From contig JAPYUK010000013.1 of NCBI GenBank assembly GCA_029936155.1, forward strand, positions 1 to 38,089: a DNA stretch of 38,089 nucleotides, written 5' to 3'. Under the pieces are notes generated by a model, which was not told the DNA's origin, did not search any database, and saw nothing but the letters and a program-made list of their open reading frames with translations. The stretch's first letter is position 1. The number at the start of each line of letters is the position of its first letter. The stretch comes from Dehalococcoidia bacterium (GTDB lineage Bacteria; Chloroflexota; Dehalococcoidia; Lucifugimonadales; Lucifugimonadaceae). The position numbers and the translations under genes were made by a program. Positions 1 to 38,089 of the stretch are shown here, piece by piece.

Positions 1-430
1 ATCTTGTACGGAGAAACTTCTGATCTGTGTGACTTTCATATGTGTTGAACTCTAGTACGATCGTCAATTCGGATTGCTTGTTAGTTTTTGCGTCATCGGG
101 CCGCCGGTAGTGTAACTCTTAGGTATACGTAATTACGCATATCCATAAGGTGAAGTAATTTGATTTGGAATCATGTTTTACGGTTTAACGCCAGAACCAC
201 CGGAGTGACGATATTCATAATATATTCATTAGTCATGTATATATTTCGTAAAATCAAACGGCTTATCGTTTGTAACGATTTCAAACTGGTGTTTGGATGC
301 AAAAAATCGATCATGCATCGGATTCTGGAATATGGTAGGGTCTGGCAAGGGTCGGAATGTGAGCGAGGATATAGCGTAAATGTGTCGTATCCATCAACGT
401 TCTAACGACCATCTAAAACAAGGAGAAAAT
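1..430. other. Leading non-coding stretch, no convincing gene
   Basis: No open frame here has a ribosome binding site plus recognisable protein features. An 81-codon frame at 160-405 starts with TTG, has an AT-rich and unusual amino-acid make-up and runs into the next gene's leader, so I do not call it. The stretch is AT-richer than the rest of the window. It contains a short perfect palindrome (CGTAATTACG, 128-137) of unknown meaning. It presumably carries the promoter of the membrane protein at 431, but I cannot pick a -35/-10 pair with confidence. Confidence 0.5.
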
Positions 431-1063
431 ATGTCTTTAATCACAGGTGCAGGCCGTTCCGGGCTAGACCCAGTAGGTAAGTGGTCGCTAATTCTTGCTC
501 CCATTTTGTTTATTGTTGGCGGCATTATGACTGCCCCTTTTGGTTCTTATCACTCGGGACTTGTGGGAGATATCGCAGCGAATGGTGAGACTGCCAAGCT
601 CGGATTAACTATAGGCATCATTGGTGTTGCCTTATATGTGCGATCGATTCTGGGTTTGACTTCAATTACTCCTGAAGCAGGTAATGCTCTGGCGCGCATG
701 AAGATTGCAAGCGCAGGTGCGGTCGCATTATTGGCTATTCTGACGGTACAAACCGGAATGGCGATGGGAATTGCAGGAGGCGACACGAGTATTGGTGGCG
801 CGTTCCTTGGAGTCCAGACAGCAGGGACTATAGTAGCGTTGCTTACGGTAATACCTCTTGCTGGCGGCCTTGCTGCCGGTGGCTTGGTAAGTAAATATTT
901 CGGTTGGGTACTGCTCGCGTTAGCCGTGGTTGGACTGATAACCGTTTTGGCGATTGGTCTTGACACAGAGACCGGAGGGCTTATTAATGGTGTCCTTCAG
1001 GGTGTTTGGGGGATTGTGATACTCGTTATCGGAATCATCATGATCAATGGAGATGGCGACTAA
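431..1063 (+). CDS. Six-helix integral membrane protein of unknown function
   Basis: A 210-residue, glycine- and alanine-rich hydrophobic protein. I chose the ATG at 431 because AGGAGAAA lies 4-9 bases upstream; a longer frame from 380 has no such site. Hydrophobic segments at about residues 18-35, 57-77, 92-112, 130-151, 157-177 and 188-207 suggest six transmembrane helices with short loops. The C-terminus is acidic (ending GDGD). I recognise no catalytic motif or family. It stands alone, followed by two rho-independent terminators, so it is probably monocistronic. It could be a small transporter or a DUF4386-like membrane protein, but the sequence does not decide this. Confidence 0.75.
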   Translation: MSLITGAGRSGLDPVGKWSLILAPILFIVGGIMTAPFGSYHSGLVGDIAANGETAKLGLTIGIIGVALYVRSILGLTSITPEAGNALARMKIASAGAVALLAILTVQTGMAMGIAGGDTSIGGAFLGVQTAGTIVALLTVIPLAGGLAAGGLVSKYFGWVLLALAVVGLITVLAIGLDTETGGLINGVLQGVWGIVILVIGIIMINGDGD

Positions 1064-1085
1064 ATAGCTTCCGTATAGCTTTTTT

Positions 1086-1119
1086 GAGAGGTGCGCAAGT
1101 TGCGCACCTCTCATTTTTT
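1086..1119 (+). terminator. Rho-independent terminator of the membrane protein gene
   Basis: A perfect 13-base inverted repeat (1086-1098 with 1100-1112, arm GAGAGGTGCGCAA) is followed by a T-run at 1114-1119. The T-run exists on the plus strand only; the other side would give A's, so the element acts for the gene ending at 1063. Confidence 0.85.
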
Positions 1120-1193
1120 AAGCAATCTGACAGTGTATTAGCTTACGGTTGTTGTTGTTTGTTTTCTTGCCCTGGATATCTTCGATCTAATAC

Positions 1194-1226
1194 ATGGCCT
1201 ACCACTCTGGTAGGCCATTCTTTTTT
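1194..1226 (+). terminator. Second plus-strand rho-independent terminator
   Basis: An 11-base stem (ATGGCCTACCA, 1194-1204, with 1208-1218) closes a CTC loop and is followed by TCTTTTTT (1219-1226). Like the terminator at 1086 it points rightward. It therefore either backs that one up, insulating the convergent SDR gene, or ends a short transcript starting between the two. Confidence 0.75.
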
Positions 1227-1250
1227 GGCAAGTTAAATGGTCTTAATCGG

Positions 1251-2012
1251 TTAATCAGCGAAATAGCTACCACCGTTTGGCGAGATTGTTTGACCAGTCA
1301 TGTAGTTTTGCTCGTCCGATGCGAGCATTACGGCAATCGAGGAGACATCTTCTACTTGCCCAGGACGTTTCAGAAGGGTTAGCCCTACAACGTTTTTTCC
1401 GCCTCCACCACGTAGTTCTTCTCTAGTCAGGTCGGTTTCTATTATTCCTGGTGAAATGGAGTTGACGAGGATATTGTGGTCCGCTCCCCATCGAGCTAGT
1501 ACTTGAGTCAATGAGATCAGACCCGCTTTTGACGCAGCGTAATGTGCCGTCGTTGGACCCCCGTATAATCCGCTTACAGAAGCGATATTGATGATCCTTC
1601 CTCCGCCCATGCCGACCATTATCGGGAGAATTTCTTGAGATACCAAGAACGGACCTTTGAGGTTGACGGCCATGATGTCGTCCCAGTCTTTTTCAGTGAC
1701 GGTGTCAATCGGCCCTTGTCGGTTTATTCCCGCGTTGTTGACGAGGACGTCAACCCGTCCTTCTGCATCCGATATTTGTTTTAGCCAATCTTTAATCGAC
1801 TCACGGTTTGTGACTTCAACACGATGCATGTAGGCATGACAACCAAAACTGGTAATTTCTTCGTATGTTTCTTTTGCTGATTCCTCCTGTGTGACGTAGG
1901 TAATGCCAACCGCTTTGGCACCTTCCTTCGCAAAGGCAATAGCCATTGCTTTTCCTAGCCCGCGATTGCCCCCGGTGATAAGGCAAACTTTCCCATCTAA
2001 TCGATTAGCCAA
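1251..2012 (-). CDS. SDR-family NAD(P)-dependent oxidoreductase (FabG-like)
   Basis: A 253-residue classical short-chain dehydrogenase/reductase. The cofactor motif TGGNRGLG is at 13-20, NNAG at 92-95, the structural Asn at 117, and the catalytic Ser145, Tyr158 and Lys162 (YAASK) are all in place. Length and layout match FabG-type reductases. It lies downstream, on the same strand, of two enolase-superfamily genes (gaps 125 and 51 bases). A sugar-acid or hydroxyacid dehydrogenase acting on or near their products is therefore as likely as a fatty-acid reductase. The start is TTG at 2012 with AGGGA upstream; the only nearby ATG is out of frame. The family is certain, the substrate is not. Confidence 0.93.
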   Translation of the reverse strand: MANRLDGKVCLITGGNRGLGKAMAIAFAKEGAKAVGITYVTQEESAKETYEEITSFGCHAYMHRVEVTNRESIKDWLKQISDAEGRVDVLVNNAGINRQGPIDTVTEKDWDDIMAVNLKGPFLVSQEILPIMVGMGGGRIINIASVSGLYGGPTTAHYAASKAGLISLTQVLARWGADHNILVNSISPGIIETDLTREELRGGGGKNVVGLTLLKRPGQVEDVSSIAVMLASDEQNYMTGQTISPNGGSYFAD

Positions 2013-2137
2013 TATGTTCCCTGATTTTTACTTGACGTGTTAGTTACTGTTCTAGCCTAAGCTTTGATGTTTCGGATCTGTTCCGGGCGCGAGACGCAAG
2101 GGTTAACAGATAAGTGTTTGTGAGTTGTGAAATGGAG

Positions 2138-3304
2138 CTATTTCCAGTTCACTTCACCGGGTTCTATATCTTTGATCCAGAGTCCTGCCCCTTCTCGCCG
2201 GGGGAATGGGAACCCGGGTTTACGATTAAAGTCAACTGACTGTAAAGCGTTGATCTTGTCCTTGTTTACGCTTATGCCGAGACCGGGAGTGTTCCCAATG
2301 ACAATCCATCCATCTTCTATGTGGTTATCCCAACTCTCGAAAGCATCTTCTCGTCCAGGATCGACGACTTCCATCATGTTGTGATTTGGCAATGCTGCAG
2401 CGAGATGGGCCATGAAGTTGGCCGGGCAGTTCATCATTGTTACGGGAAGCTCATATGCGTAACACATGTTGGCTACCTGACGTGCACCCGTCACACCTGA
2501 GTGCCCGAAACCGATATTGGCGACGTCGATTGCTTGTTGTGATATCAATGGGTACATTTGCCCGACGTCATTGAGGTTCTCGCCCGACGCAACTGCAGTT
2601 GACACGTTGCGAGAGACCTGCTTCAAACCGTCGAAGTCCCATCGGCGTGCCGGCTCTTCAGCCCAGAAGAGATCGAAGTGCTCTTCGATCTGGTTTATGT
2701 ACCGTATAGCTTGTTTTGGCGACCAGTATTCGTTTGTATCGATCATTAAATACGGACGGTTTTTAACTTTACGAAAGGCATCGTTCATGATTCCGATCCG
2801 TCGAAGGTCATCTGTCATATTTAGGCCGATTTTGATCTTGCCGCCATCGATGCCCATATCGGCCATGCGCGTGTAGAACGCATGAAGCTCGTCGTCTGAC
2901 AGGTTGTAACCAATGTCAGATGCGTATGCCTTCGCCCGACCTTCTCGTGCGCCCAGGGTTTGCCACAGCGGCTCATCATTGAGCTTGGCCTTGAGATCCC
3001 AAAGGGCAATATCGATCGCAGCGATCGCACCGTTTACTTCGCCCTCATTGTTTCCTTTGTGCACCCAGTCGACCATGTTTTTCCACAGTCCGACAACGCC
3101 GCGTGGGTCTTTTCCTTCGATGACGTGAAACAGGCTTTCGACGGCGCTGTTACCTGCCGGGGCAATTCCGCTGATTCCTTCATCGGTGTCGATCCATAGG
3201 ACGGCTAAAGTCATCAAGTCGTCGCCAGCAGGGTAGTTGGAATCGCCAATTGCCCTATCTAGCTTCTGGACGAACGTTTCTAATCTATATCCAGTAATTT
3301 TCAT
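2138..3304 (-). CDS. Mandelate racemase/muconate lactonizing-type enzyme (enolase superfamily), paralogue 1
   Basis: 388 residues with the N-terminal capping domain and C-terminal barrel of the superfamily. Visible barrel residues are Lys156-x-Lys158 (GGKIKIG) as acid/base, and the Mg ligands Asp189 (MIDTNE), Glu216 (WAEEPA) and Glu242 (SGEN). The family abstracts a proton alpha to a carboxylate, giving racemisation, dehydration or cycloisomerisation. Where the mandelate racemase His-Asp dyad would sit I see Gly265 and Asn292, so only the KxK side is obvious. It is clearly related to the next gene upstream (3356-4594) and probably co-transcribed with it. The likely substrate is an acid sugar or similar hydroxyacid; this cannot be fixed from sequence. 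Confidence 0.93.
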   Translation of the reverse strand: MKITGYRLETFVQKLDRAIGDSNYPAGDDLMTLAVLWIDTDEGISGIAPAGNSAVESLFHVIEGKDPRGVVGLWKNMVDWVHKGNNEGEVNGAIAAIDIALWDLKAKLNDEPLWQTLGAREGRAKAYASDIGYNLSDDELHAFYTRMADMGIDGGKIKIGLNMTDDLRRIGIMNDAFRKVKNRPYLMIDTNEYWSPKQAIRYINQIEEHFDLFWAEEPARRWDFDGLKQVSRNVSTAVASGENLNDVGQMYPLISQQAIDVANIGFGHSGVTGARQVANMCYAYELPVTMMNCPANFMAHLAAALPNHNMMEVVDPGREDAFESWDNHIEDGWIVIGNTPGLGISVNKDKINALQSVDFNRKPGFPFPRREGAGLWIKDIEPGEVNWK

Positions 3305-3355
3305 TTTCTTATTTCTTGGTAGTTCGGGTTGAGGTGGGATGTAATGGCTGTTGAA

Positions 3356-4594
3356 TTACTGCGTTTTTGATCCATGGGCGGGCACGTAATGTTCGCCATT
3401 TACACCGGTGGCGGCAGCGGCGACTTCTTCAGCGGTTGGCGGGTTGTCCCAGAGACCAGCCCCGGGGCGTCGCCCGAACGGCGACGGGCCTGCTGATGCG
3501 GTTACTTTTTCTACCTTTTGCTTTGCGAGTGCCTCGAGATCGAAGCTGACACCGGTGCCGGGCTGGTCACCACAGACGGCCCAGCCATCGACGATCTTGA
3601 TATCTGACGTCATCACACCGTCATCGGGCGTGGCGTTCTGGGCTTCCAGAGTTAGGAAGTTAGGAATCGCTGGTGCAAGTTGGGCGTTCATATTTCCGGG
3701 CGAACCGCCGAGAGTAATCGGTAGCTCGAAACCGTAGGCAGCATCGGCAAGCTGGAGTGCGCAAGTAATTCCTGTCATCCCGTGGCTCACCTGAACAACG
3801 TCGGCGGAACGGTTATGGAAGTAGGGAAGGAAGTCGCCAAGTGAGTCGAGGTTCTCACCTGCACAGACCGGCGCCTTGATCTGATCAGAAATCCTGCGAA
3901 GACCCAGAAAATCCCAGCGGCGCGCTGGTTCTTCAACCCATGCGATATCGAACTGCTCTTCCATTTCACGGACTTTCCGAATCGCCATTTTTGGGTTCCA
4001 CACCTCGTTGGCGTCGATGTAAAGAATCGGATTGTCTGTGGCGCGCTCGAGACCCTTTTTCATTCGGCCGATTCTGCGGAGATCGGCGTCCTGGTCGAGT
4101 CCCACCTTGAGTTTGCCCCCCTTGAATCCATGTTGGTCGGCCATCATGCCGTACCAGTCTTCGATCCCATCGTCTGAGAGCGGCGAGTCGAGCCCGGACG
4201 CGTATGCGTGTACTTTCGGATTCGATCCACCGAGTGTCTTCCACAACGGTTCGTCGTTCGCCTTCGCCTTCAGATCCCACAGTGCAACGTCGAGAACGGC
4301 GATAGCGTCGTTCACCACACCGTCGTGCCCCGCCTTGAACGCACGGTCGACCATGCGTTTCCAGAGTCCGGTAACCCGCCGGGGGTCCTCTCCGATCAGC
4401 ATTCCCTCAACCATCGATTTGATCTGAGGACCTGCACCACCGCCACCGAACGATACGCCGGTAAGTCCTTCATCGGTGAACAATTCGAGGACGTTCGAGC
4501 TGCCTCTGATCCTGCCTGACGGTGAGTTGGCATCGCCCATTCTCCGGTTTAGTGGGAATTCATAAAGGGTTATGGCGTATCCGGTGATCTTCAT
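3356..4594 (-). CDS. Mandelate racemase/muconate lactonizing-type enzyme (enolase superfamily), paralogue 2
   Basis: 412 residues, starting at the ATG on the complement of 4592-4594. It shares the MKITGY opening, the LWDLKAK segment and the EEPARRWDF block with paralogue 1. Key residues are Lys161-x-Lys163 (GGKLKVG), metal ligands Asp194 (YIDANE), Glu221 (WVEEPA) and Glu247 (AGEN). The His-Asp dyad positions are Ser270 and Gly297. A C-terminal tail of about 40 residues (Gly/Pro then Ala-rich) extends past the barrel. First gene of a probable minus-strand operon with the second paralogue and the SDR. A tandem duplication followed by divergence is the simplest origin. Reaction and substrate unknown. 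Confidence 0.93.
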   Translation of the reverse strand: MKITGYAITLYEFPLNRRMGDANSPSGRIRGSSNVLELFTDEGLTGVSFGGGGAGPQIKSMVEGMLIGEDPRRVTGLWKRMVDRAFKAGHDGVVNDAIAVLDVALWDLKAKANDEPLWKTLGGSNPKVHAYASGLDSPLSDDGIEDWYGMMADQHGFKGGKLKVGLDQDADLRRIGRMKKGLERATDNPILYIDANEVWNPKMAIRKVREMEEQFDIAWVEEPARRWDFLGLRRISDQIKAPVCAGENLDSLGDFLPYFHNRSADVVQVSHGMTGITCALQLADAAYGFELPITLGGSPGNMNAQLAPAIPNFLTLEAQNATPDDGVMTSDIKIVDGWAVCGDQPGTGVSFDLEALAKQKVEKVTASAGPSPFGRRPGAGLWDNPPTAEEVAAAATGVNGEHYVPAHGSKTQ

Positions 4595-4902
4595 TATGTG
4601 TCCGTGTTCGGGGTGACTTCGGTCAATTAATTTGACTACTGCAATATTGCGACCGCGCTGGCCGACCGAGTTTAGGCACCGTGTTGCACATGGTCAACGG
4701 CTCAGACCATCAGAAGCTGTGAACCGGCAATCGAAATACAAGCGTGCTTGTTGAAAATCAATCGAAATCTGCACTAAGTCCAGTCTGTATCCAATCTCGA
4801 CTCAGCAGTATCGTTAATTCACCTATAGAACCAGTCCGGGCGGTTTGCGCGCCGTTCAAGTGCCAATTGTCTGGACACCGCAATACATTTCCGGAGTTTG
4901 AA
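4595..4902. other. Divergent intergenic region between the enolase-family operon and the VWA-like gene
   Basis: 308 bases without a gene. It must carry promoters for both directions, but no strong -35/-10 pair is evident. A small inverted repeat with half-sites GTCAA (4622-4626) and TTGAC (4632-4636) sits about 30 bases upstream of the minus-strand start at 4594. That is a plausible place for a repressor operator controlling the catabolic cluster. An open frame reaches back to 4744 but has no signal-like N-terminus until 4903. Confidence 0.4.
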
Positions 4903-7011
4903 ATGCATCGCCCGTCCCTGATAGCCCTCATAGCCGTCACCGTATTATTTGTCGGAGCATCTCTACCTGCCCGAGCCGCCGATCCTGTCGGCGAAAACGG
5001 CGTGATGGTGATCCTCATCGACCAGGGCGCATCGCCCATTCAACGTGACCTTGATGCCGCCGAAACTGTTGCTCTGAGCATTGCTCGGGGAACAGCAGCA
5101 GGAACGATCGCTTCGGCATCGTACGGCGTCAAAATCGCCGAACTCAACACTGCAGAATCGGGTCCGGACGGCACCCGGCTCGTACACGACGTGATCACCT
5201 CAGTACGTGCGCTCGACATCGGACCGGCACGATCCGACCAGTTCGCTGCACTTACAGATTCGTTCGCATTCCTGTCCCGGATCGACGCGGTCCCGGGTTC
5301 GAGAGTTGCTTTTATTACTTCAGGACGAATCCTTGGCGAATCTGAGGGCACACGAGATCGACTCCGAAGCGTTGCAGATCTTTTCGCTTCCGAGGGATGG
5401 GTAATCGATGTAGTGACCCTTCCATCGGCCGAGCCTGTTCTTCGTGATCTTTTGAGTGGCCTTTCCACAGGCTCAGACGGCGTGTTCTACGACACTGGAA
5501 CGGCCACCGGGTTCGCAAGGCTATTTGAAGATTATTCGCAACTCACGCTCGAAGGAGCGATGGACGTCGAGATGCACGACAACACAGCAGCCGTCGTAAC
5601 ACTCGATATCGCACCACACACTACAGAATTCACAACGGTATTCGTTCGTCAGCACGCTGGTGTCGACGTTGCGGTGTTCTCGCCAAGCGGTGCCCGCGCT
5701 GCTGCTGTGATGGAAAACGTCGATATTCGAGAGATGCCGTCTGCAGTCATAGTCCGAATCTACTCACCGGTACCCGGCAACTGGAGCCTGCAGGGTGTAG
5801 GCCCGGCTTCGAAGCTGGTTGCCAGCGTTGATATCAGCAATCCGCTGGAACTTCGACTGATCGAACAGCCGCCTATACCAGTGGGCGAAGCTTCCCTCAT
5901 GGAGGCTGCGGCATTCAACGGAAATCCTGCACAACTGCTCTCTGGAGCTGTGATCGAAGCAACTATCACTAAAGCAAACGGAACGACTGAAGTTGTGGCT
6001 CTCAACGACAGAGGTGAAGTTGGCGACCGTCTCGCCAACGACGGAATTTATTCAGTACAGCTGAGTGCGCCAAAATCGCAGGGGATCAACGACGTTTCGC
6101 TGGAACTGTCTTGGACTGAGTATGCTGCGGTTCTTCGCAGCAATACTGCGTACCGTAGTGAGTCGTTCCCAACTCTCAGCATGACGTCGGTTACAGATGT
6201 TGAATCGTTCCGTGGAGAATATTCCACAGTGGCCAGAGTTCAGGTACGTGCGGGTGACTACCCGTATCTCACCAGCCCGGCGGACCTCAGTGCTGTACTT
6301 ACAGGTGCTGATGGAATGCTCGAAGCAATCGTACTTACTGTGGACGAACCGGAATCGGGCCTAGCGTGGGAATTCGATATTGCGGCGATCATTCCCGAAT
6401 CCGGTGCATATGAAGTTGAAGTAATGCTCGTAAGCAACTACGAAGGGCGTGAGTACACCCGGACTGCTCCACTTGCCACATCGACGGCGCTCATACTCGA
6501 TGAACCTGCTCTCATACTCGGCCTGCCCATATGGCTGGTCGCTATGACCGGCGCGTTATTGGTACTCATTGCCGGATTCACCCTCTGGGTATTGCAGAAG
6601 ACTTCACCGTTTGGCTACATTGTGGATGACACCGATCGAGTTGTTGTCGACTTCTCCAAGTTGAACCGAAGCATGTCACGACGCCTCCTTTCAAGGAACG
6701 TGATCGATGCCGCCGAAGTTGCCGATCTTCCGTTCCGCGGTGGTAAGTTCAAGTTCAGCGGTTATGGGCTAAAACTCACTCACAGGAGAGCAGAAGGTGA
6801 CCCTTCGATGCGAGTCGATAGCCGCCCGGCGGGTCCTGAAATCGATCTCGCTGAGAATGTATGGCTAGGTGTTGGCGGTCGGCTGCTTACGTTCCAGGTG
6901 GAAAGCGGGCAACATGTAACTGTGCCTGCTGCGGAACAGGTCGGCGATGACGAGAGCCAGAGTGATGAAAATATGGTTATCGACACCAATCCAGCCGGCG
7001 CTGGTGATTAG
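4903..7011 (+). CDS. Exported VWA-like protein with Ig-like domains and a single C-terminal membrane anchor
   Basis: 702 residues from the ATG at 4903, which has GGAG 7 bases upstream and gives a clean signal peptide (about 1-26, ending ARAA). An earlier in-frame start at 4744 would bury that signal. Residues about 34-200 look like a von Willebrand A fold: a strand ending D40-QGAS resembling a degenerate MIDAS, then VAFITSG and a C-terminal VWA-like pattern ending GVFYDTG. Beta-rich Ig-like segments follow, including D-RGEVGDRLANDGIYSV, a motif common in bacterial surface adhesion modules. One transmembrane helix at about 540-562 precedes a basic then acidic cytoplasmic domain of about 140 residues. 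Likely a surface sensing or adhesion protein; partner unknown. Confidence 0.8.
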   Translation: MHRPSLIALIAVTVLFVGASLPARAADPVGENGVMVILIDQGASPIQRDLDAAETVALSIARGTAAGTIASASYGVKIAELNTAESGPDGTRLVHDVITSVRALDIGPARSDQFAALTDSFAFLSRIDAVPGSRVAFITSGRILGESEGTRDRLRSVADLFASEGWVIDVVTLPSAEPVLRDLLSGLSTGSDGVFYDTGTATGFARLFEDYSQLTLEGAMDVEMHDNTAAVVTLDIAPHTTEFTTVFVRQHAGVDVAVFSPSGARAAAVMENVDIREMPSAVIVRIYSPVPGNWSLQGVGPASKLVASVDISNPLELRLIEQPPIPVGEASLMEAAAFNGNPAQLLSGAVIEATITKANGTTEVVALNDRGEVGDRLANDGIYSVQLSAPKSQGINDVSLELSWTEYAAVLRSNTAYRSESFPTLSMTSVTDVESFRGEYSTVARVQVRAGDYPYLTSPADLSAVLTGADGMLEAIVLTVDEPESGLAWEFDIAAIIPESGAYEVEVMLVSNYEGREYTRTAPLATSTALILDEPALILGLPIWLVAMTGALLVLIAGFTLWVLQKTSPFGYIVDDTDRVVVDFSKLNRSMSRRLLSRNVIDAAEVADLPFRGGKFKFSGYGLKLTHRRAEGDPSMRVDSRPAGPEIDLAENVWLGVGGRLLTFQVESGQHVTVPAAEQVGDDESQSDENMVIDTNPAGAGD

Positions 7012-7076
7012 TTCCCAGCTTCCACAACGAAACTAAAACTGTCCACTGTATACGAGTAGCCAGTTTGCTATTGCGT

Positions 7077-7090
7077 AGTTCCGAAGAACT

Positions 7091-7098
<8 letters not shown>
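7077..7098 (+). terminator. Possible weak terminator after the VWA-like gene
   Basis: AGTTC (7077-7081) and GAACT (7086-7090) can form a 5-bp stem closed by CGAA, followed by CTATTTTT. The stem is short and overlaps the 3' end of the convergent cyclophilin gene, so this is only a candidate. Confidence 0.3.
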
Positions 7099-7594
<496 letters not shown>

Positions 7595-7642
7595 GATTTC
7601 TCCTGAGGAAAGTCAGCTGTTTCTAAACGGGACTTTCGTTGA

Positions 7643-8308
7643 TTAACTTTCGGAAATTGTGATGGAATTGATGAGATCGCCGAGGGTTTGAGCGGTCGCT
7701 GGATTTCGAAGCTTGATACCCATCGCATTGTCGAGACCCTCAACAACCTCGCCAAATACGCTGTGTACATCGTTGAGGTGGGGTGTCGGGGCGAATGTAA
7801 TGAAAAACTGACTGCCATTCGTGTTCTTACCCGAGTTTGCCATGGAAAGAACTCCGGGCTTGTCGTGGCGGCGAGTTGCATCAAATTCATCACGGAATTG
7901 GTATCCAGGTCCACCTGAACCGGTGCCTGTTGGATCGCCACCTTGGGCCATGAAGTTTTCCAGTACTCGATGGAACATCGTACCGTCGTAGAAGCCGATG
8001 GTTGCGAGGTTGATGAAGTTTTCCACTGTGAGAGGTGCCTCATCATCGAACAGCAACACCTTGAACGTGCCAGCCTCGGTGTCGAACGTTGCCGTGTAGG
8101 TCTTCGAGGTGTCGAGATCTCCTGAAGGCGCGCGAGCTTCGTCTCCGACCTTCATCACAGCTTCGGTTTGGGAGCTATCGGTAGCAGCCGGAGCGCTTGC
8201 CCGAGTCGCAGTTGCGATCGCGGTTGAATCCGGATCATCGCCACCGCAAGCCACGAGGGTAAGCGCTGAGATGAGCGACAGTGAAAATAGTGCTAACAAC
8301 CGTTTCAT
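7643..8308 (-). CDS. Cyclophilin-type peptidyl-prolyl isomerase, lipoprotein
   Basis: 221 residues from the ATG at 8308, preceded by GGAGA. A longer frame back to 8485 would overlap the divergent E1alpha gene and hide the signal peptide. Residues 1-21 form a lipoprotein signal ending LVAC, with Cys21 as the lipidation site. A Ser/Thr/Ala-rich linker of about 40 residues leads to the cyclophilin domain, which contains [27 protein letters not shown] and a late His (HSVFG). It should fold proteins on the outer face of the cytoplasmic membrane. A weak -10-like TATACT lies on the minus strand at 8386-8381, about 70 bases upstream. Confidence 0.92.
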
Positions 8309-8451
8309 TCTGTTCTCCACATGATTATTTAGTCGGGTGCATATGTGAGTTGCGCCCTGAGTGAAATTCACAAGCCAAAAAGTATAACCAACAACATCGT
8401 GCAACAGTCCTTTGGGAGCCTGTTTCGACTTTATCTGGCGTGCATCGCTCC

Positions 8452-8457
8452 TATAAT
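8452..8457 (+). promoter_or_regulatory. -10 box of a probable leaderless promoter for the 2-oxoacid dehydrogenase operon
   Basis: A perfect TATAAT ends 8 bases before the ATG at 8466. Transcription would then start within about 2 bases of the start codon, and no Shine-Dalgarno sequence fits in between. A good -35 at 17-bp spacing is not visible. Leaderless initiation is the natural reading. Confidence 0.6.
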
Positions 8458-8465
8458 GTTCGTTC

Positions 8466-9509
8466 ATGTCAGCAACTGAGAACAAATCTTTAAATTCGAC
8501 GCTTCCCGAATCTAAGCCCGGTTCTGGTCAAATATCCGGCGAACGTTTGGTAGAGCTGTACCGAACGATGGTGCTCAGTAGGTATCTTGACCAGCGGGTG
8601 TGGCTGCTCAATCGGCAGGGAAAAGCGGCAATAGCGGCTTCTGCTCAAGGACATGAAGCGGCACAAGTTGCGTGTATCGAGGCGACTGATCCTTCGAGGG
8701 ACCACTACCTGATCTATTACCGGCAGTTCACAGCTATGGTTGCCCTCGGTACAGAGCCGGAAGAGATGCTTCGAGGCTTTCTCGCTAAAGAAGGCGAACC
8801 GATGAGTGCAGCAAGGCAGTTCCCGCTCCACGGTGCACATCCTAGAGTCGATCTTTTCAACTTTTCGAACGTTATTGCGACTCAATTGCCCCAGGCTGCC
8901 GGCGTCGCGCTCGCAGACAAACTGAAGGGCTTAGATGCCGTAACAGTGGTCTATTTCGGTGATGGGGCTTCATCGCAGGGGGACACCCACGAGGCGATGA
9001 ACTTTGCTGGGGTGCATAAACTTCCTGTGATCTTCTTCTGCGAGAACAATCGATACGCCATTTCGGTGTCGATCGAGAAGCAGATGGGCATTGAAAGCGT
9101 GGCCAGTCGGGCCGCTGGGTATGGATTCCCTGGTGTTCGGGTCGATGGCGCTGACGTTGTCGCTGTGCACGAAGTGACTAAAACCGCAGTTGAGCGAGCA
9201 AGGGCAGGGGACGGACCAACTCTTATCGAAGCGTCTGTAGAGCGCCTATTGCCCCACACGACCGATGATGACCACACTCGATATCGTTCGACCGAAGATA
9301 TTGAACAGATGTCGAAGCGAGATCCGTTACTCATTCTTGCTGAGCTTTTGAAGCGCCGAGACCTGATCACTGAATCGCAAGATGAAGAGATTCACGATAA
9401 AGCCAAGAAACGAGTGAACGTCGCTACGGATACCGTTGATGCGGAGGCGTTTCCGAACGTCGATACGATGTTTGAACACGTAGTCGAGAACACGCGAGGT
9501 CATGCCTAA
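8466..9509 (+). CDS. 2-oxoacid dehydrogenase E1 component, alpha subunit (branched-chain type)
   Basis: A 347-residue thiamine diphosphate-binding subunit. The cofactor motif runs from GDG (165-167) to NN (194-195). With E1beta it decarboxylates a 2-oxoacid and transfers the acyl group to lipoyl-E2. The DHYLIYYRQ segment and the QFPLHGAHP...[13 protein letters not shown] block resemble branched-chain 2-oxoacid dehydrogenases more than pyruvate dehydrogenase, though this is a judgement by eye. It is the first gene of an overlapping operon (E1alpha, E1beta, E2, lipB); its stop overlaps the next start (TAATG). It is preceded by TATAAT and apparently translated from a leaderless message. No E3 gene is in the window. 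Confidence 0.93.
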
Positions 9510-10492
9510 TGGCAGAAATGACCGTGATCGAAGCAGTTCGCGACACCATGTTCGCCGAAATGCGCCGAGACGACTCGGTGATACTGCTTGGTGAGGATGT
9601 GGGAAGTCGAGGCGGAGTATTTCTTGCGTCGGACGGCCTGATCGACGAGTTCGGCGAGAGTCGGGTCATTGATACGCCACTGGCTGAGTCATCGATTGCC
9701 GGTGTTGCGCTCGGCGCTGCCGTGAATGGTCTCCGCCCGATCGCTGAAATACAGTTTGCCGATTTTATGTGGCCTGCGATAAACCAGCTTATCGGCGAGG
9801 CATCGAAGGTGCGGTACGGAACCAACGGTGTGAAGACAGCGCCGATGACCGTACGAGTACCGTACGGCGGCGGAGTCAGAGGCGGCCTGTACCACTCCCA
9901 GAGCATCGAAGTGCTATTCGCCCACACTCCCGGCCTCTCCGTTGTAGCTCCCGCTACGCCCTACGATGCGAAGGGACTGCTGGCGACCGCGATTAGAACC
10001 AATGATCCCGTGATCGTGCTCGAACACAAGCGGACGTATCGTTTGGTGAAAGGCGAGGTGCCAGTTGAGGATTACACGATCCCGATTGGAAAAGCCGAGA
10101 TCAAACGTCCTGGTACAGATATGACGTTGATCACGTATGGCCTGATGTTGCACTACTCGCTTCAGGCGGCAGAGATGGCCGCGGCGAACGGTATTGATGT
10201 GGAAGTGGTCGACCTGCGCACGTTGCGGCCTCTCGACGCAGATGCCATCGCAGAGTCGTCTTCCCGAACTGGTAAGGCGCTCATCGTGCAGGAAGACACA
10301 CCTGCGGTCAGTATCTCTTCTGAAGTCGCAGCGATTATTGGCGAGCGGTGCTTCTTCGATCTCGACGGTCCGATCACCCGACTCGGCCCTCCAGAGATTC
10401 CGCCAATGCCATTTTCACCGATTCAGGAGGCAGCGTTTATGCCATCGCCTGAGAAGATTCTCGATGCGATCACCAAACTGGCGGAGGTGTAG
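9509..10492 (+). CDS. 2-oxoacid dehydrogenase E1 component, beta subunit
   Basis: 327 residues, the usual length for this transketolase-like subunit. Recognisable parts are LLGEDVG near the N-terminus, the DTPLAESSIAGVALGAA segment carrying the Glu that touches thiamine diphosphate, FADFMWPAINQL, the VRVPYGGGVRGG loop and the C-terminal VVDLRTLRPLD. It forms the heterotetramer with the upstream alpha subunit. Its ATG overlaps the alpha stop codon by one base, indicating translational coupling. Confidence 0.95.
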   Translation: MAEMTVIEAVRDTMFAEMRRDDSVILLGEDVGSRGGVFLASDGLIDEFGESRVIDTPLAESSIAGVALGAAVNGLRPIAEIQFADFMWPAINQLIGEASKVRYGTNGVKTAPMTVRVPYGGGVRGGLYHSQSIEVLFAHTPGLSVVAPATPYDAKGLLATAIRTNDPVIVLEHKRTYRLVKGEVPVEDYTIPIGKAEIKRPGTDMTLITYGLMLHYSLQAAEMAAANGIDVEVVDLRTLRPLDADAIAESSSRTGKALIVQEDTPAVSISSEVAAIIGERCFFDLDGPITRLGPPEIPPMPFSPIQEAAFMPSPEKILDAITKLAEV

Positions 10493-10494
10493 CG

Positions 10495-11817
10495 ATGGCA
10501 TTCGAGATTGAACTGCCTCACGTAGGTGAATCTGTAACCGAAGCTGTGATCGGCAAATGGCTGAAACAACCGGGTGACAAGGTTGAAAAGTACGACCCGC
10601 TCGTCGAAGTAATCACCGACAAGGTGAACATGGATGTGCCGTCTCCTGCTGTTGGCATTCTCACTCGAATAATCGCTGAAGAAGGCGATACGGTTCCAAT
10701 GGGAGCTGTTATAGCTGAAATGGATGCGGCGGAAGGTGAAGTCAGTACGCCTGCATCCGAACCGACAGCAGCTGCGGAATCTCCTCTGGCAAGTCGTATA
10801 GGGGCACTCGTTCAAGGTGCAAACGTTGGACCAACCGGCGGCGAATTTCTTGATACCAGTCTCGCGGCAACTGACCAAACTGCCCCGGAGCGCGCTGAAA
10901 CTGTGAGCGCAGGAAATTCTGGCGGCTCAACTGGTAGGCAAAAAGGCTTCTCCCCAGTAGTCACTCGACTCGCCGCCCAGCATGCGATCGATCTGAATAG
11001 GCTGACAGGAACGGGTCTCGGTGGCCGGGTTACCAAAAAGGATGTACTGGCAGCGGCAGAAACTGGTGCATCGAGTGCTGGTTCGGGCACAGTGCCTGAA
11101 GCAGCACTCGATGATCAAATCATCGAACCCACGCCGATTCGCAAGATGATCGCTGATCACATGGTCAAGTCGATGTCCGAGATCCCCCACGCATGGTCAG
11201 CAATTGAAGTAGACGTTACAGGGATGGTCGAGTGGCGAACTGCCAACAAGGACACGTTCGAAGCGAACAACCGAGTGAGGCTGACGTATCTGCCAATAAC
11301 ACTCTCGGTGGTTGCAGATGCGTTGAAATCTAACCCACGAATCAATTCTAGTTGGATCGAAGGCAATATCATCCTCAAAAATGCCGTGAATGTGGGCGTG
11401 GCAGTCGCTGCGGCAGAAGGTCTTGTGGTGCCGGTGGTTCACGAGGCGGCTGGGTCGACAATCGTTGAACTGGCCGGCAAACTTTATGGAGTAGTGAACC
11501 GTGCTCGATCTGGCTCTATGACGCTGGACGACGTTCAAGGTGGTACTTTCACGCTGAACAACACGGGGGCACTCGGATCGGTTTGGGGCGGTGCAATCAT
11601 CAACCATCCTCAAGCCGCCATTTTGACTACCGAAGCGATCGTAAAGCGGCCCGTGATTGTGTCGGTTGACGGCACTGATTCGGTCGAAATCCGTTCGATG
11701 ATGAACATCTGCCTCTCGTTCGATCATCGAATAGTCGATGGTGCGGAGGCCTCGGACTTCCTGCAGTCTGTGAAATCCGGACTAGAGGCAATCTCTCTTT
11801 CATCTGATCTCAGATGA
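10495..11817 (+). CDS. 2-oxoacid dehydrogenase E2 component (dihydrolipoyl acyltransferase)
   Basis: 440 residues in three parts. There is one lipoyl domain (about 1-80) with Lys43 in TDKVN as lipoylation site. An Ala/Ser/Gly-rich linker leads to a peripheral subunit-binding domain at about 152-188 (SPVVTRLAA...GTGLGGRVTKKDV). The catalytic domain ends in the DHRIVDG motif, with His411 and Asp415 as the acyltransfer pair. It passes the acyl group from lipoate to CoA and forms the core of the complex. The start at 10495 has GGAGGTG upstream, inside the end of E1beta. Its stop overlaps the lipB start (ATGA). Confidence 0.95.
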   Translation: MAFEIELPHVGESVTEAVIGKWLKQPGDKVEKYDPLVEVITDKVNMDVPSPAVGILTRIIAEEGDTVPMGAVIAEMDAAEGEVSTPASEPTAAAESPLASRIGALVQGANVGPTGGEFLDTSLAATDQTAPERAETVSAGNSGGSTGRQKGFSPVVTRLAAQHAIDLNRLTGTGLGGRVTKKDVLAAAETGASSAGSGTVPEAALDDQIIEPTPIRKMIADHMVKSMSEIPHAWSAIEVDVTGMVEWRTANKDTFEANNRVRLTYLPITLSVVADALKSNPRINSSWIEGNIILKNAVNVGVAVAAAEGLVVPVVHEAAGSTIVELAGKLYGVVNRARSGSMTLDDVQGGTFTLNNTGALGSVWGGAIINHPQAAILTTEAIVKRPVIVSVDGTDSVEIRSMMNICLSFDHRIVDGAEASDFLQSVKSGLEAISLSSDLR

Positions 11818-12536
11818 AAGGCAATCCCGAACTCAGTCGGCGCCTACTTCACGCGAATTGGCTTGGGACTCTGGCGTACAGCGACGCTCTGGAATTACAG
11901 CACTCGACAATGGCCGAGCGTAAATCAGATTCGCTCCCAGACACACTTCTACTGCTCGAACACCCGCACGTGATTACCTACGGAAGAAGGGCAGACGACT
12001 CACATTTGGTTACGCCTCGCACCGAACTGAAGCGACTTGGCGTCGAGATATTCGAAACTGATCGCGGAGGCGAGGCGACTTATCACGGACCCGGCCAATT
12101 GGTTGGCTATCCAATCATCGATGTGAGAGTGGCAGAGCTGGGTCCTGTGACGTACGTGCACCTATTGGAGCAATCGATTATCTACACCCTCGCTGAGTTC
12201 GAAATCGAAGCGCACGTTATAGACGGTGAAACCGGTGTCTGGGTTGGCGGCAATCCGAACGAAAAGAAAGTGCCATGCGTTAATCCGTCCGGTAAGAAAA
12301 TCGCAGCTATTGGGGTTCGGATATCCGGTGGCGTAACCATGCATGGCTTCGCTTTAAATGTATCGACCGACCTCACTTATTTCCAACACATTATTCCCTG
12401 CGGAATGCCGGACTTACCGTTCACGACGATTGAACGTCAGACAGGTAGTGCTGCTTCGGTTAGATCTTGCGCCGAAACCTTTGCCAGGCACCTTGCGCTG
12501 AATCTCGATCGAGAATTGAGCTGTCCGGGCGAGTAG
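11814..12536 (+). CDS. lipB: Octanoyl-[acyl-carrier protein]:protein N-octanoyltransferase LipB
   Basis: 240 residues. It transfers octanoyl from acyl carrier protein to the target Lys of lipoyl domains, the first step of endogenous lipoylation. Family marks are DRGGEATYHGPGQLVGYPI (83-101), Lys162 in SGKKIAAIGVR and the acyl-thioester Cys196 in IIPCGMPD. It overlaps the E2 gene by 4 bases, so the enzyme that prepares the lipoyl domain is made together with its substrate. A lipA partner is not present in this window. Confidence 0.95.
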   Translation: MKGNPELSRRLLHANWLGTLAYSDALELQHSTMAERKSDSLPDTLLLLEHPHVITYGRRADDSHLVTPRTELKRLGVEIFETDRGGEATYHGPGQLVGYPIIDVRVAELGPVTYVHLLEQSIIYTLAEFEIEAHVIDGETGVWVGGNPNEKKVPCVNPSGKKIAAIGVRISGGVTMHGFALNVSTDLTYFQHIIPCGMPDLPFTTIERQTGSAASVRSCAETFARHLALNLDRELSCPGE

Positions 12537-12648
12537 CGATCTAAATAGTCGGCGCAGCATTACTCGAGAATCGTTCTCAAAATCGTTGTCAGGTCACAGG
12601 GTGGCTAAGTGTCGACTCCAACACTAATCGGGCTTTCATCTTCGATTA

Positions 12649-12682
12649 TATTGGTAGTAGGGCGTATGCCCTACTACCAATA
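12649..12682. repeat. 15-bp perfect hairpin between lipB and the large lipoprotein
   Basis: Bases 12649-12663 pair perfectly with 12668-12682 around a GTAT loop (core arm TTGGTAGTAGGGC). No T-run follows on either strand, so it is not a classic intrinsic terminator. It may end the lipB transcript in a factor-dependent way or sit in the leader of the next gene. The rest of 12537-12762 shows nothing else I can name. Confidence 0.6.
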
Positions 12683-12752
12683 ACTACATAACAAATCTTT
12701 GTACCCTCAGGCCGGGGTCACCCATACACTTTGAGTAGTAACCCAACAATAC

Positions 12753-12765
12753 GGAGATCGTCCTG
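12753..12765 (+). promoter_or_regulatory. Shine-Dalgarno and putative CTG start of the large lipoprotein
   Basis: GGAG at 12753-12756 is followed after 6 bases by CTG (12763-12765), in frame with a complete lipoprotein signal. No ATG, GTG or TTG occurs in this frame between the stop at 12739-12741 and the TTG at 12862. That TTG falls inside the hydrophobic core of the signal, too late to serve. Confidence 0.55.
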
Positions 12766-15681
12766 ATCGGCAACGCACAAGTCATACCGCACGCACCTTC
12801 ACGTTCTCACTCTCGGCCTTATTGGAGCCTCTCTCTTTTTCTACTACTCGGCGTTGCTGCTTTGGCGCTGACTGCCTGCTCATCACCGGCGGTTGCTGAG
12901 TTCAGTGCAACCAACAACTCAGGCAACGCTCCTCTGGATGTTTCATTCATTTTGGGTGAGATGGCAGATGCCGACAGCTACAGTTGGGATTTTGGCGATG
13001 GATCGGGTAGTACCGAACTTGAGCCATCCCACACATTTCAGGACGCCGGCGCGTTTAGTGTTCGGCTGACTGCCACCAGAGGTGATTCAACCGCTGTGGC
13101 AGATACAACGATCACCGTTGAGGCCGGAGAAGCTGGTTGGTTGGTGATCGAGGGCGGTGACGAGTCGGTTGAGTCGTTCGAGACGACCCAGTTCACGGCG
13201 GCTGCGTTCGATGTGCTCGGCAATCCGATAACAGATGCCGTGCTCAACTGGAACGTTGATTCAGCAGCCGGTGAAATCGACGACTCCGGCCTGTTCACAG
13301 CCGGAACCAATTTAGGCAGCTTCGATGACGCAATATATGTGACGGTCGAGCGTCTGGGCGTTACGGTCTCTGAGGATGTCGATATTCAGGTTGTCGAAGG
13401 GCCGCTGCATACATTTTCAATCGAACCAGTCACTCTGGTTCTTCAGGCAGGGCGCACACAGACCATTTCTGTCCAGGCAGTAGATGAGGCCGGGCATGAT
13501 CTCGATTCAGCACTGGTGTTGTTTACGACCGCCCGAGAAGAAGACACAGTAAATTCGACCGGACTGTTTTCGGCAGGTTTACTGGCATCGGTAGAGTTGG
13601 AAGATCTTCTGTTTATTGAGGTTGAACTCGATGGTGTCGTGATCGAAGCTACCGTGACCGGAACCGTTCAACCGGGAATACTGGATCAGGTGCATGTGTC
13701 TGTAATGCCGAGAAGTTTGGGTGTCGGTGAATCGCATCAACTCGAGGCATTCGCTACGGACCGTTTCGGCAACAAAACCGAGTTAGACGAACTTCAGTGG
13801 AGTGTCAGCCACCCTGATATCGGATCGATTAGCGATTCTGGACTATTTACTGCAGGCTCAGCCGCCGGTTCGCACGTGAAAGAAGGGATCATCGCCCGTG
13901 GCATCTTGAATGGCGTCGAGTCGGTCAAGCTTTCGCCAGTCATGATTTCAGGTGGAAACGCTGTATCGATCCACATCTTTCCAGAATCCGACTCTGTCCC
14001 GATCGGTGCCGGATCTCCGTTCGTAGTCCTGGCACTCGACGAACATGGAAACGTGCTCGATATCGACGAAGATCAGTATGTATTCAGCTACTCAACAGCG
14101 GGTAGAGGTACAGAGCCGGCGGTATTCATAGCTGGCTACGAGATCGGTGACTTCGAGAACGCTATTACCGTCACACTCCCTGCCGGTTCGTCCGGGAACG
14201 AATCTGAACTCACCGCCCAGTCAGACGTTAGCATCAGGCAACGCTCGTCGAACATCATCGCAGTAGAGGTGATAGATCAAGACGGTGGTGGAATCTTCTT
14301 CATCGATCTTGAAACGGCGCAAATCGGCTCGGCCGACGTCGATTTCCACGAGAATGGTGCCGTTGAGTTGTCCCCCGGATGGTGGCCTGATGGTTCACGA
14401 CTGGTGTACGTCTCCGATCCCACGGGTGAGCTTCAGATTTACACGCTAGAACTATCCACACGAGAGATCGTCCCGCTCACTGATTTCGCCGGTGGTGTCT
14501 CGATGCCTAATATTTCGTCCGATGGAACTGAGATTGTGTTCGTTAGCCTGGCAAACGACGAGTGGCAGATCTATGTCGCCGAGATTCCAGAGGATGTCGG
14601 CACCAACCCAATCACGCTCGAAGACTCGCGACTGATTTCCGATGACGCTGTCGCCCAGCATATCCTGCCATTCTGGTCATCTGATAGCACACAGATCCTC
14701 GCATCGCAAAATACTCCTGACGGACAGGTTCGAGTGATGCTGTTCGACCCAAAAGCCGAAACGCCACCAGAGATTATTGGGCCGTTTGGAAGCGTTGGTT
14801 TTGGCTGGAATTCAGATGGTTCAGGTGTTCACGTTGGACTCGCGACCGCTGAAGGTGCACTCGATTTGGGAACGCTGTATATCACCAGCAATGAAGCTGA
14901 ATTTATCGAATCGAATCTGGAGTTTCACGTTGCCGCGTGGGCGCCGGACGATTCTGAAGTCGTGATGATCGACTCGCTGCTCGGTGCTGGTTGGATTGTG
15001 GATTCAGATGGCACAGGGCTGAGAAGAATCGTCAGTTCAGAGCAGGTGCCAACCCGCATGTCATGGCGACCGAGGGCATACGGCGATCCAGTGCCGCTTC
15101 CGGCATTTGAGGGTGAACCGTTGATGCTAACCGCCGGAGATGCGCCCAGAGCGCCGGTTGGGGCGTTGGATACCACTCTTAGTTACTCGGCTGTAATTTC
15201 TACCGATGCGGGCGAGATTACGGTTGATCTGTTCGACGATCTGGCTCCGATGACAGTAGAGAATTTCATCAACCTGTCTCGAATCGGCTTCTACGATGGC
15301 CTGGATTTCCACCGGGTCCTAGAGAATATTATTTCGCAGGCTGGAGATCCGCCAACCGACGCGGATGGGCCTGGGTATATCTTCAACGACGAGTTCAGCC
15401 GCGAGCTCCAGCACGATGCCGCTGGAGTGCTCTCGATGGCGAATGCGGGATCGAACACTAACGGTAGTCAGCTCTTCTTTACCCACAGCGCGGCGCGTTG
15501 GTTGGATGCCTACGATGATGGAATCGCGAAAAACTGCGCCGACGATCTGGTTTCCTGCCATTCGGTATTCGGTCGCGTTACCAACGGTTTGGAGATTGTC
15601 ACAGGCATGTCCGAGCGCGATCCTGAGACGGCGACCGAGCCGGGTGTGAAGATTCTTAGTATTTCGATTATCGAAAGCTAA
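12763..15681 (+). CDS. Large lipoprotein: PKD, Ig-like repeats, TolB-like propeller and C-terminal cyclophilin domain
   Basis: About 972 residues if started at CTG 12763; a TTG start at 12862 would leave only five residues before the lipobox Cys. The signal peptide (Arg-Pro-Tyr-Trp, a hydrophobic run, then LTAC) puts the lipidated Cys at 39. Next come a PKD domain (about 45-125, SWDFGDGS), then three or four Ig-like repeats to about 500. Three of these carry SGLFTAG or TGLFSAG at roughly 92-residue spacing. A PD40/TolB-like propeller (about 505-775; SPGWWPDGSRLVYVS, SSDGTEIVFVS) follows. A cyclophilin domain (about 800-972) ends it: FHRV, QAGDP, MANAG, GSQLFFT and HSVFG keep most active-site residues, but IIS replaces the usual FM before Gln. 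Probably a surface-exposed folding or binding protein. The combination is unusual. Confidence 0.85.
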   Translation: MIGNAQVIPHAPSRSHSRPYWSLSLFLLLGVAALALTACSSPAVAEFSATNNSGNAPLDVSFILGEMADADSYSWDFGDGSGSTELEPSHTFQDAGAFSVRLTATRGDSTAVADTTITVEAGEAGWLVIEGGDESVESFETTQFTAAAFDVLGNPITDAVLNWNVDSAAGEIDDSGLFTAGTNLGSFDDAIYVTVERLGVTVSEDVDIQVVEGPLHTFSIEPVTLVLQAGRTQTISVQAVDEAGHDLDSALVLFTTAREEDTVNSTGLFSAGLLASVELEDLLFIEVELDGVVIEATVTGTVQPGILDQVHVSVMPRSLGVGESHQLEAFATDRFGNKTELDELQWSVSHPDIGSISDSGLFTAGSAAGSHVKEGIIARGILNGVESVKLSPVMISGGNAVSIHIFPESDSVPIGAGSPFVVLALDEHGNVLDIDEDQYVFSYSTAGRGTEPAVFIAGYEIGDFENAITVTLPAGSSGNESELTAQSDVSIRQRSSNIIAVEVIDQDGGGIFFIDLETAQIGSADVDFHENGAVELSPGWWPDGSRLVYVSDPTGELQIYTLELSTREIVPLTDFAGGVSMPNISSDGTEIVFVSLANDEWQIYVAEIPEDVGTNPITLEDSRLISDDAVAQHILPFWSSDSTQILASQNTPDGQVRVMLFDPKAETPPEIIGPFGSVGFGWNSDGSGVHVGLATAEGALDLGTLYITSNEAEFIESNLEFHVAAWAPDDSEVVMIDSLLGAGWIVDSDGTGLRRIVSSEQVPTRMSWRPRAYGDPVPLPAFEGEPLMLTAGDAPRAPVGALDTTLSYSAVISTDAGEITVDLFDDLAPMTVENFINLSRIGFYDGLDFHRVLENIISQAGDPPTDADGPGYIFNDEFSRELQHDAAGVLSMANAGSNTNGSQLFFTHSAARWLDAYDDGIAKNCADDLVSCHSVFGRVTNGLEIVTGMSERDPETATEPGVKILSISIIES

Positions 15682-15757
15682 ATTCACACATCCTTCTACG
15701 CGAGCCGCACCAATATTTCTACAGTAGTCAGCAATTAGTTCTGGCACGGAGACTCGC

Positions 15758-16960
15758 TTGTCAGCACGATCCCAAATTCGTAGCCACATCACGCATCTTG
15801 AATGTTCACTCTCCGGTGAACCATGTGGGCACGAGGTTCCAACACGCCTCAATCCTAAGAACGGCAAGCCCTATCTGGCGCGCTACGATCTCGCCAAAGC
15901 TGCTGAAACCCTGACGAAGGATTCGCTTGCAGAGCGAGAGTCGAACATGTGGCGATATCGCGAAGTGATGCCAGTGATCGACCCCAGCTACATCGTGACA
16001 CTCGGCGAAGGCTTTACACCGTTGCAACACGCCGAGCGACTCGGCAAACATCTTGGAATGAAATCACTTCTTATTAAGGATGAAGGCGTAAACCCGACCG
16101 GGTCGTTCAAAGCCCGCGGACTTTCGGCTGCGGTCTCAAAGGCATATGAGCTAGGCGAAATGAAGCTGACGATGCCATCGGCTGGCAACGCCGCCGGGGC
16201 GATGGCGGCCTACGCTGCTCAGGCTGGCATGGAAGCACATGTCTACATGCCCAAAGACGCACCAATGGCGAATCAGCTCGAGTGTGTTGCTTATGGAGCA
16301 GAGCTCAATCTCGTGGATGGCTTCATTACTGATGCAGGACGCATCTCTGGCGAGGCTGCCGAAAAGCATGGGCTATTCGATGTTTCGACGCTCAAGGAGC
16401 CATACCGTGTCGAAGGCAAGAAGACGATGGGCTACGAAATCGTCGAACAGCTTGGTTTCGAAGTTCCCGACGTCGTTATCTATCCGACCGGTGGAGGCAC
16501 CGGGATTGTGGGTATTTGGAAAGCTCTCGACGAGATGGAGCAGCTTGGATGGATCGGATCAGAAAGGCCTCGAATGATTTGCGTTCAGGCAGAAGGCTGC
16601 TCGCCGTTGGTAGATGCCTACAAGAAAGGCGAAGAATTTGCCGAACCCTTCCCCAATCCGAAAACACTCGCGGCCGGGATGCGAGTACCGGCGGCTGTCG
16701 GCGACTTCCTAGTGATACGCGCGGTTCGGGAGAGCGGTGGAACGGCACTGACCGTTACCGACGACCAGATGGTCGAGTCAGTGCGAAACATGTCGGCTTT
16801 CGAAGGCATATTCCCGGCGCCAGAAGGCGGAGCAACACTTTCGGCACTCGAACTACTACTGGAATCCGGTGAAGTGAATCGTGACGAACGCGTAGTGCTG
16901 CTCAACACTGGTTCGGCGCTGAAGTACCTCGACGTTCTCGGTCCGGCTTTAGGCTTTTAG
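15758..16960 (+). CDS. thrC: Threonine synthase
   Basis: A 400-residue PLP-dependent enzyme of fold type II. It converts O-phosphohomoserine to threonine. The PLP Schiff-base lysine is Lys118 in NPTGSFKARG. The phosphate-binding loop is PTGGGTG, and SAGNAAGAMAAYAA matches the family's substrate/cofactor segment. The N-terminus (LECSLSG.PC, then ARYDL) is the remnant of the small zinc-ribbon-like lead-in seen in many threonine synthases. The start is TTG at 15758 with GGAGA 5-9 bases upstream. It stands alone, downstream of the large lipoprotein and convergent with the GNAT gene. Confidence 0.92.
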   Translation: MSARSQIRSHITHLECSLSGEPCGHEVPTRLNPKNGKPYLARYDLAKAAETLTKDSLAERESNMWRYREVMPVIDPSYIVTLGEGFTPLQHAERLGKHLGMKSLLIKDEGVNPTGSFKARGLSAAVSKAYELGEMKLTMPSAGNAAGAMAAYAAQAGMEAHVYMPKDAPMANQLECVAYGAELNLVDGFITDAGRISGEAAEKHGLFDVSTLKEPYRVEGKKTMGYEIVEQLGFEVPDVVIYPTGGGTGIVGIWKALDEMEQLGWIGSERPRMICVQAEGCSPLVDAYKKGEEFAEPFPNPKTLAAGMRVPAAVGDFLVIRAVRESGGTALTVTDDQMVESVRNMSAFEGIFPAPEGGATLSALELLLESGEVNRDERVVLLNTGSALKYLDVLGPALGF

Positions 16961-16963
16961 CCG

Positions 16964-17578
16964 CTAAACCTTCGGGGCATCCCACGTAGTTACGTGGCTG
17001 AGTGTGCCGTCTGGGAACACAGCCGTGTACTCGTTGGCGAGCATGCCGAGGACCACCGAGTTGTGTCGTGCACCCTCGTGCGGACGACTCTGCCTCAATG
17101 TGCCTTCGTGCTGGAAGCCAATATGTTCGAACATGGCCCTGGCACCGGTGTTGTACTCAGGCACGTCGACCCACGCTCTATGAAGTCCAAGATGCTCAAA
17201 GATGTGTTCGAGCATGGCAATAACGGCGGATGTCCCGTAACCGTGATGCCAGAGGTTTTTCTGGCCGATTAATACTGAAATCTGGGCGTCACCAAGAGCT
17301 TCATCGATAGACAACTGACCTTCGCCAATGTGTTCGCCAGAGAGCGTGTAAATCGAGAAGATGTCTCGATGTGGCTCGTGGTGAGGATCGTGGAACACTT
17401 CGTTCCATTCGTCCTCGTTGGCGTTGATCATCTTTTTTGGCTCGTAGCCAAGGTGGGCGGCATCGCCATACGTGTAGCGGCCGAACCAAGCCTTTGCCAC
17501 TTCCTCGTCATTCAACCAGTCGGCAAGCCTCTGAACGTCTTCACGTGTAACCGGGCGCAACTCAACTAATGAGGGCAC
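16964..17578 (-). CDS. GNAT-family N-acetyltransferase (RimJ/RimL type)
   Basis: 204 residues. The acetyl-CoA motif is IGQKNLWHHGYGTSA (104-118), followed by the helix and the NTGARAMFEHIGF segment typical of the RimJ/RimL-like subgroup, which acetylates protein N-termini or small amines. The GTG start at 17578 is fixed by a very strong AAGGAGG on the minus strand (complement of 17584-17590). Its stop is 3 bases from that of threonine synthase; the two genes converge without a visible terminator. Substrate unknown. Confidence 0.9.
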   Translation of the reverse strand: MPSLVELRPVTREDVQRLADWLNDEEVAKAWFGRYTYGDAAHLGYEPKKMINANEDEWNEVFHDPHHEPHRDIFSIYTLSGEHIGEGQLSIDEALGDAQISVLIGQKNLWHHGYGTSAVIAMLEHIFEHLGLHRAWVDVPEYNTGARAMFEHIGFQHEGTLRQSRPHEGARHNSVVLGMLANEYTAVFPDGTLSHVTTWDAPKV

Positions 17579-17590
17579 TTTGTCCTCCTT

Positions 17591-17884
17591 AAATCCGTTG
17601 TGTCAGGGCCACGCAATGTTCGAAGTGTGCTTGCCCGGTGTTTACAAGAACTATCCAGTAGCTACTTCTAGGGGCAAGTCGATGACATCCAAGGCCAGAG
17701 GCGCAGTATACCGGGAAGGTAAATCATTCGGGAGTATCAACAGCACTGCGAGATCGATTTTCAATTTAAATCTAGGATTTGCGTCACCTGATACGATTCC
17801 CCCACAAGGCTGCAATTACATTTCGGTGCTATTAGCTTCGAGCAGCCGCATATATCTGAACGGTCTAATCGAGAAGAGATAAAA
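17591..17884. other. Divergent promoter region between the GNAT gene and the Rdx/SelW-like pair
   Basis: About 300 bases without a credible gene. A 100-codon plus-strand frame at 17580-17882 has low-complexity, non-family sequence and no ribosome binding site, so I leave it out. The stretch is AT-rich around 17755-17775 and should carry promoters for both directions, but I cannot assign hexamers reliably. Confidence 0.45.
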
Positions 17885-18169
17885 ATGTCTGATCACTGGA
17901 AGATGGAAGCTGAGATCGAATACTGCGTACCGTGCGGATACGCCAATTTGGCCGCAAACATGGTTAGCGAACTGTTTCAGGCCGCAGGACCTGCACTGGC
18001 GATTTCTCTCAAGCCGGGCCACAGCGGAGCCTTCAAGGTAACCGTCGATGGCCGAGTGCTGTGGGATAAGAAAGAGTCGGGCCGCTCGCCTCACATCATG
18101 GAAGTAAAAGAGCTCAAGGCAACCGTTGCCAACATGATCGAGTCTGGCGCTGTAATTCAGAGCAGCTAG
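17885..18169 (+). CDS. Rdx family (SelW-like) thioredoxin-fold protein, cysteine form
   Basis: 94 residues with the redox motif Cys14-Val-Pro-Cys17 right after the first beta strand (EAEIEYCVPCGY). This is the position of the CxxC/CxxU motif in the Rdx family (SelW, SelT, SelH, Rdx12). The middle GHSGAFKVTVDGRVLWDKKESGRSP is the family's beta hairpin with its Ser-Gly-Arg-x-Pro turn, and a C-terminal helix follows. Rdx proteins are thought to take part in thiol redox control. The next gene is a tandem paralogue sharing a 20-base identical stretch (17909-17928 and 18271-18290), but with TGA at the second redox position. Confidence 0.88.
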   Translation: MSDHWKMEAEIEYCVPCGYANLAANMVSELFQAAGPALAISLKPGHSGAFKVTVDGRVLWDKKESGRSPHIMEVKELKATVANMIESGAVIQSS

Positions 18170-18243
18170 GTTCGCACTCACGCAGTTCGATTTAGGGTTT
18201 GTCAAAAACCGGTAATTCGATTCAACGAAATTTGGAGATAGTT

Positions 18244-18519
18244 ATGGTAGATGTACCAGCGAAAATACAGGCTGAGATCGAATACTGCGTGCCGTGAGGC
18301 TACCATTCAGTGGCTTTCTGGATGGGAAGCGAACTTTATGCGGCCGGTGGGTCGCATGTGGCGGTGAAAATTACTCCCGGTCAGAGCGGTGTGTTCAAGG
18401 TCACGTTAAACGGCGAGGTGGTGTTCGATAAGAGCGAATTGGGTCGATATCCAGCGCTACCTGATTCGAAGGAAATGAAGGCGAGGGTCATTAATATGAT
18501 CGAAGCCGTGACCGTCTAG
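18244..18519 (+). CDS. SelW-like selenoprotein: in-frame TGA read as selenocysteine in a CxxU motif
   Basis: A 91-residue frame from ATG 18244 (GGAG 6 bases upstream) to TAG 18519 with one internal TGA at 18295-18297. The TGA falls exactly where the upstream paralogue has its second redox cysteine: EIEYCVPC in that gene, EIEYCVP-TGA here (Cys15, Sec18). Homology continues in the same frame to the end: GQSGVFKVTLNGEVVFDKSELGRYP, then a helix ending in NMIEA. CxxU is the classic SelW motif. A hairpin at 18303-18325 fits a bacterial SECIS element. A pseudogene with a single stop is the alternative, but the frame is otherwise intact and the stop is at the one position where Cys/Sec exchange is expected. 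An ordinary gene caller would report only a fragment starting at 18310. Confidence 0.85.
18303..18325 (+). promoter_or_regulatory. Putative bacterial SECIS hairpin
   Basis: CCATTCAG (18303-18310) pairs with CTGGATGG (18318-18325) over 8 bp with one T-G wobble, leaving the 7-base loop TGGCTTT. It begins 6 bases after the TGA. A G at the second loop position fits the bacterial SECIS pattern, in which one of the first two loop bases is G. The TGA-to-loop distance of 13 bases is at or just below the short end of the usual range. A competing 7-bp hairpin (18297-18303 with 18310-18316) is also possible. Confidence 0.6.
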
Positions 18520-18581
18520 CGAGAAACAGAATCTGCACGGGTTGGTCTGGTTTTGCAGTCCGTCCGCATCAAGAAAAATAG

Positions 18582-18612
18582 ACACCCCAGCGGTAATTGC
18601 TGGGGTGTTTTT
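18582..18612 (+). terminator. Rho-independent terminator after the selenoprotein gene
   Basis: A perfect 10-bp stem (ACACCCCAGC, 18582-18591, with 18599-18608), a 7-base loop and TTTTT at 18608-18612. An A-rich run upstream (AAGAAAAATA) would also give a T-run on the minus strand, so it may work both ways. It separates the Rdx/SelW pair from the alcohol dehydrogenase gene. Confidence 0.9.
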
Positions 18613-18725
18613 CGTTGCCCGAAAATCGTAACTGGCGAGTACCATGTGTTGGCTCGAACGAACTTATTTTCATCGCCGATCATCCCGTTGATCTGCATCA
18701 GCCATTTACCCTTGGGGGTTACTAC

Positions 18726-19820
18726 TTGAAAGCCGCAGTCCTAATTGAATCGAACAAGCCCATGCCAATCATGGAGCTCGACCAGTCAGAGCCAAAGACT
18801 GGTGAAGTACGAGTCAAGATGTCGGCTGCAGGAATCTGCGCGTCTGACCATCACGTTATGACGGGTGACAATCCGACCCCAATGCCAATCGTTCTGGGCC
18901 ATGAAGGCTCCGGTGTGGTCGACGCAGTAGGCCCGGGCGTTATGTCGGTGAAACCGGGCGATCGCTGCGTGCTGTCGTTCGTGGCAAACTGCGGCTACTG
19001 CCGATCTTGTAGAGAAGGGCTTTCAAACCTCTGCGACACCAACCGTGAGACCGGAACGCGCCAGTACGACGGTACGTTCCGAATCCACACCGACGATGGC
19101 ACCGAGGTTCATCAATTCGCCAAGCTCGGTGTGTTCGCCGAAAAGATCGTGGTTCCAGAGCAAGCTTGCTACCCGATTCCTGGCGATGTTCCTATGGAAG
19201 TTGCAGCGTTGATAGGTTGTTCAGTAGCGACCGGTGTTGGTGGGGTTATCAACCAGCCCAACATGCGGGCTGGCATGACCGTCGCAGTTATCGGAACCGG
19301 CGGGGTTGGTCTGAATGCCCTTCAGGGTGCTCGCTTGATGAACGCAAGCAAGATAATTGCTGTCGATATTTTCGATCACAAACTCGAGTTCGCTTACAAG
19401 TTCGGTGCAACCCACGTCATCAACTCGAAGAACGAAGATCCAGTTGCCGCAATTCAGGAACTTACTGACGGCGGCGTGGATTTTGCCTTCGACACGTTCG
19501 GGCACAAAGCCACGCTTGGCCAGGCGTACAAGGCCACTCGAAAGGGCGGCACGGCTGTGTTGGTCGGCATCGCACCTGAAGGCATGGATGTTGAGATCCC
19601 GATGGTCGACATGGTTCGGAACCAGAAAACTCTCGTCGGCAGCTACTACAGTTCAGCGAGCCCACATGAGACGTTCCGTAAGCTGCTGGACTTCTACAGT
19701 CAGGGTCGTATAGACGTCGGCGGCATGGTCACTCGCACGTACAAGCTCGAGGAAATAAACGAGGCTTACGATGCCCTTGCACGAGGTGAAGACGGCAGGG
19801 GAGTGATCGTTTTCGATTAG
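18726..19820 (+). CDS. Zinc-dependent alcohol dehydrogenase (MDR superfamily)
   Basis: 364 residues from the TTG at 18726, where the family's N-terminal strand begins ([12 protein letters not shown]). A frame reaching back to 18597 would overlap the terminator and add non-family sequence. Catalytic zinc ligands are Cys38 (GICASDHH), His59-Glu60 (GHEGSG) and the Cys in LIGCSVATG. Structural zinc ligands are Cys89, Cys92, Cys95 and Cys103. The nucleotide-binding GTGGVG is at 190-195, with VDIFD at the end of the next strand suggesting NAD rather than NADP. It resembles class III-like alcohol or formaldehyde dehydrogenases; the substrate is not determined. Confidence 0.9.
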
Positions 19821-19901
19821 TTGTCCGCCGGTGATAGCTGGTAGCAATGGAAATTTAGGTGTTTCGGCTGCCCGATCCATATAGATTGTTCATTTTTTCA
19901 C

Positions 19902-19930
19902 TTGCTGCTAAAACGGGCGACTGTTATGCT
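19902..19930 (+). promoter_or_regulatory. Promoter of the complex I operon
   Basis: TTGCTG (19902-19907), a 17-base spacer and TATGCT (19925-19930), with TGT just before the -10 as an extended element. The predicted start near 19937 leaves a leader of about 40 bases before nuoA at 19977. The region between the alcohol dehydrogenase stop and nuoA is only 156 bases. Confidence 0.65.
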
Positions 19931-19976
19931 CCAAACCGGTCTTTTTGAAGTCGTTTTAACCAGTATCCGGTAGTTA

Positions 19977-20381
19977 ATGTTCGAGGATTATTTCAGGCAG
20001 TACACGCTGCTCATCTTTTTCGCCGCCGCGGCGGTGACCGTCCCCATCGGGATGCTCATGATGAGCTATATGGCCCAGTTCGTTAAGATCAGGCCATCGC
20101 ACCCAACTGCAGTAAAAGAAAGTGCGTACGAAGGTGGGATGCCTCCGTTCAGTGGTCGACCCGTTCGATTCAACTTTCGCTACTACAACTACGCACTGCT
20201 TTTCGTGGTTTTCGACGTCGAGACGATCTTCCTGTTTCCATGGGCAGTGAAGTATGGAGTGATGACCAAACAGTTTGGGTTTGCCGCACTGGGTGCAGTT
20301 TTGATCTTCCTTATCGTGGTGACTTTCGCCTACGGCTACGCATGGCGAAAGCGAACTCTTGAGTGGGTGACAAACGAATGA
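19977..20381 (+). CDS. nuoA: NADH-quinone oxidoreductase subunit A
   Basis: 134 residues, three transmembrane helices. Family marks are [39 protein letters not shown] and the acidic pair in FDVE that lies near the quinone-to-membrane coupling path. First gene of an operon with overlapping start and stop codons; its TGA overlaps the nuoB ATG. The subunit sits in the membrane at the junction with the peripheral arm. Confidence 0.95.
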
Positions 20382-21028
20382 CCGGTCCAAAACTGATCGA
20401 TCCTTACGGCGCTCCGGCCGGTGCCGACCCACGTGGCGCGCTGCAGTCGATAACCCTCGATCTCGATAAAACTGAGGGCGACGCGGTCAACAAGATGAAA
20501 TCAACTCATCTTGAGCCGTTGCCGGATCCCGTTCTCGAAGTTCCCGATGAGCTTCGACGCAGCGTCATCGTCAGCTCGGTCGACTATCTCCTCAACTGGG
20601 CACGTAAGTCTTCAGTATTCCCGCTGCAGTCTGGACTCGCTTGCTGTTCATTCGAAATGATCAGCGCCGCAATGGCTCGCTTCGATCTCGCACGGTTCGG
20701 AATGGAAGCCATGCGAGCGTCTCCGAGGCAGGCTGACCTCTTGATTGTTGCTGGTACGCTGACATGGAAAATGGCAGTGCCCCTTCGACGTCTCTACGAC
20801 CAGATGGCCGAGCCTCGCTGGGTCATCTCGATGGGCGTCTGTGCGACGTCTGGCGGTCCGTACTACCAGAGCTACTCGGTAGTACCCGGTGTGAATCACA
20901 TCATGCCCGTCGACGTCTATGTTCCCGGCTGCCCGCCGCGTCCAGATGCACTTCTCTACGGCATCATGCAACTCCACGACAAGATTCGGCGATACAGCCT
21001 TGCTGGGCAGGCGGCAGGGCAAGAATGA
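20378..21028 (+). CDS. nuoB: NADH-quinone oxidoreductase subunit B
   Basis: 216 residues from the ATG at 20378, which overlaps the nuoA stop; an in-frame GTG at 20363 is possible but less likely. Cluster N2 ligands are Cys89-Cys90 (GLACCSFE), Cys155 (GVCATSGG) and Cys185 (PGCPPRPD). N2 passes electrons to quinone. The first 55 or so residues are an N-terminal extension relative to the shortest NuoB proteins. Confidence 0.96.
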
Positions 21029-21546
21029 CAACTGTCTGGAGTGGGGCGGCACTCGCAGAGGCTATCGAAGCTTTCGCACCCGGTTCGGTAGAGTCGAGCG
21101 CGGGAACCGATGTTTGGTTGAAGCCAGAGTCAATTTCAGATGTATGCGGAGGCCTCAAAACGCGGGCTGAGTTCAAATTCGATTTACTTAGCAGCTTGAC
21201 CGCTGTTGACTATATTGACCACTTCGAGGTTGTATATCACCTCACATCCCTGCCTATGAACGCATCGGCAGTATTGAAGTCACGTGTTGGCCTGGGCCGC
21301 ACAGATGCGTCGATTCCGAGCGTGGTGCCTGTATGGCGCGGTGCTGACTATCAGGAACGAGAAGTCTGGGATCTAATGGGTATCCGTTTCGATGGGCACC
21401 CCAACCACAAGCGGATCATGCTGTGGGAAGGCTTCCCCGGTCACCCGCTCCGCAAGGACTATGTAACTTACGATCAATCGATAGTTGGTCCTTCTGATGA
21501 ACAAGAATTGGTTGAATCTACGGATTCAGACGGCGGTGGCGAGTAA
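21025..21546 (+). CDS. nuoC: NADH-quinone oxidoreductase subunit C
   Basis: 173 residues from the ATG at 21025 overlapping the nuoB stop. The longer open frame back to 20764 lies inside nuoB and is not coding. The 30-kDa-subunit signature is clear near the C-terminus: [18 protein letters not shown], then [17 protein letters not shown]. It is separate from NuoD, not fused. A hydrophilic peripheral-arm subunit without cofactors. Confidence 0.95.
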
Positions 21547-22658
21547 TGGCCATTAAGACACAGCCGGTAACCGTCAACCTCGGTCCTCAGCACCCATCAA
21601 CGCACGGCGTGTTCCGTATGCGAGTGATGTTCGATGGTGAAGAAATTGTCGATGTAGAGCCGATCTTCGGCTACCTGCACCGGGGATCAGAAAAACTCGC
21701 TGAAGAGCGGACCTACACGCAGATCGTCACGCTGACCGACCGTATGGACTACGTGTCGTCGATGTTGAACAACCATGCGTACATTCTGGCTGTCGAAAAG
21801 CTGGCAAGAATCGAGCCTTCACCACGTGGCGTCTGGCTGCGGATGATCGCCTCTGAACTACAGCGAGTAGCAAGCCATCTGGTCGCTACTGGATTCCTTA
21901 TTCAGGATCTTGGCGCACTCGGTACGCCTCTCATTTATGCAATGAGGGAGCGTGAGAACATTCTCGACCTGTTCGAGATGATTTGCGGTGCTCGAATCAC
22001 GAACTCGTACTTACGGCCCGGCGGCGTGTTCATGGATGCCCCCGCAGAGTTTTGGCCTGCACTCGATCGTGGCCTCGACGACATCGTCCGAACGATCGAC
22101 GAGCTTGAGGCCTATCTCAGCGGCAACGAAATCATCTTCTCTCGCACCAAAGGCACTGCGGTTCTCTCGCCAGAACTACTAATCAACGCCTCGATCACCG
22201 GACCCATGCTGCGAGCCAGTGGAGTCGACTGGGACCTGCGCCACCGCGCCCCATATGACTACTACGACAGGGTCAACTTTGAGCGCATCTTGCACACCGC
22301 TTCTGACAATTACGCCCGGTACTGGGTGCGAGTTCAGGAAATGCGTGAGAGTGTGAAGATAATCAAGCAGTGCATTGAGCAGATTGAGCCAGGTCCGGTT
22401 CGCCCATCGTTCGATGATGTCCCACGTCTTATTCGACCACCCGAGGGTGATGCCTATGTGGCCATCGAAGGCTCTAAGGGTGAACTCGGCTTCTACCTCG
22501 TGAGCGATGGCGGAATTTCACCGTACCGCATGCACGTTAGAGCCTCCTCGTTGATCAACCTGACGCTGCTGCGAGACATGCTCATTGGCGGTCAGTTTGG
22601 TGATCTTTTTGTGACTTTTGGTAGCGTCGATCTGAACATGGGTGAGGTCGACCGATAA
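21546..22658 (+). CDS. nuoD: NADH-quinone oxidoreductase subunit D
   Basis: A 370-residue 49-kDa subunit. The quinone-pocket loop NLGPQHPSTHGVFR (11-24) is intact, including His20. YLHRGSEKLAEERTYTQ, the LRPGGV segment and the C-terminal DLFVTFGSVDLNMGEVDR are typical. With NuoB it forms the quinone-reduction site. Start and stop overlap the neighbours by one base (TAATG), as through most of this operon. Confidence 0.96.
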   Translation: MAIKTQPVTVNLGPQHPSTHGVFRMRVMFDGEEIVDVEPIFGYLHRGSEKLAEERTYTQIVTLTDRMDYVSSMLNNHAYILAVEKLARIEPSPRGVWLRMIASELQRVASHLVATGFLIQDLGALGTPLIYAMRERENILDLFEMICGARITNSYLRPGGVFMDAPAEFWPALDRGLDDIVRTIDELEAYLSGNEIIFSRTKGTAVLSPELLINASITGPMLRASGVDWDLRHRAPYDYYDRVNFERILHTASDNYARYWVRVQEMRESVKIIKQCIEQIEPGPVRPSFDDVPRLIRPPEGDAYVAIEGSKGELGFYLVSDGGISPYRMHVRASSLINLTLLRDMLIGGQFGDLFVTFGSVDLNMGEVDR

Positions 22659-23944
22659 TGGGCCAAGCCTTCCTCGACAACTCGCTCTGGCGCAATGTTT
22701 ACTGCTTTCTGGCAGGCGACAGTTCCAGCTGTGCGTCTCGAGACTACTCAGCAGGACTGCTACCGGCCGGCATGGAGTGGCTGGCATTCGCTATTGCCGC
22801 CATCATCATCATCGGCCTGTTCGTAAACGGCGTACTCGGTGGAGTTATCGTGCTGATCTGGGGTGAACGACGACTGTTCGGTCGCTTCCAGTCACGAACC
22901 GGCCCAAACAGGTGGGGACCGTGGGGAACACTTACTTCCGTTGCCGACGCAGCCAAAACGATGTTCAAGGAAGACGTCGTCCCTGCCGATGCCGACAAGA
23001 TTCTCTTCAACCTTGCACCGATTTTGATTGCCGCTCCAGCCCTGTTGGTCTTCTCGGTAATTCCGTTTGGAATTGGTACATACGTTGCAGATCTGAATGT
23101 GGGGGTGCTGTTCATCATGGCAATTACCTCGCTCACCACGCTCTCGGTGCTAACTGCGGCATGGTCTTCGGCAAACCGAATTGCGATTCTTTCCGCGCTG
23201 CGCTCAGTTGCACTCCTGATCAGCTATGAGATTCCGATGGCACTCGCTGTGGTTGGTGTGATCATGCTGGCTGGATCGATGTCTCTCGGCGACATCATCG
23301 TCGCTCAGGGAATTCCGTTTATTCTCGTGCAACCACTTGGATTCTTCGTATTCTTCATGGCTGCGATGGCCGAAATGGCGAGAGCGCCGTTTGACCTGAC
23401 AGAGGCAGAATCGGAGCTTGCAGCCGGGTATTTAAACGACTACGCAAGCATGAAGTTTGGACTGTTTTTCCTTGCCGAGTTCATGGCCGAGATCAGCACA
23501 TCAGCGATCATCACGACTCTGTTCCTGAGCGGCTGGCGAGGTTTCGAACCAATTCCTTCGCACTTCTGGTTTGGCGCAAAGCTTATTGCGGTTTTGTTTG
23601 TGATTATTTGGTTCCGAATGACTCTCCCTCGATTACGAATCGACCAGGTGCTCAAATTTGCCTGGAAGGGTCTTTTCGAACTGACGATGATCAATATCAT
23701 CGTGACCGCTATTCTCATTGCGATCTGGCCTGAGCCGACCGTACGCCATCTGTGGTACATGGCAGCCGTGAACTGGCCAGTTGCGATTCTCTCGATCTGG
23801 CTCGTAACCAAATTGCTCGGAACTCCGGCATACGACAGAACACAGCCCGATTCGAATGCACCTGAGTACCCCGTTGGCAGTGAAGAGATCCCGGCTTCGT
23901 CAGCATATGTCGTTGAAACTTCAGCCCAAGAGGGAGGCGACTAA
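22658..23944 (+). CDS. nuoH: NADH-quinone oxidoreductase subunit H
   Basis: 428 residues, well above the usual length of about 330. The core has eight or so transmembrane helices and family motifs ERRLFGRFQSRTGPNRWGPWG and AEMARAPFDLTEAESELAAGY, an acidic loop of the quinone channel. The extra length is an N-terminal extension of about 40 residues (with two Cys in SSSCAS and VYCF) and a hydrophilic C-terminal tail of about 45 residues. NuoH follows nuoD directly; in operons with nuoEFG those genes would lie between. Confidence 0.95.
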   Translation: MGQAFLDNSLWRNVYCFLAGDSSSCASRDYSAGLLPAGMEWLAFAIAAIIIIGLFVNGVLGGVIVLIWGERRLFGRFQSRTGPNRWGPWGTLTSVADAAKTMFKEDVVPADADKILFNLAPILIAAPALLVFSVIPFGIGTYVADLNVGVLFIMAITSLTTLSVLTAAWSSANRIAILSALRSVALLISYEIPMALAVVGVIMLAGSMSLGDIIVAQGIPFILVQPLGFFVFFMAAMAEMARAPFDLTEAESELAAGYLNDYASMKFGLFFLAEFMAEISTSAIITTLFLSGWRGFEPIPSHFWFGAKLIAVLFVIIWFRMTLPRLRIDQVLKFAWKGLFELTMINIIVTAILIAIWPEPTVRHLWYMAAVNWPVAILSIWLVTKLLGTPAYDRTQPDSNAPEYPVGSEEIPASSAYVVETSAQEGGD

Positions 23945-24609
23945 TGATTGGGCTTGGTCTGCCTCGTGGCTTTATCGTTACTCTGAAAAACTTCATACGA
24001 CCTGCCGTGACCGAGCAGTATCCGGACCGGCACATAGGCCTGTTAGGCGTGGCCAAGGAAGCTGGAATGAACCCGTTCCAGTTCCTGGTCAAAAAACCCG
24101 CCGATTCGCTAAAAGCAATTGCTGGACTCGCAACTGTTCCCGTAGCCGTGGAGCAGGCCGCGAGATTCCGTGGAAACGAATTTACATTCTTTGAAGATCG
24201 CTGCACCGCTTGTGCAAGCTGCGCAAAGTACTGCCCACTCGGAATTATCGAGATCGTCAGTGTGCCGGGCAAAATCGACGCTCAAGAAGGTGAGAGCTAC
24301 AAGCTTGATGTGTTCGATATCGATATTGGACGCTGCATGTTCTGTGGCCTGTGTGTCGAGGCGTGCCCTTACGATGCCCTGCACATGGGAACGAGCTTCG
24401 AGAGATCCAAATACGCCCGAGATGAACTGATCATTACTAAGGAAGAGCTGTTCGACGCCGACAAGCGCCCGAGTTCATGGTATCGACCTCAATTTGAAGA
24501 GAAGTCATTCGACCCCTTCAAAGAGACGATTGACGATCACTACGATGCTGGTCGTCACGAACGACCATCAGACGAAGACCTGAAGAAGAAGTGGGTCGAC
24601 GAACGATGA
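23944..24609 (+). CDS. nuoI: NADH-quinone oxidoreductase subunit I
   Basis: 221 residues with two 4Fe-4S motifs: Cys87-x2-Cys90-x2-Cys93-x3-Cys97 and Cys131-x2-Cys134-x2-Cys137-x3-Cys141. These are the N6a and N6b clusters that hand electrons to N2 in NuoB. A charged C-terminal tail of about 60 residues goes beyond the usual NuoI end. In complexes that lack NuoEFG, NuoI or its neighbours are the likely docking site for a ferredoxin or another donor. Confidence 0.95.
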   Translation: MIGLGLPRGFIVTLKNFIRPAVTEQYPDRHIGLLGVAKEAGMNPFQFLVKKPADSLKAIAGLATVPVAVEQAARFRGNEFTFFEDRCTACASCAKYCPLGIIEIVSVPGKIDAQEGESYKLDVFDIDIGRCMFCGLCVEACPYDALHMGTSFERSKYARDELIITKEELFDADKRPSSWYRPQFEEKSFDPFKETIDDHYDAGRHERPSDEDLKKKWVDER

Positions 24610-25283
24610 GCGTTATGGAAGTTTCAACACTGACAACTGTCGCTTTCTGGGTGGCATCCGCGATGATCCTCAGCCTCGCCGTAATCGTTGTAACTCAGCA
24701 CGACGTATTCCGGGCTGCGATGGCGCTAGCTGGTACGTTCTTTGGCGTTGGTGTTTTGTATTTCATTCTTAGCGCCGAGTTTGTTGGCGCTGTCCAAATT
24801 CTCGTTTATGTTGGCGCTATTTCGGTGCTCATGGCTTTCGCTGTGATGTTCATTCAAGACATCACTGCAGGTAGTAGACCGTCTCAGGGTCGACTCGTTG
24901 GTGCGGCTGTTGCGGTGCTCATATTCGCAGCGCTGGCTTTCACGGCCTACAACACAAATTGGTCTTCGATGGACGAGATTACTGACCCGTTCGCCGTTGC
25001 TGCTCTAACCGAAGGGTATTTCGAGGTTGGTACGGGCGACGATTTGAGGGTGGTCACTGAACCCGGGTTTACTTCCGAGGAAGTCTTAATTCACAACGAC
25101 GGAGTTCTGGTTGATAGTACAGCCGCTCTTGGCGTATCACTCATCCGTGAATACATGTTGGCGTTCGAGATTATCGGATTGCTGCTGGTCGCAACTTTGA
25201 TCGGAGGGCTGCTGCTCATGCGTGATCCTCCGTCCAGCGATGAAGACGAAGCAGACGCACAGACAGGAGGCGCCTCGGTATGA
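24606..25283 (+). CDS. nuoJ: NADH-quinone oxidoreductase subunit J
   Basis: 225 residues from the ATG at 24606, overlapping the nuoI stop. Five transmembrane helices. The conserved third-helix region FVGAVQILVYVGAISVLMAFAVMF is present. A hydrophilic loop of about 60 residues lies between the fourth and fifth helices. It belongs to the membrane arm next to NuoK and NuoA. Confidence 0.94.
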   Translation: MSVMEVSTLTTVAFWVASAMILSLAVIVVTQHDVFRAAMALAGTFFGVGVLYFILSAEFVGAVQILVYVGAISVLMAFAVMFIQDITAGSRPSQGRLVGAAVAVLIFAALAFTAYNTNWSSMDEITDPFAVAALTEGYFEVGTGDDLRVVTEPGFTSEEVLIHNDGVLVDSTAALGVSLIREYMLAFEIIGLLLVATLIGGLLLMRDPPSSDEDEADAQTGGASV

Positions 25284-25630
25284 CCATCGAGAACGTACTT
25301 CTAGTTTCTGCAGCACTCTTCGCAATCGGTGCATACGGTGTTGTCTCACGACGCAGCCTAGTAACAGTGATCATGTCGCTCGAACTGATCTTCAACGGCG
25401 TAGTGATCGCTGCCGTGGGTTTCAGTCGATTCACCCCAGCAGCCGCACTTCTGAGCGACGATCCGCTAACTGCCGAGGCCATTCGATCGGCTCTAACCGG
25501 CCATGTATTCGCAATATTTGTTACCGCAGTCGCAGCCGGTGAAGCGGCACTAGCGTTCGCTCTAGTGTTCGCCATGTTTAGAGCAACGGAATCACTGGAA
25601 ATTACCGACGCCTCCGAGATGAAGAACTAG
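25280..25630 (+). CDS. nuoK: NADH-quinone oxidoreductase subunit K
   Basis: 116 residues, three helices. Carries the two membrane-buried glutamates of the family, Glu35 (MSLELIFNG) and Glu88 (AAGEAALA), needed for proton transfer along the membrane arm. The start overlaps the nuoJ stop by four bases. Slightly longer than the usual 100 residues because of the loop between helices two and three. Confidence 0.94.
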   Translation: MTIENVLLVSAALFAIGAYGVVSRRSLVTVIMSLELIFNGVVIAAVGFSRFTPAAALLSDDPLTAEAIRSALTGHVFAIFVTAVAAGEAALAFALVFAMFRATESLEITDASEMKN

Positions 25631-25632
25631 CT

Positions 25633-25827
25633 ATGTGGATTGACTACAAGAAAACGCCAAACTTGATGACCGCTCAGATGTGGAAAGACCTGCTCGAAGG
25701 AGAAGGTCTGCCCACGAAGATCATTCCCGAAGGCGACATTCTCGACTGGGCAGAGAATGCCCCGTTTCGGGTGATGGTGCCTAAGGGTAGAGAGCACGTG
25801 GCAGACGAAATTTTGAGAAAGCTGTAA
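25633..25827 (+). CDS. Small DUF2007-like protein inserted between nuoK and nuoL
   Basis: 64 residues, soluble, no membrane segment. The pattern (NLMTAQMWKDLLEGEGLPTKI near the N-terminus, then FRVMVPKGREHVADEIL) resembles the short DUF2007 'putative signal transducing' fold: an alpha helix holding a Leu-Glu-x-x-Gly-Leu turn, a strand and a final helix. It starts 2 bases after nuoK and ends 11 bases before nuoL, so it is part of the nuo transcript. Function unknown. It could regulate or help assemble the complex, or be a passenger. Confidence 0.75.
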   Translation: MWIDYKKTPNLMTAQMWKDLLEGEGLPTKIIPEGDILDWAENAPFRVMVPKGREHVADEILRKL

Positions 25828-25838
25828 CAGGGATTTTT

Positions 25839-27836
25839 GTGATAACTGAAGGCCTCGCCTGGCTCATAATCGCACTACCCATCGCCGGGTTACTGGTGAA
25901 TGGTGTGCTTATTCGCGCCTTCGTCGGTTCCAGTTCCAAGTACGCCGGGTATGTCACTGTCGGCGTAATCGGCGGCTCGTTTGTTCTTTCACTTATAGCA
26001 CTTGCCACCGTGATGTCGGACGGCCCTATCGAACTCGAACCCCACGACTGGATTGCCATAGGTGGTTTAAATCTGACCTTCGGCCTCATCATCGATCAAT
26101 TGACTGTGATCATGCTGGTCGTTGTCAGCGGAGTAAGCCTGCTCGTCCAGATCTATGGACAGGCCTACATGCACGGCGACAAGAGTTACACACGCTACTT
26201 CGCCTACATGTCGCTCTTCACGGCCTCGATGCTGGGTCTCGTTCTCTCACGAAACATGATTCAGATTTTTGTTTTCTGGGAGTTGGTGGGAGTTTCGTCG
26301 TATCTGTTGATCGGCTTCTGGATGGATCGTCCAACTGCCGCTGCGGCCGCTAAAAAAGCGTTCCTGATGACACGTTTTGGGGACTTCGGGTTCCTGTTGG
26401 GAATTCTGTATCTCTACTCGCAAAGCCCGCTTTACATGGACGTGTCGGAACTGTATCGCGCTATCGAAGCGCATGAGATTGCGGTTGGGGTCGCAACCTG
26501 GGTCGCGCTCGGACTGTTCGCAGGTGCGATCGGCAAATCTGCGCAGTTCCCGCTCCACTCGTGGCTACCCGACGCCATGGAAGGGCCAACCTCCGTATCT
26601 GCACTGATCCACTCGGCAACGATGGTTACAGCCGGAGTCTTCCTCGTCGCACGGTTCTTCCCGCTGTTCGAGCACTCCGACATCATGACACTTGTAGCGC
26701 TGGTCGGTGGCTTCACAGCTGTGTTCGCAGCGACGATGGGTCTTGTTGCCAACGACATCAAGCGCGTGCTGGCCTATTCGACCATCTCGCAGCTCGGCTA
26801 CATGATGCTGGCACTGGGGGTCGGTGCGTACGCTCCAGCGATTTTCCATCTGTTTACACACGCCTTCTTCAAGGCTGCCTTGTTCCTGGGTGCTGGCTCG
26901 GTGCACCACGCTTCCGGAACATTCAACATGAACTACATGGGCGGACTCAAGAAGCACATGCCAAAAACCTACTGGGGCATGATCATCGCTAGCTTGAGCC
27001 TTGCTGGACTCTTCCCATTATCGGGATTCTGGTCGAAAGACGAAATTCTGGGCCACGCTGCCGAGGTTGGAACAACGACCGGCAACATCGTGCTTGCTCT
27101 TGGACTGATCGCCGCCCTCATGACAGCGTTCTACATGTTCCGAGCCATCTTCCTTACGTTCCACGGCGAGTGGAAGGGCGGGGGGGAGAAAGAGATGGAA
27201 GACGCTGCGGCCGCAGGCGATCCCGTACCCGTCGGTAGCGCTCACTCGCACTTTGGCGAATCACCGTGGCTGATGGTAGGTCCCATCTTGGTTCTTGCAG
27301 TTCTCGCAATCTTTATTGGATTCCTTTCGAACCCGGTCGGAGAAGTTGGCCCCATCGACAAACACGCCTTCGCACACTTCGTAACTGTCGAAAACCACGA
27401 TGTGTTCCCGACTTTTGAGACCGCAGAACACGCCGGTGCAGCACCTGAGTTCGACTTCATGGTTGCTGGTATTTCGACGGTTCTCGCCATAACCGGAATT
27501 GGTCTTGCCTACCTCATGTACATGAAGGGCGCGATATCGCCAGTCGCGGTGGGCGCCAGATTCCAGCCGATCTATACGGTCATGTTCCGCAAGTACTACT
27601 TCGACGAGTTCTATGAAAATGTCGTGGTTCGCAGAGGTTTTTACAAGTACGTAGCCGACGCTCTGAGATGGTTCGACGAGCACTGGATAGACAACGCAAA
27701 CGTCCACCTTTCCAACTGGGTAAGCCGGATCGGAAAAAGTGGGGCGCTTGTTCAAAACGGTCAAACACAGACTTACGCAGTTGGCATGGTCATTGGCGTG
27801 GTCGCAGTTATAGCGGCGTTCCTAATATGGGGCTGA
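25839..27836 (+). CDS. nuoL: NADH-quinone oxidoreductase subunit L
   Basis: 665 residues from GTG 25839 (weak AGGGA upstream). A Mrp-antiporter-like proton-pumping subunit with about 16 helices. Visible family segments are FVFWELVGVSSYLLIGFW with the buried Glu, KSAQFPLHSWLPDAMEGPTSVSALIHSATMVTAG, and FKAALFLGAGSVHHASG. The C-terminal part contains the lateral helix and final helix (AVGMVIGVVAVIAAFLIWG). The distal end of the membrane arm. Confidence 0.95.
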   Translation: MITEGLAWLIIALPIAGLLVNGVLIRAFVGSSSKYAGYVTVGVIGGSFVLSLIALATVMSDGPIELEPHDWIAIGGLNLTFGLIIDQLTVIMLVVVSGVSLLVQIYGQAYMHGDKSYTRYFAYMSLFTASMLGLVLSRNMIQIFVFWELVGVSSYLLIGFWMDRPTAAAAAKKAFLMTRFGDFGFLLGILYLYSQSPLYMDVSELYRAIEAHEIAVGVATWVALGLFAGAIGKSAQFPLHSWLPDAMEGPTSVSALIHSATMVTAGVFLVARFFPLFEHSDIMTLVALVGGFTAVFAATMGLVANDIKRVLAYSTISQLGYMMLALGVGAYAPAIFHLFTHAFFKAALFLGAGSVHHASGTFNMNYMGGLKKHMPKTYWGMIIASLSLAGLFPLSGFWSKDEILGHAAEVGTTTGNIVLALGLIAALMTAFYMFRAIFLTFHGEWKGGGEKEMEDAAAAGDPVPVGSAHSHFGESPWLMVGPILVLAVLAIFIGFLSNPVGEVGPIDKHAFAHFVTVENHDVFPTFETAEHAGAAPEFDFMVAGISTVLAITGIGLAYLMYMKGAISPVAVGARFQPIYTVMFRKYYFDEFYENVVVRRGFYKYVADALRWFDEHWIDNANVHLSNWVSRIGKSGALVQNGQTQTYAVGMVIGVVAVIAAFLIWG

Positions 27837-27902
27837 TAACGCACGTGGAAATTAACTCGATCAAAACTGAAGATGACGCATCAGCCGTGACAGGAGTGGC
27901 CC

Positions 27903-29456
27903 GTGTTTGATGGGCTACTGACAATCACGGTGTTCCTGCCTGCAGTGGTGGCAATTCTGGTTGCCGTGTTCGCACGCGGCGAAAACTCGGACCAGCAGAT
28001 CCGCTGGGTTTCGATTGGCGCGACCGTTGTCACATTCGTAATGACCGCACTGGTGTTCTTTGGATATGACCAGGACGCTGCAGGCATCCAGATGGTCGAC
28101 TACTTCGAGCGCTGGATACCGATCGACGCGCTGCGATCTTCCTACCTGCTTGGTGTCGACGGTCTAAGCGCACCGCTCGTGCTTCTCACCGGAATACTCG
28201 GAATGGCGGCGGCACTCGGCTCGTGGCGCATCAAAAAGCGTGTCCGTGAATACTTCATGTGGCTGCTACTGCTCCAGACGGCGGTCCTGGGAGTGTTCGT
28301 ATCACTCGATTTGCTTCTGTTCTTCATCTTCTTCGAATTCGAGCTGATCCCGATGTTCATGCTCATCGCCATCTGGGGTAGTGGTCGACCCCGCTATTCG
28401 GCGATGAAGTTCGTGTTGTTCACGCTGGCCGGTGGCGCATTCATGCTGGTTGGCATACTGGCCATCTACGTCACACCTGGCGTTAACACGCTCGCTATGG
28501 TTTCGATTCCTGAGCTTGGTATCACGGGAATTCCTGAACTCATCGCCGCCGCCGACCTCGTCGTGCCTGCTGCTCTGATATTTGGATTCTTCTTCATAGC
28601 GTTTGCTGTGAAACTTCCACTGTTCCCAGTTCACAGTTGGCTCCCCGATGCTCACACCGACGCTCCAACAGCAGTTTCAGTGATGCTCGCCGGTGTGCTG
28701 TTGAAGATGGCCGGGTACGGCTTGTTACGAATCAACTTGGGCTTCTTTCAGGAGACCAAGGGTTTCACGATTCACGATGTAGCCGGTTACATGGCCATTC
28801 TTGCTGCGGTATCAGTGATCTATGGCGGAATAATTACGATTCGCCAAACCGATATGAAACGCCTGATCGCCTATAGTTCTGTGAGCCATATGGGCTTTGT
28901 GTTGCTCGGCGTTGCTGCTGTCGGATCTTCCGCTGCGGAAACGTCGAGTGCTGGCCTCAACGGTGCGGCTCTCCAGATGTTCACTCATGGAACGATCACC
29001 GGCCTCGCCTTCCTCATGGTTGGCCTGTCCTACGACCGCACCCATACCCGCCACATCCCACATCTCGGAGGACTGTGGAAGAAGATGCCGCTCATTGCGA
29101 TCTTCTTCCTCGTCGCTGGATTCGGATCGCTCGGATTGCCCGCGCTTTCAGGATTCGTGGCTGAAATCATGGTCTTCCTAGGAACATTCTCGGTCTGGCC
29201 GTGGGCTACGGGTGTAGCTGCGTTCGGTGTCGTACTTGCAGCTGGATACACACTGTGGATGGTTCAACGAGTGTTCTTTGGCGATCGACCTGCAAATCCG
29301 GGACTTTCTGATGAGGTTTACGACAACATCACCGACGCCAACTGGATCGACATGATTCCGGTCATAGCACTTGCGGCTCCTATATTTATCGTTGGAATAT
29401 GGCCATCGGTGGTCACTGATATGTTCGACATTGGTATTCAGGCGGTGCTCAGATAA
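27903..29456 (+). CDS. nuoM: NADH-quinone oxidoreductase subunit M
   Basis: 517 residues from GTG 27903 with AGGAG 7 bases upstream. An antiporter-like subunit: FFEFELIPMF carries the buried Glu, KLPLFPVHSWLPDAHTDAPTAVSVMLAGVLLKMAGYG the conserved Lys and discontinuous helix. The 66 bases between nuoL and nuoM are the longest gap inside the operon and hold only a 27-codon frame with no family resemblance. Confidence 0.95.
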   Translation: MFDGLLTITVFLPAVVAILVAVFARGENSDQQIRWVSIGATVVTFVMTALVFFGYDQDAAGIQMVDYFERWIPIDALRSSYLLGVDGLSAPLVLLTGILGMAAALGSWRIKKRVREYFMWLLLLQTAVLGVFVSLDLLLFFIFFEFELIPMFMLIAIWGSGRPRYSAMKFVLFTLAGGAFMLVGILAIYVTPGVNTLAMVSIPELGITGIPELIAAADLVVPAALIFGFFFIAFAVKLPLFPVHSWLPDAHTDAPTAVSVMLAGVLLKMAGYGLLRINLGFFQETKGFTIHDVAGYMAILAAVSVIYGGIITIRQTDMKRLIAYSSVSHMGFVLLGVAAVGSSAAETSSAGLNGAALQMFTHGTITGLAFLMVGLSYDRTHTRHIPHLGGLWKKMPLIAIFFLVAGFGSLGLPALSGFVAEIMVFLGTFSVWPWATGVAAFGVVLAAGYTLWMVQRVFFGDRPANPGLSDEVYDNITDANWIDMIPVIALAAPIFIVGIWPSVVTDMFDIGIQAVLR

Positions 29457-30961
29457 TGACCGTTCAGGATTTTTGGGCACTGTCCCCTGAAATAGCAATG
29501 GCCTTGCTGGCTCTGGTTGTGATCTCGGTTGATCTCATCACACGGAGTATGGCGAAAGTTGCAATAGTTGCGCTCGTCGGGCTCGTTGCGCCGCTGATCC
29601 TCACGCTGAACCTCTGGTTCGGTTGGTTCGGCGATCCTGCGGTAGGCCAAGCACTGTTTGGAACAGTTGAGGCTGATCGCTTCTCACTGTTCTTCAAATT
29701 CTTGTTGCTGACCGTGGCTGCTGGCACGATTCTCGCGTCGACCAAGTACATAGCCAGTGACCGGATGAAGGACTACGGCGGCGAGTTCGTGTCGCTGGTG
29801 CTGTTGTCGGTCACCGGAATGATGCTTCTCGTATCTGCCACCGAGCTGATCACGATCTATGTGGCACTGGAACTCACTGCTCTTCCCGTTGTTGCGTTGG
29901 CTGCGATTCACCGCACGAAACAGGGTGTCGAAGCCGGGACAAAATTCTTCGTTTTGTCGGCGATATCGAGTGCGATATTGCTCTATGGTTTTGCCTATAT
30001 TTACGGCTACACCGGCAGCACAAATCTCGGGATTATCATGGAGCGGCTTGCTGTTCTACCGACCGAGGTTGGCGTACCGTTCGGTTCCTACGCCGTGCTC
30101 CTCGCAGTCATCATGATCGTTGCCGGATTCGGCTTCAAGATGGCGGTAGTACCGTGGCAGATGTGGGTACCTGACGTTTATCAGGGTGCACCGACGCCAG
30201 TTGCTGCGTTCTTGTCTGTAGCTTCGAAATCAGCGGCGTTCGCAGTGATCATGCGAATCATGTACGTGGCATTCGGCAACGAAAGCCTGATGCAGGACTG
30301 GTCGGGTCTGTTCGCTATCCTCGCTGCGGTGACCATGACGGTCGGCAACATGCTGGCGCTTTCGCAATCGAATATCAAACGATTATTGGGTTACTCGACC
30401 ATTGCACAAGCTGGTTACATTCTCGTTGGACTCGCCTCTGTGCCCGCCAATCAGGTTGGAGCGACCTTTGCTGGAGCCGGTCCCCAGGGCGTGATGTACT
30501 ACCTCGCCGGGTACGTGTTCACCAACCTCGCAGTGTTCTTTGCTGTGATTGCAATCACATCACGAACGAACGATGACTCAATCAAAGGTTTGAACGGAAT
30601 GCTGAAGCGTTCGCCGCTACTTGCGGGTCTGCTTGTATTTGGCCTGCTTTCCCTACTGGGAATGCCTCCAACTGTTGGATTCATGGCGAAAGTGGTTGTT
30701 TTCGGTTCGGCGGTCAACGCCAATCTAACTTGGCTCGCCTTGATCGGGGTCGTAAACACTGTCATAGCCGCCTACTACTATCTCCGGGTCATTCGGGCGA
30801 TCGTGTTTGAGGATCCCGCCGATGATTCCACGTTCAGTGCCGACAAACCCGTACTGGTAGCAGCCGGGGTCGCCGCAGTCGGAGCTGGAGTCTTCGGTCT
30901 CGCCCCATTCCTGCTTCTCGAGTTCGCTGAGAGCGCACTTTCGATAATTCCGGGTCTCTAG
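29456..30961 (+). CDS. nuoN: NADH-quinone oxidoreductase subunit N
   Basis: 501 residues, the third antiporter-like subunit and last nuo gene. Family segments are ELITIYVALELTALPVVALAA, FKMAVVPWQMWVPDVYQGAPTPVAAFLSVASKSAAF and LLGYSTIAQAGYILVGLA. Its ATG overlaps the nuoM stop (TAATG). No terminator is visible after it, so read-through into nadK 100 bases downstream is possible. Confidence 0.95.
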   Translation: MTVQDFWALSPEIAMALLALVVISVDLITRSMAKVAIVALVGLVAPLILTLNLWFGWFGDPAVGQALFGTVEADRFSLFFKFLLLTVAAGTILASTKYIASDRMKDYGGEFVSLVLLSVTGMMLLVSATELITIYVALELTALPVVALAAIHRTKQGVEAGTKFFVLSAISSAILLYGFAYIYGYTGSTNLGIIMERLAVLPTEVGVPFGSYAVLLAVIMIVAGFGFKMAVVPWQMWVPDVYQGAPTPVAAFLSVASKSAAFAVIMRIMYVAFGNESLMQDWSGLFAILAAVTMTVGNMLALSQSNIKRLLGYSTIAQAGYILVGLASVPANQVGATFAGAGPQGVMYYLAGYVFTNLAVFFAVIAITSRTNDDSIKGLNGMLKRSPLLAGLLVFGLLSLLGMPPTVGFMAKVVVFGSAVNANLTWLALIGVVNTVIAAYYYLRVIRAIVFEDPADDSTFSADKPVLVAAGVAAVGAGVFGLAPFLLLEFAESALSIIPGL

Positions 30962-31061
30962 TTCATATAATCCGCAGGGGTTGGTGGCGTGACTGCTACA
31001 ACTTGTATGGGCAGCAGTAAACTGTAAACAACATTCGGGACACGAACTGGAATCGGCTTAT

Positions 31062-31931
31062 ATGCCCAGCTACCACAACATAGGAATCGTTCACAACGGC
31101 GAGCTCGCGGCTGCGGGCGAACTGGCCAATAAACTGACAAATACCTACAGTGATGACCGAAAATGGTGGCTCGCGACCCAGTCTGACCTTCACGAACGAA
31201 GCGACGAACTCGCCGATTCTGACCTGATAATCACCATCGGTGGCGATGGAACGATTCTGAGAGGCGCGCATGCTGCAGCATCTCGAGACATTCCGATTCT
31301 CGGTGTGAACATGGGGCGCGTTGGCTTTATGAGCGATATCGACGCGAAAGACGCCGTCGATGACGTGGGTTGGTATCTAGAGGGCAACGCCCGTACTGAA
31401 AAGCGATTCATGCTTAGCGCCGTCGTTTCTGGGTCTAGAAGCGAACACAAGCCCACCCTCGCGTTGAACGATGTGACCGTTGCCCGTGGTGCTCAGCTCC
31501 GGGTGATCGAAGTCAGCACGGTCGTCGATGGGGTGCATCTGGCGACCTATCGTGGAGATGGGGTTGTCGTATCGACAGCTACCGGCTCAACGGGCTACAG
31601 CCTCGCTTTGGGGGGCCCGGTGATGGATCCCACGTCACGAGACTTTCTTGTCAAACCGATCGCTTCTCATATGAGCCAGTTTGGTGGTGCCATTTTGCAG
31701 GAGTCATCTACGGTGGAATTGACCGTAGAAGCCTACGAAAATGCAACGCTCAACGCCGACGGATTTATCGACCACACGCTGAACGCGGGTGAAACGGTCA
31801 CTATTACGCAGGGCGGCGATTTTGCATCGTTCTTGCGGCGAAAACCTGCAGCTGATTTCTGGGGAGATCTGTCGACTCGCCTGGAACTTCGAAAAGGTTC
31901 CGTGAATTCTTCACGCCGCCGGCGTATATAA
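31062..31931 (+). CDS. nadK: NAD kinase
   Basis: 289 residues. Phosphorylates NAD to NADP. The hallmark GGDGT is at 60-64 with catalytic Asp62, followed by GVNMGRVGFM, LNDVTVARG (the usual NE pair is ND here) and GDGVVVSTATGSTGYSLALGGP. The last 20 residues are basic (SSRRRRI). Start ATG 31062. A TATAAT at 30966-30971, just after the nuoN stop, may be its own -10 box, but the matching -35 is poor. It is followed after 29 bases by the NUDIX gene, which would place two nucleotide-cofactor enzymes in one unit. Confidence 0.93.
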   Translation: MPSYHNIGIVHNGELAAAGELANKLTNTYSDDRKWWLATQSDLHERSDELADSDLIITIGGDGTILRGAHAAASRDIPILGVNMGRVGFMSDIDAKDAVDDVGWYLEGNARTEKRFMLSAVVSGSRSEHKPTLALNDVTVARGAQLRVIEVSTVVDGVHLATYRGDGVVVSTATGSTGYSLALGGPVMDPTSRDFLVKPIASHMSQFGGAILQESSTVELTVEAYENATLNADGFIDHTLNAGETVTITQGGDFASFLRRKPAADFWGDLSTRLELRKGSVNSSRRRRI

Positions 31932-31960
31932 CGGCTGGTATTCGGTAAAATAACCACGTT

Positions 31961-32512
31961 TTGCGACCCAAACGCCCGACCACCGTGTCAGTTAGCCGTA
32001 AGTACGAGGGAAATCGAATCTCTTTGCGAGTGGACACAGCTAAGTTCGACGATGGTCCAGAGTTTGATCGCGAGATAGTTGAGCATCCCGGTTCGGTGGT
32101 ACTTGTTCCCATCACGAAAGATGGCAAAGTTTTGCTCATCCGGCAGTATCGACAGGCAGCGGAAAAGTTTCTTCTAGAAGCATCTGCCGGAACGAGAGAA
32201 ACCGGAGAAAGCCCAGATGTTACAGCGCATCGGGAACTGCGCGAAGAGGTCGGATACAAAGCCGGAAAACTAACACCAATCGGTGGTTCGTGGGTCGCAC
32301 CCGGATACTCGTCAGAGTATTCCTACATGTACATAGCCACCCAACTCGAACATTCGCCACTGCCCTCCGATGACGGAGAGGACATCGTGGTTGAAGAAGT
32401 CGATTTCGACGATTTGGACCGATTGATATCCGAAGGTGAAATGGAAGACCAAATGTCGATAGCAGCACTGCTATTGGCGAAGTATGTGTACAAAGAGCAC
32501 ATCGAGAGCTGA
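31961..32512 (+). CDS. NUDIX hydrolase, ADP-ribose pyrophosphatase-like
   Basis: 183 residues. The NUDIX box (G-x5-E-x7-RELREEVG) is perfect at residues 77-99, with metal ligands in R91-E92...E95-E96. The sequence before it (LIRQYRQAAEKFLLEASAG) and after it (GGSWVAPGYSSEYSYMYIA) matches ADP-ribose pyrophosphatases, which split ADP-ribose to AMP and ribose 5-phosphate. The start is TTG at 31961; a TAAAAT 9 bases upstream (31946-31951) hints at a near-leaderless transcript. A later GTG in frame is a possible alternative start. Confidence 0.9.
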   Translation: MRPKRPTTVSVSRKYEGNRISLRVDTAKFDDGPEFDREIVEHPGSVVLVPITKDGKVLLIRQYRQAAEKFLLEASAGTRETGESPDVTAHRELREEVGYKAGKLTPIGGSWVAPGYSSEYSYMYIATQLEHSPLPSDDGEDIVVEEVDFDDLDRLISEGEMEDQMSIAALLLAKYVYKEHIES

Positions 32513-32556
32513 GATATTGATGACACAAGTAGAACACCCCAGCACGAGGCAAGCCT

Positions 32557-34239
32557 ATGTATGAGCACGATGTCCTGATTATCGGCGGTGGACTCGCCGG
32601 ACTCAGGGCCGCCGTTGAAGTTACCCGTGCTGGCGCCGATGTAGCCGTTATTTCGAAGGTCCACCCGGTCCGCAGCCACTCGAATGCAGCGCAGGGTGGA
32701 ATCAATGCTCCGCTCACCGACCGTGGTGATGATTGGGAAGGCCACGCTTACGACACGATCAAGGGAAGCGACTTCCTCGCCGACCAAGACGCTGTTGAAG
32801 TGATGTCGAGCGAAGCCGGTGAGGCCGTGCTCGAACTCGAACGTATGGGTGTTATCTTCAGCCGAGGCGAAGACGGCAAACTCGGGACCCGGGCATTCGG
32901 TGGCCAGAAGGTCGCTCGAACGTTCTTCGTTGGAGCAATCACAGGCTCGGCAATTCTTCACGTTCTCTTTGAACAGTCGCTCAAGCTGGGTCTAAATGTT
33001 TACGAAGAGTGGTTCGTCACAAAACTCATCATCAAAGGCGGTGTCTGCCGTGGCGTAGTCGCAATCGACCTCAAAACCGGCGAGATGCACACGATCAAGG
33101 CCAAGGCAGTCATCATGGCAGCCGGTGGCGCTGGGCGTGTATTCGAGCCTTCGACCAACGCACTGATCTGTACAGGTGATGGTCTATCGCTGGCTTATCA
33201 GGTCGGCGTCCCGTTGATGGACATGGAGATGATCCAGTATCACCCAACGACTCTCGCTCGCACCGGCATTCTGATGTCGGAAGCCGCTCGTGGTGAGGGA
33301 GCATATCTCCTCAACGCTGCTGGCGAACGATTTATGGAAAAGACCGCTCCCGATTATATGGAGCTTGCTTCACGAGACGTCGTTTCTCGTGCTGAGCAGA
33401 CCGAGATCGACGAGGGCAGGGGAATTGACGGCAACGTCCTTCTCGACCTGCGTCATCTAGGTCGCGATTTCATTGAGCAACGTCTCGGCTACCTTCAAGA
33501 AGTGTCTGTCGAATTCCTCGGAATCGATATGGCCGAGCAGCCGGTTCCAGTTCAGCCTGGAATGCACTACATCATGGGCGGTATCAAAACCGACGTGGAC
33601 GGTGCGACGAACGTCCCGGGGCTTTATGCCGCTGGTGAGTGCGCAAACGTCAGCGTGCATGGTGCCAACCGACTTGGAGCCAACTCACTCCTCGACACCG
33701 TCGTATTCGGTCGCCGCTCGGGCGCACACGCTGTTGAGTACATCAAGAGTGTTGGTGCTCACTCGCCTGCGCAGGAAGACCTCGCAAGCGAGAAGTCTCG
33801 ACTGCAGGCCCTCCTTGACAGGCCAAAGGGTGAACGGGTCGCCACAATTCGAGATGACATGGCACGGGGCATGACCAAAGGAATAGGAGTATTCCGTGAT
33901 CAGGCATCGATGGAAGGTGCCCTCGAAAACCTCGCAAACGTGAAATCACGAATGGGAGGATTCTCGATTGAGAACAAGGGAAAGGTGTTCAATACCGACC
34001 TCATGTTCGGCCTTGAACTCGAATTCATGGTTGATTGTGCTGAAGCCGTTGTGGCCGGTGCACTGACTCGCGAAGAGAGCCGTGGAGCGCACTTCCGAAC
34101 CGATATCACTGAACGTGACGATGAAAACTGGCTGAAACATACCCTGATGTACAAGGACGAAGAGAGCGAAACCGGTGTCCGTGTTGAAACCTCGGACGTC
34201 TCGATTACGCAGTGGGAACCAGTCAAGAGGGTTTACTAA
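32557..34239 (+). CDS. sdhA: Succinate dehydrogenase/fumarate reductase flavoprotein subunit
   Basis: 560 residues. The FAD-binding GGGLAG is at 10-15. His41 in RSHSNAAQGG is the likely covalent FAD site. Active-site residues are His229 (HPTT), Arg245 (EAARGEG), His337 (GMHYIMGG) and Arg372 (GANRLGANSLLD). It oxidises succinate to fumarate or the reverse. The next gene (SdhB) starts at the base after the stop codon. Direction cannot be read from sequence, but with complex I and a heterotrophic setting, succinate oxidation is likely. Confidence 0.96.
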   Translation: MYEHDVLIIGGGLAGLRAAVEVTRAGADVAVISKVHPVRSHSNAAQGGINAPLTDRGDDWEGHAYDTIKGSDFLADQDAVEVMSSEAGEAVLELERMGVIFSRGEDGKLGTRAFGGQKVARTFFVGAITGSAILHVLFEQSLKLGLNVYEEWFVTKLIIKGGVCRGVVAIDLKTGEMHTIKAKAVIMAAGGAGRVFEPSTNALICTGDGLSLAYQVGVPLMDMEMIQYHPTTLARTGILMSEAARGEGAYLLNAAGERFMEKTAPDYMELASRDVVSRAEQTEIDEGRGIDGNVLLDLRHLGRDFIEQRLGYLQEVSVEFLGIDMAEQPVPVQPGMHYIMGGIKTDVDGATNVPGLYAAGECANVSVHGANRLGANSLLDTVVFGRRSGAHAVEYIKSVGAHSPAQEDLASEKSRLQALLDRPKGERVATIRDDMARGMTKGIGVFRDQASMEGALENLANVKSRMGGFSIENKGKVFNTDLMFGLELEFMVDCAEAVVAGALTREESRGAHFRTDITERDDENWLKHTLMYKDEESETGVRVETSDVSITQWEPVKRVY

Positions 34240-35199
34240 ATGCAGGTCAAACTAAAAGTAAAGCGATTTGATCCTGCTGATTCAGGCGGTAAGACCTGGT
34301 GGCAAGAATACGAAGTTGACGTACACCCCGACTCAACGGTGCTCGATTCGCTGATCGAGGTTCGCGAACAAGCGGATGGCACTCTTGCAATGCGTTGTGC
34401 GTGCCGAGCATCTATTTGCGGTTCTTGTGGCATGAAGGTTAACGGCAGCGCAAAGCTTGTCTGCAAAACTCGTGTGCTCGACGTTGCACCCAACGGCGAA
34501 CAGCTGACTATCGAGCCGATGGGCAACCAGCACGTCGTTCGCGACCTTGTGATTTCACTCGACACGTTCTTCAACCAGATCAACCGTGTCGAGCCGTTCC
34601 TCCAGCCGAGTTTTGTCCCCGAGAAGGGTGAGTACACGGCCTCGAACGAATCGATGGAGAATTTGCTTACTTCGATGAACTGCATAATGTGTGGTTGCTG
34701 TGTATCTGATTGCACAGTCCTCGAAGTCGACTCCAATTTCATCGGCCCGGCCGCCCTTGCAAAGGCGTGGCGTTTCACCGAAGATCCCCGAGACTCAAAG
34801 CGTGATGAGCGCCTAAAAGCTCTCAACGATGAAAACGGTGGAATGTGGGACTGCACGCGCTGCATGAAGTGTGTCGATGTCTGCCCAAAGGGTGTTGCCC
34901 CTATGGATCGCATTATGGAGTTGCGTGAAGCCGCTATCGAAGTTGGAAATACGAACACGCATGGCTATCACCACACCGAGTCGTTCTACAAGTCCGTGAA
35001 AAAGAACGGACGTCTGGACGAAACCCGTCTGGCAATCGATTCGGCCGGTATGTTCAATATTCCTCGAATGCTTGATCTCATTCCTATCGGGCTTGCCGCA
35101 ATGCAAAAAGGAAAGCTGCCGCCGCTAATGCCGCACAAAGCTGAAGACCACAAAAAAGTGAAAGAGCTGTACGAAAGGGTCGAAGGTGAGTCGAAATGA
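34240..35199 (+). CDS. sdhB: Succinate dehydrogenase/fumarate reductase iron-sulfur subunit
   Basis: 319 residues, longer than the usual 240. The 2Fe-2S ligands are Cys55, Cys60, Cys63 and Cys75, with an extra Cys53. A second set is Cys148-x2-Cys151-x2-Cys154-x3-Cys158; Cys153 is also present. The third is Cys205-x2-Cys208-x2-Cys211-x3-Cys215. The Pro usually after the last Cys of the middle motif is Thr. The extra Cys pattern suggests two 4Fe-4S clusters beside the 2Fe-2S, as reported for E-type enzymes. A C-terminal tail of about 80 residues follows. Overlaps the next gene by 4 bases. Confidence 0.95.
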   Translation: MQVKLKVKRFDPADSGGKTWWQEYEVDVHPDSTVLDSLIEVREQADGTLAMRCACRASICGSCGMKVNGSAKLVCKTRVLDVAPNGEQLTIEPMGNQHVVRDLVISLDTFFNQINRVEPFLQPSFVPEKGEYTASNESMENLLTSMNCIMCGCCVSDCTVLEVDSNFIGPAALAKAWRFTEDPRDSKRDERLKALNDENGGMWDCTRCMKCVDVCPKGVAPMDRIMELREAAIEVGNTNTHGYHHTESFYKSVKKNGRLDETRLAIDSAGMFNIPRMLDLIPIGLAAMQKGKLPPLMPHKAEDHKKVKELYERVEGESK

Positions 35200-36092
35200 A
35201 ATACGCCTTTTATCCCGGATGTGTAGCCCGAGGCGGCGCACCAGAGCTTTACGAGTCCGCACTGGCAGTCATGGAACGACTTGGCATCGAGCATGTCGAA
35301 CTGACCAAAGCTGCCTGCACTGGAGCGGGTGTTTTGCAGGAAAAGAACCTCAAGATGGGTGACATCTTGAACGTTCGAACGTTTGCCATGGCTGAGCAAA
35401 TGGGCCTGCCGATAATGGTGCTGTGCTCGACCTGTCAGGGCGTTATGTCACAGGCAAATCACCATGTGAAACGCGATCCAAAGTACCTTGCTGAGATCAA
35501 CAAGCATCTTGCTGCTGAGGGACTTGAGTACAAGGGCACTACTTCGGTCAAGCACCTTTTGTGGGCGCTGATCGAAGATGTCGGCCTCGACACTCTCAAA
35601 GAAACTTTCACCCGAGAGTTGACCGGGATGAACATGGCGCCGTTCTACGGTTGCTACATGGTTCGCCCGACCGACGCTTTGGAGTTTAATGCCAATCCGA
35701 CGCGAGAAACTTCGCTTGAAGATCTGATCGAGTCGGTTGGCGGAACGGTTACCGACTTTGCAGGCAAGACGGCTTGCTGTGGATTCCCGATTCTGTTCAT
35801 CAACCAAGCCAACTCGATGAAGATGGTTGCCAATCATACTGGAACAGCCAAAGACCTCGGTGCCGACGCAATGGTCACTCCGTGCCCGTTGTGTCATCTG
35901 AACCTCGATGGCTACCAGCCCAAGTCCCGAAAACAGGTTCGCGGCGACAAGGCGGATCTTCCCGTTATCCACGTCCCACAGCTGATCGGGCTTGCAATGG
36001 GCATGAGCGAGAAGGCTCTAGGTCTTCAGAAGCACATCGTCTCGACCAAAGAGATGGTTCGCAAGGTAGAGGCCCTACCTATGAAGGGTTAG
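35196..36092 (+). CDS. CCG-domain (HdrB/SdhE-like) third subunit of an E-type succinate:quinone reductase
   Basis: 298 residues with two cysteine-rich CCG domains, as in heterodisulfide reductase subunit B and the archaeal E-type succinate dehydrogenase subunit E (not the flavinylation factor of the same name). The first domain has Cys9, Cys41, Cys77 and Cys80 but Thr42 where a second Cys is expected. The second is complete: Cys153, Cys194-Cys195, Cys230 and Cys233. No transmembrane helix is predicted, so membrane contact must be peripheral. It overlaps SdhB by 4 bases and a terminator follows directly; no haem-binding SdhC/SdhD anchor genes are present. The subunit should carry electrons from SdhB to quinone. 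Confidence 0.9.
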   Translation: MKYAFYPGCVARGGAPELYESALAVMERLGIEHVELTKAACTGAGVLQEKNLKMGDILNVRTFAMAEQMGLPIMVLCSTCQGVMSQANHHVKRDPKYLAEINKHLAAEGLEYKGTTSVKHLLWALIEDVGLDTLKETFTRELTGMNMAPFYGCYMVRPTDALEFNANPTRETSLEDLIESVGGTVTDFAGKTACCGFPILFINQANSMKMVANHTGTAKDLGADAMVTPCPLCHLNLDGYQPKSRKQVRGDKADLPVIHVPQLIGLAMGMSEKALGLQKHIVSTKEMVRKVEALPMKG

Positions 36093-36099
36093 TTAACGT

Positions 36100-36166
36100 T
36101 CCAATAACTGAATTCAAAAACGGTCCGAGGAAAATCCCCGGGCCGTTTTTGAATTCAGTTATTGGA
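36100..36166. terminator. Long palindromic, two-way terminator after the sdh operon
   Basis: Bases 36100-36123 are perfectly complementary to 36143-36166, and pairing continues inward with one wobble and one mismatch to a 5-base AAAAT loop. This gives about 30 paired bases. The arms contain AAAAACGG and CCGTTTTT, so a T-run follows the G/C-rich inner stem on both strands. It works for sdh transcripts and shields the next gene. Its length and perfection go beyond what termination needs. Confidence 0.85.
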
Positions 36167-36265
36167 TATCTCACAGTTCGTCCATACATGTGTGGCTGAG
36201 CGGGTCTACACTGCTGCAGCCAGTCCACTTGAGCCTGATTTGATTCAACCAGTAGGAGACATGAA

Positions 36266-37435
36266 TTGAAAATCACCGCTGTTCAAGCAGTTCCGATGTC
36301 TGATCCGATTCCGCAGGAGCGACAACATCGCACCGATCTCGGTACGAAGATGAAATCGGACAACGTGATGGTTTTTGTTGAAACTGATGAAGGCCTGACC
36401 GGCATTGGTGCTTCTCTCGGGAACCCTGCTGTCGTTACCGCCGCAATCAACTCAGAACTGGGACCTGAACTAATCGGTGAAGACCCAATGTTTTCCGAAC
36501 GTATCTACGAAAAAATGTACAACGGATCGCGCTGGAAACCGGCAATTGAAACAGGAATCACACAACCCGATCCTAGTCGCCGCCGAGGGATCATCATGGA
36601 GGCCATCGCTGGCATCGACATTGCCGTATGGGACGTCCGATCACGGGCGCTTGGCGTTCCGATGTACAAGGCGATGGGTGCGGTGCGTGATTCAATCCGC
36701 GGCTATGCATCTGGGGGTTGGGCACCGGGTGAAGAAGCCGAGGTTGAGCTAGGTGGCTACGCTGCTAAGGGGTTCAGTGCTGTAAAGATGCGAGTGGTCG
36801 GACACGACGGTTTCAGAGTCGAGAACACGGTTACCCGAGTAGCGGCTGCTCGTCGGGGAATTGGCCCGGATGTTGAGTTGATGGTCGACGCCCACGGCTC
36901 ACTTGATGTTTCGAGCGCGATAAAAGTTGCCAATGCCATTGAGGAGTACGACATTTCTTGGTTTGAGGAGCCTGTGTCCCCGGACGATCACGCTGGTCAC
37001 GCTCGGGTGCGTAATTCGACTTCAATACCGATCGCAACCGGAGAACGGGAGTTCACCCGATTCGATTTCCAGAGCCTACTCGATCACGGAGCAATCGACG
37101 TTGCCCAGCCCGATGTGGCGAGGGCAGGGGGCATCACGGAAATCCGACGAATAGCTGCATTGGCATCGGCACGAGGAGTGAAGGTGGCGCCGCATGCCTG
37201 GGGATCGGGTGTTCTGTTTGCCGCCTCGATTCATCTGGCGATGGCGTTACCCAATACGCACATCCTTGAGGTGGCACAGGGTTACATGCCGATGATGAAT
37301 GAGCTGTTCAACGAGGAGTACGACATTCGAGATGGTCGTGTGTATCCACCAACAGGTCCGGGAATCGGATTCACGCTGCGTGACGACGCCATGGATCGGT
37401 TCAAGTACGTCGAAGGCTCCGAGTACGTATTTTAG
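36266..37435 (+). CDS. Mandelate racemase-type enzyme (enolase superfamily), paralogue 3
   Basis: 389 residues. Unlike the two paralogues at 2138-4594 it has the full mandelate racemase signature: Lys174-x-Arg176 (AVKMRVV), metal ligands Asp208 (MVDAHG), Glu234 (WFEEPV) and Glu260 (GERE), and the Asp283/His310 dyad (QPDVARAGG, PHAWGSG). These are 27 residues apart, as in mandelate racemase. It probably dehydrates or epimerises an acid sugar. The start is TTG 36266 with AGGAG 7 bases upstream; an ATG at 36261 is out of frame and hits a stop at once. It lies between two terminators and is likely monocistronic. Confidence 0.93.
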   Translation: MKITAVQAVPMSDPIPQERQHRTDLGTKMKSDNVMVFVETDEGLTGIGASLGNPAVVTAAINSELGPELIGEDPMFSERIYEKMYNGSRWKPAIETGITQPDPSRRRGIIMEAIAGIDIAVWDVRSRALGVPMYKAMGAVRDSIRGYASGGWAPGEEAEVELGGYAAKGFSAVKMRVVGHDGFRVENTVTRVAAARRGIGPDVELMVDAHGSLDVSSAIKVANAIEEYDISWFEEPVSPDDHAGHARVRNSTSIPIATGEREFTRFDFQSLLDHGAIDVAQPDVARAGGITEIRRIAALASARGVKVAPHAWGSGVLFAASIHLAMALPNTHILEVAQGYMPMMNELFNEEYDIRDGRVYPPTGPGIGFTLRDDAMDRFKYVEGSEYVF

Positions 37436-37436
37436 G

Positions 37437-37453
37437 GTGGCTCGCCACTTTTT
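37437..37453 (+). terminator. Weak terminator after enolase-family paralogue 3
   Basis: A 4-bp GTGG/CCAC stem with a CTCG tetraloop is followed directly by TTTTT (37449-37453). Short but well placed, 2 bases after the stop codon. Confidence 0.45.
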
Positions 37454-37473
37454 CTGAGGACACTCTGATCAAC

Positions 37474-38089
37474 TTAGTTATTCGCTGAGAACGGCGAGTT
37501 ATCCCAGTCGTTCAGCATGATGCTATGTTCTTCGACAATTTCGCGTATTCGATCGTCATTCCAGCCACGAGCACCCATCCAGCGAAGCAGAATTCGCAGG
37601 TCGGGAATATTAGCATCGTCGGGGTAGCTCAGCAGCTCGGTCTGCAGGTCGGATGAAGCAGCGATGTAGTCGGGCACAGGGCATCGCTTCTCAACCAATT
37701 CTCTTGCGCCAACTACATCACCGTCGTTTATCCGCAATACTCGTTCGAACCACGTATCGAACTCCCAAGTCACAGCCAGCGCCCAGAGTTCGCGACCTTC
37801 TGTGCCTCGTCTGGTGCCGGGAAACAGGCCAGTGAATCTTTTTAGTAGCCTAGGCCTTTGACCGTACTTTCTTGGGATAGTCAGATCACCAACAACGTCC
37901 AAGACTGCGGCATAGGCGGCTGAGACAAAATCGACATACAGCGGCTCGAAATTTGCTTCCGGTAGCTCAACTTCGTACTCGTACTCAGGCGTTTCGAGTT
38001 CGAAATCCCATGCCAACAACGCGAACTCGATCGTGGAGGGAACCGGCGGTTTGGGTCGCCAGCTCAGAGCATCGAGGAGTTCTGCGTCA
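37474..38089 (-). CDS. Hypothetical protein, 5' end cut off by the window edge
   Basis: 204 residues are visible and the frame stays open to the right edge, so the start lies beyond 38089. A TTG at 38019 could be read as a start, but the upstream frame (ELLDALSWRPKPPVPSTIEFA) looks equally coding. The protein is acidic and soluble, with an ETPEYEYEVELPEANFEPLY stretch and a helical C-terminal half (TWFERVLRINDGDVVGARELVEK). I recognise no family. The repeated Trp and charged residues and lack of a signal suggest a cytoplasmic protein of unknown role. It converges with the enolase-family gene at 36266. Confidence 0.7.
   Translation of the reverse strand, partial: DAELLDALSWRPKPPVPSTIEFALLAWDFELETPEYEYEVELPEANFEPLYVDFVSAAYAAVLDVVGDLTIPRKYGQRPRLLKRFTGLFPGTRRGTEGRELWALAVTWEFDTWFERVLRINDGDVVGARELVEKRCPVPDYIAASSDLQTELLSYPDDANIPDLRILLRWMGARGWNDDRIREIVEEHSIMLNDWDNSPFSANN

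Follow-up and report, generated by a model that had tools for sequence, protein, structure and literature searches.

A probable SelW-like selenoprotein gene next to its cysteine paralogue in a SAR202 bacterium

The window analysed here, a stretch of 38,089 nucleotides, is contig C80 of the genome assembly of an uncultured marine SAR202 bacterium of the Chloroflexota (G000; 2.07 Mb in 84 contigs, 89.3% complete). At positions 18244-18519 it carries a short reading frame that is interrupted once by TGA. We conclude with high confidence that this frame is a functional gene for a SelW-like selenoprotein (Rdx family, CxxU motif), in which the UGA is decoded as selenocysteine (Sec) by way of a downstream stem-loop. 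The computed basis for this reading is homology, conservation of the TGA, purifying selection, a constrained and covarying hairpin, and the presence of selA and selB. From these we infer the insertion of Sec, the binding of SelB to the hairpin, an intact tRNA-Sec and selD in the organism, and a redox activity of the product.

In the mechanism that we propose, the ribosome would read the UGA at 18295-18297 as selenocysteine. The stem-loop just 3' of the UGA, within the coding sequence (apical stem 18313-18330), would recruit SelB with Sec-tRNA-Sec, which SelA would make with selenophosphate provided by SelD. The product, predicted to have the thioredoxin-like fold of SelW, is presumably a thiol/selenol redox protein that acts via C15 and U18, and its tandem neighbour would be an old Cys paralogue.

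The reading frame and its surroundings

The gene lies on the plus strand, starts with the ATG at 18244 and ends with a TAG stop at 18519, giving 91 codons with the UGA read as Sec. The only break in the frame is the TGA at 18295-18297 (codon 18), which aligns with the second Cys codon of the neighbouring gene at 17885-18169 (CVP-TGA against CVPC). That a single TGA stands at the position of the second redox Cys of the paralogue, as the sequence-only reading had stated, can be read directly from the sequence. The homology that it claimed on both sides of the TGA was also borne out: with the TGA taken as a residue, the translation contains one Pfam Rdx domain (PF10262) spanning residues 11-82 and scoring 62.2 bits (cut-off 22.6), and the paralogue scores 67.9 bits. 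The NCBIfam model TIGR02174 (CXXU_selWTH) gives 48.8 bits for the Sec frame and the Cys paralogue alike (cut-off 34.2). The CxxU motif had been called the defining arrangement of SelW; it is typical of SelW but not exclusive to it, an AhpD-like family in the table of the Global Ocean Sampling (GOS) survey being CxxU as well (PMC2398784).

In an AlphaFold2 model of the Sec protein, computed with Cys substituted for Sec (pLDDT 91.5), the C15-V-P-U18 motif closes strand 8-15. The top 22 PDB matches to this model in Foldseek are chains of 2fa8, 2ojl, 2obk, 2oka, 2p0g, 3dex and mouse SelW (2npb).

The signals around the frame differ in quality. As claimed, there is a proper ribosome-binding site, GGAG at 18234-18237 on the plus strand, 6 nt 5' of the ATG. 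The terminator that was said to follow the gene is a weak point: a hairpin of 10 pairs with a 7-nt loop and T runs on both sides does lie at 18582-18608, starting 63 nt beyond the stop, but the scan lists it on the minus strand only and found one such hairpin against a shuffle mean of 0.8. A scan of the whole window for frames broken by a TGA with a motif close by gave many besides the known site; these have the appearance of chance.

Under translation table 11, the only ORF of at least 60 aa in this frame is a GTG-started fragment of 69 aa on the plus strand (18310-18519), the expected product of a standard gene caller and the very truncation that the sequence-only reading had foreseen. Ordinary annotation would shorten a genuine gene here, in which the stop-like TGA almost certainly encodes selenocysteine. 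The gene is an example of a coding sequence shortened by normal annotation.

The gene order around the frame is a GNAT acetyltransferase (16964-17578, minus strand; PF13302, 65.5 bits), the Cys-type Rdx gene (17885-18169, plus strand; 94 aa, CVPC), the Sec-type Rdx gene, a zinc-dependent alcohol dehydrogenase (18726-19820, plus strand; PF00107, 121.9 bits) and nuoA. The acetyltransferase is a conserved upstream neighbour, found at 41 of 42 named loci, and the dehydrogenase a conserved downstream neighbour, found at 34 of the 42 within flanks of at most 2 kb. The Cys-type protein of the window shares 95% identity with its counterpart in Candidatus Lucifugimonas marina JH1073 (CP046147) and 100% with the one in the record of Dehalococcoidia bacterium isolate UWMA-0331. 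The host presumably is a member of the genus of Ca. Lucifugimonas.

Conservation of the TGA and of the sequence around it

We searched 60 genomes with the PF10262 profile, namely the genome of the window itself, 18 others of its genus, 18 of its family and 23 of its order. The search returned 81 matches in 50 genomes, of which 48 have exactly one internal TGA and 33 have no internal stop; TAA, TAG or two stops occur in none of the 81. Among the 80 distinct copies, 47 carry the TGA, 32 have C-x-x-C and one, the second copy of genome G056, has neither residue. All 47 distinct TGA copies read C-x-x-U (36 CVPU, 11 others). Apart from that one exception, the TGA alternates in the aligned relatives with Cys codons only. 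In G056 (contig C10; L031, 1492-2062), a CVPU Rdx is followed by the copy without Cys or Sec (YSLSDG), which is possibly a non-catalytic paralogue. One congener holds a second, very different TGA-containing Rdx (CAQU; G003:C4:1640-1852, L045), which sits on a long branch among distant order-level copies.

Within the genus, the Cys copy is found in 18 of the 19 genomes, including that of the window; the exception, G002 (84% complete), has no Rdx match at all. An intact Sec copy lies 3' of the Cys copy in 16 of these 18 (16/19 of all). The Sec copy is ruined in the other two, G001 and G018, and the Cys copy in neither. In G001 (L044, 1855-2082), and likewise at the named locus L112 (2382-2609), the Sec copy has lost the Cys of CxxU, is frameshifted and contains a second TGA next to an intact Cys paralogue. 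In G018 (L052), the region 3' of the Cys copy keeps the Sec copy from its start to CVP and then continues as unrelated sequence, apparently a loss of the Sec gene independent of other losses. Ruin of the Sec copy in 2 of 18 genomes suggests that the Sec gene is dispensable in some lineages. Of the pseudogene signs named by the sequence-only reading, other stop codons or frameshifts in related strains, the former are lacking from all 81 matches as regards TAA and TAG. The latter occur as frameshift or decay in these two genomes, which have lost the CxxU Cys or everything past CVP, unlike the other 16.

Purifying selection acts on both sides of the TGA in the 16 genus Sec copies, with dN/dS of 0.059 before it and 0.080 after it (72 and 90 of 120 pairs with usable dS). 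The corresponding values for the 18 genus Cys copies are 0.00 before the position of the second Cys and 0.023 after it (78 and 96 of 153 pairs). Synonymous sites downstream of the TGA are constrained as well. At codons +5 to +13 of the Sec copies (7 usable columns), a range chosen after viewing the hairpins and sequences there and thus not blind, the mean pairwise synonymous difference is 0.105, compared with 0.544 in the 69 other columns, and 0 of 20,000 permutations were as low. This collapse is absent at the same codons of the 18 Cys copies (0.567 vs 0.510, p 0.75). The outcome was alike for all three ranges run (+1 to +13, +5 to +13 and -3 to +13): 0/20,000 permutations were as low among the Sec copies, and p values were 0.75-0.85 among the Cys copies. 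Protein conservation alone does not account for the collapse; an RNA signal can.

A candidate for this signal is a hairpin on the plus strand at 18313-18330, presumably the apical part of a bacterial SECIS, with a 7-bp stem (GCUUUCU/GGGAAGC), a GGAU loop and its centre ~24 nt after the UGA. Synonymous constraint, stem conservation and compensatory pairs point to it. The 7-bp stem around GGAU is possible in 16/16 genus Sec copies, and at least 4 pairs can form at ~24 nt in 28 of the 31 Sec copies from outside the genus (0.90), whereas no other loop position tried exceeded 0.48. Among the Cys copies, at least 4 pairs are possible at ~24 nt in 18 of 32, and the best positions are elsewhere (0.72 at 32 and 34 nt). 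Across the 31 non-genus Sec copies, standard pairing at the four inner pairs is seen in 107 of 124 cells, compared with 79.2 (sd 3.2) in shuffles, 0/10,000 of which were as high, a significance that is overstated because the shuffles ignore relatedness. For single inner pairs, the fraction of shuffles as high ranges from 0.04 to 0. At these pairs C-G, G-C, T-A, A-T and G-T replace each other, that is, the exchanges are compensatory. The genus and its relatives differ by one base in the register of the stem.

Folding energy was less informative. At its minimum energy, the segment 18291-18345 folds more stably than 200/200 shuffles (z -2.97), but with a pairing that differs from the conserved apical stem. 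Compared with 300 synonymous recodings each, the hairpin energy was not clearly lower (mean z -0.68 in 47 Sec copies and -0.18 in 32 Cys copies). As the free-energy tests failed to separate the Sec copies clearly from their recodings, we used synonymous-site conservation and pair counts instead. The genus Sec copies also have a second high-scoring stem nearer the UGA, with its loop centre ~10 nt after the UGA and a mean of 5.9 bp.

Selenocysteine machinery and rival explanations

The sequence-only reading stated that the organism must carry selA, selB, selC and selD, and part of this set is present in the assembly. Two genes are found over cut-off: selA (509 bits, cut-off 267.9; C81:9616-10956) and selB (322 bits, cut-off 242.25; C54:9004), whose 627-aa product has the GTPase, the SelB beta-barrel and two SelB winged-helix domains. 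Of tRNA-Sec there is a trace, a 28-nt 3' end (nt 71-98) that forms the last bases of contig C46 (76860-76887 of 76887), which is identical to the same stretch of the congener G002 and matches that of G013 at 27/28 positions. No selD match over cut-off was found in this 89% complete assembly.

For tRNA-Sec, scoring with RF01852 in G000 covered 80 of 302 first-look candidates. An RF01852 match of 52.3 bits in this genome was rejected, ARAGORN calling it tRNA-Ser(GCT); run on 15 loci from the relatives and G000, ARAGORN called 14 tRNA-Sec(TCA) genes, the fifteenth being the tRNA-Ser of G000. BLAST for tRNA-Sec matched 7 of 16 genomes and missed G003, G026 and G050 despite their selA, so that it is too insensitive to show absence. 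Contigs of four genus assemblies end at or inside the tRNA-Sec gene (G000, end of C46, L057/L058; G001, end of C35, L155; G015, end of C18 and start of C36, L156 and L157; G012, end of C3 and start of C17, L059 and L022). G012 contains the gene twice in full, each time at a contig end, and G013 has one copy in the 16 kb examined. The tRNA-Sec gene may be a site of integration, or a place where strains differ.

In the wider set, selD is over cut-off in 51 of 60 genomes, 17 of the 18 congeners among them, and each such match itself contains one TGA. When the 10-kb selD region of G013 was compared with its congeners, G000 gave a single 440-nt match of 71% identity, G003 gave none and G012 gave most of the region in order, a result that fits an assembly gap in G000 without proving one. 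A SelD frame with one TGA was also seen at G041:C26:6009-6938; this genome (86% complete) has no selA match over cut-off, which either a gap or a lone selD could explain. Among the 53 genomes with selA over cut-off, 42 have TGA-containing Rdx genes, compared with 0 of the 7 without (Fisher p 8e-5, which overstates independence, the 60 genomes being related and several of them incomplete). Four of these seven (G023, G024, G041, G048) keep a Cys Rdx.

Could the TGA be a nonsense mutation in a dead duplicate, or a sequencing error? Decay is real in the genus, as the frameshifted copy of G001, with its lost CxxU Cys and second TGA, and the copy of G018 cut right after CVP demonstrate. Nevertheless, we consider this very improbable for the gene of the window: an intact frame with the same TGA is present in 16/19 genus genomes, TGA-type Rdx genes occur in 42/60 genomes, the sequence 3' of the TGA is under purifying selection, and a second stop is found in 0/48 TGA-bearing matches.

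Even less credence is due to the two remaining explanations. If the 17 codons before the UGA were a leader peptide that stops there, the real product would be the 69-aa fragment, for which the GTG at 18310 is available as a start; but the first strand and the conserved C15 precede the TGA, and purifying selection acts on codons -14 to -1 too (dN/dS 0.059). Moreover, this GTG is codon +5 within the constrained stretch, so its conservation is no evidence for a start. Equally implausible is a genome-wide reassignment of UGA, for example to Trp, or its readthrough by an ordinary tRNA. The sole point in its favour is that the frame would be open under such a code, but Trp in the Rdx domain is encoded by TGG, nuoA (19977-20381) ends in TGA, and the TGA occurs once per TGA-bearing Rdx match (48), at the position of the catalytic Cys. 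The presence of selA, selB and a SECIS-like constraint also argues against it. The SelW-like selenoprotein reading is the one on which family, position of the TGA, conservation, selection, covarying hairpin, and selA with selB agree.

The Sec/Cys pair and known SelW-like proteins

Among the 42 named loci, which come from a genome collection and probably repeat many of the 60 genomes, 16 have an intact pair, one has a ruined Sec copy, one lacks a recognisable Sec copy and 24 have the Cys copy alone (flank at most 2 kb). The 16 with an intact Sec gene 3' of the Cys copy all belong to L100-L117, the loci closest to the window; the locus of Ca. L. marina JH1073 (L108) is one of them and carries an intact CVPU copy. 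One locus of this series, L114 (SMWD01000133.1), is titled Gammaproteobacteria bacterium; it is a SAR202 locus at 93% identity, probably from a mislabelled or mixed bin.

In a tree of 80 rows, one group (support 89/90) unites the 30 Cys copies from the genus and the family. Next to it are two groups made up of Sec copies (support 92/85 and 90/85), and a distant mixed group has 13 rows. We also considered that the pair arose by recent tandem duplication inside the genus and rejected this: forcing the genus Sec and Cys copies into one clade loses 50.8 log units (p-AU 0.0009), in a test on 67 rows and few alignment columns, with the 13 divergent rows left out. The group forced together had 36 rows, including two family Cys rows (G023, G048) added once the tree had placed them inside the genus Cys group, so that the p value is not for a wholly predefined group. 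As the test rejects a joint genus group, the Sec and Cys forms probably parted before the genus arose, and their standing side by side does not stem from a recent duplication. Sec and Cys copies are adjacent in G020 and G045 too, but there the Sec copy comes first.

It is conceivable, though we would rather doubt it, that the neighbours are a functional pair of old paralogues and not a leftover. They might form a redox couple, or serve as alternatives for selenium-rich and selenium-poor conditions, the Cys copy being essential where the Sec copy, or the machinery for Sec, has been lost. As both forms stand side by side in 16/19 genus genomes, the cost and benefit of Sec and Cys can be compared within one locus.

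SAR202 bacteria are ubiquitous in the ocean, according to a published abstract. In the Sargasso set, SelW-like proteins outnumbered every other family, with 48 genes (PMC1088965), and in the GOS set they were, with SelD, the most widespread, with 427 Sec and 56 Cys forms (PMC2398784). The marine SelW-like proteins of these two surveys share family and CxxU motif with the window protein. They are described from environmental reads, with no host given as SAR202 or Chloroflexi, and neither word appears in the main text of PMC2398784, whereas the window gene has a SAR202 host and an adjoining Cys paralogue. Our finding ties the commonest selenoprotein family of the sea to a host group, SAR202, that is in part cultured. 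The literature searched, mostly outside subscription journals, yielded no earlier report that SAR202 uses Sec, although both terms do co-occur in print; the main text of the SAR202 cultivation paper contains no word beginning with "selen".

The function of SelW-like proteins was called unclear, with a redox role inferred from CxxU (PMC1088965). The fold of the window protein is common to the solved Rdx structures (2fa8, 2ojl, 2obk, 2oka, 2p0g, 3dex) and mouse SelW (2npb): Foldseek gave TM scores of 0.77/0.85 to 2fa8 and 0.70/0.72 to mouse SelW, and a profile search found the same chains (E 3.8e-23 to 2fa8). The solved proteins are 16-31% identical to the window protein among the top 23 matches, and the window protein differs in carrying Sec. 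Its presumed SECIS resembles the bacterial SECIS described in PMC1088965, a stem-loop just 3' of the UGA in the coding region with a G in a small apical loop. According to a 2006 survey (PMC1794560), organisms that use Sec have very few Cys homologues of SelW-like selenoproteins, if any, and Sec was taken to be the original form. The SelW-like family is thus already known and common in seawater; what is less ordinary here is an old pair of Sec and Cys paralogues that is kept adjacent through the genus.
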